DNA from: Mycobacterium sp. 3519A
GTDB taxonomy: Bacteria; Actinomycetota; Actinomycetes; Mycobacteriales; Mycobacteriaceae
Direction of reading: 5' to 3'
NCBI RefSeq assembly: GCF_900240945.1
Contig: NZ_OESG01000013.1
Span: forward strand, 372,001-436,000
DNA: 64,000 nt
The stretch's first letter is position 1. Each line of letters begins with the position of its first letter. The position numbers and the translations under genes are program-made. Below the pieces are notes generated by a model. That model was not told the origin of the DNA. It worked only from the letters and a program-made list of their open reading frames with translations, and did no database searches. Positions 1 to 64,000 of this stretch are shown here, piece after piece.

Positions 1-162
1 GTCGGTCCCACCGTAGCCCTCGGCGGGATGCTTCGGGAACAGCAGCCGTTCGAATGTCCACAAGCTGGTGTAGCCCGCCGCTTCGGCCGTCTTAGCGGCT
101 TCGACGAGGTCGTGTTGGAGGTCGACCCCGAGTCGCTGGGGCAGGCGCAGTCCGAGTTTCAT
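1..162 (-). CDS. LLM-class flavin/F420 oxidoreductase, N-terminal fragment
   Basis: Only the first 54 codons lie in the window; the gene runs off the left edge. The translation begins MKLGLRLPQ and continues with a helix ending EAAGYTSLWTFERLLFP. This is the first strand and helix of the luciferase-like (LLM) TIM barrel, which in mycobacteria usually binds coenzyme F420. The ATG at 162 faces the MerR gene at 224, and the MerR-type operator at 183-204 lies between them, so this gene may be the regulator's target. The substrate cannot be told from the fragment. Confidence 0.7.
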   Translation of the reverse strand, partial: MKLGLRLPQRLGVDLQHDLVEAAKTAEAAGYTSLWTFERLLFPKHPAEGYGGTD

Positions 163-182
163 GTCCACGCATCGAGTGTTCA

Positions 183-204
183 ACCTTCACATTGATGTGA
201 AGGT
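183..204. promoter_or_regulatory. MerR-type operator in the divergent promoter
   Basis: A perfect inverted repeat, ACCTTCACAT-TG-ATGTGAAGGT, has 10-base arms around a 2-base centre. It sits between a possible -35 (TTCAAC, 179-184) and a -10-like element (around 204-210) with roughly 19-20 bases between them. That over-long spacing, with the palindrome inside it, is typical of promoters untwisted by MerR-family activators such as SoxR and MerR. It lies 19 bases upstream of the MerR start and 20 bases upstream of the divergent oxidoreductase start, so it may control one or both. Confidence 0.75.
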
Positions 205-223
205 CATATGTAACCTTGAGCAC

Positions 224-610
224 ATGAGGATCGGCGAACTTGCGGAGCGCACCGGCGTCTCGCGCCGGCTGCTGCGCTACTACGAGGAGCAGGGGCTGCT
301 CACGCCCAGCCGCGGTGACAACGGGTACCGGGAGTACAGCGAGCCGACGGTCGATGTGGTGCTGCAGATCAAGGGACTGCTCGATGCCGGGCTGCCGACC
401 CGCATCATTCAGGAACTGCTGCCGTGCCTGGATCAGCCGCAGACCATCTACGTTCCGGACGTGACTCCCGACATGATCACCACGCTGCGACGCGAACAGG
501 CCCGGCTGACCGAACGCATCGAGTTCCTGACCCGCAACCGGGACGCCGTCGCCGACTACCTGGACAAGGTCCTCAAAGTCAAGGCGGCCAACGCATCTCG
601 CGCGGGTTGA
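224..610 (+). CDS. MerR-family transcriptional regulator
   Basis: A 128-residue protein. The ATG at 224 was chosen because it opens with the canonical MerR start MRIGELAERTGVS; the upstream extension to 161 would run through the operator. A winged helix occupies residues 1-70 (RLLRYYEEQGLL, NGYREYSE), followed by a long C-terminal helix (about 85-120) that would form the antiparallel dimerisation coil. No cysteine or obvious metal-binding tail is present, so a small-molecule or redox-independent ligand is more likely than a metal. It is probably autoregulated through the palindrome just upstream and may control the divergent LLM oxidoreductase. Confidence 0.9.
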   Translation: MRIGELAERTGVSRRLLRYYEEQGLLTPSRGDNGYREYSEPTVDVVLQIKGLLDAGLPTRIIQELLPCLDQPQTIYVPDVTPDMITTLRREQARLTERIEFLTRNRDAVADYLDKVLKVKAANASRAG

Positions 611-632
611 AGGCCGGCCCGCTCAGGGCTCC

Positions 633-773
633 CTACTCGTCGCGGTCAGGCTCGGTCAGTTCCGGCGCGTTCTCCCGGGTCGCCATCCCGCCCTCGCGGC
701 CGTGATCGGCCGGGCCCGGCGGCGGGTCGACCTTCGCCGAGTCGTCGTTTTGCCTATCAGTTTCCTTGGTCAT
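633..773 (-). CDS. Small acidic hypothetical protein
   Basis: A possible 46-residue, highly charged, Pro-rich protein (begins MTKETDRQNDD) whose ATG lies 29 bases beyond the mmpL stop on the same strand. It has no hydrophobic segment and no recognised domain. The ribosome-binding site is weak. It could be a small tail gene of the mmpS-mmpL operon or a chance frame in GC-rich DNA; conservation would decide. Confidence 0.35.
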   Translation of the reverse strand: MTKETDRQNDDSAKVDPPPGPADHGREGGMATRENAPELTEPDRDE

Positions 774-802
774 GACCGACCGAATACCCCGCGCCGCCGA
801 AT

Positions 803-3658
803 CTAGAACAGCGCCAGCTGCCGGTCCTGCCCGAACTTCACCGGAACGGGCCGCTGCCGCACCCGCACCGGCCACCAGAACCACCGCCCCAGCAGTGCGG
901 CGATCGACGGCGTCATGAACGACCGCACAATCAGCGTGTCGAACAGCAGACCCAACGCGATCGTCGTTCCGATCTGCCCCAGCACCCGCAGGTCGCTGAA
1001 GATGAACGACGCCATCGTGAACGCGAACACCAACCCCGCCGCCGTCACTACCGAACCACTGCCCGCCATCGACCGGATGATGCCCGTGTTGATCCCGGCG
1101 TGGATCTCCTCTTTGAACCTTGACACCAACAACAGGTTGTAATCCGAGCCCACCGCCAACAGCAGGATCACCGCCAACGGCAGGATCACCCAATACAAGT
1201 CGACACCCAACAGGTGCTGCCACACCAACACCGACACACCGAACGACGCACCCAGCGACAGCGCCACCGTGCCGACGATCACCAACGCCGCCACCAGGCT
1301 TCGGGTGATGAACAACATGATCAGCAGGATCAAACTCAGCGACGCGATGCCGGCGATCATCAGGTCGTAGTGCGCCATCTCGGCGATGTCCTTGTACGTC
1401 GAGGCCGTACCGCCGATATAGATCTTCGACCCCGCCAACGGCGTCCCCTTCACCGCCTCAGCCGCCGCATGTCGAATCCCATCGATATGCGAAATGCCTT
1501 CCGGCGTCGCCGGATCCACATCGTGAGTGATGATCATCCGCGCCGCCTTACCATCCGGCGACAAGAACAGCTTCAGCCCGCGCAGGAACTCCGGGTTACT
1601 GAACGCCTCTGGCGGCAGATAGAACGAATCATCGGTCTTCGACGCGTTGTACGCCGCCCCCAACTGCGTCGAGTTCTCCAGCGCCTTGGCCGTCTGGTCG
1701 TAGATTCCCGACGTCGTCGCATGATTCGTCATCGTCAGGTCGCGGTTGGTCTCCTGGTTGGCGATCTGCGGCGGAATCAACGCCAGCAACTTCGGCTGCA
1801 AGTCGTCGAGTTTGGCGATACTGCCCGAGACATTGGCCAGCTGATCGGTCAACTCGTTGATGCCGTCGAGCGCGTCGAACAACGACCGCAGCGCCCAACA
1901 CGCGGGGATGTCGAAACAGTGCGGCTCCCAATAGAAGTAGTTGCGCAGCGGCCGGAAGAAGTCGTCGAAGTTGGCGATCTTGTCGCGCAGATTTTGCGCA
2001 GTGGCCACCGTGTCGGCGAACGCCTGACTCTGCTCGTGGGTGATCGCGCTGGACTGCTGCTGCAACGCATACTGCTGACGCAACACGTCGATGGAGTCGT
2101 TGATGACCTGAACCTGCCGCACCAGATCCGACGCCCGATCCTGTTGGAACGGCAGGTTGTTGATCTGCGCGGCGCTGTTGGCGCTGAGCTGGAACGGAAT
2201 CGAGGTGTTGTCCAGCGGCGTGCCCAACGGTCGGGTGATCGACTGCACCTGCGCGATGCCATCGGTGTGGAACACCGCCTTGGCCACCCGCTCCAACAGG
2301 ATCATGTCGGTCGGATTGCGCAGATCGTGGTCGGCCTCGATCATCAACAATTCAGGATTCAACCGCGCCTTCGAGAAATGCCGCTCCGCCGCCGCATACC
2401 CCACATTCGACGGCGCACTGGCCGGCATGTACGGGCCGACGTCGTAACTGACCTTGTAGCCCGACAACGCAGCCAACCCGACGAACGCCAACGCCAACGT
2501 CGCGATCAGGATCGGCCCCGGCCACCGCACGATCGCCGTCCCGATCCGCCGCCAACCCCGTTTGGCCGTCTTGCGTTTCGGCTCCAACAGTCCGAAGCGG
2601 CTGCCGATCACCAACACCGCCGGCGCCAACGACAGCGACGCCACCAACGCCACCAGGACACCGATCGCCGCCGGGATGCCCAGGCTCTGGAAGTACGGCA
2701 ACCGGGTGAAGTACAAACATGCCACCGCACCCGCGATCGTCAACCCCGACCCGAGAATCACGTGCGACGTTCCGCGATACATGTCGTAGAACGAGGCCTC
2801 CCTGTCGAGGCCGTCGTTGCGTCTCTCTTGATAACGGCCGAGCAGGAAGATGACATAGTCGGTGCCCGCCGCGATCACCAGCAACGTTAGGATGTTCGTC
2901 GAATACGTCGACAGCCCAATGAGTCCCACGTTCGCCAGAAACGAGACGATCCCGCGCGCCGCGGACATCTCGACCAGCACCGTGAGCAGCGCCAGGATCA
3001 TCGTCACCGGGGAGCGGTAGACGATCAGCAGCATCACCGCGATCACCGCGACGGTCAGGATCGTGACGAAGGTGGTGCTCTCGTTGCCCACTTCGAATTG
3101 GTCGGCGATCTGTGCCGCCGAGCCCGCGACGTAGGCGTGAATGCCCGGTGGGGCAGGGGTTTTGGCGATGATCTGGCGCAGCGCGTCCACCGACTCCAGC
3201 GACAACGCCTCACCCTGATTGCCAGCCAAAAACACCTGCACGTAGGCGGCTTTACCGTCCGGGCTCTGCGAACCCGCCGCAGTCAGCGGATCACCCCAGA
3301 AGTCCTGCACATGCTGAACGTGTTTGGTGTCTTCGTTGAACCGCTTGACCAACTCGTCGTAGTAGCGGTGCGCCTCGGCCCCCAACGGCTGGTCACCCTC
3401 GAGCACCACCATCGCCGCACTGTCGGAGTCGAACTCACCGAACACCTTGCCGATCCGCTGAAACGCCTGCAGCGACGGCGAACTCGGCGAACTGAGCGCC
3501 ACGTTGTGCTCTTCGCCGACCTTCTCCAGCTGCGGCACGAACACGTTCGTGATCGCCGCGATCGCCAGCCAGAACAACACGATCGGCACACACAACCGGC
3601 GCACCCACTTGGCCACCCGATTCGTGGCCGTCGCGCGCTCGGCCAGATGTTGGCTCAT
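803..3658 (-). CDS. mmpL: MmpL-family RND transporter
   Basis: A 951-residue inner-membrane RND transporter that exports lipids, siderophores or drugs in mycobacteria. One transmembrane helix near residues 20-40 is followed by a periplasmic loop, then a block of five helices at about 190-355 containing GTDYVIFLLGRY. A large second periplasmic domain precedes a second helix block at about 760-920 containing GSDYNLLLVSRFKEE, the paired Asp-Tyr proton-relay motif of MmpL proteins. The ATG at 3658 overlaps the mmpS stop (ATGA), so it is preferred over a start six codons upstream. Translationally coupled to mmpS; the cargo is unknown. Confidence 0.95.
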   Translation of the reverse strand: MSQHLAERATATNRVAKWVRRLCVPIVLFWLAIAAITNVFVPQLEKVGEEHNVALSSPSSPSLQAFQRIGKVFGEFDSDSAAMVVLEGDQPLGAEAHRYYDELVKRFNEDTKHVQHVQDFWGDPLTAAGSQSPDGKAAYVQVFLAGNQGEALSLESVDALRQIIAKTPAPPGIHAYVAGSAAQIADQFEVGNESTTFVTILTVAVIAVMLLIVYRSPVTMILALLTVLVEMSAARGIVSFLANVGLIGLSTYSTNILTLLVIAAGTDYVIFLLGRYQERRNDGLDREASFYDMYRGTSHVILGSGLTIAGAVACLYFTRLPYFQSLGIPAAIGVLVALVASLSLAPAVLVIGSRFGLLEPKRKTAKRGWRRIGTAIVRWPGPILIATLALAFVGLAALSGYKVSYDVGPYMPASAPSNVGYAAAERHFSKARLNPELLMIEADHDLRNPTDMILLERVAKAVFHTDGIAQVQSITRPLGTPLDNTSIPFQLSANSAAQINNLPFQQDRASDLVRQVQVINDSIDVLRQQYALQQQSSAITHEQSQAFADTVATAQNLRDKIANFDDFFRPLRNYFYWEPHCFDIPACWALRSLFDALDGINELTDQLANVSGSIAKLDDLQPKLLALIPPQIANQETNRDLTMTNHATTSGIYDQTAKALENSTQLGAAYNASKTDDSFYLPPEAFSNPEFLRGLKLFLSPDGKAARMIITHDVDPATPEGISHIDGIRHAAAEAVKGTPLAGSKIYIGGTASTYKDIAEMAHYDLMIAGIASLSLILLIMLFITRSLVAALVIVGTVALSLGASFGVSVLVWQHLLGVDLYWVILPLAVILLLAVGSDYNLLLVSRFKEEIHAGINTGIIRSMAGSGSVVTAAGLVFAFTMASFIFSDLRVLGQIGTTIALGLLFDTLIVRSFMTPSIAALLGRWFWWPVRVRQRPVPVKFGQDRQLALF

Positions 3659-4101
3659 CCGGACTTGTCCAAGCAATAGGTGAAGGCGTTCAACGCGTTG
3701 ACCGTTCTCTCGTCCTTGACGACGTCGTCAATCTTGATCCGGCAGCCCAACGAGTCACTGTCGCCCTGGGCGGAGACGTTGACGAACACCGCCGGCTGGG
3801 TGGTGGTCGTGTCATAGGCCCACGGCAGCGTCGCATTGTCGACGCGCTGCGGTTGGGCGTTGACATCGGTATACGTGATGGTCGCGACCGCGCCCGGCGG
3901 ACCGAACACCTCCATCACCACATGCTTGGGGTTGAACGGGTGAATCTCATTGGCCGCCCCGCTCGGGGTAGAGGTGACGTCCTTCGAGCCGAAAATCCCG
4001 TTCAGCCTGTACACCGCGAATCCCGCTATCGCGACGACCAGCACCGCCACCAGGATCATCCAATGCCGCAGCAGTCGGCTTCCGATCGAAACCCGCGGCA
4101 T
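3655..4101 (-). CDS. mmpS: MmpS-family membrane accessory protein
   Basis: A 148-residue protein with a short basic N-terminus, one transmembrane helix (about residues 12-33, ending VYRLNGIFG) and an extracytoplasmic beta-rich domain containing FGPPGAVATITYTD, the conserved MmpS pattern. MmpS proteins partner MmpL transporters in export. Its stop codon overlaps the mmpL ATG by four bases, indicating one operon. Two Cys residues near the C-terminus (GCRIKID, TYCLDKSG) may form a disulphide outside the membrane. Confidence 0.93.
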   Translation of the reverse strand: MPRVSIGSRLLRHWMILVAVLVVAIAGFAVYRLNGIFGSKDVTSTPSGAANEIHPFNPKHVVMEVFGPPGAVATITYTDVNAQPQRVDNATLPWAYDTTTTQPAVFVNVSAQGDSDSLGCRIKIDDVVKDERTVNALNAFTYCLDKSG

Positions 4102-4173
4102 CCGTGACCCTTTCAGGCGTTATGGCACGTCGACGAACGGTGGATCATCGCTTGATGGATATCAACTTGGTTG

Positions 4174-4202
4174 ACAGTACGGTACGGGACCGGACCGCAC
4201 AA
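4174..4202 (-). promoter_or_regulatory. Possible mmpS-mmpL promoter and operator
   Basis: On the minus strand TTGTGC (4202-4197) and TACTGT (4179-4174) are spaced by 17 bases, as for a SigA-type promoter about 75-100 bases upstream of mmpS. The spacer consists of tandem short repeats (GGTCC twice, then CGTAC twice), and TTGAT-4-ATCAA lies just downstream at 4155-4168. These repeats could bind the TetR encoded immediately upstream. Read by eye only. Confidence 0.35.
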
Positions 4203-4210
4203 CCCGTCCA

Positions 4211-4795
4211 TCACGCGTTGTGACGACTGAGACTGGGGATCAGCACGTTGTCGACGAGCTCGGCCATGGTGCGGGCCGTTGCCTGCCGCCCGGTCAGCAC
4301 CGACCGGTAGATGAGGTAGCCGGGCAATACGTCCCACAGGTCCTCGGTGATGGCCGACGCGACGATCTCACCGCGCTCGACGGCTCGCTGCAGCACGTCG
4401 CCCACGAGCGCTTGCTTCTGAGCGAGAAATTGCTCCTGCATCACCGTTTCGAGGTCGGGGTTGCGGGAGACCTCGACGAGCACCGCGCGGATAGTGCCTG
4501 CGTGGGTGCTGACGTGCGCGAGGATCTGCTCGCCCAGTGACAGCAGGTCGCCGCGCAGGGTGCCGGTATCCGGATCGACCGCGACCTGCCGAGTGCCCTC
4601 GATGAATGCCGCCAGCACCAACTCGGCCTTCGTCGGCCATCGCCGGTACAGCGTGGCCTTGCTGGCATGCGCCCTGGTGGCCACCGCCTCGAGGGCCAAC
4701 CGGTCATAACCGTGTTCCTGCAGTAGCTCGAGCGTCACCCTGAGCAGCTCGGCTTCCCGTGGCGACCACGGGCAGTCCGGGTCGACCACCTTCAT
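4211..4795 (-). CDS. TetR-family regulator upstream of mmpS-mmpL
   Basis: A 194-residue TetR/AcrR repressor. The N-terminal helix-turn-helix covers residues 15-60 (VATRAHASKATLYRRWPTK is the recognition region), followed by an all-helical ligand domain ending in a TetR_C-type segment (LPGYLIYRSVLTGR). The ATG at 4795 gives the usual family length; longer frames add an unusual Arg/Pro-rich stretch. It lies 109 bases upstream of mmpS on the same strand and is probably its local repressor, as for several mycobacterial mmpSL loci. The ligand is unknown. Confidence 0.88.
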   Translation of the reverse strand: MKVVDPDCPWSPREAELLRVTLELLQEHGYDRLALEAVATRAHASKATLYRRWPTKAELVLAAFIEGTRQVAVDPDTGTLRGDLLSLGEQILAHVSTHAGTIRAVLVEVSRNPDLETVMQEQFLAQKQALVGDVLQRAVERGEIVASAITEDLWDVLPGYLIYRSVLTGRQATARTMAELVDNVLIPSLSRHNA

Positions 4796-4853
4796 GGCAT
4801 GAGTATGGGCCACGTTTCTGATCGGCGAGCAGAGTGCTCGCATTGTGAAGGAA

Positions 4854-6074
4854 CTAGGCGACCTTGGTGACGTGGGCCGCCGATGCCCCGATGGTCGCCT
4901 CACCGTCTCCGATCATCGTGTGCAGCAACGCTTTCTGTTCGCGCTCACCACGCAGCGCTGCACGGTCCACACCGCCGGGCCGCACCAGCGCAGCCACGCT
5001 GCGCACCAAGTTGACCGGAAGTTTCAGCATCGGATACCACGGCGGAATGTACGCAGGCAGCCCCAACGCGCGCATCGCCCGCGGACCGAGGAACCCGCTC
5101 GTCACCGAAAGATGCTGCGCCCGAGCCAGACGACGGCGCAGCCCCGCCACGCTGCGGTAGTGCCATTGCATCGGATCCTCGGCCATCGGCATCGCCAACT
5201 GTTTCGTCGATTCGTCGGGCTCCGACAGCGCGGCCACCGTGTGATACAGCACCCGAATCCCGTCGCGGAAGTCGCGCGGCAGCCACTCGTCGTGCACACC
5301 GATCAGCCATCCGACGTACCGCGTCAAATGCGCGATGCCCTCATACTCCCTGGGGGACAACACAAGTCCCATGCCCAGCCCGCCGGTCGGGGGAGCGATC
5401 AACGCGCCGACGAGGGTGGCGGCCATATCGGTCTGGTTGATCGGCACACCCCACTCGTCGCCGCGCCAGTCGGGCATCGCGCTGACATGCCTGCGGACGA
5501 ACGCGTGGATCAGCCGCACCCGGATCGTGGACCGATAGCCCACACCCTGCGGCGCCATCCCGTTCTCGGCGATGACGTCCATCGCCCACTGCATCGTCTC
5601 GGCGAACCGCTTGTTGGACCCCTTCTCCAGTGCGCCGGTGCGAATCAGCGTCCTGTTGAAACCGGAGAACTGATAGCCGCCGAGCAACGACACGTCGCGC
5701 GCGACGTACATGCCGTCGGCGCCGCCGCGACGCATCGCGCGCTGACCCAGCCGAATCAGCTTCCAGTCCACCCAGTCCGGCACCGTCTCAACGGCGGTGA
5801 AGAACTCACGCAGCGGCTCCGGCGCCTCGGGCACGGCCGCGATGCCGTACGTCAGGGCGCGATCGAACAGTGCACGGGTCTGCTCCATGCCTGCCGACGA
5901 CATCCACTCCACCAGGCGGTCCATCGGCGCGTCGCCGACGGTCAGATGCTCGCCGAGCTTCCGCCACCGCTCGGCCGTCGGCTCGCGCACCCCGAGCACG
6001 GTCGCGAAGAGGCGGACCGCGGCGGGCACCGGACCCGGTGCGGCCGGATGGCGAGCCGGAACGGGCTGGTTCAT
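4854..6074 (-). CDS. DUF2236 (MpaB/latex-clearing-protein-like) oxygenase-family protein
   Basis: A 406-residue helical protein of the DUF2236 family, whose characterised relatives include the haem-dependent latex-clearing protein and MpaB. Family-typical stretches are visible: GVGYRSTIRVRLIHAFVRRH near the middle, then WGVPINQTDMAATL and YVGWLIGVHDEWLP. The ATG at 6074 is preferred to the longer frame because a good Shine-Dalgarno (GGAGAG) lies 6-7 bases upstream. No signal peptide was seen. It is divergent from a TetR gene with a 63-base shared promoter region, so it is probably that regulator's target. The substrate is unknown. Confidence 0.85.
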   Translation of the reverse strand: MNQPVPARHPAAPGPVPAAVRLFATVLGVREPTAERWRKLGEHLTVGDAPMDRLVEWMSSAGMEQTRALFDRALTYGIAAVPEAPEPLREFFTAVETVPDWVDWKLIRLGQRAMRRGGADGMYVARDVSLLGGYQFSGFNRTLIRTGALEKGSNKRFAETMQWAMDVIAENGMAPQGVGYRSTIRVRLIHAFVRRHVSAMPDWRGDEWGVPINQTDMAATLVGALIAPPTGGLGMGLVLSPREYEGIAHLTRYVGWLIGVHDEWLPRDFRDGIRVLYHTVAALSEPDESTKQLAMPMAEDPMQWHYRSVAGLRRRLARAQHLSVTSGFLGPRAMRALGLPAYIPPWYPMLKLPVNLVRSVAALVRPGGVDRAALRGEREQKALLHTMIGDGEATIGASAAHVTKVA

Positions 6075-6137
6075 CGACACTCTCCAGTTCTGATAACAAG
6101 CGTTGTCCAAATGTAGGACGCGAGTAGTGTCGCGTCA
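6075..6137. promoter_or_regulatory. Divergent promoter region of the DUF2236 and tetR genes
   Basis: For tetR, TTGTCC (6103-6108) and TAGTGT (6125-6130) are spaced by 16 bases and would start transcription at or next to the ATG at 6138, a leaderless mRNA as is common in mycobacteria. Two short dyads overlap this promoter: ACAA-GCG-TTGT (6096-6106) and GTCC-7-GGAC (6105-6119). Either could be the TetR operator. Confidence 0.4.
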
Positions 6138-6764
6138 ATGAAACGCGCAGAGGTGGTGCGCGACTACGGCGGCATCAGCGCGGACGACCGCCGCACCGAA
6201 CGGCGCGAAAAGCTGCTGACCGCCGCGCGGCAGATCTGGGGCGCATCCGGCGTCACCGAGGTCACGGTCCGCGGCGTCTGCAGCGCCGCGGGACTGACCA
6301 GCCGGTACTTCTACGAGCAGTTCGACAATCGGGAGGCGTTGCTGTTCGCCGTCGCCGACGAGGTGCGCGACGAGTTACTGGCCGCGCTGGTCGAGGCGGG
6401 CGTCGGCCATCCCGGCTCGCTCAACGACAAACTGCGGCCCGCGTTTTCGGCGTTCCTCCAGATCATCGCCGCGAACCCGGACGTGCACCGCATCGCGACC
6501 CGCGACGTCAGCAGCGTGCCGGGACTCGCCGAACACCGCGCACACATACTCGACCTCATCACCGAGTTGATCATCGAGCACGCGCCCGATGTCCTTGGCG
6601 AGGAGACGCCGAGTCCGGTGGCGCTGCGTCGCGGCGCGCTGTTCATGGTCGGCGGCGTGAACCACCTCATCGAGACCTGGCTCGACGATCCGGTGGAGAC
6701 TCCGGCCGAACTCGCGGCCATCTGCGCGGACCTGTGCGTCGCGGTGGTCAACGGCATCGGCTAA
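6138..6764 (+). CDS. TetR-family regulator
   Basis: A 208-residue TetR protein. Helix-turn-helix at about residues 28-70 (VTVRGVCSAAGLTSRYFYEQF), followed by a helical ligand-binding domain. Divergent from the DUF2236 gene and likely its repressor and its own. The stop overlaps the end of the convergent PucR gene by four bases. The inducer is unknown. Confidence 0.9.
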   Translation: MKRAEVVRDYGGISADDRRTERREKLLTAARQIWGASGVTEVTVRGVCSAAGLTSRYFYEQFDNREALLFAVADEVRDELLAALVEAGVGHPGSLNDKLRPAFSAFLQIIAANPDVHRIATRDVSSVPGLAEHRAHILDLITELIIEHAPDVLGEETPSPVALRRGALFMVGGVNHLIETWLDDPVETPAELAAICADLCVAVVNGIG

Positions 6765-7969
6765 CCGAGGCCAAGTGCCGCCGCGGCGTCAGTACGGCCG
6801 GATTTCGAACTTTCGACCGCGAACGCTATGGCGGTTGTCGCGAGGTCGCTGGTGACGGCGAGGTCGAGTCCGGTCAGCGACGTGAAGGCAGCCAGCCGTT
6901 TGCGAACGGTGTTGCGGTGTCGAAAGGTTCGCGCGGCGATATCCGCGATCGTCCCGCCGTGCGCGACCAGATCACCCACAGTTTCGAGGATGCCGTTGCG
7001 TTCGTGTGTGGTGAGGTTGTCGAGCGGCCGGAACACCGCGGCGTGAAGTGCTTCCGACAGTTCGGCATTGGCGGCGGTGACGGCGTGCAACCAATTGTCC
7101 CGCACGCGACGGACTCCGGGGTCCGACCGCCCGCCGACCACCATTCGTGCCAGTCGGATGGCCCTCGGTACGGCGGACAGGCCGTCGGCTTCGATGACCG
7201 AACACGTGTGTTCCTTCAGGGGTGCGAGATCGGTGGTGACGTCGATGTGCCGGCTGGGCACGTGGACGATGCCGCGAAGCTCCTGCGCGAACCAGTTGAA
7301 GTAGTAGTCGTAGCCGGCGGCGTCCAGGCGGGTCACGCATTCCGCCACCAATTCCGGTCGCGGGCTTGGGAAAGCGCCGACGAGGCACACGTAGTGACCG
7401 GTGGCGGGCAGCCCGAGCATGCGCGCGGCGTTGTCGACGGTGGGCTGGTTGTGATCGCCCTCGAGCAGCAACTGTTCGAACGCCGCCGAACGGATCTCCT
7501 CCCGGCTGCCCTGCGCGACTTGGTAACCGTGCACGACTTCCTCGGTGCTGGCCTCGATCGACTCCCACACCATCAACGACGAACGCTCGAGGAAGTCGGC
7601 CCGGGTATCGACGCCGAGCGCACGGCCTTCGGCGATCAACGCCTCCCAGAGTGTCTTGAGGTCAATGCGGAAGGCGTGTAGCACGCTCGACAGCGGAACG
7701 TTCTGATGCGCCCTGATGTGGCCGACGTCGAGCGCCGCGGTCTTCACATCGTCCGGGATGTCGTCGCCGACGAGGCGGGCCAGCGCGAGACGCATTGTGC
7801 GGTCCATCTGGTAACGCAGATCGTCCTCGCTGACGACACCCGCGGAGTACACCGGTTCGTCGTTGATGGTCTGTTCCACCGCGCTGTCGATGATCTGCGG
7901 GAGTCGGATGTTGAGCAAGCGGCGTGCGGCCGCCCGGATCAACAGGGTTGTCTGGTCGGAGTCAGCCAT
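6761..7969 (-). CDS. PucR/CdaR-family transcriptional regulator
   Basis: A 402-residue regulator. The N-terminal half is a helical sensor-like region, the middle resembles the GGDEF-like domain of CdaR proteins, and the C-terminus has the PucR-type helix-turn-helix (FRHRNTVRKRLAAFTSLTG) at about residues 340-375. Family members activate catabolic genes in response to the substrate (purines, sugar acids, amines). It is divergent from the kinase gene at 8182 that opens the catabolic island, so it probably controls the kinase-ABC-pxp operon. A short palindrome at 8052-8064 lies in the shared 212-base intergenic region. Confidence 0.85.
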   Translation of the reverse strand: MADSDQTTLLIRAAARRLLNIRLPQIIDSAVEQTINDEPVYSAGVVSEDDLRYQMDRTMRLALARLVGDDIPDDVKTAALDVGHIRAHQNVPLSSVLHAFRIDLKTLWEALIAEGRALGVDTRADFLERSSLMVWESIEASTEEVVHGYQVAQGSREEIRSAAFEQLLLEGDHNQPTVDNAARMLGLPATGHYVCLVGAFPSPRPELVAECVTRLDAAGYDYYFNWFAQELRGIVHVPSRHIDVTTDLAPLKEHTCSVIEADGLSAVPRAIRLARMVVGGRSDPGVRRVRDNWLHAVTAANAELSEALHAAVFRPLDNLTTHERNGILETVGDLVAHGGTIADIAARTFRHRNTVRKRLAAFTSLTGLDLAVTSDLATTAIAFAVESSKSGRTDAAAALGLG

Positions 7970-8051
7970 CTGCGCTCCTCTCGATTCGAGATGCGCTCCT
8001 CACACGGGAGCAACTCGCCAGAAACAATAGCCGCCCGACCGGACGCAAAAT

Positions 8052-8064
8052 GTGCAAAGTGCAC
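8052..8064. promoter_or_regulatory. Short palindrome between the pucR-like gene and the catabolic operon
   Basis: GTGCA-AAG-TGCAC is a perfect 5-base inverted repeat with a 3-base centre, lying 83 bases from the PucR start and 118 bases from the kinase start. It is a candidate binding site for the PucR protein. The rest of 7970-8181 shows no clear -10/-35 pair by eye; the kinase has a strong ribosome-binding site (AAAGGAGA). Confidence 0.35.
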
Positions 8065-8181
8065 TTGATCCGGTCGAATCGTGCGCCATCACGCGCATTG
8101 ACGTGGGCATTCTGCCGCCATTGAATGTGCTGTACGACACGTTGAAAACGCAACCGATGCGTCGTCCCGGAAAGGAGAACG

Positions 8182-9243
8182 ATGTCGAAGCCGTCCGTCG
8201 AGTCCGCGGATACGGACGAGTTGGCGCGGGCGGTTGTCTCTGCCCGCCTGGCCGACGGCTATGGACTCGTGGGCGCCGACCTGACGTTTCTGGGCGGCGA
8301 GTTGGACCGCAATTACCGGGTCTCGACAGGCGGCGGGCGGACCTTCCTCGCCAAGCTGCGCACGAAAGCGGATCGCGGCGGTCAGTTGCAGTGGCAGAAG
8401 GAGATCCTGCTGCACATCGCCGATCGACAGCTCGACTTCGCAGTACCGACCTTGGTCCCCACCATCGACGGTGACCTGGGCGTCAGCCTCGACGTCGGTG
8501 CTGAACGCTGGCTGCTCACCCTGCTCAATTGGGTCCCTGGAACCGACATGGTGCGCGTCGAGAACCACTCCGAGGGGCTGCTCGTCGACATCGGGGCAAC
8601 CGCCGCGCGGGTGACCAAGGCGCTCAACGGGTTTCAATCCGACACCCTCCATGACACCCACCACTGGGATGTGACGCGTTCCGCCGAGGTGATCGAGGAG
8701 TGCCTCGCGCTGGATCCGACGCTTGACGACAATCCGGACATTTCCACGGCTCTCGGCTGGTTCAGAGAGGTCGAGCCGCTTCTCGACTCGCTGCCCATGG
8801 CCATGGTGCACAACGACCTCAATGACAACAACGTCCTCGTCGAGGACGTCGACGGAGTCCAGAGAGTCGCGGGCGTACTGGATTTCAACGACGCCCTGTA
8901 CACCGTGCGGGTCGCCGAACCGGCGATCGCCGGCGCCTACGCGATGCTTCGCAAAGACGATCCCCTCGCAGCGATGGGGTTGGTCATCGCCGGCTACCAC
9001 CACGTCACACCGCTGCTCGATGCCGAACTGGCGGTGGCCTATCCGCTGGCGGCGGCGCGGTTGTGCGTTCAGGCGCTGACGTGGGCGGTTCGCGGAAAGT
9101 CCAATCCGACCGAATACGGTGCGATGCGGGTGCGTCACACCCTGCCCGCCCTGCACCGCGTTCTGCAGGTCGACCCACCATCGGCGGCGGCGCACCTCCG
9201 GGAAATGTGCGGCCTGCGTCCCACCCGACTGAATGGATCCTGA
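8182..9243 (+). CDS. APH-fold small-molecule kinase (hydroxylysine-kinase-like)
   Basis: A 353-residue member of the aminoglycoside phosphotransferase/choline kinase fold. An ATP-binding Lys is at K58 (FLAKLR), the catalytic loop is HNDLNDNNVLV (H210-V220, catalytic Asp 212), and the metal-binding DFND is at 234-237. The Asn-Asp inside the loop is typical of the clade containing hydroxylysine kinase (HYKK/AGPHD1) rather than antibiotic kinases. It would phosphorylate a hydroxyl group on an amine-containing substrate. First gene of the plus-strand operon; its stop is followed directly by the RbsA-like start. An AGXT2L-like PLP enzyme in the same cluster (16649) is the natural downstream partner. 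Confidence 0.8.
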   Translation: MSKPSVESADTDELARAVVSARLADGYGLVGADLTFLGGELDRNYRVSTGGGRTFLAKLRTKADRGGQLQWQKEILLHIADRQLDFAVPTLVPTIDGDLGVSLDVGAERWLLTLLNWVPGTDMVRVENHSEGLLVDIGATAARVTKALNGFQSDTLHDTHHWDVTRSAEVIEECLALDPTLDDNPDISTALGWFREVEPLLDSLPMAMVHNDLNDNNVLVEDVDGVQRVAGVLDFNDALYTVRVAEPAIAGAYAMLRKDDPLAAMGLVIAGYHHVTPLLDAELAVAYPLAAARLCVQALTWAVRGKSNPTEYGAMRVRHTLPALHRVLQVDPPSAAAHLREMCGLRPTRLNGS

Positions 9244-9251
9244 GGCTGGTC

Positions 9252-10727
9252 ATGGCGCATATCGAAATACGCAATGTCAGTAAGAGATTCGGCGCGACCG
9301 CCGCGTTGTCGGATGTCTCGATGTCCGTGGAAGCGGGCCAGGTGCACGGGCTGCTCGGGGAGAACGGTGCGGGTAAGTCGACCCTGATGAAGGTGCTTTC
9401 CGGCGTGGTGAAACCCGACGCGGGGGACGTGCACATCGGCGGCAAACCCTTACACCTGGGTTCCCCGCGAGACTCCCGTGAGATCGGTCTGGCGATGGCT
9501 TACCAAGAGCTGTCCGCCCCGCCGAACATCACGGTTGCCACCAAGCTGTGCCTGCCGAACCTGCCGACCCGCTTCGGATTCGCGGTATCGCAACGAGCGT
9601 TGCTCGAGAAGGCGCGCGCGCGGCTGCGTGAATGGGAGGCCGACGACCTCGACCCGCACGCGGTGATCGGCGAACTCAGCCTGGCCGCTCGCCAACAGGT
9701 GGAAATCGTTGCGGCGCTGTCGAGCTCGCCGTCGTTGCTGGTGCTCGACGAGCCGACGGCGGCACTGCCCGACCCCAGCTGGCTGTTCCGGCAGCTCAAC
9801 CGCGTCACGGCATCGGGTGCCGCGGTCATCTACATCAGCCACAAGCTCAACGAGATCAACGCGATCTGCGACACCGGCACGGTACTGCGCAACGGGAAGA
9901 CGGTGGCAAGCTTCACCCGAGGCGAACTATCCGAGGACGAGCTGGTCGAATTGATGATCGGTCGCTCGTTCAACCACGCCTTTCCCGCCAAGCCCGACGA
10001 AAAGAGCTTCGGTGACGTGGTTTTGGACGTCCGCGAACTGTCGGCGGGCACCAAGCTGACCGGGGTGTCGCTGCAGGTGCGGGCCGGTGAGATCGTCGGC
10101 GTGGCCGGCCTCGAGGGCCAGGGTCAACGGGAGCTGTTCTACGCGTTGGCTGGCGAGCTGCGCCCGCACGCGGGCACGCTGGCTGTTGCGGACAAGTCGG
10201 GATCCGTCGATTTCGCTCTGGTTCCTGAGGAGCGCAAGAGTGAGGCGCTGTTTCTTCAGATGCGCGCCGACTTCAACCTGACGCTGCCCCTCACGTCGCG
10301 GTTCGCGCGGGGATCGGTGGTGTCGCGACGACGAGAGCGCCAGCTCAGCGCAGAGGTGGCGGCCGACGTCAACCTCGCACCGAAGATGCTCAAGCAGCGC
10401 ATCGCCGACCTGTCGGGAGGCAACCAGCAGAAGGTGGTGTTCGGTCGGGCCGTTGCTCAATCACCCCGATGCCTGCTGCTGTTCGACCCGACCCGCGGCG
10501 TCGACGCGGCGACGAAGTTGGAAATCTACAAGTTGGCACGGGAATTCGCGGCCAAGGGGCACGCGGTGCTGGTGTACTCGACCGAGATTCCTGAACTCGT
10601 CGGATTGTGCGACCGCGTCTGTTCGCTCTACGACGGCCGGATCGTCGCCGAACACACCGCAGACGAACTCATCGAGAGTTCGGTGATGCGCAGCGTACTG
10701 GGCCGCAACGCGGAGGTCGTCCGATGA
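9252..10727 (+). CDS. Ribose-type ABC importer ATPase (double NBD)
   Basis: A 491-residue RbsA/XylG-type protein with two fused nucleotide-binding domains. The first has an intact Walker A (GENGAGKST), ABC signature region and Walker B (LLVLDEPTAALP). The second has the degenerate Walker A usual for the family (GLEGQGQRE) and a clean signature (LSGGNQQK), but its Walker B reads LLLFDPTRGVD where LLLDEPTRGID is expected, so this site is probably non-hydrolytic. The ATG at 9252 has GAGG upstream; the longer frame overlaps the kinase and is rejected. It powers import with the two following permeases and the lipoprotein; the ligand may not be ribose. Confidence 0.92.
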   Translation: MAHIEIRNVSKRFGATAALSDVSMSVEAGQVHGLLGENGAGKSTLMKVLSGVVKPDAGDVHIGGKPLHLGSPRDSREIGLAMAYQELSAPPNITVATKLCLPNLPTRFGFAVSQRALLEKARARLREWEADDLDPHAVIGELSLAARQQVEIVAALSSSPSLLVLDEPTAALPDPSWLFRQLNRVTASGAAVIYISHKLNEINAICDTGTVLRNGKTVASFTRGELSEDELVELMIGRSFNHAFPAKPDEKSFGDVVLDVRELSAGTKLTGVSLQVRAGEIVGVAGLEGQGQRELFYALAGELRPHAGTLAVADKSGSVDFALVPEERKSEALFLQMRADFNLTLPLTSRFARGSVVSRRRERQLSAEVAADVNLAPKMLKQRIADLSGGNQQKVVFGRAVAQSPRCLLLFDPTRGVDAATKLEIYKLAREFAAKGHAVLVYSTEIPELVGLCDRVCSLYDGRIVAEHTADELIESSVMRSVLGRNAEVVR

Positions 10728-11719
10728 GCATGATCGAATCCCTGACCCGCCGCAGCGTCGGCACCAACCGGGAAACCCGCATCGCCGCCATCGTGTTCAT
10801 CGCGTGTTACGGATCGGTGCTGTTCGTGACGCCGTTCGAACGGAACAGCTACGCCTTCAACAACTTCGTCGTGTTGATGACCCCGCTGGCGATCGCCGCG
10901 GTCGGCACGACCCTGGTACTCATCACGGGCGGATTCGACCTGTCGGTCGCGGGCACCATCAGCCTCTCGAACGTCGTCGCTGCCACCACGATGGCGAAGT
11001 ATCCGGATGCGACTTGGCTGATCGTGCTGGTGGTCATCGCGGTCGGCTTGCTCGTCGGATTGGTGAACGGTCTGCTCGTCGTCCGGGCTGGTTTGCAGTC
11101 GTTGGCAGTGACTCTCGGCACGTTCATCATCCTGACGGGCGTCGCACTGGTCGTGCTCCCGGCGCCGGGCGGCGAGGTTCCCGAGTCCTTCGCACTGGCA
11201 CTGACGGATCCCCTCGGCCCGGTGCCGGTCGCGCTGATCGTGCTGGCCCTGCTCGCCGGGGCGTGCTGGGCGTTCAGCACCTCGTCGATCGGGGTGGCGG
11301 CCTACGCCGTCGGCGCCGATCGGCAGGCGGCACTGATGTCGGGTATTCGAGTCGGGACGGTGGAGATCATCTGCTACACCCTCGCCGGCGGACTCTATGC
11401 GGCGGCGGGCATCTACCTGACCGCCATCACCGCCTCGGGAGATCCCAACGCCGGACGGCCTTTCCTGCTGACATGCTTTGCGGCGATGGCCCTGGGTTTG
11501 GTCGGTTTCCGGGGAGGTTCGGGCAGCGCGGTGGCCACCATCCTGGGGGCCGGCAGCCTGGTGGCGCTGCCCAAGCTGCTCTTCGCAGCGGGCATCGAGG
11601 ACTTCTGGTCGGGCGCGTTGCAGGGCACCGTCATCCTCATCGCGCTCGCGATCCCGGTGATCACCATGCGGCTCGCGGCGCGACCACGATCCGCCGTCCA
11701 GGAAGGGGTGGCACGATGA
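10724..11719 (+). CDS. Ribose-type ABC permease 1
   Basis: A 331-residue integral membrane protein of the RbsC/XylH (BPD_transp_2) family with about 8-10 hydrophobic helices. Family hallmarks are LVLITGGFDLSVAGTISLSN near residue 60 and the GLVGFRGGSGSAVATILGAG loop near 265-285. Its ATG overlaps the RbsA stop (ATGA), indicating translational coupling. It probably pairs with permease 2 as a heterodimeric channel. Confidence 0.92.
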   Translation: MSMIESLTRRSVGTNRETRIAAIVFIACYGSVLFVTPFERNSYAFNNFVVLMTPLAIAAVGTTLVLITGGFDLSVAGTISLSNVVAATTMAKYPDATWLIVLVVIAVGLLVGLVNGLLVVRAGLQSLAVTLGTFIILTGVALVVLPAPGGEVPESFALALTDPLGPVPVALIVLALLAGACWAFSTSSIGVAAYAVGADRQAALMSGIRVGTVEIICYTLAGGLYAAAGIYLTAITASGDPNAGRPFLLTCFAAMALGLVGFRGGSGSAVATILGAGSLVALPKLLFAAGIEDFWSGALQGTVILIALAIPVITMRLAARPRSAVQEGVAR

Positions 11720-12729
11720 CCTCAGGAATCACCGAACCGACGGTGGATGCGACCCGACAGATCGGACCGCAGCCCGCGACGACCAGCTCGCGTCGGGACT
11801 GGTTGCGCAACCAGGCACTCATCGTCTGGATACTGCTGCTGTTGTGTATCCCGTTGTCCCGCTTGGTAAGCGAGAGCTTCCCGTCGGTGTCCCTGGTTGT
11901 CAACGTGCTGATCCTGGGACTCTTCCTTGCCGTGATCGCCTTCGGGCAGGGGCTGGTCGTGCTGACCGGCGGCATCGATCTGTCGGTCGCCTCCGCAGTT
12001 GCTCTCGGTGCCTATCTCACCGGATCCTTGTGGGCGGCAGGTCTTCCCACCGTGCTGGCGGTTGTGATCGCGGTGGTCGCATGCACTGCGGTGGGAGCCA
12101 TCAACGGTCTGGTGATCAGCCGGTTCGGGTTCCCCCCGTTCATCGTCACCCTCGCTGTGGGCACCATTCTCGCGTCGGTACTCCTGGGCGTGGCCCGCGG
12201 TGCCCCCGCGCAGCGGTCTCCGGAGGGGCTAGCCGCGTTGTTCCGTCAGGAGACCACGCTGATCGGTGTGCCGGTGGCGATCTGGCTGTTCCTCGTGATG
12301 GCGGCGCTGGGCCTTGTCGTACAGCACAAGACGACGTTGGGCCTTCGCGCTTATGCATTGGGCAACAGCGTCGCCGCGGCCAGGAACGCACGGGTCGACG
12401 TCGCGCGGGTGACCGTAGCGGTGTACGGAGTCGCCGGCGCCGCATACGGGCTGGCGGGAGTGATGCTGCTCGGCTACTCGTCGGGTGCCGACCTGAATGT
12501 CGGTGAGCCCTGGCTGCTTCCCAGCATCGCCGCCGTCGTCGTCGGCGGTGCGTCGATCCGCGGCGGGTCCGGCACCTACAGCGGCACGTTGGCTGGAGCG
12601 CTGCTACTGACGCTGGTAGGTATCGACATCAGTGCCACCGGCCTGGCCGAGGGCTACAAACAAATCGTCTACGGCGCCGTGATCCTCATCGCCCTGCTGG
12701 GATCGCGCCTGGCGGGCAGGCGGAGTTGA
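11716..12729 (+). CDS. Ribose-type ABC permease 2
   Basis: A 337-residue RbsC-like permease with a cytoplasmic N-terminus of about 35 residues. Conserved segments are LVVLTGGIDLSVASAVALGA and VVVGGASIRGGSGTYSGTL. Its ATG overlaps the stop of permease 1 by four bases. Two non-identical permeases in one operon occur in several sugar/nucleoside-type importers and imply a heterodimer. Confidence 0.92.
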   Translation: MTSGITEPTVDATRQIGPQPATTSSRRDWLRNQALIVWILLLLCIPLSRLVSESFPSVSLVVNVLILGLFLAVIAFGQGLVVLTGGIDLSVASAVALGAYLTGSLWAAGLPTVLAVVIAVVACTAVGAINGLVISRFGFPPFIVTLAVGTILASVLLGVARGAPAQRSPEGLAALFRQETTLIGVPVAIWLFLVMAALGLVVQHKTTLGLRAYALGNSVAAARNARVDVARVTVAVYGVAGAAYGLAGVMLLGYSSGADLNVGEPWLLPSIAAVVVGGASIRGGSGTYSGTLAGALLLTLVGIDISATGLAEGYKQIVYGAVILIALLGSRLAGRRS

Positions 12730-12730
12730 G

Positions 12731-13969
12731 ATGACCAGATTACGACGTGCCACCGTGTTGGCCGCAACGCTGCTCGCGGCAGCCGTACTCGCGATGAGCG
12801 GCTGCGCCGACCCCGACGCGGGCAGAGACAAGATCTTTCTCGACCTGAGCTACAGCGGCAACAACTGGCAGGACGAGGCCGCCAACCTGGCGCTCGCCGT
12901 GGCGAACTCCCCGGAGTACACCGGTAAATACGTTGTCAGAAAACAGATCTCGGGTACTGATATCCAGAAGCAGATCTCGGATCTGCAGTCGATGATCGCC
13001 GCCAAGGCAAAACTGGTCGTGCTCTATCCGCTGTCACCCACCGCCTTGAACCCGACGATCCGGCAGGGCTGCGAACGGGGCGTCACGTTCATCGCCTACG
13101 ACTCCACGGTCCGCGAACCCTGTGCCTACAACGTCGCCTTCATCACCGGTGCGCGCGTCGATGATCCCCGCGACGCCTTCTTCGGCGCACAGACCGCAGA
13201 AGCGCTTGCACAGATGCTTGGCGGCAAAGGCAGGATCTTCATGAACCGAGGCGTCCCGGGAACTGCGACCGATCAGGTCCACTACGACACCGCCAAGGCG
13301 GTGTTCGACCGGTATCCCGGCATCACGGTCGTCGCCGAGTATTACGGCAAGTGGGATTCGGCGGTCAGCCAGCAGGAGACCGCCAAAGCGCTGGCGGCGC
13401 ACCCCGACGTCAACGGAATCTGGTCGCAGGACGGCGAAGTCGGGGTGGTCAAGGCGCTTCAGGCGGCCGGTAAGAAGATCCCCGTGACGGGAGAGAACGG
13501 CAACTATTTCCGCAAGATGCTGAGCCAAGGCTGGCCGGGCATCTCCTCGGGTTCGCCACCGGCACAGGCAGGCGTCGCAATGCGCATCGGGCTGCGCATC
13601 CTGGAGCAGGGACCCGACTCGGTGCCGCACAACGTCGAGATGCCGCTACCGTGGGTCACCACCCAGACCGCAAAGCCATGTCCCGGCAATGAATTCGTCG
13701 GGGGGTGCAACTTCTTCCCGAACGAGTCCGACACCTTCGTCACGGAGATCTTCCAGAAGGACCTGTTACCGCAAAGCTCGCTGGCCGCCGCCAAGACCGG
13801 CCAGCCGATGGAAGGCCTGAGCCCCCTCGGTGACGTTTCTGCATTCGCGCAACCGGAATGGCGAAGGGTCTACACCCGGGGACACTGTGACAGTGGATGG
13901 AGGGACGGCGACGTCGAAGGCGTGCAGAACCCGTCCGGACTTCCCGGTTGCGTCGAAGACCGGCAGTGA
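12731..13969 (+). CDS. ABC importer substrate-binding lipoprotein (type I periplasmic fold)
   Basis: A 412-residue protein with a lipoprotein signal peptide (basic MTRLRR, hydrophobic core, lipobox AMSGC with Cys25). The mature part has the two-lobed ribose/xylose-binding fold: a first strand KIFLDLSYSGNNW, the segment QISDLQSMIAAKAKLVVLYPLSP and the hinge DVNGIWSQDGEVGVVKAL. At about 390 mature residues it is longer than RbsB, with a Cys-containing C-terminal extension. Binding of an amine- or amide-bearing ligand is possible given the neighbouring enzymes, but the sequence does not show this. Confidence 0.88.
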   Translation: MTRLRRATVLAATLLAAAVLAMSGCADPDAGRDKIFLDLSYSGNNWQDEAANLALAVANSPEYTGKYVVRKQISGTDIQKQISDLQSMIAAKAKLVVLYPLSPTALNPTIRQGCERGVTFIAYDSTVREPCAYNVAFITGARVDDPRDAFFGAQTAEALAQMLGGKGRIFMNRGVPGTATDQVHYDTAKAVFDRYPGITVVAEYYGKWDSAVSQQETAKALAAHPDVNGIWSQDGEVGVVKALQAAGKKIPVTGENGNYFRKMLSQGWPGISSGSPPAQAGVAMRIGLRILEQGPDSVPHNVEMPLPWVTTQTAKPCPGNEFVGGCNFFPNESDTFVTEIFQKDLLPQSSLAAAKTGQPMEGLSPLGDVSAFAQPEWRRVYTRGHCDSGWRDGDVEGVQNPSGLPGCVEDRQ

Positions 13970-14000
13970 CCGCACCAAAATGAGCGGAGAGGACACCACG

Positions 14001-14762
14001 GTGACCAATCGAATCGACATCAACGCCGACATCGCCGAGAGCTTCGGCAGGTGGAACCTGGGTGACGACAGCGCCCTGGTCAAGCTCGTCACGACGGTCA
14101 ACGTCGCATGTGGTTGGCACGCGGGCGATCCCGCCACGATGCACAAATCGGTGGAGATGGCCGCCGAGGCGGGCGTGAACATCGGCGCGCATCCCGGATT
14201 TCCCGACCTACTGGGTTTCGGGCGGCGACCGATCGTCATCGACGACACCGACGCCGTCGATTACGTGCTGTACCAGGTCGGCGCGCTGATGGGAATCGCC
14301 AGTCGCTTCGGCGTCGAACTCAGCCACGTCAAACCGCACGGGTCGTTCTACGGTTCGATCGTCACCAATGCGCAGCGGGCCGTGGCGATCGGCGAAGCCC
14401 TGCAAGGCCTGCAGAAGGGAATCCCGATGCTGCTGGCCCCCGGCCCCGGTGCCGATGCCCTGCGCGCCGCCGGCTTGCCGGTCATCGCGGATAACGCGGC
14501 GGATCTCGACTTCGACGAGGACGGACGAAACATCATCGAGGCGCGACCGCAGCCGCGCGACCCCGAAGCGGTTGCCCAGCAAGCGCTTCGAATGGCCCGT
14601 GGCACCGTGTTGACGGTGTCCGGGCGTGAGGTCCCGATGGCGGTGCAAACCATCTGCGTTCACGGCGATCGGCCGAACTCCGTCGCAGTGGCCACCGAGA
14701 TGAGGCGGGTGCTGGCCGACAACGACATCATGGTGCGATCGGTCTTCGAGGACGACCAGTGA
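14001..14762 (+). CDS. pxpA: 5-oxoprolinase subunit A homolog (LamB/YcsF)
   Basis: A 253-residue LamB/YcsF-family protein; PxpA with PxpB and PxpC hydrolyses 5-oxoproline to glutamate with ATP. Family motifs are DINADIAESFG, VNVACGWHAGDP, GAHPGFPDLLGFGRR and VKPHGSFYGS. The GTG at 14001 was chosen because GGAGAGG lies 9 bases upstream and the length matches family norms; an ATG at 13980 lacks a ribosome-binding site. Slight departures from consensus (AESFG for GEGFG, PHGSFYG for PHGALYN) may reflect another lactam or cyclic amide. Followed by pxpB with a 4-base overlap. Confidence 0.88.
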   Translation: MTNRIDINADIAESFGRWNLGDDSALVKLVTTVNVACGWHAGDPATMHKSVEMAAEAGVNIGAHPGFPDLLGFGRRPIVIDDTDAVDYVLYQVGALMGIASRFGVELSHVKPHGSFYGSIVTNAQRAVAIGEALQGLQKGIPMLLAPGPGADALRAAGLPVIADNAADLDFDEDGRNIIEARPQPRDPEAVAQQALRMARGTVLTVSGREVPMAVQTICVHGDRPNSVAVATEMRRVLADNDIMVRSVFEDDQ

Positions 14763-15652
14763 CCGAGTTGCCCGACGGATCCCGGTTGAGCTTCGGCGGT
14801 GAGGAATTCGTCTTCGTCGAGCTGACCGAGTACATGTCGTTGTCGGGGGCGCTGCGAATCCAGGCGATCACCGACGGGCTGGCCGAACTCGGTCTCGACG
14901 GCATCATCGACATCTGCCCCTCGAACGCAAGCTACATGCTGCGCGTCGACCCCGACCGATGCGACCCGCGCTCGTTGCACGAACCGATCACCGAACAGCA
15001 CCGCCGCTTCGTCGACACCACCGACGTCGTATTGGACACCGAGATCCTCGAGGTGCCGATCTTCTACAACGACCCGTGGAGCACCGAGACCGCGATGCGG
15101 TTCAGGGACCGGCACCAGTCGCCCGAGGAGACTGACCTCGAATACATCAGCAGGATCAACGATTTCGGCTCGGTCGACGACTTCATTTCCGCGCACTCGG
15201 GAAATCCGTTCATCGTCACATTCATGTGCTTCGTACCCGGTAACGCCGAGTCGATGCAATTGGTGCCCGATGGCATGCAGTTGGAGGCGCCGAAGTATGT
15301 GCGGCCCCGAACCGACACTCCCGAACGCGCGCTCGGCCACGGTGGCGCCTTTGCGACCATCTATCCCGCCCGCGGCGCAGGGGGATACCAACTCCTCGGC
15401 CGCGCCGCGACGCCCGTTTTCGATCTGGCGCAGCAACTTCCCGATTTCGCAGACGATCCCGTACTCGCCAAGGCGGGGATGATCGTCAAGTACCGGCCCA
15501 TCGACCACGACGAGTACGACGCGATCCGCAAGGACGTGCAGGGCGCGACCTACCGCTATCGGCGGGTACCGGTTGAATTCGGCCTTGCGGCGTTCTTCGA
15601 CGACCCGTTGACATACAACAAATCTCTGCTCAGCGAGCTCAGTCATGCTTGA
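14759..15652 (+). CDS. pxpB: 5-oxoprolinase subunit B homolog
   Basis: A 297-residue CT_C_D (KipI/PxpB) domain protein starting with a GTG that overlaps the pxpA stop. The C-terminal half has the recognisable family core (PRTDTPERALGHGGAFATIYP and GGYQLLGRAATPVFD). Works with PxpC as the kinase-like part that activates the cyclic amide. It is longer than the minimal PxpB (about 220 residues), with additional C-terminal sequence after the PVFD segment. Confidence 0.87.
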   Translation: MTELPDGSRLSFGGEEFVFVELTEYMSLSGALRIQAITDGLAELGLDGIIDICPSNASYMLRVDPDRCDPRSLHEPITEQHRRFVDTTDVVLDTEILEVPIFYNDPWSTETAMRFRDRHQSPEETDLEYISRINDFGSVDDFISAHSGNPFIVTFMCFVPGNAESMQLVPDGMQLEAPKYVRPRTDTPERALGHGGAFATIYPARGAGGYQLLGRAATPVFDLAQQLPDFADDPVLAKAGMIVKYRPIDHDEYDAIRKDVQGATYRYRRVPVEFGLAAFFDDPLTYNKSLLSELSHA

Positions 15653-16622
15653 CGTCGTCGAACCCGGCGTCCAGACCCTGGTGCAGGATCAGGGCCGTAA
15701 CGGCTACTTCGCCATCGGCCTTCCCCCATCCGGTCCGATGGACTACTTCTCTCACCACGTCGCCAACGCGCTCGTCGGGAACGACCCGGCGGCAGCCACC
15801 CTGGAGTCGGTGTTCATCGGCCCGACACTGCATTTCCGCCGCGACACCGTCGTCGCCGTCACCGGCGCCGAGGTGAGGCTGACGCTTGACGGGGTGTCGA
15901 TGCCGTCATGGACGACGCTGCCGGTGCGGGCCGGGCAGGTGCTGACCGTCGGGCCCGCGCTGAAGGGCCTTCGCAGCTATCTGGCCGTGCGTGGCGGCAT
16001 CGGCACAGCGGTGGTCATGGGCAGTCGGTCGACGTATCTGCAGTCGGGGATCGGCGGAGTCGACGGGCGGGAGCTCCGCGCAGGCGATGTCCTGCCGTGC
16101 GCGGATCAGTTCGGACCCTATCCACGACTCGGCCATGTCGTCGACGAAGCGCTGCGCCCGTCTCTGGAAACCCACCAACAGATCCGGATTGTGTTGGGAC
16201 TGTGCAGCTATCGGTTCACCGACGTCAGTATCGAGAAGATGTTGTCATCCGATTTCACCGTCGGCACCGAGGCCAACCGGGTCGGCTACCGGCTGACCGG
16301 GCCGCCGCTGGAATTCGTCGACCGGGAAGCGCCCTTCGGGGCCGGTGCCGACCCCAGCAACGTCGTCGATCTCGGCTATCCGATGGGGTCCATCCAAGTC
16401 CCCGGTGGCGAGGAGTTGATCTGTCTCCTGCGTGACGGTGTGACCGGTGGTGGCTACGCGACCATCGGAACCGTCATCGGGGTCGACATCGACTCGTTGG
16501 CGCAGCTGCAGGCACCCAACACTGTCCGGCTGGTCGACGTCGACATCGACAAGGCCGTCGCCGCCCGACGTGCGCGCGATTCGACGGTGGCAGGCATCTA
16601 TCGGTCGGCGCAGCTGAGCTGA
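15645..16622 (+). CDS. pxpC: 5-oxoprolinase subunit C homolog
   Basis: A 325-residue CT_A_B (KipA/PxpC) domain protein. The start EPGVQTLVQDQGRNGYFAIG followed by SGPMDYFSHHVANALVGND is the family signature; near the end comes GGYATIGTVIGVDIDSLAQL. It overlaps pxpB by 8 bases. With pxpA and pxpB it gives a complete prokaryotic-type 5-oxoprolinase set embedded in an operon with an ABC importer and PLP enzyme, rather than alone as a housekeeping repair unit. Confidence 0.9.
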   Translation: MLDVVEPGVQTLVQDQGRNGYFAIGLPPSGPMDYFSHHVANALVGNDPAAATLESVFIGPTLHFRRDTVVAVTGAEVRLTLDGVSMPSWTTLPVRAGQVLTVGPALKGLRSYLAVRGGIGTAVVMGSRSTYLQSGIGGVDGRELRAGDVLPCADQFGPYPRLGHVVDEALRPSLETHQQIRIVLGLCSYRFTDVSIEKMLSSDFTVGTEANRVGYRLTGPPLEFVDREAPFGAGADPSNVVDLGYPMGSIQVPGGEELICLLRDGVTGGGYATIGTVIGVDIDSLAQLQAPNTVRLVDVDIDKAVAARRARDSTVAGIYRSAQLS

Positions 16623-16648
16623 CTGTGCGCGAAAAGCAAGGAGAGACG

Positions 16649-17983
16649 GTGGCTTCGAAGACACTGCACATGGCGAACGCCTTCGACGGGACGGAGTTCG
16701 ATCAGCTCGACCCGCAGGCGCAAGCCCTCATCCGCCGCCGCGAGGCCGTCCTCGCGCCCAGCTACCGCCTGTTCTACCGGCATCCCGTGGTTGCGGTGCG
16801 CGGCTCCGGAGTGTGGCTGCACGACGCCGACGGCAACCGGTACCTGGACGCGTACAACAACGTCCCGGCCGTCGGTCACAGCCACCCGCACGTGCAGCGG
16901 CTGGTCAACGAGCAGCTCGGCACCCTCAACACCCACACCCGCTACCTCACCGAGCCTGTGATCGCCTACTCGGAACGACTTCTCGACCTGTTCCCACCGG
17001 AACTGACAAAAGTCGTCTATACGTGCACGGGCAGTGAGGCGGTCGACCTGGCGCTGCGCATCGCCCGCTACGAAACCGGCGCCGAGGGCATCATCTGCAC
17101 CTCCCACGCCTACCACGGCACGACGACGGCCGCGGCAGCCATCTCACCGAGCCTCGGGCCCAACAACCGGATCGGCTCCGACGTGGCACTGGTCACCGCC
17201 CCTGACACCCAGCGCGATGATCCCGCCACCATGGCCGAGGACTTCGCGGACCGTGTCCGCCAAGCGATTTCCGATCTGCGCGGGCGCGGCGTCGGGTTCG
17301 CGGGAATGATCGTGGATTCCATCATGTCCAGTGACGGCGTGCAGTCCGATCCGCCAGGCCTGCTGGAACCCGCGGCCGGTGCGGTGCGCGAGGCCGGCGG
17401 GCTCTGGATCGCCGACGAGGTTCAGCCGGGGTTCGCGAGACTCGGGTCGACGTGGTGGGGATTTCAGCGGCACAGGTTCGTGCCCGACTTGGCCGTGCTG
17501 GGTAAGCCGATGGGCAACGGGGTGCCGATCGGTGCCGTCGTCGGTCGCGACGAGGTGATGGCCGCCTTCGGCCGAGATATTCGTTACTTCAACACTTTCG
17601 GCGGTAATCCGGTGAGCATCGCCGCTGCCACGGCGGTCATCGACGTCATCGAATCAGAACAGCTGCTGGACAGTGTGAGTCGTACGGGCCAGGCGCTGCT
17701 GCAGGGTCTTCAGGAGTTGGCGCTGCGACACCCCGGCATCGCCGGTGTGCGCGGTTGCGGGCTCTTCACCGCAGTCGAGTTCGTCAGCGAGGACGGGATC
17801 ACCCCGGACGCCGCGACAGCGTCGTTGGTGGTCAACGAGCTTCGTGATCGCCGCATCCTCATCAGCGCCTCCGGCCCCAAGGAGAACGTACTCAAGATCC
17901 GGCCACCGCTGCCGTTCTCGACTGAGCACGCCACGATGTTGCTGACCGAACTCGACGATGTGCTGGCGCACCTGCCGCGCTGA
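16649..17983 (+). CDS. Class III PLP enzyme, AGXT2L phospho-lyase-like
   Basis: A 444-residue class III aminotransferase-fold enzyme. GTG at 16649 is chosen for the AAGGAGAG ribosome-binding site just upstream. Visible features: DAYNNVPAVGHSHP (70-80), CTGSE (126-130), the cofactor-ring Asp in IADEVQPGF (D256) and the Schiff-base Lys in LGKPMGNG (K286). NNVxxVGHxHP, ADEVQxGFxRxG and GKPxGNG are typical of the AGXT2L group (ethanolamine-phosphate and 5-phosphohydroxylysine phospho-lyases), which release ammonia and phosphate from a phosphorylated amino alcohol instead of transaminating. A kinase of the matching family opens the same operon. Ordinary aminotransferase activity remains possible. 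Confidence 0.82.
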   Translation: MASKTLHMANAFDGTEFDQLDPQAQALIRRREAVLAPSYRLFYRHPVVAVRGSGVWLHDADGNRYLDAYNNVPAVGHSHPHVQRLVNEQLGTLNTHTRYLTEPVIAYSERLLDLFPPELTKVVYTCTGSEAVDLALRIARYETGAEGIICTSHAYHGTTTAAAAISPSLGPNNRIGSDVALVTAPDTQRDDPATMAEDFADRVRQAISDLRGRGVGFAGMIVDSIMSSDGVQSDPPGLLEPAAGAVREAGGLWIADEVQPGFARLGSTWWGFQRHRFVPDLAVLGKPMGNGVPIGAVVGRDEVMAAFGRDIRYFNTFGGNPVSIAAATAVIDVIESEQLLDSVSRTGQALLQGLQELALRHPGIAGVRGCGLFTAVEFVSEDGITPDAATASLVVNELRDRRILISASGPKENVLKIRPPLPFSTEHATMLLTELDDVLAHLPR

Positions 17984-17984
17984 C

Positions 17985-19004
17985 TCACGCAGCCATACTG
18001 CTGCCGCGAATGATCAATTCCGGTGCGAGCAGCACAGATTCGGGGCGGCGGCCCGCCAGCACTTCCAGCAGCAGCCGGACGCCTTGCCGACCCATCTCGT
18101 GCATCGGGGACCTGATGGTGGTGAGCGGAACCGCGCCACCTTCGGCCAGCGGGGTGTCGTTGTACCCGACCAACGCGACATCGTCGGGTACTCGAATTCC
18201 CTTGTCGCGCAGCACTCCGAACGCCCCGATCGCCGCGAAGTCGTTGGTGGCGAAGATCGCGTCGGGCACCGAACCGTGCGCCAGGATCTGCTCTGCGGCC
18301 GCGCGGCCACCAGCGGGATCGAAGCCCGTGTAGACAACCCGCTCGGGCGGGACGTGAATCCCGTTCTCCGCCAACGCAGCAAGGCAGCCGTTCGTCCGGT
18401 TGCGTGCGGTCGACGCGAACTCCAGGCCGGCCACCACCGCGACGTCGCGCCGACCGGTGTCGGCCAGATGTTGTCCGACGAGCCGGCCGCCCTTCTCGTC
18501 GTCGCAGGTGGCCGACGGATAGTCGCCCGCCGTCCGCGAGACCAGTGCGAACTTGATGCCTTCCGCGTAGACCTGGTCGAGAAACTCGTGATCGAGGTGC
18601 GCGTCGCCGTAGATCAGGCCGTCGACGCGCCGATCGATCATCATCCGCGTCCGCGCCCGCTGGTTCTCGTCGATGTCGAGCGAGTTGGTGACGAATGTCG
18701 ACAGGCCGGCCTCCGACGCGGCCTCCTCGATGCCCTCGTAGATCGTCGCCAACACATAGTCCTGCAGCCGGGGCACGAGCACACCGATCAACCCCGACCG
18801 CCGCGTGCGCAGGCTGGACGCCTGCGGGTTGGGGGAGTACCCGTGCTCTTTGGCGAAGGCGCGGATCCGGGCGACGGTCTCGGGCGAGCCCCACCGCAAC
18901 GCCTCACCGCCTGGCGTGGCCAACACGCGGGACACCGTCGACGGGCTGACCCCGAGCTCGTCGGCGATTCTGCGCAGCGTCATGGGCCCCTGTTGCGACG
19001 CCAT
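17985..19004 (-). CDS. LacI-family transcriptional repressor
   Basis: A 339-residue LacI/GalR regulator: N-terminal helix-turn-helix (LRRIADELGVSPSTVSRVLA, residues 10-29) with a hinge helix, then a periplasmic-binding-protein-like ligand domain (GLIGVLVPRLQDYV, DAIFATNDFAAIGAFGVL). It converges with the PLP-enzyme gene (one base between stops) and diverges from the asparaginase gene. Three CAAACG-type operators lie in the divergent region at 19072-19116. It presumably controls the asparaginase-deacetylase-MFS-SDR operon and itself. Confidence 0.93.
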   Translation of the reverse strand: MASQQGPMTLRRIADELGVSPSTVSRVLATPGGEALRWGSPETVARIRAFAKEHGYSPNPQASSLRTRRSGLIGVLVPRLQDYVLATIYEGIEEAASEAGLSTFVTNSLDIDENQRARTRMMIDRRVDGLIYGDAHLDHEFLDQVYAEGIKFALVSRTAGDYPSATCDDEKGGRLVGQHLADTGRRDVAVVAGLEFASTARNRTNGCLAALAENGIHVPPERVVYTGFDPAGGRAAAEQILAHGSVPDAIFATNDFAAIGAFGVLRDKGIRVPDDVALVGYNDTPLAEGGAVPLTTIRSPMHEMGRQGVRLLLEVLAGRRPESVLLAPELIIRGSSMAA

Positions 19005-19071
19005 CAGCTAACTGTCCTCCCTGATATGGCCATCACCCTATAAGACCTCACGCGTTACCAACCGTTTTACA

Positions 19072-19116
19072 CAAACGTTTGACGGAAGTTACACAAACGA
19101 TTGCGTCAAACGTTTG
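19072..19116. promoter_or_regulatory. Triple LacI-type operator
   Basis: Three 10-base palindromic boxes with the central CG of LacI operators lie within 45 bases: CAAACGTTTG at 19072-19081, CAAACGATTG (one mismatch) at 19094-19103, and CAAACGTTTG at 19107-19116. The outer two are inverted copies of one extended site: ACACAAACGTTTGACG, and CGTCAAACGTTTGTG on the same strand. Centre distances are 22 and 13 bases. They sit 68 bases from the LacI start and 86 bases from the asparaginase ATG. Confidence 0.88.
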
Positions 19117-19201
19117 TGCTGTGTTTCACTCGCTACATGCGCCACCCCGAGACAGCCGTCACAACCGACGGCTACGACCGCCACAGCGCACCTGGACGCC
19201 G

Positions 19202-20200
19202 ATGACCCGCATTGCCGTGATCGCCACCGGCGGCACCATCGCGTCGACCGCGTCGGACGGCGGTGTCGTCGCCACCCGGTCGGCCGCCGACCTGCTGCAG
19301 ACCGCCAAGGTGACCGGCATCGAGGTCGAATCGATCGACCTGATGACCGTGGGGTCCTACTGCATGAGGCTGGAACATCTGCGGTCCATCAGCGACGCCG
19401 TCGCCGCGCTTCTCGCCCGCACGGACGATCCGGTCGACGGCATCGTCGTCACGCACGGGACCGACACCATGGAGGAGACGGCGATCCTGCTGGACCTCGT
19501 GCACGACGACCCACGGCCGGTGGTGCTGACCGGTGCCCAACGCGCCAGCGACGCCCTCGACGCCGACGGGCCGCAGAACCTTGCCGACGCGGTCGTCGTC
19601 GCGGGATCCTCTGACGTGCGGGGGATCGGGGTGTTGGTGGTGTTCGCCGGCCAGATACTGCCCGCCCGCGCTACCCGCAAGCTGCACACGACAGCCCTGG
19701 CGGCGTTCGGGTCGGTGTCGGGCGCGCGGATCGGTGCGGTCACCGACGGCACCGTGGCCATCAGCGCGATTCCCAAGCGGCCTCAACCCCTTTCGCGGCC
19801 GACCGCCGACTTCGACGACACCCGCGTCGACCTCGTCGAGATGTATCCAGGCGCCGACGCCACGCTGATGCGAGCCGCGGTCGCGGCGGGCGCCAGGGGA
19901 ATCGTGCTGGCGGGCACCGGCATCGGCAACGCCAACCCACAGGTCGTCGACGCCGCCAGGGAACTGGTTGCCGACGGAGTGGCCGTGGTCCTGTCGACAC
20001 GCGTTCCCGAGGGGCCGGTGGCCGGTGTCTACGGCAACGGGGGCGGGGCCGACCTGATCGCGGCGGGGGTTCCCGCCGCACCGGCGCTGCCGGCAACACA
20101 ACTTCGAATTCTCCTGGCGCTGTGGCTATCTCAACACGACGACAACGCTCCGGGAGTCGACTCGATGATCGCGCTTTACGCGGATGACAAGGAGGAATGA
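19202..20200 (+). CDS. L-asparaginase-family amidohydrolase
   Basis: A 332-residue asparaginase/glutaminase-family protein. It has both catalytic threonine motifs: ATGGTIAS with Thr12 and THGTDTMEE with Thr87-Asp88; TGAQRASDALDADGPQNL follows as in the family. The ATG at 19202 was chosen because longer frames run through the LacI operators. No signal peptide, so a cytoplasmic type I-like enzyme. In this cluster it could deamidate a half-amide made by the neighbouring cyclic-imidase-like protein rather than asparagine itself; that role is an inference from context. Confidence 0.88.
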   Translation: MTRIAVIATGGTIASTASDGGVVATRSAADLLQTAKVTGIEVESIDLMTVGSYCMRLEHLRSISDAVAALLARTDDPVDGIVVTHGTDTMEETAILLDLVHDDPRPVVLTGAQRASDALDADGPQNLADAVVVAGSSDVRGIGVLVVFAGQILPARATRKLHTTALAAFGSVSGARIGAVTDGTVAISAIPKRPQPLSRPTADFDDTRVDLVEMYPGADATLMRAAVAAGARGIVLAGTGIGNANPQVVDAARELVADGVAVVLSTRVPEGPVAGVYGNGGGADLIAAGVPAAPALPATQLRILLALWLSQHDDNAPGVDSMIALYADDKEE

Positions 20201-20203
20201 GCA

Positions 20204-21082
20204 ATGGCTAAAGAGATCTTCGTCGCCTTCGGCATCGACGTCGACGCCGTCGGCGGGTGGTTGGGCTCCTACGGCGGTGAGAACTCGCCGGGTGACATCT
20301 CCCGCGGCGTGTTCGCGGGCGAGGTCGGCGTGCCCCGGCTCAACACACTGCTCGAGCGGTACAACCTTCCCGCCACCTGGTTCTGGCCCGGGCACTCGAT
20401 AGAGACCTTCCCGGAGCAGTTCGACACGGTCGTGGCGTCGGGCCACGAGATCGGCGTCCACGGCTACAGCCACGAGAACCCGATCGCCATGACGCGCGAG
20501 CAGGAATCCGAAATCCTGGACTACTGCATCGATCTCATCAATACGCGAACAGGAAAGCGGCCGACTGGCTATGTGGCGCCCTGGTGGGAGTTCAGCAGGG
20601 TCACCAACGAGCTGCTCGTCGAACGCGGCATCAAATACGACCACTCGCTGATGCATCGCGACTTCGAGCCCTACTACGTCCGCGTCGGGGACTCCTGGAC
20701 GCCGATCGACTACGACAAGCCGGCCGCCGAGTGGATGAAGCCCCTGGTGCGCGGCGAGGAGACCGACCTCGTCGAGATCCCGGCCAGCTGGTACCTCGAC
20801 GACCTGCCGCCGATGATGTTCATCAAGGGCAGCCCGAACAGCCACGGCTTCGTCAACCCGCGACACATCGAAGAGATGTGGCGCGACCAATTCGACTGGG
20901 TGTACCGCGAAAGCGACTACGCGGTCTTCACATTCACCATTCACCCGGATGTGTCGGGCCGCCCGCAAGTGCTGCTCATGCTGGAACGTCTCATCGAGCA
21001 CATCAACTCGCACGACGGCATCACCTGGGCCAATTTCGACACCATCGCCGAGGACTTCAAGAAGCGGCGTCCTCGCGCCTGA
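20204..21082 (+). CDS. Polysaccharide-deacetylase-fold hydrolase (PgdA/cyclic imidase type)
   Basis: A 292-residue NodB/PuuE-fold hydrolase closely resembling Helicobacter PgdA (HP0310) and the cyclic imide hydrolase of Pseudomonas. It has [17 protein letters not shown] at residues 10-26, the metal ligands Asp14, His86 and His90 (VHGYSHE), [10 protein letters not shown], and a C-terminal [11 protein letters not shown]. No signal peptide or membrane anchor, so it cannot easily reach peptidoglycan, which favours a cytoplasmic cyclic imide/ureide hydrolase. It begins 3 bases after the asparaginase stop, supporting a ring-opening then amide-hydrolysis sequence. Confidence 0.85.
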
Positions 21083-21112
21083 CCAGTTCACCCAGACAAT
21101 AAGGATCGGCCA

Positions 21113-22486
21113 ATGTCATCATCGAACGCCTCCGTAGGCCCTGGGCTGCGCCGGGTTTCAGGCAGGGAGACGCGTCGCGCGTCGGGGATCGCCTACATCG
21201 CCTGGACCATCGCGGTTTACGACTTCATCCTGTTCGGCACACTGCTGCCGCGCATCGCGGAGTCGTTCGGGTGGTCCACCAGTCACGCCCTTCTCGTCTC
21301 GACACTGGTCAGCGTCGGCACGGCCATCGTGGTGCTGCTGGTCGGCCCGATGGTGGACAAGCTCGGCCGGCGTCGCGGCATGATCATCTCGGTCGGCGGC
21401 ACCGCCGCGTCGTCGGCGGCCACGGCCGCAACCTTCGGTGCGGCGTCGCTGGTCGGCGTCCGCTCGATCAGTGGACTCGGTCTGGCCGAACAGTCGGTCA
21501 ACGCCACCTACCTCAACGAGCTCTACGAACTCACCGAGGACGAGGCGATCAAGAAGCGGCGCGGATTCGTCTACTCGATGGTGCAAACCGGTTGGCCCAC
21601 AGGCGCCTTGCTCGCGGCCGGCTTCGTCGCCGTGGTCACCTCGGTCTTCGGCGAGGGCGCGTGGCGCATCGCCTTCCTGTTGGCGACCATCCCCGCCGTG
21701 CTGGTCGCCCTGCTGTGCCGCACCCTGAAGGAGAGCCCGCAGTTCGAGGCGCAACAGACGGTGCGCAAGCTGCGTCGCGAGGGCAGGCACGACGAAGCCA
21801 CTGCCCTGGCGGCGGCCACCGCGACCGTCGAGCAGACCGCCGCGCCGTACCGGCGGATCTTCACCGGCAAGCACCTGCGCAACACGGTGGTGCTGTCGCT
21901 GGCCTGGCTGCTCAACTGGTTTGGTATCCAGACCTTTTCGGTGCTCGGCACGACTGTGCTCGAACAGGGCAAGGGCATCGACGCGTCGAGCACCCTCATC
22001 CTGGTCGTGCTGTCGAACATCGTCGGTGTTGCGGGCTACCTGGCGCACGGCTGGGCCGGCGACCGGTTCGGCAGGCGCAACACCATCGCCGTCGGCTGGC
22101 TGCTGGCCGGCGTGTTCTTCGCGGCCATGTTGTTCGGACCCTCGAACGACGCCTACGTCCTCGTCACGTACATGATGGGCCTGTTCTTCCTGCTCGGCCC
22201 GTACGCCGCGATCATGTTCTTCCAGGCCGAGTGCTTCGACACCGATTGCCGCGCAACGGGTAGCGCATTCATCGGGGCGATGTCGCAACCCGGCGCGATC
22301 ATCTCGGGCTTCATCCTCACCGGGCTGACCGCCGCATCCATCGGGTACGCGACCGCGGCGTTCTGGGTAGGAGCGGTCGGCACCGTCGTATCGGGTGTGG
22401 TCGTCCTCGGCGCACACAAAGTGGCGCCGCCCACGGCGGCTGCGGCGCGGGAACAGGCACAAGCCATCACGGAGGTGCAGTCATGA
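21113..22486 (+). CDS. MFS transporter
   Basis: A 457-residue major facilitator with about 12 hydrophobic segments. The loop 2-3 motif is [13 protein letters not shown], and [14 protein letters not shown] and LKESPQFE follow as in the metabolite/aromatic-acid:proton symporter groups. Fourth position of the LacI-linked operon; its stop overlaps the next SDR start by four bases. Probably imports a small organic acid, amide or the cluster's substrate as an alternative to the ABC system. Confidence 0.88.
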
Positions 22487-23247
22487 GCGATCAACCCGTG
22501 GCGATGATCACCGGCGCCGCCTCGGGAATCGGCGCCGCGACCGCGGTGTGCTTCGCCGAACGGGGTATTCGCGTCGGAATCGGGACGTTTCCCGGCGACC
22601 CGCACGATCCGGAGACCACGTTGCGCGACGTGCACGACGCGGGCGGGGAAGGAACGATCGTGGAAGTCGACGTGCGGTCGACCGACTCCGTCGATGCGTT
22701 CGCCGCCGCCCTGATGTCCGCGTGGCGGCGCATCGACATCGCGGTCGCGAACGCGGGCATCCTGCGCGGATCGGCGTTCGCCGACATCACCGACGAGCGG
22801 TGGCACGACCTGCTCGACGTCGACCTGCACGGGGTGATGCGCACGGCCAGGGCCGGACTCCGCCACATGGGTGAGGGTGGATCGGTGACCGCGATCTCGT
22901 CGATCGCCGGCGGCGTGTACGGCTGGCAGGAGCACGCGCATTACGCCACCGCCAAGGCCGGCGTGCTGGGGCTGATCCGCAGTCTCGCAGTCGAATACGG
23001 CCCCCGCGGAATCCGCGCCAACGCCGTCATCCCCGGTTTGATCCGCACACCGCAGTCCACCGACGCGGTCAATTCGCTCGGTCCCGAGGGCCTCGACCGT
23101 GCGGGCGGCTACATCCCGTGGGGCCGGGTCGGACATCCCCGCGAAGTAGCCGAGGTCATTGCGTTCCTGTCCAGCCCGCAGGCGTCCTACGTGAGCGGTC
23201 AGGCCATCGTCGTCGACGGCGCGCTGACCGTGGCGATGCGAGACTGA
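22483..23247 (+). CDS. SDR-family oxidoreductase 1
   Basis: A 254-residue classical short-chain dehydrogenase: cofactor loop GAASGIG (residues 11-17), NAG motif (VANAG), catalytic Ser in SSIAGG, and Tyr-x-x-x-Lys in HYATAKAG. The ATG overlaps the MFS stop (ATGA). It would oxidise or reduce a hydroxyl/carbonyl intermediate with NAD(P); the substrate is unassigned. Confidence 0.92.
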
Positions 23248-23249
23248 CC

Positions 23250-23987
23250 ATGCCCAAAATTCTCGACGGCAGAAGAGCACTCGTGACCGGCGCCGCATCC
23301 GGGATCGGGCATGCGATCGCCGCCGCGTTCGTCGAGGCCGGCGCGGTGGTCACCGCCGCCGACCGCGATCCCGAAGTCATGGGACTCGCCGCCGCGATGG
23401 GTGCGCGGCGGGCCCACGTATTGGACGTCACCATGGAATCGGCGGTCGACGCGGTGGTCTCCGACATCGTCGAAAACGATGGCGGGCTCGACATTCTCGT
23501 CTGTTCGCATGGCATCCTGACGCAGTCGCCCGCGGCGGACATGTCGACCGAACGTTGGCAGGAGACGCTCGACGTGGACCTGACGGGGGTCTTTCTGCTC
23601 AACCGCGCGGCGCTGCGGCCCATGCTGCAACAGCGAAGTGGTCGGATCATCAACATCGCTTCGCAGTTGGCCATCAAAGGCGGTGTGTCGCTGGCTCACT
23701 ACGCGGCGGCCAAGGCAGGTGTGATCGCGCTGACGAAGTCGATCGCGCTGGAGACGGCCGACCAAGGAGTGCTCGCGAACGCGATCGCGCCTGGGCCCAT
23801 CGATACCCGGATGGTCGCCGGAATCGACGAAGAGTGGAAGCGCGACAAGCGTGCCGAACTTCCGCTCGGGCGGTTCGGAACTCCCGACGAGATCGCGCCG
23901 ACGGCCGTCCTGCTGGCGTCCGATCCCGGTGGCAATCTCTATGTCGGCCAGGTTCTCGGACCCAACTCGGGCGACGTGATGCCCTGA
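23250..23987 (+). CDS. SDR-family oxidoreductase 2
   Basis: A 245-residue classical SDR with GAASGIG near the N-terminus, Asp in VTAADRD suggesting NAD preference, INIASQ with the catalytic Ser, and HYAAAKAG with the Tyr/Lys pair. Starts 2 bases after SDR 1. Two adjacent SDRs of modest similarity suggest consecutive oxidation steps or a pair with different stereochemistry. Confidence 0.92.
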   Translation: MPKILDGRRALVTGAASGIGHAIAAAFVEAGAVVTAADRDPEVMGLAAAMGARRAHVLDVTMESAVDAVVSDIVENDGGLDILVCSHGILTQSPAADMSTERWQETLDVDLTGVFLLNRAALRPMLQQRSGRIINIASQLAIKGGVSLAHYAAAKAGVIALTKSIALETADQGVLANAIAPGPIDTRMVAGIDEEWKRDKRAELPLGRFGTPDEIAPTAVLLASDPGGNLYVGQVLGPNSGDVMP

Positions 23988-24280
23988 TGTGCGGCGGATG
24001 TGCAGGTGCACCACCGGATTGGGCCGCCGACTTGGTCGCCGGTCCGCGACGCCGGTCCGCGGTGGCCAACCGCCTGGCGGCATTGATGAAGCGCGACCAG
24101 ATACGGGCGATCACGTCGGGATGGATGGTCAGCGGCCCCACGGGGGTGTCGGTGGTGTGTCGGACCTACGACGACCTGGTGAACGTGGTGAGCGAGCGAA
24201 CAGGCCTCGACCACCGGTCCGTCAGCGCCGCCGGGCTCAACGAGGCGCCGACACCCACTCCAGGAACTCGTCGGCCGTGA
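23987..24280 (+). CDS. Small hypothetical protein with N-terminal MCGGC
   Basis: A 97-residue protein whose ATG overlaps the SDR 2 stop (TGATG). It opens MCGGCAG, continues with an amphipathic basic helix (RRRSAVANRLAALMKRDQIRA) and has a beta-rich middle (WMVSGPTGVSVVCRTYDDLVN). Its last 44 bases overlap the convergent helicase gene. The two N-terminal Cys residues could bind metal. Not recognised as a named family. Its place directly behind the catabolic operon may be positional only. Confidence 0.65.
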   Translation: MCGGCAGAPPDWAADLVAGPRRRSAVANRLAALMKRDQIRAITSGWMVSGPTGVSVVCRTYDDLVNVVSERTGLDHRSVSAAGLNEAPTPTPGTRRP

Positions 24281-26573
24281 ACACCGGCTTGCCGTACTCC
24301 TGCGCCTTGCGTGCCTTACCGGATTGCGTGCCCGCCTCCGCGATGACCAGCACCTCACAGCGCGTCTTCGTCACCGATTTGACGGGCTTCAGTCCCGCCG
24401 ACTCGGCCAGTTCCTCCATCTCCCACCGCTCGACGATCCGGCCCGCACTGTCCTGCGCGGTCCCGGTGAAACAGATGCGGGCTCCCGGCGTCAGCACCGA
24501 GCCGATGTCGTCGCGCTCCAAAAAGGTTGACTCGGGCAAGATTTCGCTGCCCAGTAGTTGAGACGCCTGCTGCAGCCGCTCCACCACCACCGCGGGCACC
24601 TGCACCCGTGACGCGGCCGCCCGCAGCTGATCGGCCACCGACTGCCGCGCCGCCCACGACGAATCCAACTGGTGGAGCGGCTCGGCTCCCAACAACACCG
24701 CACCGACATCACGGCTGACCCGCAGCAGCGCCGACAGGCCAGGCAGATGGTCGGCCGCCGGTGTCGGCACGGCGTGGTCGCGGCTGACCAGCAGCCCCGA
24801 AACCGACTCCGCCGGTTCGGGTTCCTCGAACGCCGACGAGCCCTGTTCGGACTCCGACGCCGTGTGCGCAGCCAACTCGGACTGCGCCCGCTCCAACGCT
24901 GTCCGGCCCGAGGGCCGCACACCGGCCAGTTCGATGCCGAGCGGCATCGCCGTCACATGTCCCAGTCGCTTCAGCTCGAAGTCGATCAAGCCGAGCGTCT
25001 CGTCGATCCCGGCACCCACCGGCGTGCAGCCCGCCAGCATCGGCGCGATCACCGCCCACGCCTCCCGCAACGTCGGCGCCAGCAACACGTCAGAGACGTT
25101 GATACCGAACGCCGTTCGGGCATCAGCGAGATCCCGCTGCGGATTGATCAGGGTCGACACCGCCGTGCCGTCGTCGAATGCGACCGCCAACTCCACCGGC
25201 CGCGGCCGCGACATCCGGCCCTCGTCGCCGACGGTCAGCATCCCGATCGCGCAGTACCGCCGCGCGCTGCCGTCGTCGACCGAACTGCGCAGGAACCGTG
25301 CGATCCGCCGATCCGTCTTCAGATCCTTCGGCAGCACAGGCCTTTTCAGCACCAGCCCCGCCAACGACGTGCAGCGGCTCAGCGCCACGTACAACTGGCC
25401 CGTCGAGAACATCCCACCGGACAGGTCGACCACCAACCGCTCCAGCGTCTGCCCCTGCGCCTTGTGGATGGTGATCGCCCACGCCAGCTTGAACGGCAAC
25501 TGCGTGTACGAGCCGATCACCTCGCGGCTCAGCGAACCGCCGGACACCACCGGCCGGGTGGCCTCCCACGTGTACGGCGACACGTCCGCACAGGAGCCGT
25601 CGGCGAATTCGACTTCCACCACCGCGCCGTAGCGGTCGTAGTCGACGCCGATCACCCGGCCGATGGTGCCGTTCACCCAGCGGTCGCTCTGGTCGTTGTT
25701 CAGCATCATGATCTGCGCGCCGACCTTGAACCGCAGCGTCTCCTCGACCGGCGGGTCGAACAGCGACAAATCACCAGAAGCCTTTGCGTGGTGCACCAAC
25801 TCGTCGCCGGGCAACCGTTCCAGCTGTTGTCGGTTGCGCGCGGTGACCAGACGGTTCGTCGGCGCCAGCGTCATCCAGAACTCGTCGTCCGGCGGAACGA
25901 ACTCCCTGTCCGCGCGGGCATTGAGCTGTTCCTGTGCATGGCCGAGTAGCACGCCCTCGCGGATCTCGTTGAGAATGGCGGTCATTCGGTCGTCGCCGAG
26001 CTGACGGAACACTGTCGTCAACGACACGGTCGGGAAGTCGTCACGGCGAAAACTCCGCGCGGAGAAGAAGTACGGCGTCTCGTAGGCCGTCGAAAAGTAC
26101 TCAGCCTCGCCCTCGCCGACCACCGGCGGCAGCTGGTACAGGTCGCCCACCAACACGATCTGCACGCCGCCGAACGGTTCGCCGGGGGCAGGCCCGAACC
26201 GCTGCAGCGCCGCAGCCAGCATGTCGAAGACGTCGGCGCGCACCATCGACGCCTCGTCGATGATCAACGTCTGCAGCGACGCCAACGTCTTCGTGAAGCG
26301 GCCAGGCCGATATGCACCGTCGCGGACGTCGGCCAGCGTCGTCGTCGTGCGGAAGCCGAACAGCCGGTGGATGGTGTAGCCGTCGACGTTGAGCGCCGCG
26401 ATGCCCGTCGGCGCGACCACCACCACCGCTCGGTCCGTCTGCGCCATGAACTGCCGGATCAGCGTCGACTTGCCGGTGCCCGCCTTACCGGTCAGAAACA
26501 AGTGCCGTCCGCCGGCAAGCAGGTCGAGCGCATGGCGGAACTCGTCGGTGAGCACGAGACCGTCCGTTGCCAT
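24237..26573 (-). CDS. Pif1/RecD-like helicase with C-terminal BRCT domain
   Basis: A 778-residue superfamily 1B helicase. Walker A is GKAGTGKST (29-37), motif Ia APTGIAAL, motif II LIIDEASMVRADVF, and the UvrD_C_2 segment ITIHKAQGQTLERL comes later, as in Pif1/RecD helicases. A linker of about 200 residues contains an HRDC-like helical stretch (about 620-680), then a BRCT-like domain closes the protein (ICFTGTA to FTADEFLEW, about 695-775). BRCT tails normally bind DNA ends or phosphoproteins, so a repair or replication-fork role is likely. Divergent from the SARP gene with 42 bases between starts. Confidence 0.88.
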   Translation of the reverse strand: MATDGLVLTDEFRHALDLLAGGRHLFLTGKAGTGKSTLIRQFMAQTDRAVVVVAPTGIAALNVDGYTIHRLFGFRTTTTLADVRDGAYRPGRFTKTLASLQTLIIDEASMVRADVFDMLAAALQRFGPAPGEPFGGVQIVLVGDLYQLPPVVGEGEAEYFSTAYETPYFFSARSFRRDDFPTVSLTTVFRQLGDDRMTAILNEIREGVLLGHAQEQLNARADREFVPPDDEFWMTLAPTNRLVTARNRQQLERLPGDELVHHAKASGDLSLFDPPVEETLRFKVGAQIMMLNNDQSDRWVNGTIGRVIGVDYDRYGAVVEVEFADGSCADVSPYTWEATRPVVSGGSLSREVIGSYTQLPFKLAWAITIHKAQGQTLERLVVDLSGGMFSTGQLYVALSRCTSLAGLVLKRPVLPKDLKTDRRIARFLRSSVDDGSARRYCAIGMLTVGDEGRMSRPRPVELAVAFDDGTAVSTLINPQRDLADARTAFGINVSDVLLAPTLREAWAVIAPMLAGCTPVGAGIDETLGLIDFELKRLGHVTAMPLGIELAGVRPSGRTALERAQSELAAHTASESEQGSSAFEEPEPAESVSGLLVSRDHAVPTPAADHLPGLSALLRVSRDVGAVLLGAEPLHQLDSSWAARQSVADQLRAAASRVQVPAVVVERLQQASQLLGSEILPESTFLERDDIGSVLTPGARICFTGTAQDSAGRIVERWEMEELAESAGLKPVKSVTKTRCEVLVIAEAGTQSGKARKAQEYGKPVFTADEFLEWVSAPR

Positions 26574-26615
26574 GAATGCCCACGTTAGCGCGGGCGATAC
26601 GGCCTATCGTGAGCT

Positions 26616-29468
26616 ATGCAGGTTCGGGTGCTCGGACCGCTCGAAGCGTTTGCCGACGGGACGGACGTCACGCCGACAAGCCCGAACCAGCGCACGGTGC
26701 TCGCGGTTCTGGCCGCCCACCCGGGCCAACACGTCCGGACGGACACGCTGATCGACGCGCTGTGGGGCCACGACCCGCCGCCGACCGCCGAGCGCACCCT
26801 GCGCAGCTACGTGTCCCGACTGCGCGCGGCCGTCGGTAGCCGCATCGTCGCCAGCCGCGGCGGCTTCTGTCTGGATACCAGCGATATCCGACTCGACTCC
26901 ATCGAGTTCGAACGCCTCGTGGCGTCTGCCAAACCGCTTGCTCCGGCGGCGGCGGCAGACACCTTGCGCTCGGCGTTAGCGCTGTGGCACGGACCGGCTT
27001 TCGGCGAGTTCGCCGAACTCGACACCGTATGCGCGCAAGCCCGCGCGCTGGAGCAACTCCGGATCGGCGCCCGCGAACAACTGGCCGCCGCGCTGCAGAA
27101 AGCCGGCGACTTCGCCGCCGCCGGTGCGGAGGCCGAGGCGCTTCTTGCCGAACTGCCGCTCGACGAAGGGGCCTGGGAGATCCTGATCCGCGCGCTGAGC
27201 GGCGGTGGCCGGACGGCCGAGGCGCTCGAGGCGTACCGACGGGCCTACGACACGCTGTCCGCCGTCGGGCTCGAACCGTCAGAACGGTTGCGGCAGGCCC
27301 AGCGTGACGCGTTCGACGCCAAGCCCGCGGCACCGCCGCGACCGGTCGTCGTCACGCCGAACGAGGGACTGGTGGGCCGCGACGACGACCTGGCCGCGTT
27401 GGCGAGGCTCGTCGACCGCTGCAACCTGGTCACCGTCGTCGGGCCCGGCGGGGTCGGTAAGACCACCCTGGCCCGCGAGGTGGCCCGGCGTCGGGCGCCG
27501 TCGCACAGCGGCGGGGTGCGGGTGGTCGAACTGGCGGCGGTGACCGATGCCTCGGCCGTACCCGACGTGGTGGTCACCGCGCTTGGTTTGACCAGCGACG
27601 GCGGCGCGCCGTTGACGGCGTTGCGACGCGTCCGGTCCATGGATCTCGTTGTCCTGCTGGACAATTGCGAGCACGTGCTGGACGCCGTGTGCGACGTGCT
27701 GCAGGCGGTGCTGCCCTCCGAGCCGTCGCCGTTGCGGGTGGTCGCGACCAGTAGGGAACTGCTGGGAATGCCCGGCGAGCACGCCTGGCCGCTTGCTCCG
27801 CTGGACTGCTCCGGACCCGACTCCCCGGCCCAGCGGTTCTTCGCCAGGCAAGCAGATGCCGTCAGGCCAGGCACCGTCACCGCGTCCGATTCGGCGGCGG
27901 TCACCACGATCGTGCGCCGGCTCGACGGGTTGCCGTTGGCAATCGAGTTGGCCGCCGCGCAGGTCGCCGCGCTGGGTATCGAGGATCTGGCCGAGCAGAT
28001 CGACTCGTCGCTCGAGGCGCAGCTGGGCGGTTTGGCGCGTCGGGGTGGCGAGCCGCGGCACCGGACGTTGCGCGCGGCGATCGAATGGTCCGAGCGCCTG
28101 CTGCCGCACGATGCGCGCGAGGCGCTGGTCGACTGGACGGTGTTCGCAGGGGCGGTCCGTCGCAGTGATGCGCAGGCGGTGCTTCAAGTGGCGCCCGACG
28201 TGATCGACGAGCTGGCCCGGCGGTCGTTGCTCAGCGTCGAGGTGCGTTCCGGCAGAACGTATTACACAATGCTGAAGACGGTACGGTCGGCGGTCGGTCC
28301 GCCGTCGGAGGACGCCGAGCGCAGGCATCTGAAGCATTTCGCCGCCGCGGCCGAGCAGGCAGCGACCGCGTTGCGCACCGCGGAGGAGCCTGCGGCGCAC
28401 CGCCGGATCGTCGAGCTCATCGATGAGCTCCGGCTGGCGCACACCCGCGCCCGCAGCATCGATGTCGAGACCTCGGTGCAGATGTCGACGGCGTTGCACT
28501 GGTTCGGGGTATCGCGGTTGCACACCGAGGTGTTGGGCTGGGCTGCCAAGCTTCAGCCGTTGGTGGCCGACCGGCCCGACCTGCGCGCAGCGGTCGACTC
28601 GTCGGTCGCCTACCTGCACGTCATCGCCGAACAGCTCGACGTGGCACATCGGCTCGCCGACGGCGCGCTTGCGGACGCATCCGACGACCAAACACGTTGC
28701 CGCGCATTGGAAGTCCTCGCCGACTGCGCGTTGTTCACGGGTGACCTCGAAGCCGCCCGCAGCTGGTCGTCCGAACTGGTGACGGTGGCCCGCCGCGCGC
28801 GTGACGTGTACTACGAAGCGGTCGGCCGCTACGTGGTGGTGATGTCGTTGGCCTACGGCGGCGAGCACGATGCGGCCCGAAAGCACCGGGTCGAACTGGA
28901 CCGCCGCTTCGCCAAGGGCGCGGTGAGCCCCACACTGCAGAGCTGGCTGGCCTACCTGAAAGGGGAAACGGTGCTCGACGCCGACCCCGCCACCGCGTCG
29001 GCGGCGTTCACCCGCGCCATCGAACTCGCGGACTCCGCGGGCAGCACGTACGTCGGAGGCGTCGCGCGGGTTTCGGCGATCACGCTGCGCTCACGCACCG
29101 CCGCAACCCCCGATGTGCTGCCGTTGTACGTCGACGTGATCGAGCGATGGCTGGACGCCGGATCCTGGTCCTATCTGCTGACCACGATGCGCAATCTCGT
29201 GCCGACGCTCACCGAACTGGGGGAGTACGTCGCGGCGGTGCAGGCCCTGGGCGCGGTGACCCGGCCCGAGCAGACCCCCACCTACGGTCGCGAACGAGAG
29301 CGGCTCGCGAGCGCCGAGGACATGTTGCGGGCCAAGCTGAGCGCCGCGGACTTCGCGCACCACTGCGCTGTCGGGAGCGCCCGCGACCTGGCCGCGGCGG
29401 CCCGCGCGGCGGTCACCGCGATCATGCGGGCACACTTGCGGATTGAGGCCGGGCCAGCAGTTTGGTGA
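26616..29468 (+). CDS. SARP/AfsR-type regulator with NB-ARC ATPase
   Basis: A 950-residue regulator. An OmpR-like winged helix (residues 1-90, SPNQRTVLAVLAAHPGQ, TLRSYVSRLR) is followed by a bacterial transcriptional activation domain (about 95-235), an NB-ARC ATPase with Walker A VGPGGVGKTT (275-284) and Walker B-like LVVLLDNCEHVLDAV, and a C-terminal TPR-like helical region. This matches AfsR-type STAND regulators that sense a ligand with their repeats. The target is unknown; it diverges from the helicase gene, and its 3' end overlaps the convergent membrane-protein gene by 47 bases. Confidence 0.92.
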   Translation: MQVRVLGPLEAFADGTDVTPTSPNQRTVLAVLAAHPGQHVRTDTLIDALWGHDPPPTAERTLRSYVSRLRAAVGSRIVASRGGFCLDTSDIRLDSIEFERLVASAKPLAPAAAADTLRSALALWHGPAFGEFAELDTVCAQARALEQLRIGAREQLAAALQKAGDFAAAGAEAEALLAELPLDEGAWEILIRALSGGGRTAEALEAYRRAYDTLSAVGLEPSERLRQAQRDAFDAKPAAPPRPVVVTPNEGLVGRDDDLAALARLVDRCNLVTVVGPGGVGKTTLAREVARRRAPSHSGGVRVVELAAVTDASAVPDVVVTALGLTSDGGAPLTALRRVRSMDLVVLLDNCEHVLDAVCDVLQAVLPSEPSPLRVVATSRELLGMPGEHAWPLAPLDCSGPDSPAQRFFARQADAVRPGTVTASDSAAVTTIVRRLDGLPLAIELAAAQVAALGIEDLAEQIDSSLEAQLGGLARRGGEPRHRTLRAAIEWSERLLPHDAREALVDWTVFAGAVRRSDAQAVLQVAPDVIDELARRSLLSVEVRSGRTYYTMLKTVRSAVGPPSEDAERRHLKHFAAAAEQAATALRTAEEPAAHRRIVELIDELRLAHTRARSIDVETSVQMSTALHWFGVSRLHTEVLGWAAKLQPLVADRPDLRAAVDSSVAYLHVIAEQLDVAHRLADGALADASDDQTRCRALEVLADCALFTGDLEAARSWSSELVTVARRARDVYYEAVGRYVVVMSLAYGGEHDAARKHRVELDRRFAKGAVSPTLQSWLAYLKGETVLDADPATASAAFTRAIELADSAGSTYVGGVARVSAITLRSRTAATPDVLPLYVDVIERWLDAGSWSYLLTTMRNLVPTLTELGEYVAAVQALGAVTRPEQTPTYGRERERLASAEDMLRAKLSAADFAHHCAVGSARDLAAAARAAVTAIMRAHLRIEAGPAVW

Positions 29469-29922
29469 AGCGTTCGTAGCTGAAGATCGCCATCACGTAG
29501 AACGCGAGATCGGCGACGACGCTGCCAAGGACGAAGCCGGCCGCCGTGCTGCCGACCACCAAGGGGCCGAAGTACAGCGCGATCGGTCTGATGGTGACGC
29601 TGTCGATCACCTCGGCAGGCCCGAATTCGACGGCGATGCTGCGCGCCGCAAGACCGTTGGCGACGAGCACACGCATCGGCCGGCTTCGCTCGGTTTGTGC
29701 GCGGTAAGACCAGCGTGCGGCGTTGAAGTAGGCGGCCGCGTAGTAGCCGGCCGATGCGCCGATGGTGGCGGCGATGACCGCAGCGGCGTACGAGCCCGTC
29801 AGCGCATGGGCGGCCGCGGCGGCCCCGATCTGGCCGACCCATCCTGCGATCTCATTGGGCGCATAGCGTCGCAACCACTCGACGATCTTGTGCCGGACTC
29901 GGTGTTGAGTGCCTGACTTCAT
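29422..29922 (-). CDS. Small integral membrane protein
   Basis: A 166-residue protein with about four hydrophobic segments (AAAAAHALTGSYAAAVIAA, ASAGYYAAAYFNAARW, IALYFGPLVVGSTAAGF, LGSVVADLAFYVMAIFSY). The ATG at 29922 has GAGGAG four bases upstream and is preferred to a longer frame. Not recognised as a characterised family. Convergent with the SARP gene. Confidence 0.7.
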   Translation of the reverse strand: MKSGTQHRVRHKIVEWLRRYAPNEIAGWVGQIGAAAAAHALTGSYAAAVIAATIGASAGYYAAAYFNAARWSYRAQTERSRPMRVLVANGLAARSIAVEFGPAEVIDSVTIRPIALYFGPLVVGSTAAGFVLGSVVADLAFYVMAIFSYERFTKLLARPQSASVPA

Positions 29923-30077
29923 GACGCTCCTCTTCGCGACGACCCAGGTCAGGATCGGTCTGCGGCATTGCAGCCGCGCTGCAGCGCGATTGCAGTCCTC
30001 GTCAACGGGCAGGTTTGCGACCACCGCTCGGAGGGAAAGCGATCTCCACTATTTGTGCTTTTCGCAAGGAGGCGGTC

Positions 30078-31592
30078 ATGGCAGCGCCAACCGAGGCACC
30101 AGGCGTGATCCGAAGCTTGATTCCGGCCCGAATCGACCGTCTACCGTGGTCGCCGTTCCACACCCGGATGGTCGTCGCGCTGGGCGTGGCCTGGATCCTC
30201 GACGGCCTGGAGATCACGGTGGCCAGCGCCGTGGCCGACACGCTGACGCAGGAGGAAACCCTCGGCCTGTCGTCGACGGCGGTCGGCTTCATGGCGACGG
30301 TGTACCTCGCGGGCGAGGTGGTCGGCGCGCTGTTCTTCGGGCGTTTGTCCGACAAGCTCGGCAGGCGCAACCTGTTCATGATCACGTTGGGCGTCTACCT
30401 GGGCGGCAGCGGTCTGACGGCGTTGACGCTTGGCAACGGCGCGGGCTGGATCGTGTTCCTCTACGTCACCCGGTTCATCGCGGGCATGGGCATCGGCGGC
30501 GAATACGCCGCCATCAACTCCGCGATCGACGAGCTGATCCCCGCCCGATACCGCGGCCGTGTCGACATTGCGGTCAACGGAACATATTGGGGCGGCGCGA
30601 TTCTCGGCACGCTCGGCACGTTCGTCTTCCTCAAGGCCATCGATCTGAGCCTCGGCTGGCGGCTGGCGTTCCTGCTCGGGCCGGTGCTTGGCCTGATCAT
30701 CCTGTTCGTGCGACGGCATCTGCCGGAAAGCCCGCGCTGGCAGGTGATGAACGGCCGCGTCGACGCCGCCGAGAAGTCGATCTCCTACATCGAGAAAGAG
30801 GTCGAGGCCACCGGCGTGACGCTGCCGAAGGTCGACGAAAGCAAAGCCATCGAACTGCGGCCCACCGAGAAGATCGGCTATCTGGCGCTGACCCGGGTGT
30901 TGTTCCGCGAGTACCCGTCCCGATCCATCCTGGGTGCGTCGCTGATGATCAGCCAGTCGTTCCTGTACAACGCGATCTTCTTCACCTACACCCTGGTGCT
31001 CGGCAAGTTCTACGGGGTGGCGTCGGAGTCGGCACCGTTGTACCTGATCGCGTTCGCGGTCGGAAACCTGACGGGCCCGTTGACCATTGGGCACTTCTTC
31101 GACACCATCGGCCGCAGGAAGATGATCGCCGGGACCTATCTGCTGTCCGGCCTGCTGCTGGCCGTCAGCGCGGTGTTGTTCAACGCCGGCGCGCTGAATG
31201 CGATCACCCAGACCATCGCGTGGTGCATCGTCTTCTACTTCGCGTCGGCGGGGGCCAGCGCCGCGTATCTGACGGTCAGCGAGATCTTCCCGCTCGAGGT
31301 GCGGGCCAAGGCGATCGCGGTGTTCTTCGCGATCGCCCAGTGCTTCGGCGCGCTGGGCCCGGTCATCTACGGTGCACTGATCGGCGACGGCTCCGACTCG
31401 TTCTCGCTGTTCCTCGGCTATCTGCTGGGCGCGGGTGTGATGATGGCCGGTGGCTTGGTCGCCTGGTTCCTGGCCGTCGATGCCGAAGGAAAGTCGTTGG
31501 AAGAGATCGCAACCCCGCTGGCCGTCGAGGGCGCCACTCGGCGACGCGGTTCGGTCCGCGCGGAGGGCGCCACCCGGCCGTACTCGACCTGA
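30078..31592 (+). CDS. MFS transporter (sugar-porter/aromatic-acid type)
   Basis: A 504-residue major facilitator with 12 predicted helices. WILDGLEITVASAV in helix 1, the loop motif GRLSDKLGRRNLF, RFIAGMGIGGEYAAINSAIDEL and PESPRW are the hallmarks of the sugar-porter/AAHS-like groups. The ATG at 30078 has AAGGAGG upstream. The C-terminal tail (about 40 residues) is hydrophilic. It stands alone between convergent and co-directional neighbours; substrate unknown. Confidence 0.9.
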   Translation: MAAPTEAPGVIRSLIPARIDRLPWSPFHTRMVVALGVAWILDGLEITVASAVADTLTQEETLGLSSTAVGFMATVYLAGEVVGALFFGRLSDKLGRRNLFMITLGVYLGGSGLTALTLGNGAGWIVFLYVTRFIAGMGIGGEYAAINSAIDELIPARYRGRVDIAVNGTYWGGAILGTLGTFVFLKAIDLSLGWRLAFLLGPVLGLIILFVRRHLPESPRWQVMNGRVDAAEKSISYIEKEVEATGVTLPKVDESKAIELRPTEKIGYLALTRVLFREYPSRSILGASLMISQSFLYNAIFFTYTLVLGKFYGVASESAPLYLIAFAVGNLTGPLTIGHFFDTIGRRKMIAGTYLLSGLLLAVSAVLFNAGALNAITQTIAWCIVFYFASAGASAAYLTVSEIFPLEVRAKAIAVFFAIAQCFGALGPVIYGALIGDGSDSFSLFLGYLLGAGVMMAGGLVAWFLAVDAEGKSLEEIATPLAVEGATRRRGSVRAEGATRPYST

Positions 31593-31673
31593 CCGGCGAC
31601 CCGGACGTCGTCAGCGAACTTCTTCAACGGTCTGAGCCAATATCTTCGGGACAAGGCCCATACTCAGGCCAGC

Positions 31674-32534
31674 ATGGAAGTTCTGGGGAAGGCCGTTCCG
31701 ATCGCGACGCTCGTGTTCGTCGTGTCGAGCATGGTGGCCATGGGGCTGGGACTCACCGTCGCTCAGGTGACTGCTCCGCTGCGCAATATCCGGCTGGTGG
31801 TGCTGTCGCTCCTGGCGAATTTCGTGCTGATGCCGGCCGCCGCGGTGTTACTTGCCCGCGTCCTGCGGCTCGACGAACCGCTTGGCGTTGGACTGCTGTT
31901 GCTTGGTGCGGCAGCAGGCGCACCGTTCCTGCCCAAGCTCACGCAGATCGCCGCCGGAAACCTGGCGTTCGCGGTGGCGTTGATGGTGCTCCTGATGGTC
32001 ATCACGGTGGCCTACATGCCGCTCGTGCTGCCGCTGTTGCTACCAGGGGTGACGGTCGATCCGGCGCGGATCGCCGCGTCGCTGGTGGTGACGATGCTCC
32101 TTCCGCTGGGCATCGCGCTCGGTGTCAATGCCAAGTTTCCCGCTGCAGCCACGCGGGCCAAACCGCTGTTCGATCGCCTGTCCAGCCTCGGCCTCATCCT
32201 CGTGGTGGTGCTGCTGGTGGTGGTCAACTTCAAGAAGGTGCTGTCCGTGTTCGGCACCGGCGCGATCCTGGCCGGCCTGCTGTTCATCGCGCTCGGATAT
32301 GCCGCGGGATGGGTTCTCGGCGGGCCTGCGGCGGACACCAGACCCGTACTCGGCTTGGGAACCGCTCAGCGCAATATCGCCGCGGCGCTGGTGGTAGGCG
32401 GCCAAAGTTTCAGTGACCCAAGCGTTGTGGTGATGGTGGTCGTTGTCGCGATCGTCAGTCTGCTGATACTGCTGCCGATTTCGCGGTTACTGGCGCGGTC
32501 ACATAGCTCTATTCCGGGCCCTACTGCGGGCTGA
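31674..32534 (+). CDS. BASS-family (bile acid:sodium symporter-like) transporter
   Basis: A 286-residue membrane protein with 8-9 hydrophobic helices. LLLGAAAGAPFLPKLTQIA and GLGTAQRNIAAALVVGGQSF correspond to the two unwound-helix substrate/sodium motifs of the BASS/ASBT fold. It lies 81 bases downstream of the MFS gene. Likely imports an organic acid with sodium; specificity unknown. Its last 14 bases overlap the convergent substrate-binding protein gene. Confidence 0.85.
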   Translation: MEVLGKAVPIATLVFVVSSMVAMGLGLTVAQVTAPLRNIRLVVLSLLANFVLMPAAAVLLARVLRLDEPLGVGLLLLGAAAGAPFLPKLTQIAAGNLAFAVALMVLLMVITVAYMPLVLPLLLPGVTVDPARIAASLVVTMLLPLGIALGVNAKFPAAATRAKPLFDRLSSLGLILVVVLLVVVNFKKVLSVFGTGAILAGLLFIALGYAAGWVLGGPAADTRPVLGLGTAQRNIAAALVVGGQSFSDPSVVVMVVVVAIVSLLILLPISRLLARSHSSIPGPTAG

Positions 32535-33480
32535 CGAACGACGCGTCGATCAGCGTCTTGAGATCGAGGTTCTTGACCGCGGGGTTGGTCGGCGCCAGTT
32601 GGTCCACCGAGGTCTGCAGCTGCTCGATGGTGGGCGTCGGCACGTCTGGCAGCACCTTCGTGTAGTACGCCCAGGTGTCGTGTAATGCCTTGGGATCGGT
32701 CACCTTCAGATGCTTGGACAGCACGCTGACGGCATACGGCTCGTCGGTCTTCTCCCGCTTGATCGCTTGCTGCACCGCGGTCATGAACCGGCGGATCTGA
32801 TCACCGTGCGTCTGCACATAGGCGTCGGTGGCGGCGATGCCCACGTTTGACGTCGGGATGTTCTGCGTCGCCAAGTCCAGCATCGAGTGGAATCCCTCCG
32901 CCTCCAACTGAGTCGTCGTGGGCGGATGCGACAGGGCGGCGTCAATCGTGCCCGCCACGAGCGCGTTGTTGACGTTCGTCACCGAACCCAACGGCGTGAG
33001 CGCCACGTCGCTCGGCTGCAGCCCCAGTTGATGCAGCGCCTCCAACGTGGCGATGTACAGCGAACCGCTCGTCGACGTGATGCCGACCCGCTTGCCCTTC
33101 AGCTCCTGTGGCGTCTTGAGTTTCGTGAACAATTCGTAGATGAACACCGGCGTCAGCGTGGCCAGGTAACTCACCTGCCCGCCGGAGGCGGCGCCGGACA
33201 CCATCTCCGGCGCCCCGATCGACGCGAGTTGCGTCTGGCCGGAGATCAACGCCGGGAAGCCGTCGGAACTGCTGAGGTTGGTCAGCTTCACATCCAGGCC
33301 CTGCGCCTTGAACAGCCCCGCCTCGTCGGCGATCCAGAACGGCAGTTCGTCGGCGACCACCTGGCTGTAGCTCAACGTGATCGAGTTCGGGTCACCGCCG
33401 GAGGCTTGCGGGCCCGCGTTGTCGCCGCACGCGGTCATCGCCATGGCGGCGGCAGCAGCGAGGATCCAGATTCGTTTCAT
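32521..33480 (-). CDS. SsuA/NrtA-like ABC substrate-binding lipoprotein
   Basis: A 319-residue lipoprotein (signal MKRIWILAAAAAMAMTAC, lipobox Cys18) with the NMT1/SsuA fold: VVADELPFWIADEAGLFKAQGLDV is the family's first helix/strand region, followed by GFPALISGQTQLA and KGKRVGITSTSGSLY. Ligands of the family include sulfonates, nitrate, taurine and thiamine precursors. Last gene of the ABC operon reading leftwards. Confidence 0.9.
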   Translation of the reverse strand: MKRIWILAAAAAMAMTACGDNAGPQASGGDPNSITLSYSQVVADELPFWIADEAGLFKAQGLDVKLTNLSSSDGFPALISGQTQLASIGAPEMVSGAASGGQVSYLATLTPVFIYELFTKLKTPQELKGKRVGITSTSGSLYIATLEALHQLGLQPSDVALTPLGSVTNVNNALVAGTIDAALSHPPTTTQLEAEGFHSMLDLATQNIPTSNVGIAATDAYVQTHGDQIRRFMTAVQQAIKREKTDEPYAVSVLSKHLKVTDPKALHDTWAYYTKVLPDVPTPTIEQLQTSVDQLAPTNPAVKNLDLKTLIDASFVSPQ

Positions 33481-33492
33481 AGCCCTTCTCCG

Positions 33493-34317
33493 TCAATGTG
33501 ATTCGGGTCGCCACGCGGCGAAGCGCCGTTCGACCGCGCGCAGCAGTCCGGTCAGCACCACACCGGTGATCGCGAAGATGAACAGTCCGGCGAACACCAC
33601 CGAGGTCTGGAACTGCTGACCGGCGTTGTTCATCAACATGCCGACGCCGTGGGTGGCGCCGCTCAATTCCGCGACGAAGACACCAATCAGCGCCTGGCCC
33701 ACCGCGAGTCGCAGTCCGCTGATGATGAAGGGCACCGATCCCGGCAGTGCGATGGTGCGGAAGATCTGCAGATCGTTCGCACCGAAACAGCGCGCCACGC
33801 GCAGCACCGCCGGATCGAGGTTCTGCACGCCGCTGGCGGTATTGATGAGGATCGGGAAGATCGCCATCAGAAAGACGATCGCGATCTTCGACGTCTGGCC
33901 GATTCCGAGCCAGATGATCAGCAGCGGCGTCAGCGCGATGCGCGGGGTGGCGTAGAGGAAGTTGATCAACGGGCTCGCCGCCCAGGACAGCCTTCGGTAC
34001 CAGCCGATCAGCAGACCGAGCGGCAACCCGACAAGGGTGGCGAGCACCAGTCCGTAGAGCAGTTCCTTGCCGCTGGCCGCGAGGTCGCTCCAGATGGTCG
34101 CGCTGGCGAACAACTGCTGGAACGCCAGGAGGACATCGGACGGGCCGGGCAGGATGATCGCCGGCTTGATCCGCAGCATCGCCACGATCTGCCACAGGGC
34201 GAGCACCGCCACGACCGCGCCGGTGCCGTAGACGAACTTGGCGTTGAGCCTGCGGCGCGGTCGCGGGCTGTCCGGTTTCCGGCGGGCGGTCACCGGCCGC
34301 GTCGCGGTCACCGCCAT
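33493..34317 (-). CDS. SsuC/NrtB-like ABC permease
   Basis: A 274-residue permease with about 6 helices and the EAA-type loop VARCFGANDLQIFRTIALPGSVPFI. The start at 34317 shares one base with the stop of the ATPase gene (TGATG), so the pair is translationally coupled. Forms the channel of an importer with the flanking ATPase and lipoprotein. Confidence 0.92.
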   Translation of the reverse strand: MAVTATRPVTARRKPDSPRPRRRLNAKFVYGTGAVVAVLALWQIVAMLRIKPAIILPGPSDVLLAFQQLFASATIWSDLAASGKELLYGLVLATLVGLPLGLLIGWYRRLSWAASPLINFLYATPRIALTPLLIIWLGIGQTSKIAIVFLMAIFPILINTASGVQNLDPAVLRVARCFGANDLQIFRTIALPGSVPFIISGLRLAVGQALIGVFVAELSGATHGVGMLMNNAGQQFQTSVVFAGLFIFAITGVVLTGLLRAVERRFAAWRPESH

Positions 34318-35123
34318 CAGTGCACGCCTCCTGCGATCGCTTCGGGGCTGTAGAGCAATTCGGATATCTCCTCCACCAGCGCGAGATACTCCGGCGAGCG
34401 TCGGATGCTCTGCGCGCGCGGACGTTCGAACGGCACCTCGACCTCGCGGATGATGCGGCCCGGACGCGGACCGAACACGCACACCCGGTCGGCCAGCAGC
34501 ACCGCCTCGCTGATGTCGTGCGTGACGAACAACGCGGTGACGCGTTGTGCGGCGCAGATGCGGAGCAACTCGACCTGCATGACTTCGCGGGTCTGGGCGT
34601 CGATCGAGGCGAACGGTTCGTCGAGCAGCAGCAGTTGCGGTTGTACGGCCAGCGCGCGGGCCAGATTGACGCGCTGCTGCATGCCGCCGGACAGTTGGGC
34701 CGGATAGCGGTCGCCGAAACCGGAGAGGCCGACCAGTTCGAGCAGTTCGTTGGCGCGGTCGCGGGCTTCGCGCCGCTTGAGTTGCTTGCCCAGTTCCAGG
34801 CCGTAGGTGACGTTGTCGAGCACTTTGCGCCACGGCAGCAGGCTGGGCTGCTGGAACACCATGGCGCGGTCGGGGCCGGGGCCGGGGATGTCGTGACCGT
34901 CGAGGCGCAGCACGCCACTTTCGATCGGGGTGAAGCCGGCGACGGCGTTGAGGAAGGTGGTTTTTCCGCAGCCCGACGGGCCGACGATGCAGACGAAGTC
35001 GTTGCGTGCGACGCTGAGGCTGACGTCGGCGACGGCCAGCGTGGGTACGGCACGCGTGTCGGGATTGCGGTATTCGATCCGCACCCGGTCGGCTTCGAGA
35101 TGCGCGGGCTGTGCTCCAGGCAT
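34317..35123 (-). CDS. SsuB/NrtD-like ABC ATPase
   Basis: A 268-residue ATPase: Walker A GPSGCGKTT, Q-loop (MVFQQPSLLPW), signature LSGGMQQRVNLARAL, Walker B LLLLDEPFAS and the switch FVTHDISEAVLLADRV. Typical of nitrate/sulfonate/taurine importers. First of the three ABC genes, 55 bases after the F420 oxidoreductase gene on the same strand. Confidence 0.94.
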   Translation of the reverse strand: MPGAQPAHLEADRVRIEYRNPDTRAVPTLAVADVSLSVARNDFVCIVGPSGCGKTTFLNAVAGFTPIESGVLRLDGHDIPGPGPDRAMVFQQPSLLPWRKVLDNVTYGLELGKQLKRREARDRANELLELVGLSGFGDRYPAQLSGGMQQRVNLARALAVQPQLLLLDEPFASIDAQTREVMQVELLRICAAQRVTALFVTHDISEAVLLADRVCVFGPRPGRIIREVEVPFERPRAQSIRRSPEYLALVEEISELLYSPEAIAGGVH

Positions 35124-35178
35124 GTGAGCAACGTTACGGTCTGATGTCAGGCTGAATCAAGGCCTGACCATAAGGCCA

Positions 35179-36192
35179 TTACCGGGCGAGGGTTCGGGCG
35201 ACGGCGCCGTACTTCTCGAACCGGTCCGCGTCGCCGACTGCGTTGTACAGCACGATGCGGGTGGCGATTTCGCCGTACTTCTTGCTCAGGGCGTCGGCCA
35301 GGCCGTCCCACGTCGACTCGGTGGCGAAGGTGGCGATGTGGTCGTCGGTGATCTGCTTGGCCATCCCCGCGAAGTCGCCGGCCTTCTGCTTTTCGCGGAT
35401 CCGCGCCGTCGTCCCTTCGAAGCCTGCCTCGTCCCAGATGAACGCGTAGTTCGGGGTGCTGCCGTAGAAGCTCATGCTGGCGCGGACCAGTTCGCGCTCG
35501 TGGTCGCGCTCCTCGTCGGTGTCGCCGACGATCGTCATCACCGGCACGATCACCGCGATGTCGGCCGTCGACCGGCCCGACTTCGCCGCTCCCTCAGCAA
35601 CATTCGGCATCACATGCCGAGCCAGGTAGCCGGGTTCGCCGAGCGGGTGCACGTGCACACCGTCTGCGACCTCGCCGGCCATCCGCAACATCCACGGATT
35701 CACTGCTGCCACATCGACTTTGGGATCGGGTGCGTCGATGGGGCCTGCGCTCCACTGCGGCGTGATGAAGTCCAGCCGATAGAACTCGCCGAGGTGATCG
35801 AGCTTGCCGGTGCGGAAGGCTGCAAAGCAGGCCTTGACCGCGCGCACGTAATCCCTCAGGCGCGGACCGGGCCGCTCGAACTGCGCGCCGTAGCGCCGCA
35901 CCACGTGCGTGCGCACCTGGGTGCCAAGGCCGAGGCGGAACTTCCCCACGGTGGCTTCCTGCAACTCCCACGCCGTCGCGGCGGTGACGAACGGGCTGCG
36001 GGGAAAGGCGACCGCCACGCCGGTCGAGAGCTCCAAGCCGGGTGCGGCCTGCGATGCGACGGCGGCGTTGAGATACGCCGTCCGACCGGTTTCGGTGAAC
36101 AGCATCCCGTCGAAACCTGCGGCCTGCGTCCGGCGCGCGAGGTCTCCGATCTTTCCCAACGGCTGCGGGACCGTCATCACGTCGACGCGCAC
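35179..36192 (-). CDS. F420-dependent LLM-class oxidoreductase
   Basis: A 337-residue luciferase-like TIM barrel with the pattern of the F420 subgroup (FDGMLFTETGRTAYLNAAVAS, GLGTQVRTHVVRRYG, DAPDPKVDVAAVNPWMLRMAGEVADGVHVHPL). It uses reduced F420 or its oxidised form for hydride transfer, or FMN in relatives; the substrate is unknown. It precedes the SsuABC-type genes and follows the YdcF-like gene by 17 bases. Co-location of an LLM enzyme with an SsuABC-type importer recalls alkanesulfonate systems, where SsuD is an LLM monooxygenase. Confidence 0.88.
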   Translation of the reverse strand: MRVDVMTVPQPLGKIGDLARRTQAAGFDGMLFTETGRTAYLNAAVASQAAPGLELSTGVAVAFPRSPFVTAATAWELQEATVGKFRLGLGTQVRTHVVRRYGAQFERPGPRLRDYVRAVKACFAAFRTGKLDHLGEFYRLDFITPQWSAGPIDAPDPKVDVAAVNPWMLRMAGEVADGVHVHPLGEPGYLARHVMPNVAEGAAKSGRSTADIAVIVPVMTIVGDTDEERDHERELVRASMSFYGSTPNYAFIWDEAGFEGTTARIREKQKAGDFAGMAKQITDDHIATFATESTWDGLADALSKKYGEIATRIVLYNAVGDADRFEKYGAVARTLAR

Positions 36193-36209
36193 GGTCGAAC
36201 AGTACGCCG

Positions 36210-36788
36210 CTAGCCGACGTTGACGAACGGGCTTATCGCGTCGCGCGCGAACTGCGCGACGTTGGTGCCGGGGCTGCCGTCGGGAAAGCTCACCGTCGCG
36301 AGGATGTTGCCGCCCGCGTCGGCGAAGTCGCCGTCGGCGCGGCCCTGATGTGTCGTCGACGTCACCAGGATGATCCCGGTGGTGCCCGCCTGCTTGGCCA
36401 ACGGCACCGAGAACTGTGCGTTCTGCACCGTGCTATTCGCCCTGTCCTCCACGATGATTCGGTTCGCCGGGAAGCCGAGCAGCATCAGCATGTTGCGCAT
36501 CTGCCCGGCCTCGGTCTTGCCGTTCTGCGGATTACCGCCGGTGACAATGACCGGCGACTGCGGAAAGAACTGCGCGACGATCAACCCCGTCATCACCCGG
36601 CGGCGCAGGATCGCGCGCATCGACCCGTCGGGCGTCAGCCCGTAGCCGAGGATCACGATCGCCGGTTTCGTGAAGTCCTTTCCCGCGGCCGCGGGTTGCG
36701 CCTGCGAGATCGCCGGGGACACACCGCCCAACACGGCAGCCACCGAAACGGCGACCGCGCCGAGCGCGGCTCTCCATCGGCGACGCAT
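36210..36788 (-). CDS. Secreted YdcF/DUF218-family protein
   Basis: A 192-residue protein. Signal peptide at residues 1-32 (MRRRWRAALGAVAVSVAAVLGG, cleavage probably after SQAQPA). The DUF218 core follows: AIVILGYGLTPDGSM, VIVTGGNPQNGKTEAGQMRNML and IIVEDRANSTVQNAQFS, then VTSTTHQGRA. The ATG at 36788 gives the signal peptide at the very N-terminus. DUF218 proteins such as SanA and YdcF are linked to envelope function; the exact activity is unknown. Confidence 0.85.
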   Translation of the reverse strand: MRRRWRAALGAVAVSVAAVLGGVSPAISQAQPAAAGKDFTKPAIVILGYGLTPDGSMRAILRRRVMTGLIVAQFFPQSPVIVTGGNPQNGKTEAGQMRNMLMLLGFPANRIIVEDRANSTVQNAQFSVPLAKQAGTTGIILVTSTTHQGRADGDFADAGGNILATVSFPDGSPGTNVAQFARDAISPFVNVG

Positions 36789-36969
36789 GTGCCCTCCGCA
36801 ACGGTTGGGACTGATGAGAAGAATGTTACTGACGGTGTAATCGAGCCGACGCCCCCATTCGTTACCGGCGACACGGCGCAAACAAGATCAATCCATTTTG
36901 CGTTTCGTTTCCCGTCCGGGAGGGTAACGTTCCCGCAGGTCGAAGCGTCATGGCATGAGGGGAGTAAGG

Positions 36970-37584
36970 GTGAAGGTCAACAAATTGGCGGGAGTGGTCG
37001 CCGCCACCGCAATCGCATTCAGCTTTGGTGCAGTCACGGCCGCGCCCGCCGGGGCGGCTAACAACATCAAGGTGTTCGGTCAGCCGGAGGCACTCGAGGA
37101 CGCCTATGGCAACCCGATGATCACCTACATCGTGCACGGGTTGAATCCGAGTTCGGACGCCGTGCCGCACAACGGTCGGCTGTACGAGGCCGACGTGACC
37201 AACGAAGGCGGCATTCCGATCGCCGCGCTGTTCAACGCCCGTGCCGAGAGCGGACAGACCTACCGAATCATCGGCGGCGGTATCCCGGGCAAGATCTACT
37301 TCGATGTCGTGGGCGACACACCCAACAGCGTCGTCTACAACGACGGTGTTCAGGATCTGCTGGTGTGGGTCTCGCCGACCCCGATCAGCAGCGGCGCCCC
37401 GGACGTCACGGGCGAGTCCACCGAGGGCGCCGGCGGCGCCACTGATGGCGGCGGTGCCACCGACGGCTCCACCACCACAGGCGGGGACGACGTCGCGCCG
37501 CAGGTCGAAGCGCCAGGGCCCTTCGGGCTCACCGAGTCGGAGGTGGCCGAGCCGGGCTTCAACAACGGCGGCGGGCATCGCTGA
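36970..37584 (+). CDS. Secreted DUF1942 (MPT63-like) protein
   Basis: A 204-residue secreted protein. The signal peptide ends near AAPAGA (residue 29). The mature domain matches the MPT63/DUF1942 immunoglobulin-like fold: VPHNGRLYEADVT, ARAESGQTYRI and GKIYFDVVGDTPNSVVYNDGVQDLLVW. A low-complexity Gly/Thr/Asp tail of about 65 residues (GGATDGGGATDGS) follows, absent from the short antigen MPT63. The GTG at 36970 has GGGGAG five bases upstream; an ATG at 36955 is an alternative. Confidence 0.85.
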   Translation: MKVNKLAGVVAATAIAFSFGAVTAAPAGAANNIKVFGQPEALEDAYGNPMITYIVHGLNPSSDAVPHNGRLYEADVTNEGGIPIAALFNARAESGQTYRIIGGGIPGKIYFDVVGDTPNSVVYNDGVQDLLVWVSPTPISSGAPDVTGESTEGAGGATDGGGATDGSTTTGGDDVAPQVEAPGPFGLTESEVAEPGFNNGGGHR

Positions 37585-37632
37585 TTCGGTAGTTTGTCGC
37601 TCGCTACGCGGGCACATCGCGGATCGCCTCTG

Positions 37633-38403
37633 ATGTCGGATTCGATGCGCCACAACGGCACTGACCTTCCCGACGCCGACGCCGCGCTGCCACCGGACTA
37701 CCGGCTGCTGGCCAGAGAGTGGCGCACAGTAGGCGAGTATGTGGCGGCGCGGCGGGCGGTGCGTCAGATGTCGGCGTGGCCGGCCGGCGACGGGCATCCG
37801 GTCCTGGTGCTGCCCGGGTTTCTCGCGGGCGCGGGGTCGACGCAGTTCCTGCGGAACGTGCTGCGCAGGCTCGGGTACCGCTCCTACGACTGGCGGCTCG
37901 GCACCAATTTGGGCGTCCGGCCGGGCATGCTCAAGCAGTTGCCTGCCCGGCTGGACGACATCCGGGCGCGCAACGACGGCCGCAAGGTCAGCATCGTCGG
38001 CTGGAGCGCGGGCGGCATCTACGCCCGCGAGCTGGCCAGGGCCCAGCCCGACGACGTGCGGATGGTGATCACGCTCGGTTCGCCGATCCGCGGCAACCAG
38101 CAGGCCACCCACGCCTGGCGGATGTGGCGGATCCTCAACCGCAAAACACAAGCGCGGCAAGTGGTTTCAGATGCGGCCCGGATCGCCCGTGAAGAGCCTC
38201 TGCCCGTTCCCACCACGTGCATCTACAGCAGATCCGACGGCATCGTGGCGTGGCAGTGCTGCTTGAGCCGACCGTCGGCACAGACCGAGAACGTCGAAGT
38301 GCACTGCAGCCACCTCGGCTACGGGCACAACGTCGAGACGCTGGGTGTGATCGCCGACCGGCTGGCGCAGCCGGAGGGGCAGTGGCGGCCCTACGCGGGC
38401 TGA
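37633..38403 (+). CDS. Alpha/beta hydrolase
   Basis: A 256-residue alpha/beta hydrolase. The oxyanion region is LVLPGFLAGAGST; the nucleophile elbow is GWSAGG, with Asp in SRSDGIV and His in GYGHNVET completing a likely triad. The fold resembles PGAP1/lipase-like esterases. No signal peptide. The last 13 bases overlap the convergent MOSC gene. Substrate unknown. Confidence 0.87.
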   Translation: MSDSMRHNGTDLPDADAALPPDYRLLAREWRTVGEYVAARRAVRQMSAWPAGDGHPVLVLPGFLAGAGSTQFLRNVLRRLGYRSYDWRLGTNLGVRPGMLKQLPARLDDIRARNDGRKVSIVGWSAGGIYARELARAQPDDVRMVITLGSPIRGNQQATHAWRMWRILNRKTQARQVVSDAARIAREEPLPVPTTCIYSRSDGIVAWQCCLSRPSAQTENVEVHCSHLGYGHNVETLGVIADRLAQPEGQWRPYAG

Positions 38404-38831
38404 CAGTCGATCAGCACGGCGTCGCCGACCCGGATGGTGCCCGAACGCAGCACCCGGCATGCCGAGCCGGCCCGGCGTCGCAGCGCCGCCGCGGCACCGG
38501 GTCCGATGAAGTCGTCGAGCAGTCGGCATGGCGCCGACACCCGCACCACCTCCAGTTCCACGTCGCCGATCGACAGCCGCGTGCCCGGCTTCGTCGGGAT
38601 CTCACCCGCGTCCACCGTGATGTTGCGGCGGGTCGCACCGGCGTCGAACCCGTGACCCAGTTCGGCCGCCGCCTTGTCGAGCATCTCCTGCGACTGAATG
38701 GTGACGTGCCGGTGCCGGGTGCCGTGATAGCGGTCGCCGACCAGGCCTCTGCCCTCTTCCGCCGTCACCTCGTCGACCGCCCGCACCGGAAGCCGGCTGC
38801 CCGGCGCGATATGGATGGCGCTCACCTGCAT
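38391..38831 (-). CDS. MOSC-domain protein
   Basis: A 146-residue single MOSC domain protein (YiiM/MOSC-like): starts MQVSAIHIAPG, contains GLVGDRYHGTRHRHVTIQSQEML and GATRRNITVDAG, with the conserved Cys in SAPCRLLDDF that binds a molybdenum cofactor sulfur or persulfide in the family. Possible roles are Moco-sulfur transfer or hydroxylamine-type reduction. It is divergent from the cyanase gene with about 55 bases between starts. Confidence 0.88.
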   Translation of the reverse strand: MQVSAIHIAPGSRLPVRAVDEVTAEEGRGLVGDRYHGTRHRHVTIQSQEMLDKAAAELGHGFDAGATRRNITVDAGEIPTKPGTRLSIGDVELEVVRVSAPCRLLDDFIGPGAAAALRRRAGSACRVLRSGTIRVGDAVLIDCQPA

Positions 38832-38885
38832 GAAGCCAGGGTACCGACGTAGCACATGCCTGCCGGTGGGCCGATGATTGACGGC

Positions 38886-39347
38886 ATGACTCGAGACGAG
38901 ATCACCCAACAAGTCATCGCCGCCCGGCTCGCCAAAGGGCTGACCTGGCAGCAGCTGGCGGACGCCATTGGTAAGCCGGTCGTCTGGACCACCGCGGCAT
39001 TGCTCGGCCAGCATCCGATCCCGCCGGAGAATGGCCGCACCCTGGTCGACCTCCTCGGCCTCGACGAGTCGGCGGTGCCCGTGCTCGCGGCCGTGCCGAT
39101 GCGCGGCGGCCTGCCCACCGCGGTGCCGACCGATCCGACTATCTACCGCTTCTACGAAGCCCTGCAGGTCTACGGCCCCGCGATCAAGGAACTGGTCCAC
39201 GAGCAGTTCGGCGACGGCATCATGAGCGCGATCAACTTCAGCGTGAACGTCGAGAAGAAGCCGCACCCCTCTGGCGACCGCGTCGTCGTCACCTTCGACG
39301 GGAAGTTCCTACCGTATGACTGGGTGGCCGCGGACACGGCGGGGTGA
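38886..39347 (+). CDS. cynS: Cyanase (cyanate hydratase)
   Basis: A 153-residue cyanase that converts cyanate and bicarbonate to ammonia and carbon dioxide. The active-site residues are Arg88, Glu91 (IYRFYEALQVYG) and Ser114 (MSAINF), each eight positions before the E. coli Arg96/Glu99/Ser122, a constant offset. The N-terminal helix-turn-helix-like domain (LTWQQLADAIGKPVVWTTAALLGQ) is intact. Starts at 38874 and 38856 are alternatives. No carbonic anhydrase or transporter lies beside it; it neighbours the divergent MOSC gene. Confidence 0.95.
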   Translation: MTRDEITQQVIAARLAKGLTWQQLADAIGKPVVWTTAALLGQHPIPPENGRTLVDLLGLDESAVPVLAAVPMRGGLPTAVPTDPTIYRFYEALQVYGPAIKELVHEQFGDGIMSAINFSVNVEKKPHPSGDRVVVTFDGKFLPYDWVAADTAG

Positions 39348-39474
39348 AGCGCTGAATTCGCCCACACAACAAGACCGTTACGAATCAGTGCGGCTCAACC
39401 TAGTTGCGCCGATCTCACCGCGCTCTGTCTAATATTGAGCCGTCCCGGCCCTCGCCGACCCCAACGGAGAACTG

Positions 39475-40743
39475 TTGACGTCTACTCGCCGTGTCCAGGG
39501 AGCCTGCCTGGCGGTTGTGCTCGCGGTCCTCGCTGTGCTCGGCGGTGTGGTGGTGTCTACGACTCCCGCCTGCGGCAACCGTTGCGCGGTGACCGGCACT
39601 CCCGTCGCGCACGCCGCGACGCAGCCGGCGCCGCCGCAGCCCGCCGCGGTGTGGGTGGCGCCGTCGTCGGGCGCGGACCACGTCAGCCCGTCGGGACCGG
39701 TCCTGGTCACCGCCACGTCGGGGACGATCACCGCCGTCGAGATGCGCAGCGACTCGGGCAAGGTGATTCCCGGCGTGCTCACCCCGGACGGGACGGTGTG
39801 GAAACCGACGACCCAGCTCGGCTACGGCCGCGACTACACCCTGACGATCTCGGCCCGCGGACCGAACGGGATGCCGACCCGCGAGACGTCCAGCTTCAGC
39901 ACGCTGACACCCGGCAACCAGACCGAGGTGTACCTCGAGACCACAGCAGGCGGGCTGATCCAGGACGGCGCGACGTACGGCGTCGGCATGGTGGTCGTCG
40001 CGAAGTTCGACGAGCCCATCGAGAACAAGGCCAGCGCCGAACGCCATCTCGTGGTCACGACGAACCCGCCGGTGACCGGGTCGTGGAACTGGATCGACGA
40101 CCAGACCGCGCACTGGCGGCCCGAGAAGTATTACGCGCCAGGCACTACCGTCGACGTGACGGCCAATCTCTATGGCACCCCGGTGGGTGACGGGCTGTAT
40201 GGCCAAGAGGACGAACATGTTTCGTTCCGGATCGGCGACTCGCACGTGTCGATCGCCGACGACAACACCAAACAGGTGAGCGTCTACGACAACGGCAAGC
40301 TGGTCCGCACCATGCCGACGTCGATGGGCATGGGTGGCACCGAGACCTTCGGCAACACCACGTTGAGCTTCTGGACACCGCCGGGGGTCTACACGGTGCT
40401 GGACAAGGCCAACCCGGTGATCATGGACTCGTCGACGTTCGGGTTGCCGATCAACTCGCGGCTCGGGTACCGCGAGACCATCAAGTACGCCACCCGGATC
40501 AGCATCGACGGCATCTACCTGCACCAGCTGGATTCGACGGTGTGGGCGCAGGGCAACACCGACACCAGCCACGGCTGCCTGAACCTCAACGGCGACAACG
40601 CGGCATGGTTCTACGACTTCTCGGTCCCCGGCGACATCGTCGAGGTCCGCAACACCGGCGGCCCGCCGCTGAAGCTGGGGGACAACGGCGACTGGACAGT
40701 GCCGTGGGACCAGTGGCGTAAGGGCAGCGCGCTGGCTTCCTGA
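39475..40743 (+). CDS. L,D-transpeptidase (LdtMt2-like)
   Basis: A 422-residue cell-wall enzyme that forms 3-3 peptidoglycan cross-links. A lipoprotein or membrane-type signal (hydrophobic 11-28, then TTPAC with Cys33) is followed by two immunoglobulin-like domains (about 55-145 and 150-255) and a YkuD domain (about 256-378). The catalytic set is His350 (YLHQ) and SHGCLN with Cys368. A short C-terminal WxxW-like tail (DWTVPWDQW) is present. The TTG at 39475 has GGAG upstream and places the signal at the N-terminus. Convergent with the FAAL gene, 5 bases between stops. Confidence 0.93.
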   Translation: MTSTRRVQGACLAVVLAVLAVLGGVVVSTTPACGNRCAVTGTPVAHAATQPAPPQPAAVWVAPSSGADHVSPSGPVLVTATSGTITAVEMRSDSGKVIPGVLTPDGTVWKPTTQLGYGRDYTLTISARGPNGMPTRETSSFSTLTPGNQTEVYLETTAGGLIQDGATYGVGMVVVAKFDEPIENKASAERHLVVTTNPPVTGSWNWIDDQTAHWRPEKYYAPGTTVDVTANLYGTPVGDGLYGQEDEHVSFRIGDSHVSIADDNTKQVSVYDNGKLVRTMPTSMGMGGTETFGNTTLSFWTPPGVYTVLDKANPVIMDSSTFGLPINSRLGYRETIKYATRISIDGIYLHQLDSTVWAQGNTDTSHGCLNLNGDNAAWFYDFSVPGDIVEVRNTGGPPLKLGDNGDWTVPWDQWRKGSALAS

Positions 40744-40748
40744 GCTTC

Positions 40749-42383
40749 CTACGTCACGAGCGACAGCGCGTGCGCGCGCCGCAGCTTCCCCGACGGGGTC
40801 TTGGGGATCATCCCTGGCTCGAGCACGACGACGTTGCGTGGGCGCACGTCGACTTCGGCGAACACCTCGTGCGCGACCTGCCGCTCCACCCGGCGCACCT
40901 GCTGTTTGTCCGCGAACTCCTTGCATTCCACCGCGACGGCGAACGTCTCCCGCGACAGTCCCGCGTCCAGCCGTACTGCGACCGCGCACCCCGGCCGTAC
41001 GCCCTTGACGCGGCCCGCGGCGCGTTCGATGTCGGTCGGGAAGATGTTGCGCCCGGCCATGATGATGACGTCTTTGACCCGGCCGCAGACGACGACGCTG
41101 CCGGTTTCGGTGAGGTAGCCCAGGTCACCGGTGTCATACCAGCCGCGCTCGTCCTGCGCCGAGATGAACCCGCCCATGGTGGTGTAACCCCTGGTCACCG
41201 GTTCGCCACGGACTTCGATGACGCCGACACCCCGCGCGGGTAATGCCGCGCCGTACTCGTCGACGACCCTGACCTCCAAGCCCTGCAGTGGCCGGCCCAG
41301 CGTGACGAGGCGCCGGGTGTGACCGCCGGTCACCGGGATCGCGCGATGCAGCACCGCCAACAGGTTGGCGTCGACCTCGTCGACGACCATGCCGCCTCCG
41401 CACTCGGAGAATGACACGGCCACCGTCGTCTCGGCCATTCCGTAGGCGGGGATGATGGCTTCGGGCTTGAGTCCGAACGGTGCTCCGGCGGTGCACAAAT
41501 CTTCCACATCGACTGGATCGACTTGTTCCGCACCCGAAAGTGCCCATCGCAGCGAAGACAGGTCGAAGTCGCCGACGGTGGCTTGCTTGCGCAATCGGTT
41601 CGCGAACATGTTGTAGGCGAAGTTCGGCGCGGCCGTCATCGTGCCCTTGTACTTGTCAATCAGCCTGGCCCACAACAACGTATCGCGCAGGAAATCCATC
41701 GGCGTGATCTTGACGAGCTCGGCGCCGACATACATCGGCACCGTCAGGTAACCCGTCATACCCATGTCGTGGAAGCAGGGCAGCCAGCTGACGATCACAT
41801 CACGGTCGGGGTCGAAATCACAGCCGGCCATCATCGCCTCCGCGTTGGCGACGATGTTGGCGTGCGTGATCTGAACGGCCTTCGGGGATCCTGTTGAGCC
41901 CGAGGTCAACTGCATCAAGGCCACGTCGTCGTCGTCGGTGTCGACCGGTGTGATCGGCGCGCTCGCGAGCAGGGACTCGGCGGTCAGCACCGTCATGCCA
42001 AGCCCGCACAGCACGGGCGCGGCGGCCATGAATGGATCTGAGACGACGACAGCCTTGGCCGTGATCATGTCGATGACGTCGGCTGTTTCCTTGGCCCAGC
42101 GGACCAGATCGGTGCGTGGCGTCGGCTGATGCAGCATGGTGACGCTGGCACCGCGCATCCAGATGCCCTGGGCAGTCGGGGCGATCTCGACCGGCGCTCC
42201 TGCCAAGACGGCTACGGCGTCACCGCGTCCGATGCCTGCGGCGGCCAATCCTCCTGCGACGCAGCGGGCTTGGTCATGTACCTCGGCCCACGAATGTCGA
42301 ACAGGGGTGTGTGGTTCCCCGGTGACCATGCCCTTGAGGCTCCGCTGTGCATTGCGGTACATCGTTTCGGTAAATCGACTCAC
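40749..42383 (-). CDS. Long-chain fatty acyl-AMP ligase (FadD family)
   Basis: A 544-residue adenylate-forming enzyme that activates fatty acids as acyl-AMP for transfer to a polyketide synthase or, in FACL members, to CoA. P-loop [13 protein letters not shown], motif [18 protein letters not shown] and the C-terminal lysine in TPSGKLRRA are all present. The sequence pattern fits the FAAL clade, but whether it carries the FAAL insertion motif was not settled. No PKS gene adjoins it. Confidence 0.88.
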
Positions 42384-42719
42384 GCGAATTCCCTTTGCCT
42401 GCGCGCGATACGCGTAGTGGGTTGGTATTTCGGAAGCCGCTGGGTTCGACGATGCCTGTGGAGTTCCTCGACTCCGCGTTGTTCACCCCAGTAAGACCCG
42501 CCACCCCGGCTGGGGCGGCGAGTTATTCGCCAGACGCACCGACTGTACAGACGGCATACCTGATTGGATATCGCAGCGCGCCGGTGTGAGTGCGGATTGT
42601 CCGAATTGTGGCCGAAAATTCGCCTGCCGCCCGCGGTTCACATCCTGAACTGCCCAGCTCGGGGCCACTTTGTCGGAATTCGGGGATGCGCTGTTCAGGC
42701 GCCTGCCAGAATCGAGGCC
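42384..42719. other. 336-base intergenic region between fadD-like and secreted-protein genes
   Basis: A divergent promoter region. It has an imperfect GC hairpin around 42499-42519 (GCCACCCC-ggct-GGGGCGGC, one mismatch) with no T-run, and AT-rich patches around 42528 and 42565. No convincing -10/-35 pair, operator or RNA motif was found. Short open frames here look like chance. Confidence 0.5.
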
Positions 42720-43031
42720 ATGAACGGATTCGGTGCCCGCGGCCTCACTCTAGTCGGGATGTGCGCGGTGATGATCGGGCTGTCGGCGGTCGCCGAGCCG
42801 GCGACGGCGGACGCCGACGTCTGCGGGTCGGTCGGTGGCCGCCATGTGTCGGTCAACGCCTGCGGCAGCGTCGCCGACGCCATCGCGCAGTGGGCGCCGC
42901 CGCCCGCCGAGTACGCACCGTTACCTGAGGACTTCGAAACCGCACCGCCGCCATCGCCGCCACCTCCGCCGCCCAACGTCAACGTCTGCGCCAACTTCGG
43001 GCGGCGGATCAGCGTCAGCGGCTGCGTCTAA
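42720..43031 (+). CDS. Small secreted Cys- and Pro-containing protein
   Basis: A 103-residue protein with a signal peptide (residues 1-31, cleavage near ATADA). The mature part has two copies of a CG/CANxGxRxSVxxC-like unit (CGSVGGRHVSVNACG near the start, CANFGRRISVSGCV at the end) separated by an acidic/proline linker (PPPSPPPPPP). The four cysteines probably form two disulphides. Function unknown; the last 17 bases overlap the recD 3' end. Confidence 0.75.
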   Translation: MNGFGARGLTLVGMCAVMIGLSAVAEPATADADVCGSVGGRHVSVNACGSVADAIAQWAPPPAEYAPLPEDFETAPPPSPPPPPPNVNVCANFGRRISVSGCV

Positions 43032-44631
43032 CCGCGCGCAGCCGCTGCGCCAGCCCCGACGCGCGCAGCGCCCGCCGCTCGATGGCCGCCCGCACCGCAG
43101 CTTCCGCGCCCACCACGCGGACGCGTTCCTTGGCGCGAGTCACCGCCGTGTAGAACAGCTCCCGCGTCAGCAGCCGTGAATCCTCTTGCGGTAGCAGCAC
43201 TGTCACCTCGTCAGCCTGACTGCCTTGCGACTTGTGGATGGTCATGGCGTGCATGGTCTCCACATCGGCGAGTCGACTGGTCGCAAACGACGCATCGCCG
43301 ATGACCGCCCGCAGCATCTCGTCACGCACCACGGTCACGCCGGTGTCCCCGTTGTACAAGCCGAGCCCATAGTCGTTGGCCGTCACCAACACCGGGCGAC
43401 CCGCGTACCACGCCGACCAGATCGGTTCGCCGGTTTCCTCGGTCAGCCACCGCTCGACCTGCCGGTTCCAGTACGCGACGCCGAACGGCCCGCGCCGGTG
43501 TGCGCACAGCAGTCGGTGCTCGTCGAGGATCTTCAGCGCGGCGTTCTGGTCGCCGAGGATCGCCGCGGTCCGCAGCGCAACCGCGTGCGGCACAAGCACT
43601 TTGCGTAGCTTGTCGCGCGGGTTGTCTGCGTCGACCCATTCGATGTGCTCGCCGCCGGCCCGCAGCACCTCGATGGCCGCGTCCGCATCGCCGTCCCGGA
43701 TCGCTGCGGCCAGCGCGCCGATCGACTCCCCGAACCGATGCGACGTCTTCAGCGCCGCGATCTGCGCCTCACCCAGCCCGTCGACGAGATCCGCCAGCAC
43801 TGCACCGGCTTCCACCGAGGCCAGCTGGTCGGGGTCGCCGACCAACAACAGCCGGGAGTCCGGCCGCACCGCCTCCAGCAGCCGGGCCATCATCGTCAAC
43901 GACACCATCGACGTCTCGTCCACCACGATCACGTCGTGCGGCAACCGATTGCCGCGGTGATGCCGGAACCGCGCCGACGTGTCCGGCCTGCTGCCCAGGA
44001 GTCGATGCAGCGTGGTCGCGTGCAGGCCGCTCAACGCCTGCTGGTCAGACGACGACAGCTTGCCGACCTCCAGCTGCACCGCCTCCTGCAGCCGGGCGGC
44101 CGCCTTGCCGGTCGGCGCCGCCAGCGCTATGCGCAGCCGCTTACCGCTGGCGAGTAACGCCAACAACCGCGCCACCGTCGTCGTCTTGCCCGTGCCGGGA
44201 CCGCCGGTCAACACCGTCAGGCCTTGCGACAGCGCGAGTTTCGCCGCAGCCTGCTGCTCTTCGAAGCCCGCCGGGAAGAGCCGGTCGATGTCGGGCGTCG
44301 GCTCGGCGGGTCGTGGCGTGACCATCGCGAGGATGTCGTCGCACACCTGTTGCTCCTCGAGCCAGTACCTGTCCAGGTACAGCAGGTCGCCGTTCAGCCG
44401 CAGAATCGGCGGGTCGGCCAGCAGCGGGCTCACCCGTACCGCCTCGGCGAGGTCGGCCATCTCGTCGGACTTCAGGTCGACGCACACCGATCCGCCGCGC
44501 AATGCCCGCACCACGTAGGCGACCGCCAGCGCCACCCGCTCGTCGGGTTCCTTGGCCAGCGCGGTCAGCCGCTGCGCCACATGCACATCCGCCGGTTCGA
44601 AGACGTCGTTGATCGCGAGTTCGACGGTCAT
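43015..44631 (-). CDS. recD: Exodeoxyribonuclease V subunit alpha
   Basis: A 538-residue superfamily 1B helicase of RecBCD. Walker A GGPGTGKTTT at about residue 148, motif II VIVDETSMVS, and the C-terminal IHKSQGSQADEVTVLLP with TAVTRAKERV. The ATG at 44631 overlaps the recB stop (ATGA). It is the fast 5'-3' motor. It is shorter than E. coli RecD (608 residues) with a brief N-terminal domain. Confidence 0.93.
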   Translation of the reverse strand: MTVELAINDVFEPADVHVAQRLTALAKEPDERVALAVAYVVRALRGGSVCVDLKSDEMADLAEAVRVSPLLADPPILRLNGDLLYLDRYWLEEQQVCDDILAMVTPRPAEPTPDIDRLFPAGFEEQQAAAKLALSQGLTVLTGGPGTGKTTTVARLLALLASGKRLRIALAAPTGKAAARLQEAVQLEVGKLSSSDQQALSGLHATTLHRLLGSRPDTSARFRHHRGNRLPHDVIVVDETSMVSLTMMARLLEAVRPDSRLLLVGDPDQLASVEAGAVLADLVDGLGEAQIAALKTSHRFGESIGALAAAIRDGDADAAIEVLRAGGEHIEWVDADNPRDKLRKVLVPHAVALRTAAILGDQNAALKILDEHRLLCAHRRGPFGVAYWNRQVERWLTEETGEPIWSAWYAGRPVLVTANDYGLGLYNGDTGVTVVRDEMLRAVIGDASFATSRLADVETMHAMTIHKSQGSQADEVTVLLPQEDSRLLTRELFYTAVTRAKERVRVVGAEAAVRAAIERRALRASGLAQRLRAVRRSR

Positions 44632-47600
44632 GCGACCAGCTCCGAGACCGCGAGGACCAACGATGCGGGCGGCTGCCAACTGAACACGCCCGCCGGATGC
44701 CCGTCGACCACCGGCGTCGACGCGCCGCACATGCCCCGCACGAACAGATACATCACCCCGCCGAGATGGGTCTGCGGGTCGTATTCGGGCAGCCGCCACC
44801 GCAGAAACCTGTGCAGCACCACCGAATACAGCAGCGCCTGCAGCGGGTAGTCGGAATGCAGCATCGCCTCGGTCATCCGGGCCCTGTCGTAGTCCGCGGA
44901 CGTCAGCGGGCGATCGGCGTCGCCGAGCCAGTTCGTCTTGTAGTCGACCACCACATACCGGCCCCCGACCCGCAGCACCGCGTCAACCGAACCGCTCAGA
45001 TAGCCGCGCAGCGTCTGCCCACCCAGCGCCGCTCCGGTGAGCCGGTCGGCATACGACGCCAGCGGATCGCCTTTCGGCAGGTGCTCGCGAAGTAACTCGC
45101 CTGCGTCCCGCAGATACCCCCCGGCCAACGGGAATTCGAAGTCCATCTCCCGCAAGCGGTCGCGAAGACCGATCTGACGCAATGTCAGGCCGTCGGCCAA
45201 CGGGCCGAGCGGGGTGTCGTGCATCGGCACCATCGCCGCCGCCAACTCCGACGCCTCGACATCCACCGGCCACCACACCGCGTGCTTCTCGATCTGCGCC
45301 CGCAACTCCGCGGCCAGGTCGGTCGCGAACGGGTCGGCCGTCTCCAACACCGCGTGCACCAGCGTGCCGAACTTCGCGCCCGTCGGCAGATTCGCCATCG
45401 GCGACGGCACGTCGGGCCCGGACGCCCGCGCCAGCACCGGGATCTCGGCCACCTCGTCGTCCAACTCGACGATTTCCGGCTCACTCGACACCCCTGGCGT
45501 CTCCGCGGCCCGGATCAGACCCGAGTACGACGTGCGCCGCCACGAGGTGTCGATGGTGCGGTGGAAGTGGCGGACCTCGAACGCGACGTCCGCACCGGGC
45601 CGGGCGACCGGGGCGGCGTCGGCCACCACCGATTCCTCGATCACCAGCGCGTCGGCGGCCGCCCACTTCTGCAGCCGTGTCATGGCCTCGTCGTCCGAGA
45701 CCTTCGCCGGCACACAGCGATCCGGAACCGACGGCTCACCGGGCTCGCGTCCGCGCAAGAGCCGGGACAGTCCGCCGTTGGGTTCGGCCCACGCGGGCGA
45801 CCACCACGCCACCACCTGTGATTGCGCACGGGTCATCGCGACATACGTCAGTCGACTGTCGTCGCTGGCGTCTTCTTTGCGGCCCTGCGCGGCGACCTCG
45901 TCGTAGTCGGCGCTGTCCTTGCCGCCGACGTGCAGGCAGCGGGTCTCGCCCTCGTGGTAGAGCACCAGTTCGTGGTCGGAGACGTTGCGGTAGAAGTTGA
46001 ACGGCAGATACACGACGGGGAACTGCAGGCCCTTGCTCACCCACACCGTCATGATCTGCACGGCCGCCGCGTCGCTGTCCAGTCGGCGGTTGCGTTCGGT
46101 GACGGCGCTTCGCTCTTCGCGTTGTGTCCTCAGCCAGTCGCGAAGGGCGGGCAGGTGGTAATGCTCGCGGTGCGCGGCGTCCTGAAGCAGTTGTGTCATG
46201 TGCGCCAGGTCGGTCATGTGGCGCTCGCCGTCCTCCCACGACAGCACGCGGTCACCCATGCCGTTCAGTTGCGCGGCCTCGTAGATCGCGGCGACGCCGC
46301 GCTCGCGCGCATGGCTGGCCCACTCGCGCAGGGTCTCGGCGATCCGGTCGGTCAGCTGATCACCGCCCGCGGCAAGGGTTTCCGCGGTCTCGCCGAAGAA
46401 CATCGTCGCCGCCGCGGCGCGCACCACACCGGAGCGATGCGGCTGATCGAACGCTTCCAACAACGCCAGCCAGTCCGCCGCGGCCTGCGACCCGAACACA
46501 TCGGAGTCGCCGGTGTACACCGACGGCACCCCGGCGTCGAGCAGGGCTCGATGACAGACGCGGGCGTCCTTGTGGCTTTCCACAATCACCGCGACGTCGC
46601 CTGCTGCCAGCTTTCTGCCGTCGAAGGTCGCGTCGCTGGCCAGCAGCGCACGAATGTCGGCGGCCAAGTCCCGGCTGATGTGTGCCCGCAGGTCGTCGAT
46701 CGCGAGATTGTCGATTCCCCTGCGGCCGAACGTCGTTCGCTTGACCACGCGCAGCCGGAACGGATCACAGTTCGGCGCGCCCGCGAGTCGGCTGCCGCGG
46801 TGATGGGCATCGACCTCGTGCACCACGATGCGCGGGTCACCGAGTTCGGCGCCGAGCAGCACCTTCTGCAGCCTGTCGACGAGGTCGCCGTCGCTGCGCC
46901 AGTTGGTGCCCAGTGTCTTTTTGTCGCCTGCGGTCTCGGCCGCTGTCAGATAGGTGACGATGTCGCCGCCGCGGAACGCGTAGATGGCTTGTTTCGGATC
47001 GCCGATGAGGATGACGGTCGAGCGGCCGCTGAACGCGCGATCGATGACCTGCCACTGGACGGGGTCGGTGTCCTGGAACTCGTCGACCATGACGATCGGC
47101 CACCGCAGGTGCATCCGGATGCGCGCGGGGGAGTCGTCGGCCTTCAACGCGTCGGCCAGGCGGGTCAGCAGGTCGTCGTAGCCGAGGATGCCGAGGCGCC
47201 GCTTGCGGATTTCCAGTTCGGCGGCAACGTCTTTGGCGAATGAGACGCATACCTGGGCCCGGGAGTCCGGTTCCGGGTCGAGCGGCCGCAGTTGCGTCGC
47301 CGGATGGTTGACCACCTCGCGCGCCAACCGCAGGGCATCCTTGTAGGTGAGGACGGGATCGTCGCGCTCGTGCCCGAAGTGAGCCAGATACAGATCATCG
47401 ACGATCTCGGTGATCAGGTCGTCGAGGCTCTCCACCAGGGTGACGCCGGTGTCGCCGTCACCTGCCACGCCGAGTGACTTCAGCACGAGTTGGCAGAACT
47501 GATGTGTGGTGGCGATCGTCGCGGCATCGAAACCGGCCAACGCGTCGCGCAGTCTGCGGCGGCGGTCCGGTTGTTGCTCCGTGGCTGCGGCGTCGACCAG

Positions 47601-47810
47601 TTGGGCGCGAACCCGGTCCCGCAGCTCCTGGCTGGCGGCACGGCCGAAGGTGATGAGCAGCATCTGGTCGAGCGTCGCGGCGCCCTCGGCGACATACCGA
47701 GTGACCAGGCCCGCGAGCGTGAACGTCTTTCCGGTGCCTGCGCTGGCCTCCAGCACCGTCGTCGAGTTCGGTGCGGGCAGTGGGTCCTGCAAGCTGAACG
47801 GCGGAATCAT
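44628..47810 (-). CDS. recB: Exodeoxyribonuclease V subunit beta
   Basis: A 1060-residue superfamily 1A helicase-nuclease. Walker A EASAGTGKTFTL (about 17-28), motif II MVDEFQDTDPVQW, motif III GDPKQAIYAFRGGD and motif VI YVAMTRAQSQV form the helicase; the C-terminal nuclease has RYVVVDYKTNW with the metal-binding Asp and Lys. The ATG at 47810 overlaps the recC stop; upstream extension is rejected. Mycobacterial RecBCD is chiefly used for single-strand annealing repair and degradation of broken DNA. Confidence 0.95.
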   Translation of the reverse strand: MIPPFSLQDPLPAPNSTTVLEASAGTGKTFTLAGLVTRYVAEGAATLDQMLLITFGRAASQELRDRVRAQLVDAAATEQQPDRRRRLRDALAGFDAATIATTHQFCQLVLKSLGVAGDGDTGVTLVESLDDLITEIVDDLYLAHFGHERDDPVLTYKDALRLAREVVNHPATQLRPLDPEPDSRAQVCVSFAKDVAAELEIRKRRLGILGYDDLLTRLADALKADDSPARIRMHLRWPIVMVDEFQDTDPVQWQVIDRAFSGRSTVILIGDPKQAIYAFRGGDIVTYLTAAETAGDKKTLGTNWRSDGDLVDRLQKVLLGAELGDPRIVVHEVDAHHRGSRLAGAPNCDPFRLRVVKRTTFGRRGIDNLAIDDLRAHISRDLAADIRALLASDATFDGRKLAAGDVAVIVESHKDARVCHRALLDAGVPSVYTGDSDVFGSQAAADWLALLEAFDQPHRSGVVRAAAATMFFGETAETLAAGGDQLTDRIAETLREWASHARERGVAAIYEAAQLNGMGDRVLSWEDGERHMTDLAHMTQLLQDAAHREHYHLPALRDWLRTQREERSAVTERNRRLDSDAAAVQIMTVWVSKGLQFPVVYLPFNFYRNVSDHELVLYHEGETRCLHVGGKDSADYDEVAAQGRKEDASDDSRLTYVAMTRAQSQVVAWWSPAWAEPNGGLSRLLRGREPGEPSVPDRCVPAKVSDDEAMTRLQKWAAADALVIEESVVADAAPVARPGADVAFEVRHFHRTIDTSWRRTSYSGLIRAAETPGVSSEPEIVELDDEVAEIPVLARASGPDVPSPMANLPTGAKFGTLVHAVLETADPFATDLAAELRAQIEKHAVWWPVDVEASELAAAMVPMHDTPLGPLADGLTLRQIGLRDRLREMDFEFPLAGGYLRDAGELLREHLPKGDPLASYADRLTGAALGGQTLRGYLSGSVDAVLRVGGRYVVVDYKTNWLGDADRPLTSADYDRARMTEAMLHSDYPLQALLYSVVLHRFLRWRLPEYDPQTHLGGVMYLFVRGMCGASTPVVDGHPAGVFSWQPPASLVLAVSELVA

Positions 47811-50800
47811 TCGGCCTGCCTTCCCGCGCGCAGCATCGGCAGCCACACCCGTTCGGCGTAGTCGCCGAGGCCCTTGTCGATCAGGATCGACAGATCGGCC
47901 CGTTCGCCCCACGCCCGCACGTGCGCGGGTTCGGCGTCTTCGCCGGGGTAGCGGTCACCGGATTTCCACCGGTAGCGTGCCTCGCCTTCGGGGCTGTCGC
48001 CGCAGTGCCGTGCCGCGGCCCAGGCGTAGGACGTCTTGATGGGCAACGGGATCGGCTCGCGACGGCCGGCGTCGTAGACCGCGACGAGGTCGCGCAGCAG
48101 GACCGCCGCATCGACTTCCGGGCGGCCGATCCCTTCGGTGCGCAGCATGTCACGCTTCTTCGCCCTGCCGATGCAGATCGCCAGCCAATCCCGCGCAGAA
48201 TCGTGGGCGTACAAGGCCAGCAACGGAATCCACGACGCCAACAGGTGCTTGCCGTCCAATTTCGAGTACGTCACCGACACCAGCCGATCACCGAACACCG
48301 GCGACACCGTGCCGGTCAACCGCCTGCCTGCGCCGAGGTCGACGTCGATGTCGTACGCCCGCGGCTCGGTAGTGCGGTAGCGCAGTGCACGCTCGGCGAG
48401 TTGCGCGGCCTGCTTGGTGATCTCTTGTGCTTTGCGCCAGCCGAGCTGGCCGGGAGGCAGTGTGCCGCGGCACCATTCGGCCTGCCGCGCCTGTTTCGCC
48501 GACATGCCGCGGAGCATGTCGTGCAGCATGCGGTCACCGACGGTCCACTCCTCGAGGGCGTTGATGTCGACGGGCATCGCGTCCTCGACCCCGTCCACAT
48601 CCCAGGGCAGCGTGTAGTCGAGTGCGCGGAAGAAGCCCTTCACCGGATCCCGGTAGAACGCGATCAGGTCCTCGAGCACGACGTCGTCGGCGGGCACCGG
48701 CGGCAGCGGGCCGGAGATGAACGGCGGTTGCGCGGTGCGATGGCCGGTGCTGGCGATCGCGGCCCGCTGCACGGTCGGGTCGAAGGTGAACGGTTCGCCG
48801 GGTATCAGCTTGCCGGGGATGACATTGCGAATGTCGAAGGGCTGCAACGGATGTTTGACGACGATGCGGTTGCGGATCTTCTCGCCGGTGGTGAGGTCCA
48901 GGGTGTCGAGCAGTTCGGCGAGCGGTACCGAGGGCGGCCGGTCCTGCCCGGAGAACTCGTTGGCGCCGGTATAGGTGATGACGAGGTTCTCGGTGGCCGC
49001 GCCGATCGCGTCGAGCAGCAGTTGACGGTCCTCGGAACGGATGTCGCGTTCCCCGGTCATCGGGTCGCGGGCCAGCACGTCGTCGCCGTCGACGATGCCA
49101 AGCCGGGGGAAGACGCCGTCGTCGAGTCCGACCAGGCACACCACGCGGTGCGGCACCGAGCGCATCGGCACCATGGTGCACACGGTAAGCGTGCCGGTGC
49201 GGAAGTTGGCCCGCGTCGGCCTGCCTGCGAGGTGTCGGTCGAGCAGCGCCCGGATGTCGGGCAGTCGCATGACCGTGTCCTTGCGCGGGCCCGCCGTTTC
49301 GAGCACGTCGGCGAATTCGCGTTGCATCTGGCTGGTCTGCCAGGCGTCATTGTCATCGACCTTGGTCAGCGAGGTGATGCCGTCGGCCAGCGCGGTCAGC
49401 CAATCATGCAGTGGCCGTGCGCCGTTCAATGAGTCGACGGTGAGCTGCAGGCGGTGGACGTACTCGGCAAGCTGGCCGGCGAGCTCGACACGGTTGCTGC
49501 TGACGTCGTCGAGCGGCAGCGTCGAGGAGATCCAGGCGTGCGAGTCATCCGACAGCGCGACACCCGCGAGAACGCGGTCGATGCCGAATCGCCACGTGTT
49601 GTGGACGAAGTCGACACCGAACGGCTTGCGGTGCTCCTGGTCGAAGCCCCACCGGATGTTGGCCTGCCTGACCCAGCGGGTGATGCTCTCGAGATCGTCG
49701 GCAGTGAAGCCGAATCGGGCGCGCACGGGCGCGGTCTGCGCGAGGTTGAGCACCTCGCTGGCGGTGACGCGGCTACCCGCCAGGGTGAGCAGTTGACTGG
49801 CGACACCGAGCAGCGGGTTGGTCTGGATCAGTGAGCGGTCGGCGAGGCGCACCCTGAGCCGATGCGCCGGGTGCGCACCGCGTACGACGTCGCCGAGCCC
49901 GAAGTCGGCGTTGATCAACGGCGCGTAGGTCTCGATGTCGGGGCACATCACCAGGATGTCGCGCGGTTCCAGGGTGGGGTCGTCGGCGAGCAGGCCGAGC
50001 AGCACCTCGCGCAGCACGTCGATCTGGCGGGCCGGTCCGTGGCAGCTGTGCACCTGGACGGAGCGGTCGTCGGCGCGCAGGGTGCGGCGCTCGGCGCGGA
50101 CGGTGTTGGCGGCGATATCGGACTGTAACCAGCCGAGCAGGGTGTCGGGATGGCTTGCGCTGCCCAGATATTCGTCGGTCTGCGGGGCGGCAGGCAGGCT
50201 GCGTTGCAGTTCGCGAAGGTCGCGGCCGAGGGTGGCCAGCAGCGGATGGTCGACCTGGCGGTGGCTGGTGTCGTCACGGCGGGGGATCGGGCCGTGCTGG
50301 TCGGTGAGCCGCTGCCAGAGGTCGTCGCTGGGATGCGGCAACCACAGATGCAGGTCGTGATGAGTGGCCAGCGCGGTGAGCAGTTCGACCTCGGTGGACG
50401 GCAGCCGGGTGTGCCCGAACAGTGACAGCCGCTCGGGTAGGTCGAGCGGCGAACCTTCAAGTCTTTTCAGAGTTTTCGCGTGCCGGTGGTGTGGTGCTTC
50501 GGCGTCGACCTTGTCGAGCAGCGCCCGCCACAGCGGCGGCTGCCATGCCAGGTCGGGGTCGACGTCGCCGGTGTTGCCCTGTTCCCAGTCGATGAGCAGC
50601 CGCGGACGCTGCCTGGCGTAGGAGGCGAACAGGCCTGCGAGCCGACGTGCCACCGCGTAGCGACGGCCCTGGCGGAGCTCCTTCTCCTCACCTGCTTCGA
50701 AGTGGCCGAGGTGGGTGGCCAGCGGCTTGCACCAGGCTTCGGTGCAGCTGGCGTCGATGACGTCGAGCAGCGGCCAGACCATGGCGTCGGGGGCCCAGGG

Positions 50801-51037
50801 GTCGTCGTCGACGGTGCCGGTGATTTCGGCGATCAGCGAGTGCGGGTTGCGGAACGAGATGCCCGCGCAGACACCGAGGACGTCGGACAGCCGCTGACTG
50901 AGCCAGCGTTCGACGCCCTTGGCGGGCACGATGATCAGCTCTTCGGCGAACGGGTCGGCCAGGGGAGTGGCCAGCAGCTGGCTGAGGCCGTCGGCGAGGA
51001 GATCGGTGCGCTCAGCGCGGTGCAGATGCAGACCCAT
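47807..51037 (-). CDS. recC: Exodeoxyribonuclease V subunit gamma
   Basis: A 1076-residue RecC. It begins MGLHLHRAERTDLLADGLSQLL and contains the conserved IVPAKGVERWLSQRLSD and VCLVGLDDGVFPR segments. It lacks helicase catalytic motifs, as expected for the Chi-recognition and scaffold subunit. First gene of the recC-recB-recD operon; the three genes overlap successively by four bases, favouring stoichiometric expression. Gene order recC-recB-recD is common in actinobacteria. Confidence 0.94.
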   Translation of the reverse strand: MGLHLHRAERTDLLADGLSQLLATPLADPFAEELIIVPAKGVERWLSQRLSDVLGVCAGISFRNPHSLIAEITGTVDDDPWAPDAMVWPLLDVIDASCTEAWCKPLATHLGHFEAGEEKELRQGRRYAVARRLAGLFASYARQRPRLLIDWEQGNTGDVDPDLAWQPPLWRALLDKVDAEAPHHRHAKTLKRLEGSPLDLPERLSLFGHTRLPSTEVELLTALATHHDLHLWLPHPSDDLWQRLTDQHGPIPRRDDTSHRQVDHPLLATLGRDLRELQRSLPAAPQTDEYLGSASHPDTLLGWLQSDIAANTVRAERRTLRADDRSVQVHSCHGPARQIDVLREVLLGLLADDPTLEPRDILVMCPDIETYAPLINADFGLGDVVRGAHPAHRLRVRLADRSLIQTNPLLGVASQLLTLAGSRVTASEVLNLAQTAPVRARFGFTADDLESITRWVRQANIRWGFDQEHRKPFGVDFVHNTWRFGIDRVLAGVALSDDSHAWISSTLPLDDVSSNRVELAGQLAEYVHRLQLTVDSLNGARPLHDWLTALADGITSLTKVDDNDAWQTSQMQREFADVLETAGPRKDTVMRLPDIRALLDRHLAGRPTRANFRTGTLTVCTMVPMRSVPHRVVCLVGLDDGVFPRLGIVDGDDVLARDPMTGERDIRSEDRQLLLDAIGAATENLVITYTGANEFSGQDRPPSVPLAELLDTLDLTTGEKIRNRIVVKHPLQPFDIRNVIPGKLIPGEPFTFDPTVQRAAIASTGHRTAQPPFISGPLPPVPADDVVLEDLIAFYRDPVKGFFRALDYTLPWDVDGVEDAMPVDINALEEWTVGDRMLHDMLRGMSAKQARQAEWCRGTLPPGQLGWRKAQEITKQAAQLAERALRYRTTEPRAYDIDVDLGAGRRLTGTVSPVFGDRLVSVTYSKLDGKHLLASWIPLLALYAHDSARDWLAICIGRAKKRDMLRTEGIGRPEVDAAVLLRDLVAVYDAGRREPIPLPIKTSYAWAAARHCGDSPEGEARYRWKSGDRYPGEDAEPAHVRAWGERADLSILIDKGLGDYAERVWLPMLRAGRQAE

Positions 51038-51043
51038 CGACGA

Positions 51044-51691
51044 TCACACTAGGACGACTCCGCTGTCGCCTTCGACAAGACGCTTCAACTCGTCGACGAC
51101 ACGGCCGAGTTCGTTGACCATCCAGCTGTCGAGGCCGCGGTTGCGGTACGCGGCGAGCAACTCGGTGTAGTACCAGAGGTGGTCGTGCGGGTTCTTGCGG
51201 TTGAAGCGTTCCCACAGCGCCGGTCCGTGCTCGTGGTAGTCGCGCAGCATGGACCGCGCGTTGTCGAGCTTGTCGGCGACGGAGACCAGAAGGGTGTCGT
51301 GGCCGACGTCGGCGAGGTGGGCGATGTAGGCGCGCTTGCGGTCGAGCCACGGGGGCTTCGGCTCTTCGTCGGTGTCGCTGCACTCGTCGACGATGCGGGC
51401 CACGTCGTCTCCGAAGGCGCTGCGGATCTCCTCGAGGGTCGGGGGACCGCCCTGGTCCTCGACCGTGTCGTGCAGCAGCGCCGCGATGGCTTGTGTTTCG
51501 GAGCCGCCGTCGTTGAGCACCAGGGAGGCGACGCTCAGCAGATGGCCGATGTACGGGATGTCGCCGCCCTTGCGGACCTGGCTGTGGTGTTTGTGCTCGG
51601 CGTAGACGAGCGCCTTGGAGAACTGATCGGTCAGCTTCGGTGTGGCAGTTTGCTCAGTCAATGTCGATTCTTCCCCTTTCAGCTTGACCAT
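51044..51691 (-). CDS. RelA/SpoT-type HD-domain hydrolase (possible small alarmone hydrolase)
   Basis: A 215-residue single HD domain. Metal ligands are His50 (YIGHLLSVA), His74-Asp75 (LLHDTVED) and Asp140 (SVADKLDNA), spaced like the ppGpp hydrolase Mesh1 and the HD half of SpoT/Rel. No synthetase, TGS or ACT domain is present. It could hydrolyse (p)ppGpp or a related 3'-pyrophosphate. The first ATG lacks a ribosome-binding site; a TTG at 51661 preceded by AAGGGGAAG is a plausible true start (10 residues shorter). It lies just upstream of recC. Confidence 0.85.
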   Translation of the reverse strand: MVKLKGEESTLTEQTATPKLTDQFSKALVYAEHKHHSQVRKGGDIPYIGHLLSVASLVLNDGGSETQAIAALLHDTVEDQGGPPTLEEIRSAFGDDVARIVDECSDTDEEPKPPWLDRKRAYIAHLADVGHDTLLVSVADKLDNARSMLRDYHEHGPALWERFNRKNPHDHLWYYTELLAAYRNRGLDSWMVNELGRVVDELKRLVEGDSGVVLV

Positions 51692-51733
51692 AGCCGGTGG
51701 GGGTGACCGGAAAGTTTTGCCGGCCTTCGCGCC

Positions 51734-52384
51734 TCAGTTCCCCGCGAACCACGCCGTCGTGACCGCGCGCCGCCGCGGCGGCTCGAACGGCGTATCCCGC
51801 GGGCCCAGTTCGCCCACGCGCACGATCCACACCGGCCCAGACCGATCGATGGCCGACACCGGATCCGCGCCCGCCGCCACCAGAACCCCCATCGACGTCT
51901 TGCCGGGATTGCATCCGTACACCGGTACCATGTCGTCGGCCCTTGCGCCCCAATCGATTCCGTTCGGCAGGATGCACCGCGTCCCGTCCTCCAGCTGCAT
52001 CGCGAACGGCATGGGCACCGGCGGCGGGTCCACTGCGGGCAGCGCACCCGGCTTTGCGAACCGCCGCAGCCCCTTGCTCCAGGGGTCGGCGAGGCACAGC
52101 ACAAACGCCGACGCGGGCCAACAGACTTCGGCCGCCGCCTGCGCGGGCTCGCACGAGTAGATATTGGCCCCCACCGCCGCCGGCGACGGCGCTGGGCACG
52201 CCCATAGATTCGGCGAGCTCTGCCGATTCACCACCTGATACCCGTTGGCTGGTTCGCCGTTCGCCGAGACGGCCGCGACCGTGATGGTGACCGTCGCCCC
52301 AGGGGCCGCGTCGGCCTGGGGGATCTGCAACGCGAGAACCCCTGCGAGTGTGAAGACCGCCGACCGTAACACCAGAGCCTCCAC
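51734..52384 (-). CDS. Secreted hypothetical protein
   Basis: A 216-residue protein with a signal peptide ending near ADAAPG (residue 27). The mature chain has six cysteines (WACPAP, YSCEP, EVCWP, VLCLAD, TRCILP, YGCNPG) and a Pro-rich middle, suggesting a disulphide-stabilised extracytoplasmic domain. Not recognised as a characterised family; mycobacteria carry many such exported proteins. Divergent from the alcohol dehydrogenase gene. Confidence 0.75.
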   Translation of the reverse strand: MEALVLRSAVFTLAGVLALQIPQADAAPGATVTITVAAVSANGEPANGYQVVNRQSSPNLWACPAPSPAAVGANIYSCEPAQAAAEVCWPASAFVLCLADPWSKGLRRFAKPGALPAVDPPPVPMPFAMQLEDGTRCILPNGIDWGARADDMVPVYGCNPGKTSMGVLVAAGADPVSAIDRSGPVWIVRVGELGPRDTPFEPPRRRAVTTAWFAGN

Positions 52385-52438
52385 ATCCAGGATGGCGCAT
52401 TCGGCGTGTGAATCAACGCGAATTAATAGGCTCGCCCC

Positions 52439-53605
52439 ATGAAGGCGGTCACCTGTACCGACGCCAAGCTCGACGTCGTCGAGACGCCGAGCCCGATCCC
52501 CGCGAAGGGCCAGCTGCTGCTCGACGTCCTGCGTTGCGGCATCTGCGGCTCAGACCTGCACGCCCGCAACCACTGCGACGAGCTCGCCGACGTCATGGAC
52601 GAGACCGGCTACCCCGACTTCATGCGGTCGAACCAGTCCGTCGTGTTCGGCCACGAGTTCGCGGGCGAAGTGCTCGACCACGGCCCGAAAACCCGCAAGA
52701 TCCTGAAGGCGGGCACGCCGGTCGTCGCGCTCCCGCTCATCCGCCGCGGCGAGGAGGTGCACGCCATCGGGCTGTCCGCCAAGGCGCCCGGCGCGTACGC
52801 CGAACAGTTGGTCGTCGAGCAGTCTGTGGCGCTGCCCGTCCCCAACGGCCTGTCCATCGCGCATGCCGCCCTCACGGAGCCGATGGCCGTCGGCTGGCAC
52901 GCCGTGCGCCGATCCGACATCGGCAAGGGTCAGGTCGGCATCGTCATCGGCTGCGGCCCGATCGGCCTGGCGGTCATCCTGATGCTCAAGGCCCACGGTG
53001 TGCGCACCGTCATCGCCAGCGACTACTCGCCGGGACGCAGGGCGCTGGCCACCAGATGCGGCGCCGACGTCGTCGTCGACCCAGCCAAGGAGTCGCCCTA
53101 CGCGGCCGCTGCAGGCCACGGTCACCTCGAAACCCCGCTCGACGCTTTCGATCTCGCGATCGGCACGATCGAGAAGCTGCAGAAGGCGCGGTTGCCGTGG
53201 TGGCATGTCTGGCGCGCCGCCGACGCCGTCGGTGCCACCACCCCCAAGCACCCGGTGGTCTTCGAATGCGTTGGCGTGCCCGGCATCATCGAACAGATCA
53301 TCACCAGCGCGCCGTTGTTCTCCCGGGTCGTGGTGGTCGGTGTCTGCATGGGCGCCGACAAGGTCAGGCCATCGATGGCGATCAACAAGGAAATCGATCT
53401 GCGGTTCGTACTCGGTTACACGCCAATCGAATTCCGCGACACCCTGCACATGCTCGCCGACGGCAAAGTCGACGTCAGCCCGCTCATCACCGGGACCGTC
53501 GGTCTCGGCGGCGTCGCCAACGCGTTCGAGGCTCTCAAAGATCCCGAGGCGCACGCGAAGATCCTCATCGATCCCAAGATCGACGCCACCGTGCCAACCC
53601 CCTAG
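52439..53605 (+). CDS. Zinc-dependent medium-chain alcohol dehydrogenase
   Basis: A 388-residue MDR enzyme. Catalytic zinc ligands are likely Cys36 (CGICGSD) and His72-Glu73 (GHEF), with the Rossmann motif GCGPIGLAVI at about 183. The four-cysteine structural zinc lobe of most zinc ADHs is absent: the segment after GHEF (AGEVLDHGPKTRKIL) has none. A Trp-rich insertion (LPWWHVWRAAD) lies in the cofactor domain. Substrate unknown; probably expressed alone. Confidence 0.88.
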   Translation: MKAVTCTDAKLDVVETPSPIPAKGQLLLDVLRCGICGSDLHARNHCDELADVMDETGYPDFMRSNQSVVFGHEFAGEVLDHGPKTRKILKAGTPVVALPLIRRGEEVHAIGLSAKAPGAYAEQLVVEQSVALPVPNGLSIAHAALTEPMAVGWHAVRRSDIGKGQVGIVIGCGPIGLAVILMLKAHGVRTVIASDYSPGRRALATRCGADVVVDPAKESPYAAAAGHGHLETPLDAFDLAIGTIEKLQKARLPWWHVWRAADAVGATTPKHPVVFECVGVPGIIEQIITSAPLFSRVVVVGVCMGADKVRPSMAINKEIDLRFVLGYTPIEFRDTLHMLADGKVDVSPLITGTVGLGGVANAFEALKDPEAHAKILIDPKIDATVPTP

Positions 53606-53662
53606 ACTGATCCCAGCTTCACGAGTTGCCGTCGCCAAGCTCCGACTTGACGGCACGCCAAC

Positions 53663-53757
53663 CCCACGCTCGTGGGTGGCTCGGATGACGAAGCGGCCCG
53701 CACCGACCGGTGCAGGCAAGAGCGCCTCCACCGCGGAGGCCCCGACAAGGGAGCCGC
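53663..53757 (+). promoter_or_regulatory. Structured mRNA leader, candidate cis-regulatory RNA
   Basis: Three perfect 6-bp hairpins lie in tandem: CCCACG-CT-CGTGGG (53663-53676), GCACCG-AC-CGGTGC (53700-53713) and GCCTCC-ACCGC-GGAGGC (53724-53740). GCGGCCC (53693-53699) can pair with GG-A-GCCGC (53750-53757) to enclose the last two in a junction, burying part of the ribosome-binding site AAGGGAG next to the ATG at 53758. GGCTC (53678-53682) can pair alternatively with GAGCC (53751-53755). Two exclusive pairings over the RBS suggest translational control; no known riboswitch class is recognised. Confidence 0.4.
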
Positions 53758-54138
53758 ATGCGCAAGCACTTCTTCCGCTCGTTCGTCGCTGACCCCCTGT
53801 GCGCATCCTCGGATGCCGGCCACCACATCGACATCGGCCGCTACTTCATGGCTGTCGCCCGCTCCGCCGTCACCATCCCCGTCACGGCCCAGGTGCGCGG
53901 CGGCCTGGTGCACCTCGACACCGCCGAAATCCTTTGGCACCACCGCCCCGACGACGTCGCCTACGCATTGGCGAGCACCGACGGTCGCGCCGAGTGGTCG
54001 CCCGAATGGCAGGTGCTGCTCGTACCTGGCGCCGCCCTGGCCGACGAGCGGACCACCTTCACCCTCGCCCATCCGGACGAATGCACCGACTGCGCAGCCG
54101 AGGTCAGCCTTGTTGGACCTGGTTGGCGCCGCTGTTGA
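53758..54138 (+). CDS. Small hypothetical protein
   Basis: A 126-residue protein beginning MRKHFFRSFVADPLCASSDAG; it contains RYFMAVARSAVTIPVTA, an acidic/aromatic middle (ILWHHRPDDVAYALAS) and a C-terminal HPDECTDCAAE motif that could bind metal. No clear signal peptide. Not recognised. It is preceded by the structured leader at 53663-53757 and a good ribosome-binding site. Its last 35 bases overlap the convergent DUF3060 gene. Confidence 0.65.
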   Translation: MRKHFFRSFVADPLCASSDAGHHIDIGRYFMAVARSAVTIPVTAQVRGGLVHLDTAEILWHHRPDDVAYALASTDGRAEWSPEWQVLLVPGAALADERTTFTLAHPDECTDCAAEVSLVGPGWRRC

Positions 54139-54766
54139 GTACGTCCGGCGAACCGGAGTGGTAGGTCACCACGTTGTTGACGCCCGACGCGGTGATCTTG
54201 TCGGACGAGTCGAGCGTGACCTTGTTCTGCATCCCGGACACCGTGAGCGTCGTGCAGTGGCCGGTGATCGTCACGGTGTTGCCCATACCGCTGACGGTCA
54301 CCGGGTTGTCGTTGCATTCCAGCGTCTTGTTCTCGCCCATGCCTGAGACGCTGAGTTGCTCACCGGGCGGCGCCGCGGTCGGACGCGAAGGCATGTTCGG
54401 TGCCGACGGCACGTCGATGCTCGGGATCGTGACACCGGGGAAACTCGGGATCGAACTCGTCGACTTCTGCACGATGAACCATCCGACGCCGCCCGCGATG
54501 ATCATGAACACCACGGCCGCGACCCCGAACACGATCCACGGGATACCTGCCGACGGCCTCCGCGGGGGCGGCGACCACGGCGCGCCGTAGCCGGGCTGCT
54601 GATACGGCCCCTGCGCCTGCGGCGGCATCGGCGGCAGCGGCGGTGGCAGGTAGCCCTCGTTGGGCGCGGTGTACCCCGTCGTGCCCAACTCCGTCGCCCG
54701 CGCGGTATCGGCGAGCGGTTGCTCGAGTGCCCTGATCCGAGCCTCGGGATCGTCCTGTGGCTCCAT
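54104..54766 (-). CDS. DUF3060-family membrane-anchored protein
   Basis: A 220-residue protein: a Pro/Tyr/Gly-rich cytoplasmic N-terminus (PPPLPPMPPQ), one transmembrane helix (about residues 76-97, IPWIVFGVAAVVFMIIAGGV), a Ser/Pro linker and a C-terminal repeat domain of short beta units (VSGMGENKTLEC, VSGMGNTVTIT, VSGMQNKVTLD, ASGVNNVVTY). The repeated SGMxNxVT pattern is DUF3060, found in mycobacterial envelope proteins. Function unknown. Confidence 0.85.
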   Translation of the reverse strand: MEPQDDPEARIRALEQPLADTARATELGTTGYTAPNEGYLPPPLPPMPPQAQGPYQQPGYGAPWSPPPRRPSAGIPWIVFGVAAVVFMIIAGGVGWFIVQKSTSSIPSFPGVTIPSIDVPSAPNMPSRPTAAPPGEQLSVSGMGENKTLECNDNPVTVSGMGNTVTITGHCTTLTVSGMQNKVTLDSSDKITASGVNNVVTYHSGSPDVLNSGANQVQQG

Positions 54767-54791
54767 GCGCAGATGGTGCCATGTCCCGCAG

Positions 54792-57551
54792 CTAATTGAG
54801 TACGTATTCGAGTTGGCTGCGCGAAGTGATTTCGAGCTTGGTGAAGACCTTGCGCAGGTGGTACTGCACGGTCTTGGAGCTGATGAACAGACGGGTGGCA
54901 ATTTCGGGGTTGGACAGGCCCTCCCGTGCCAGCCTTGCGACCTGAACCTCCTGAGCGGTCAATTCCGGCGTCGTAATGACGGCGGTGCGCTTACGCAGCG
55001 TCTCACCGGTGGCCAGCAGCTCGCGGTTGGCCCGCTCGGCGAAGGCCGCCATTCCGATCGACTCGAACATCTGGTGCGCGGTGCGCAGCTGCTCGCGGGC
55101 GTCGACGCGCCGCCGTTCACGGCGCAGCCATTCGCCGTAGATCAGATGCGCTCGCGCGAGCTCCGTCCGCACCCGAGCCCTGCCGAATCGCGTGATCGCC
55201 TCTGCATACAGGTTTTCAGCCTCGTCACCGTCGGCCAGCAGAGCCCGCGACCGGGCTTCGACTCCGAGCGCCCAATCCGTGCCACTGGCTTCGGTCATCT
55301 CCACGAGCCAGCGCAGTGTCTCAGAGGCCGCCGCCAACCTCCCGTTGCGGACCGCCGCCTCGATCTGTTCGGCCGCCGCCCAGTTTGCGACGCCCGGATA
55401 CCGGACGTCCGGATACTCCTGGTGATACAGCGCCTGCTCCGCGGCGGCCATCGCCCCGGTGTAGTCGCCGAGGCCGTTGAGCAGCACGGCTCTTGTCCAC
55501 TCGGCGACCGCTATCCCGATGCCCTCCCCACGATTTGGAACCTCGAGCGCGGTTTCGTTGATCAGCGCGAACGCTTCGGTCTCGTCGCCACGCAGCGCCG
55601 CTAGTCGCATCGCGGCGTAGGGCGCGAGGTTGCCGCCCGTCGCCTCTGTCACCGCCTTCTGTTCGTCTACGAGCACCGCGGCGGCTGCGAGGTCACCTGC
55701 GAACAGCAGCATCATGGCGCGGGTGCTCAGCGCCAGGGGGAGTTCGCTCAATGCGCCGCTCGCTCGAGCGAGTTCGAGGTAGCGAACCGACAGCACCTCC
55801 CAGTGCTCGTCGTCCCACAAGTGCAGGGCCGCGAGGTTGATCAGCCACATCCAACGCAGCTCTTCGTCCGGTGTCATGTCGTCGCCGAAGGTGATGAGCG
55901 CGGCGCGAAGGTCATCGACCGCCGCCGGGTAGCCCGTGACGAAGTTCGCTGAGAGGCCGTCGAGTAGGCGGTCGGTCGACCGCGGTGGATGTGCAGGCGC
56001 TGGCGCGTTGGCGGCGGCCTGTGCCACCTCGGTGACGTGACCGCCCTGTGTCGCGAGCCGCCCGGCGAATGCGGCGGCGTTGATCGCGTCCAGGTAGGTC
56101 TGGCGGGCGAGGCGGGCGTCGATCGGCTCGAATCGCGTTGCGGCCCTTAGCAACAGCAGAGGCGCATCGCCGCCGCGGTGTGTCGCGAATGCGAGTGCGC
56201 CGCGCAGCAGGTCGATGCCGGCCTGTTGGGCTTCGTCCAGCGGGCCGCTCTCGGCCATGGCCAGCAGTTCCGTTGTCGCGTCGAACGCACCGGCCTGAAA
56301 CTTCGTGCTGGCGGCGGCCAGCGCGCGCCCTGCGCGGTGTGCCGGGTCGAGGGTCAGCATGGCGGCGCGTTCCAGGAACGCGGCGGCGGCGGCCAGTCCG
56401 CCGCGGGCACCCGCCTGTTCGGCGGAGCGCTCCAGTGCAGCGGCGATTTCTTCGTCGAACCCGGGGCTGGCTTCGGCCATGTGCCACACCCGTCGGTCGG
56501 GATCGACTGCGGGATCGGTTACTTCGCCGAGTGCGCCGTGTGCGATCCGGCGATCCTCCAGCGGCGCGGACCAATAGGCCACCGCGCGTGCCAACGGATG
56601 CCGGAACCGAATGCGCGTGCCGATTTCGGCGATGCCTGCCTCCGTTGCGGGATCGGCTGCTGCGGTCGCGATGCCGATGCGTGTCGCTGCCCGCCATACC
56701 AGGCCGGCGTCTCCTGTCGGGTCGGCCGCGGCGAGTGTGAGGAGGCGCTGGGTGTCGGCTGGAAGCTCGGCGATGCGCCGCCGGAAGTTCTCCTCGACCG
56801 CGCCGGACAGCGGCTCGGCGGAAGGCACGTTGAAGCCGCCGGCCAGATCTGCGGGCGAAAGTCCCCGTGGGAGTTCCAACAGCGCAAGCGGATTGCCCCG
56901 CGTCTCCGCGATGATCTGATCGCGCACCCGCGTGTCGATCGGGCCACGAATGGCCCCCTTCAACAGTTCCCGCGACTCATGCTCGGCGAGCCCCTCGATG
57001 AGGAGCCCCGGCAGATTTGCGAGTTCGTCACCGGGTACCCGAGTCGCGAAGATCATGCCAACCGACTCCGCGCCGAGCCGGCGCGCGACGAATGCGAGCA
57101 CCTGCGCCGAGGCCCGGTCCAACCACTGCTGATCGTCGATCAGGCACAGCAGCGGTTGCTCTTCCGATACCGCCGAAAGCAGCCCGAGAACAGAAAGGCC
57201 GATCAGGAACTGATCGGGCGCGGGTCCCGCACTCATTCCGAATGCGATGTGCAGCGCTTCTCGCTGCGGGGACGGCACGTGATCGAGCCGATTCAGCATC
57301 GGCGCGCACAGTTGATGTATGCCCGCGAACGGCAGCTCCATTTCCGACTCGACGCCCGACGTGCGCACCACTCGGCAGTCCGGCACCCGGGCGGACAGGC
57401 TCTCGACGAGTGCGGTCTTGCCGACTCCGGCCTCGCCGTAGATGACCAGCACGCGGCTTTCTCCGGTCCGGACCGCGGCAACCAGTTGATCGAGCACCCG
57501 GCTCTCGTCGCTGCGGCCGGTCAGCTTCGATGCCGAGCTGGCGTTCGACAT
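54792..57551 (-). CDS. Large ATP-binding LuxR-family (LAL) regulator
   Basis: A 919-residue regulator. The AAA ATPase has Walker A IYGEAGVGKTAL (38-49) and Walker B LLCLIDDQQWLD; a long helical, TPR-like region follows (about 300-840), then a LuxR helix-turn-helix in the last 65 residues (LTAQEVQVARLAREGLSNPE, KTVQYHLRKVFTKL). The ATG at 57551 removes a longer, uncharacteristic N-terminus. It is divergent from the hemocyanin-like gene with 122 bases between starts and may control it. The ligand is unknown. Confidence 0.92.
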   Translation of the reverse strand: MSNASSASKLTGRSDESRVLDQLVAAVRTGESRVLVIYGEAGVGKTALVESLSARVPDCRVVRTSGVESEMELPFAGIHQLCAPMLNRLDHVPSPQREALHIAFGMSAGPAPDQFLIGLSVLGLLSAVSEEQPLLCLIDDQQWLDRASAQVLAFVARRLGAESVGMIFATRVPGDELANLPGLLIEGLAEHESRELLKGAIRGPIDTRVRDQIIAETRGNPLALLELPRGLSPADLAGGFNVPSAEPLSGAVEENFRRRIAELPADTQRLLTLAAADPTGDAGLVWRAATRIGIATAAADPATEAGIAEIGTRIRFRHPLARAVAYWSAPLEDRRIAHGALGEVTDPAVDPDRRVWHMAEASPGFDEEIAAALERSAEQAGARGGLAAAAAFLERAAMLTLDPAHRAGRALAAASTKFQAGAFDATTELLAMAESGPLDEAQQAGIDLLRGALAFATHRGGDAPLLLLRAATRFEPIDARLARQTYLDAINAAAFAGRLATQGGHVTEVAQAAANAPAPAHPPRSTDRLLDGLSANFVTGYPAAVDDLRAALITFGDDMTPDEELRWMWLINLAALHLWDDEHWEVLSVRYLELARASGALSELPLALSTRAMMLLFAGDLAAAAVLVDEQKAVTEATGGNLAPYAAMRLAALRGDETEAFALINETALEVPNRGEGIGIAVAEWTRAVLLNGLGDYTGAMAAAEQALYHQEYPDVRYPGVANWAAAEQIEAAVRNGRLAAASETLRWLVEMTEASGTDWALGVEARSRALLADGDEAENLYAEAITRFGRARVRTELARAHLIYGEWLRRERRRVDAREQLRTAHQMFESIGMAAFAERANRELLATGETLRKRTAVITTPELTAQEVQVARLAREGLSNPEIATRLFISSKTVQYHLRKVFTKLEITSRSQLEYVLN

Positions 57552-57673
57552 GAAAGACGACCGTAGTGGAGCGTTGAGCGCGGCGCCTTTCGATTTGCGG
57601 ATTCGCGGTGTGTGGCCAAATTCCTGTGATCTCATTGATTTGTCAAACGACCTTGGGGTTTGGGGGAACACCG

Positions 57674-59782
57674 ATGGCGACACTGACCGAACTTCGCGAC
57701 AGGGGCGCGGAGTTGTTCACCGAATTGATGACGGTCCAGGAACCCGGGCATGCTCCGCCGCCCATTCACCTTGACGGACAGCGTTTCTCGTGGTTCGACG
57801 CGCAGCAGGGCGTCGACGCCAGCCTGCTCGCGTTGCGGTTGAGCGCCGCCGCCGCCACCCGATCCGGCGAGACGGCGGGACTTTCCGCCGCGCTCGCCGT
57901 CGTCGACGAGGAACGCGCGCAGCACGACCCGGAACTGGTCCGCCAGGGCTTCGCGCTGTTCGTCACGCACAACGACCGTGGGCGCCGACTCTTCAAACCC
58001 CGCGTCGTGCAAGTCGCGCCCGGCATGTTCACCGCGCCGACCGCCAAGCGGATCGGGCGGCGGCTGTCCATCGGCGGCCTGTCACCCGACCTCGACTACT
58101 GGCGCGAAGACATGCTCGCCAACGAACACCACCAGCACTGGCATGAGGTCTACCCGTGGACGGGCCGCCCGCCGGAATCCTTCCCGCAGTGGGTGCAGAC
58201 GGTCACCAACGCCGAAAAGGCACGGCTGCTTGGCACCATCGCGCCCGGCGTCAACTGGGCCGCCCAGTTGCAGAACGCCAGCCCGACACAGGTCGCCCAA
58301 TTCTTCGTCAACGGACTCAACGGGCAGGGCCGCCGCCGCCTGATCAACGCGGCGTTCGCCGAACCGCCGACGTTTCCTCGTGCGCTGTACCGCAAGCTGT
58401 TCCGGCTCAACGATCGTCACGGCGAGTTGTTTCTCTACATGCACCGGCAGATGCTGGCACGCTACGACGCCGAACTGCTCTCGCACGGCAAGCAGCGGGT
58501 GCAGGCCTTTACCTCGAACCAGTGGCCGGGCCCGATACCCGAGGGATACGACCCGGAGGGCCTACGCGACCAACAGGGGGTGCTGTTCACCACGCGCAAG
58601 CAGAACAAGACCCTGTCCGCGTTCTGGCGCAACCGCCTCGCGTCGTTGGCGCAGGGTGTCGACGACGTGTTGAGCAGCGGGGCGATTCCCGGTGCCGACC
58701 CGTCGGAACCCGACGTCGGAATCGCGATCTCGCCGCTCGGCGAGTTCATCGAAATGGGGATCCACAACAACGGACACGGTGCGCTTGGCGAGCTGTCCGA
58801 ACCGATCCCGCCAGGTCAGCTCGGGCAGAACCTGCCCAACGGGGTGATGAACAACCCGCTCGGGGCCATCCGCGATCAGGTGTTCTGGCGCTGGCACAAG
58901 CTGATCGACGACCTCGCCGAACGGTGGCAGTCGACACAAGCGCCAGAGGATTTCAGCGACGGACCCGCGGTGCTGATCCGCGACGGGGCCGCGCCGTGGG
59001 CCAGCCCAGACATCATCCTCGTACGGACCTCCGATCTCCCGGCCAATCAGAGCGCCGCGCAACGCCAACAGCTCGGCGAGCGGTTGTTCGGCGGTGCCAA
59101 ATGGGACACCGACTTCACCGAGGCGGCCGCGCAATCCGGCAACGTGTCACTGAGCACGACAGGCGAATTGGTCACCCTCATCGCCACGGCCAACGTCGCG
59201 GGCAGGCCCAACCCGGTCAAATTCCTCACCCATGAACCCTTCGTGTACTACATCCGTGTCGAGAACACCAAGAACCAACCGGTCGCGGTGACCGCGCGGA
59301 TCTTCCTGGTGCCGAACGCGTTCGAGGCCGATCGGACCGCGTGGATCGAGATGGACAAGTTCACTGCGACACTGGCCGCGCGGCAGAAGGCGGTGTTGTA
59401 CCGGCCGGACACCGAGAGCGCGGTGATCAAACGCAAGGCCGAAACCTCGCCGACGGCGATCGAGAATCGGCCGCCAGGGGGACGTTCGTCGTACTGCGAC
59501 TGCGGCTGGCCCTACACCCTGCTGCTGCCGAAAGGCACGGCTGCGCCGGGTATGCCATGCCGGCTGCTGGTGATGTTCACCGACGCGACGCTCGACAACG
59601 TCGGCCAACCCGGTGAGTGCGGATCGATGAGCTTCTGCGGAGCCCGCGACCGCTATCCCGACAACCGGGAGATGGGCTATCCGTTCGCCCGGCCGTTCGG
59701 CGGCGGAGCCAACGCGATTCGCGACACCTTGCTCGGCCTGCCCAATGCGTCGGGCAGAACAGTGCACATCCGCCAGGCCTAG
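57674..59782 (+). CDS. Hemocyanin/prophenoloxidase-like type-3 copper protein (arthropod type)
   Basis: A 702-residue protein, close to insect prophenoloxidase length. The ATG at 57674 has GGGGGAA upstream; no signal peptide, as in insect PPO. An N domain (1-150) is followed by the copper domain: Cu-A ligands His153 and His157 (EHHQHWHEVYP) and His257 (ELFLYMHRQML); Cu-B His364, His368 (GIHNNGHGALG) and His408 (RDQVFWRWHKLID). The C-terminal Ig-like domain ends with CDCGWPYTLLLPKG and CGARDRYPDNREMGYPF, the thioester-like GCGWP and terminal signatures of arthropod prophenoloxidase. A roughly 70-residue insertion lies between Cu-A His 2 and His 3. It probably binds oxygen or oxidises phenols. 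Confidence 0.9.
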   Translation: MATLTELRDRGAELFTELMTVQEPGHAPPPIHLDGQRFSWFDAQQGVDASLLALRLSAAAATRSGETAGLSAALAVVDEERAQHDPELVRQGFALFVTHNDRGRRLFKPRVVQVAPGMFTAPTAKRIGRRLSIGGLSPDLDYWREDMLANEHHQHWHEVYPWTGRPPESFPQWVQTVTNAEKARLLGTIAPGVNWAAQLQNASPTQVAQFFVNGLNGQGRRRLINAAFAEPPTFPRALYRKLFRLNDRHGELFLYMHRQMLARYDAELLSHGKQRVQAFTSNQWPGPIPEGYDPEGLRDQQGVLFTTRKQNKTLSAFWRNRLASLAQGVDDVLSSGAIPGADPSEPDVGIAISPLGEFIEMGIHNNGHGALGELSEPIPPGQLGQNLPNGVMNNPLGAIRDQVFWRWHKLIDDLAERWQSTQAPEDFSDGPAVLIRDGAAPWASPDIILVRTSDLPANQSAAQRQQLGERLFGGAKWDTDFTEAAAQSGNVSLSTTGELVTLIATANVAGRPNPVKFLTHEPFVYYIRVENTKNQPVAVTARIFLVPNAFEADRTAWIEMDKFTATLAARQKAVLYRPDTESAVIKRKAETSPTAIENRPPGGRSSYCDCGWPYTLLLPKGTAAPGMPCRLLVMFTDATLDNVGQPGECGSMSFCGARDRYPDNREMGYPFARPFGGGANAIRDTLLGLPNASGRTVHIRQA

Positions 59783-61101
59783 TGAATCGGCACCGCCACG
59801 TCGACCCACGGCTTCTTGCCGGTACGCCGTTGCGTGCTGAAGTGGTCGGAGAACTGTTCGAGCGCCTCCCGTAGCGGACCCCGCGGCACCTCCGTACCCC
59901 GCCTGGCGTCGCCGTGCTTCCCTGACTTCGTCGACATGACCGACACCAGCCGGTTCGCAGTGGCGTGCGCCGCATCCTGCTTGTGGCTGAAGCCATTCCA
60001 CAGCGTCTTGGGGGTGGCGTTCAGGCTGCCGTGGTGGCCCACCTTGTAGACGTTGGTGGCGGCAAGGCGCTCGCGAATCGCCTTGTGGTTGGGCGCATCG
60101 AAGAGGGCGTAGCTCCAATTCTCGATCTGGGCGTCGCCGGGGAACAGCAGCGTGGTCCCGCCGATCTGCATCAGCAGGATCAGGCTGGTGTTGTTCAGCA
60201 CCTCGTCCATGATGCGCAGGATGCCCAGCATGTCGTCGGCGTAGGCGCGGGTGATCTGGGGCACCAGCCACTTGGCCGCCTGCGGGATGTCGGCCCGCAC
60301 GGCGTTCGGAAACAGCGGCGCCAGATTCGCACCGGGCCCCGTCGTGTCGGTGGTTCCCGCCGCGGCCAGCCGACCCCAGGCGGCGGCGAGGTGCCAGAAC
60401 TCGTCGGCATTCGTGCGGGCCTGGTGGGCGATGGCTGGCGCCTGCCTGAGGGTGGGCGGCCCCAGCACATCGATCGTCACTCCGGGCAGCAGGCCCCGGA
60501 CGTCGATCCGGTCACCGAACTTGGCGTACTTCGGTTTACGGACACCCATCGTCATCAGCCGCTTGACTGCGGCCTCGTTCTTGATGTTGGTCTCACCGAG
60601 GAAGTTGAGGCGGTCGGCGACGGTGGGCGGGAAGCCCGCGAGGCCAGCCAGGCGCAGCCCCTCCACGCTGGCGCCGGCCGCGAACGCGTGCATGTTCGTC
60701 AACGTCCGCGCCAGCGCCTTGTGGTCGGTCAGCGCTGCCCGGCCCCTCGGTTGCACGGCGTCGGTTTCCAGGTCGGGGTCCTCGGTCCACGGCTGCACGA
60801 CGAGTTCGGGGTGCAGATCCTCGATGATCGGCCCGGTCACCGAATCACCGAAACCGCTGATGTGGTCGGCGTGCCGGTGCGTGGCCACCACCACGTCGAG
60901 CTTGCCGCCCGACTCTGCTGCGATGTCCTTGGCGATCACCTCCATGTGGTTCTTGACCCGCGAGTCGGGCAGCTTCGTGCTGCCGAAGTCGAACAGCACG
61001 CTTCGCACCGGCCGCTCACCCTCGTCGTAGGTGAGGGTCAACAGCAGGCAGTCGCCGAACCCGACGTTGTACGCGCGCAACCGCGCGCCGGTGACCTTCA
61101 T
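59779..61101 (-). CDS. Metallo-beta-lactamase-fold hydrolase (ComEC-type MBL domain)
   Basis: A 440-residue soluble MBL-fold protein. The first metal motif is THRHADH (His75, His77, Asp79, His80); a later Asp is in LLFPGDAQ and a terminal His in VGHHGSLN, as in the hydrolase domain of ComEC/Rec2. The opening RAYNVGFGDCLLLT is the typical first strand of that group. No membrane segment or signal. Its ATG overlaps the stop of the metalloprotease gene upstream, so the two are co-translated. The stop overlaps that of the convergent hemocyanin-like gene by three bases. Target (nucleotide, nucleic acid or small molecule) unknown. Confidence 0.85.
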   Translation of the reverse strand: MKVTGARLRAYNVGFGDCLLLTLTYDEGERPVRSVLFDFGSTKLPDSRVKNHMEVIAKDIAAESGGKLDVVVATHRHADHISGFGDSVTGPIIEDLHPELVVQPWTEDPDLETDAVQPRGRAALTDHKALARTLTNMHAFAAGASVEGLRLAGLAGFPPTVADRLNFLGETNIKNEAAVKRLMTMGVRKPKYAKFGDRIDVRGLLPGVTIDVLGPPTLRQAPAIAHQARTNADEFWHLAAAWGRLAAAGTTDTTGPGANLAPLFPNAVRADIPQAAKWLVPQITRAYADDMLGILRIMDEVLNNTSLILLMQIGGTTLLFPGDAQIENWSYALFDAPNHKAIRERLAATNVYKVGHHGSLNATPKTLWNGFSHKQDAAHATANRLVSVMSTKSGKHGDARRGTEVPRGPLREALEQFSDHFSTQRRTGKKPWVDVAVPIH

Positions 61102-62849
61102 CGGTTCCACCCCTCGCTGGCGCGGCGTTCCTTGGCTTCCAACTCGACGTCGGGGTCCACTGTGCCGGCCGCCAGCGCCCGCTGACGGTGGAACGAGGCC
61201 AGCGCCGATGACCGGTTGACCGCGAAATACCCTCGGTCCCAGAGATATTGGAGGCGGCGCTCCCACGCCTGCTTTTCCGCCCGCGACGCGGGCGGCGGAA
61301 GTCTGTTGGACACTTCGAACTTGAGCTCGCCGTACTCGTCGAGAATGAACGTCGAACCGCCCTCCAGAACCACTTCCTGGTCGTCCGGCATCCCGGCAGG
61401 CTTCCTGATCCGGTATTGCGGCCACAATTCGGCGGCGGTGACCTTCAGGTACTGGACGAGTTCGACGACGGTCTCACGGATCTGGAACCCGTCGTCGGGT
61501 GAGACACGCACACAGGGGCGCACGCTCGTGATGCGGGTCAACGCGTCGGTGTCGAGTTTGAGATCCATGCGGTTGTTCCAGATGTGCCGGAACATCTCCG
61601 TCGGATCGGACTGCAGCGCACTCAGGTGTGAACCTTCCCGCACCAGCTTCAGCGCCGCCGGTGGCCAGTAGCCGCCGTCCTCGCGGGATTTCGGCGCAAT
61701 TCCGTACTGCGCCATCTCCGTCAGCAGGTGCCCGCGGAGGTGGTAACGGCTGTCGTCGCTGCGCACCTCGTTGTCGGCGGTGAGCATCGCGCTGAGGAAG
61801 TCACTGAAATCGATATGGATGGGCGGGGTGTAGTCGATGGCGCGGATCACCATCGTCAAAAGGACGTCCGCGATATCGGCGCCCTGTTCGGCGACAAGAT
61901 TGACGTCCACCAGGCCCTCTGGGTCGTCGTCGCCGAGTTGTCCGATGCGGGCCACCCACGCCGACAGGAACGCGCGCATCACCGCCGCAACCAGCACCTC
62001 ACCGCGTCGGTGCTCCTCCTCGAACTCGAGGCGGTCGAGGATGTGCGGATTCGGGTCGATCTCGACAGACCGGCGCAAGGCGTTGACGCGGGCATCGGCG
62101 GCTTCGGTACGCATCTCCTCCGCGAGCCCGAGTAGCGCCGAGCGCTTGAGCTCGCTGAAGGTGAGTTTCGATTTACGCACCAGACCTGGTGGTGCAGTGC
62201 GGTCCTGCTCTTCGAGCGGAGCGATCAGGTTCTGCACCAGTTCCGGCAACCCGAATACCGACAACAGCGCGACGATGTCCGCGAACGCCTCATGCAGCGC
62301 CGCCTGATCCGGCGACGACGGCGCCATGAACTTGTCGCGCAGCCCGTCCAGCAGAGCATGCGCGGTCTCGTGCGCGACGATGTCGTGCGACAGGCACAGG
62401 AAGGTCGGTTCACTGCGGCGGATGTAGCCGAACAGCAGCGCCTCCATCTCGGGTGAGTAGAACGCGTTGGCTTCCTCGAATGCGTGCGGCACGATCTTGA
62501 GCTGATGGCCGTAGATGCCCCAGCCGACCCGGCGCCCGAGTGCGAACTCGAATCGCAGCAGCGTGCGCATCGCGATCGCATACGCGTTCATCGCGTGGTA
62601 GCCGGGGTCGGCGAGCAGCCCCTTCCTGCCGCCCTTCGGCACCGTGACGGCCTCGGCGTTCTTCAGCGGCGGCGGCGCCTCGTACATCGTGTTCGTCGAC
62701 GCGTCGTAGTCGACGACGAACAGGGAGTAGCCCATCGGACCGCGGGCCAGGTCCTCGAGCGGAAGGCTGACCGTCGCGGTCAAGACCCTGCCGTTGCGGT
62801 CGCGCACACTCGGATCCTGGGCAACGATCTCGAATTGTCGCTTTTGCAT
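61098..62849 (-). CDS. Thermolysin-like (gluzincin) zinc metalloprotease
   Basis: A 583-residue protein. The zinc motif HETAH is at His160-His164, preceded by EANAFYSPEMEALLFGYI and followed by HEAFADI with Glu187 as the likely third ligand, the M4/thermolysin arrangement (NAFWxG, HExTH, E-A-x-x-D). The long C-terminal part (210-583) is not recognised. No signal peptide was seen; the ATG at 62849 is preferred over a TTG 15 codons upstream. It overlaps the MBL gene by four bases and faces the prophenoloxidase-like gene, making it a candidate processing protease; this is inference. Confidence 0.82.
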   Translation of the reverse strand: MQKRQFEIVAQDPSVRDRNGRVLTATVSLPLEDLARGPMGYSLFVVDYDASTNTMYEAPPPLKNAEAVTVPKGGRKGLLADPGYHAMNAYAIAMRTLLRFEFALGRRVGWGIYGHQLKIVPHAFEEANAFYSPEMEALLFGYIRRSEPTFLCLSHDIVAHETAHALLDGLRDKFMAPSSPDQAALHEAFADIVALLSVFGLPELVQNLIAPLEEQDRTAPPGLVRKSKLTFSELKRSALLGLAEEMRTEAADARVNALRRSVEIDPNPHILDRLEFEEEHRRGEVLVAAVMRAFLSAWVARIGQLGDDDPEGLVDVNLVAEQGADIADVLLTMVIRAIDYTPPIHIDFSDFLSAMLTADNEVRSDDSRYHLRGHLLTEMAQYGIAPKSREDGGYWPPAALKLVREGSHLSALQSDPTEMFRHIWNNRMDLKLDTDALTRITSVRPCVRVSPDDGFQIRETVVELVQYLKVTAAELWPQYRIRKPAGMPDDQEVVLEGGSTFILDEYGELKFEVSNRLPPPASRAEKQAWERRLQYLWDRGYFAVNRSSALASFHRQRALAAGTVDPDVELEAKERRASEGWNR

Positions 62850-63010
62850 AGCGAAATAGTCGCACTTCCGTGGACCCACCGAGCCGATTCTCAAAGCGTT
62901 GCGGAGCGGGACAATACGACACGTCCGTCGTACCCGTAAGCCTCACTCAGCTAACCAGCAACACGCTGCGTCGTTGCCTACGAATTTGTGACCAAAGCAT
63001 GACAAGGGGT

Positions 63011-64000
63011 ATGAGCGGGCCGCCGAAGTGGTACCCAGGAAATGTGGTGGCTCCAGGTTTCACGGCCATCGGCAGTGGTCCGGCAGGGTTGAGCGCGGCG
63101 GAGACGTTCCGCAGCAAGCATCCCAACATTCCCGTGCGGATCCTGACCAACGACCCCGCGCTGCCGTACGCCAAGCCGCCGCTGAGCAAGGAATACCTCT
63201 GCGGCCGCGAGGCCAAGCTCGACCTGCACAGCGCGGGCTGGTTCGTTCGCAACAACGTCGAACTGATTCGCGGCGTCACCGTCGACCACATCGATCTGGC
63301 CAGGCAGGAGGTCGTCACCGAGGGCGGCCGCCGCTACCCGTATTGGCATCTGATGCTCGGCTGCGGCGCCAACGCCGTCCCGTTGCGCATCCCCGGCGGT
63401 GAGACCGCGCTGTCGCTGCGCTCGTTCGCCGACGCCGTGATCCTCCGAATGGCGGCCCGCAGCGCCGATTCCGCCGTGGTGATCGGCGGCGGGCTGATCG
63501 GCTGCGAGGCCGCGGCGTGCCTGGCCGAACAAGGTGTGCCGACGACGATGGTGGCCGCCGAGCAGGTGCCATTGCAGCGCCGGTTCGGCGAGCAGGTCGG
63601 CGAGCGGGTCGCAAAGATCCTGTCCGACAACGGTGTTCGGTTCCTCGGCTCGACGACAGTAACCCGCATCGACGACGCCGAAGTCCACCTCGACAGCGGC
63701 GGCACCCTCGACGGCGACGTCGTCGTCTCCGCCACCGGGGTGCGACCCGATCCGCACCTGGCCGTCGACGCCGGACTCGAAACGTATGACGGCCGCATCG
63801 TCGTCGACGAACACATGCACACCTCGGCGCGCAACGTGTACGCGGCAGGCGATGTCGCGCTGGCCTACAACGTCACTGCGGGACGCCGCATCCGCGCCGA
63901 GCACTGGCGCGATGCCGCGCAGCAGGGCCGCGTCGCCGGGCTGACCGCGGCGGGCCATCCCGCCGCGTGGAGCAAGGTCCCCGAATTCTCGTGCACCATC
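63011..64000 (+). CDS. FAD-dependent NAD(P)H oxidoreductase (ferredoxin/rubredoxin reductase-like), partial
   Basis: The first 330 codons; the gene continues past the window end. The FAD-binding motif is AIGSGPAGLSAA near residue 19, followed by YAKPPLSKEYL typical of ferredoxin/putidaredoxin reductases, the NAD motif VVIGGGLIGCEAA and the second FAD motif VYAAGDVA. No CxxC redox disulphide beside the first motif, which fits the rubredoxin/ferredoxin reductase group. The ATG at 63011 is in frame; GTGs at 63044 and 63047 are alternatives. Divergent from the metalloprotease gene. Confidence 0.85.
   Translation, partial: MSGPPKWYPGNVVAPGFTAIGSGPAGLSAAETFRSKHPNIPVRILTNDPALPYAKPPLSKEYLCGREAKLDLHSAGWFVRNNVELIRGVTVDHIDLARQEVVTEGGRRYPYWHLMLGCGANAVPLRIPGGETALSLRSFADAVILRMAARSADSAVVIGGGLIGCEAAACLAEQGVPTTMVAAEQVPLQRRFGEQVGERVAKILSDNGVRFLGSTTVTRIDDAEVHLDSGGTLDGDVVVSATGVRPDPHLAVDAGLETYDGRIVVDEHMHTSARNVYAAGDVALAYNVTAGRRIRAEHWRDAAQQGRVAGLTAAGHPAAWSKVPEFSCTI

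Follow-up and report, generated by a model that had tools for sequence, protein, structure and literature searches.

The question raised by this locus is whether an arthropod-type hemocyanin in a mycobacterium is an animal gene displaced into a bacterial genome or a member of a bacterial family with a role of its own. The stretch of DNA that was analysed, here called the window, is 64,000 nucleotides long. The original prediction had described a complete 702-residue open reading frame, six copper-binding histidines in hemocyanin-like motifs, and the C-terminal domain typical of prophenoloxidases. The data agreed with it on each of these points: the frame begins with ATG, the histidines at 153, 157, 257, 364, 368 and 408 and the motifs named with them are all in the right positions, and the C-terminal signature (CGWP at residues 610-613 and CGARDRYPDNREMGYPF at residues 655-671) coincides with a profile match. 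The features of the protein are as follows:

57674-59782, forward strand: hemocyanin/prophenoloxidase-like protein of 702 aa, beta-subclass type-3 copper protein (ORF, ATG start)
57794-57796, forward strand: F41, equivalent of the "placeholder" phenylalanine (FSxF) of arthropod hemocyanins and prophenoloxidases (alignment; section of PMC4700666)
58130-58144, forward strand: H153 and H157, predicted CuA ligands, EHHQHWH (motif, alignment)
58442-58444, forward strand: H257, predicted CuA ligand, YMHRQM (motif, alignment)
58751-58753, forward strand: E360, aligned with the conserved glutamate before HisB1 (alignment; section of PMC4700666)
58763-58777, forward strand: H364 and H368, predicted CuB ligands, HNNGH (motif, alignment)
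58895-58897, forward strand: H408, predicted CuB ligand, FWRWH (motif, alignment)
59501-59686, forward strand: C-terminal Ig-like domain signature, CGWP and CGARDRYPDNREMGYPF (motifs and Pfam)

The Pfam profiles Hemocyanin_C (84.2 bits, cut-off 26.4), Hemocyanin_M (80 bits, cut-off 20.8) and Tyrosinase (25.9 bits, cut-off 22.6) matched the window protein. Hence, of the three hemocyanin domains proposed as a check, the middle and the C-terminal one were found, while Hemocyanin_N gave no match at E values up to 1. PF03722 was absent from all 240 bacterial-family rows among the matches listed in two protein-database searches, and the Hemocyanin_N profile is present in every arthropod of the set described in a part of PMC11579526. 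The predicted fold of the window protein aligned with Limulus hemocyanin over residues 4 to 702, the N-terminal region included, and contained the copper core and the Ig-like domain, so that the structural check came out in favor of the assignment. Because Hemocyanin_N fails while the fold aligns, the protein was placed in the superfamily rather than among arthropod hemocyanins or prophenoloxidases proper. Judged by its sequence and its modeled fold, the ORF is a full-length relative of these arthropod proteins, with a copper core and an Ig-like C-terminal domain.

To describe the conservation of the active site, 120 of the 187 relatives of the window protein and 120 of the 363 relatives found with a profile of 13 distant bacterial members were used as rows (both searches at E <= 0.001); proteins below 580 aa were left out of the conservation, motif and N-terminus counts, and L005 and L019 also of the residue counts. 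The six histidines were intact in all 120 rows of the first search (window included), 117 of 118 rows of the distant profile, and 21 of 22 sequences from individual loci, that is in 258/260 bacterial rows overall, as compared with 105/106 arthropod-group rows. Since they are kept nearly throughout the bacterial rows, the motifs are not due to chance. This conservation also bears on whether the protein could be a non-redox metal enzyme of the kind of AsqI, a fungal cyclopenase that works with zinc. As a passage of PMC6053404 describes, AsqI holds zinc at site A and lacks two of the three site-B ligands (His346, Leu350, Tyr387), whereas H364, H368 and H408 of the window protein are intact and nearly all bacterial rows keep the full set, which makes such an enzyme highly improbable here. 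A separate case is an acidimicrobial protein (L016:7093-8958), which has LHHRHC at the six histidine columns; if the alignment is right there, three ligands would be lost, and the protein would resemble copper-free relatives.

The phenylalanine aligned with F41, which is the second F of FSWF in the window protein, was found in 116/120, 115/118 and 22/22 bacterial rows and in 105/106 arthropod-group rows, and the F[ST]x[FY] motif itself in 109/120 and 108/118 bacterial rows and 99/106 arthropod-group rows. Phenylalanine is given as the beta-subclass placeholder residue in part of PMC3658974. The retention of this residue, together with the fact that chelicerate hemocyanins (Limulus subunit II and scorpion AA6) were the top sequence and structure matches, would also fit an oxygen-binding or storage protein like the true hemocyanins, with reversible O2 binding without turnover; we consider this very unlikely. 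A glutamate aligned with E360 was present in 260/260 bacterial rows and 105/106 arthropod-group rows. It is taken here, from the alignment, as the putative counterpart of E364, the catalytic base of AgPPO8 and a residue required for hydroxylase and oxidase activity according to a section of PMC4700666. In the clade of the window protein the distance from this glutamate to H364 is reduced by some 15 alignment columns, so that the exact place of the E360 equivalent is uncertain. Neither the window protein nor any of the 120 and 118 bacterial rows had a signal-like hydrophobic N-terminal stretch above the set limit of a crude hydropathy measure.

The distribution of the family shows how far it extends beyond this genome. 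All names among the matches listed were bacterial, most rows being nameless. When genome contigs were scanned with two peptide patterns, 24 loci were found, many of them metagenome bins, and their titles name eight phyla: Actinomycetota, Planctomycetota, Chloroflexota, Acidobacteriota, Cyanobacteriota, Bacillota, Bacteroidota and Pseudomonadota. There are 24 distinct hemocyanin genes when the window and L002 are counted as one, and L005 and L021, complementary parts from one bin, as another. The gene is rare, as it was found in 3/248 genomes of the genus, the own genome included, and in 1/396 of the phylum sample, which was the own genome. The survey of other lineages detected it in 0/39 and 0/66 genomes of two actinobacterial classes, 1/244 of the cyanobacterial phylum, and 2/298 and 1/200 genomes of two families; all of these matches were loci already among the 24, and no neighborhood was gained. 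As regards mobile carriers, tblastn with three family members matched only two conjugative Rhizobium indicum plasmids. Carriage by phages was dropped because only plasmids and no phage matched; one member had no phage record in tblastn, and none was found in one profile scan of viral_contigs.

The descent of the window protein was analyzed with trees for which the listed rows were sampled at even intervals, without fungal or sponge sequences. In an unrooted IQ-TREE phylogeny of 59 rows and 641 columns, which leaves out L005, L019, L022, L002 and L016 (another tree also leaves out L009), 10 arthropod-group rows and 49 bacterial rows were on opposite sides of a branch with 100/100 support. The window protein belonged to a 19-row actinobacterial clade (100/100), with L008 (Planctomycetota) and L009 (Chloroflexi) basal, and its neighbors were relatives at 44-90% identity. 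The arthropod group thus forms one clade in this tree, and the window protein was found not with it but among actinobacterial proteins. A recent transfer from an arthropod to a mycobacterium could account for the strong likeness to arthropod proteins, but it does not fit a window protein that sits among bacterial relatives with the arthropods separate, and we regard it as extremely unlikely. An approximately unbiased (AU) test did not reject the arthropods as sister of the entire window clade (p 0.415), a result which concerns the deep direction only. The hemocyanin of M. stellerae (L007) grouped with Pseudonocardiales, and its union with the window protein in one clade was rejected (p-AU 1e-5), which is therefore read as two mycobacterial acquisitions. 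Hence, the original idea of an arthropod-type protein in a mycobacterium stands as a resemblance, while a single transferred animal gene is replaced by a broad bacterial family.

The genes around the window hemocyanin form an apparently inserted cassette:

54778-63048: approximate extent of the cassette, from the flanks in the relative G027 (L038)
54792-57683, reverse strand: large LuxR-type regulator with AAA_16 ATPase, divergent from the hemocyanin (AAA_16 67.9 bits, GerE 56 bits)
59779-61101, reverse strand: metallo-beta-lactamase (MBL)-fold protein of 440 aa with HRHADH and HHGS, resembling the LmuA/Avs1a defence MBLs
61098-62894, reverse strand: predicted gluzincin metalloprotease of 598 aa, HETAH ... 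HEAFAD (motif, weak thermolysin match)

In G027 the homologues of 54681-54777 and 63049-63954 are separated by only 83 bp, which suggests an apparent insertion of about 8.3 kb, with loss in G027 as the alternative. This empty site was seen in one of six relatives fetched, the five others (L039-L043) matching only to the right of 63054. A DNA search of 61 genomes (the own genome and 60 relatives) gave, among the matches listed, only the own genome within 57674-62894, with coverage of the flanks and of LuxR-like stretches. Mycobacterium sp. ACS1612 (L002) keeps all four cassette genes at 82, 93, 93 and 97% amino acid identity, with the regulator (82%) in the same place; its left flank differs, and the match begins at 54791. 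The start of the longest regulator ORF overlaps that of the hemocyanin and is probably too far upstream.

The hemocyanin is convergent with the MBL-protease pair rather than co-directional; the stop codons of the MBL gene and of the hemocyanin, which are on opposite strands, overlap (CTAG), and the predicted protease overlaps the MBL start by ATGA. The MBL protein scored low, with 51 bits against LmuA and 30 bits against Avs1a in PADLOC, and 35 bits each against the NCBIfam models 6A-MBL and Avs1a, far below their cut-offs of 220 and 420; by analogy it is likely a nuclease. PADLOC gave no match for the window hemocyanin, and its scans of the cassette proteins gave no further system component. 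The predicted protease matched Pfam M4 at E 0.033 and thermolysin at E 0.07 over the HETAH/HEAFAD motif, with an hhalign probability of 17.8%. The AF2 model of this HExxH protein from four sequences reached a pLDDT of 35.6, and the call as a protease consequently rests on the motif and weak profiles. Its homologue adjoins the hemocyanin also in L021 and L020. The HExxH proteins of these loci, the window and L002 are almost without Pfam signal, and they could perhaps be an undescribed thermolysin-like family.

The comparison of the other neighborhoods showed that proteases are located beside or within 10 of the 24 distinct hemocyanin genes, and that they belong to unrelated folds; none was found at 14, some of which are on short contigs or have unscanned neighbors. 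The proteases are the following:

L007 (M. stellerae): M4 thermolysin, 134.8 bits, clear
L009 (Chloroflexi): Peptidase_S8 fused to the hemocyanin, 154.6 bits, clear
L011: caspase, 40.7 bits, clear
L018: adjacent Trypsin_2, 71.5 bits, clear; a second Trypsin_2 with TPR-S further up
L020: caspase, 34.4 bits, and gluzincin, clear
L029 (Rhizobium indicum): S8, annotated, PADLOC subtilase 74 bits, clear
Window/L002 and L021: gluzincin with MBL, by motif or weak match
L008: two CHAT-like proteases, both below the cut-off of 24 (21.4 and 15.1 bits), weak
L017: weak trypsin-like match (15.6 bits, cut-off 27.6) that shows H and GDSG motifs and is joined to Endonuclease_NS

The fusion is encoded by a 1156-aa ORF at a contig end (L009:7-3474), in which a subtilase showing the D, H and S motifs is joined to hemocyanin M and C domains. 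The near set consisted of 37 genes, 36 scanned with Pfam and the S8 of L029 identified by PADLOC and annotation; unscanned near genes include the one upstream in L004 and others in L010, L014, L015, L019, L022 and L024. The controls were 30 genes of the same loci, three or more positions away, hand-picked (non-random) from rough script-made gene calls, and a GATase domain scored as Peptidase_C26 and a carboxypeptidase-regulatory-like domain among them were not counted as proteases. Clear proteases made up 6/37 near genes and 0/30 controls (one-sided Fisher p 0.023), which is the fair, strict comparison. Adding five weaker proteases gave 11/37 against 0/30 (p 0.0007), an unfair comparison because the E-value threshold of the controls (<= 1e-4, against 0.01-1 for near genes) could not reveal such weak matches.

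The neighborhoods also contain defence-type genes. Defence-type MBLs matching LmuA of PADLOC are near four hemocyanin genes (window 51, L021 58, L029 148 and L020 227 bits), and a partial one is present in L003 (26 bits). Other neighbors of this type are Shedu (L029), LmuB (L025), Vsr with a methyltransferase (L023), a ThiF/E1-type protein and a mad3-like ATPase (L006), and a TIR-endonuclease (L018). The Lamassu LmuB (L025:15164-18283) scored 845 bits and is about 5 kb from a Pontibacter hemocyanin.

Several acidobacterial and Bacteroidota hemocyanins have as a neighbor a membrane protein that resembles MerC and carries a PKCPxC motif; it is a possible copper supplier, and L011 has both this protein and a protease. 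Small proteins of 108-121 aa with FSEY or FSPY, a motif like that of the hemocyanin N-domain, are encoded directly 3′ of three hemocyanins and could be free-standing N-domain plugs:

L014:5182-5886, L015:1484-1906, L025:10291-10953: MerC-like, Pfam MerC below cut-off
L011:7442-7783: MerC-like, no Pfam match
L022:4295-4840: MerC-like, by eye
L010:6640-7005, L011:9678-10004, L015:3887-4240: small FSEY/FSPY proteins

Related proteins near the hemocyanins of a cyanobacterium (L017:4664-6181) and a member of Bacteroidota (L025:11938-13188) are ones which we take to resemble VioB-type ferritin-like enzymes.

These neighborhoods allow two readings to be compared. The protein could be a constitutive, tyrosinase-like phenol or catechol oxidase of metabolism, serving hydroxylation, detoxification or biosynthesis, with proteases that hitch-hike in crowded islands. 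The intact histidines and glutamate, the frequent use of "tyrosinase" in source annotations, metabolic neighbors such as an amine oxidase (L023) and a PLP decarboxylase (L025), and the 14 genes without a protease are consistent with this. On the other hand, it leaves unexplained why proteases of unrelated folds recur, why one is fused to the hemocyanin, and why MBL and defence genes accompany them, and it is at odds with the lack of a signal-like N-terminus; we consider it rather unlikely. We tentatively favor, with slightly less than even confidence, a superfamily member that likely acts in the cytosol as the proenzyme of a phenoloxidase, with activation predicted to come from a partner protease within the apparently inserted defence-type cassette.

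The model of a proenzyme opened by a protease combines precedents from nuclease-protease defence and from the arthropod cascade. Part of PMC12799240 reports that the pro-nuclease of Hachiman, AVAST and Canu, which has the MBL fold, becomes active through the action of its partner, a trypsin or a caspase; nuclease-trypsin-S8 couplings are described in a portion of PMC7159879, and the activation of arthropod prophenoloxidase through a proteolytic cascade in a portion of PMC3983073. By this model, the site of the window protein would bind two coppers and oxidize phenols to quinones, and the placeholder phenylalanine of the N-domain would hold the cytosolic proenzyme shut until the partner protease activated it by cleavage or displacement of this domain. 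Quinones from cellular phenols, together with the likely MBL nuclease, would then harm the infected cell or the invader, and the LuxR-type ATPase would control expression or sensing. Of this mechanism, only the pairing with proteases, the conservation of the site and, by prediction, the fold were observed. From their sequences and neighborhoods, the bacterial family members are probably enzymes switched on by proteases, which perhaps serve in defence against viruses. The more specific proposal, a bacterial prophenoloxidase activation system in which a hemocyanin-fold proenzyme is served by an exchangeable (or fused) activating protease in mobile defence loci, is at this stage doubtful.

Among the matches listed in the open-access literature, no title pointed to work on a hemocyanin-family protein from bacteria or on its pairing with a protease, which agrees with the original prediction, whose author knew of no characterized bacterial member. 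The text of PMC7159879 contains neither "tyrosinase" nor "copper", and that of PMC8195603 does not contain "hemocyanin". In databases, members already bear the labels "hemocyanin-like" or "tyrosinase family protein"; annotators thus know the family, which is apparently unstudied. The window protein is a new member of a known superfamily, its genetic setting is new in bacteria, and the finding is broader than first stated; the original prediction mentioned neither the cassette nor the recurring protease partners. If the proposed activation is true, the protease-plus-prophenoloxidase core of arthropod melanization would join the animal immune modules that have a counterpart in bacteria, and anti-phage defence would gain phenol oxidation as a new effector chemistry. 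The occurrence of the arthropod-type (beta) subclass in eight bacterial phyla reopens the question of the origin of hemocyanin and prophenoloxidase, and the protease pairing makes a sequence curiosity a testable mechanism.

The comparison with known systems places the window protein between several of them. Chelicerate hemocyanin, the hemolymph oxygen carrier, carries the Hemocyanin_N profile, in contrast to the window protein. Arthropod prophenoloxidases (Manduca sexta PPO, 3hhs, and AgPPO8, 4yzw) have 27-28% identity to it in structural alignment; the window protein differs from them in the lack of a Hemocyanin_N match and in a phenoloxidase activity that is predicted from sequence, and the partner proteases of bacterial hemocyanins are bacterial and of several folds, unlike the arthropod setting. 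AsqI (5yy2) has the fold in common with the window protein and is likewise non-animal, but it is Zn-dependent with site B gone, while the window protein retains both metal sites. The bacterial alpha-subclass tyrosinases, of which Streptomyces MelC2 is an example, have the type-3 copper site chemistry in common with it and are defined by the absence of a hemocyanin-type C-terminal Ig domain, which the window protein has. The type-3 copper subclasses also differ in CuA spacing, as stated in part of PMC3658974. The systems AVAST, Hachiman and Canu, in the portion of PMC12799240 that describes them, likewise have an MBL-fold protein and a protease in each locus, with a variable protease family and accessory regions. 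Where they place an MBL beside a trypsin or caspase, the window has an MBL with a gluzincin, and L020 combines an MBL with both a caspase and a gluzincin; in comparison with these systems, the hemocyanin-fold protein is an extra, possibly activated, partner.
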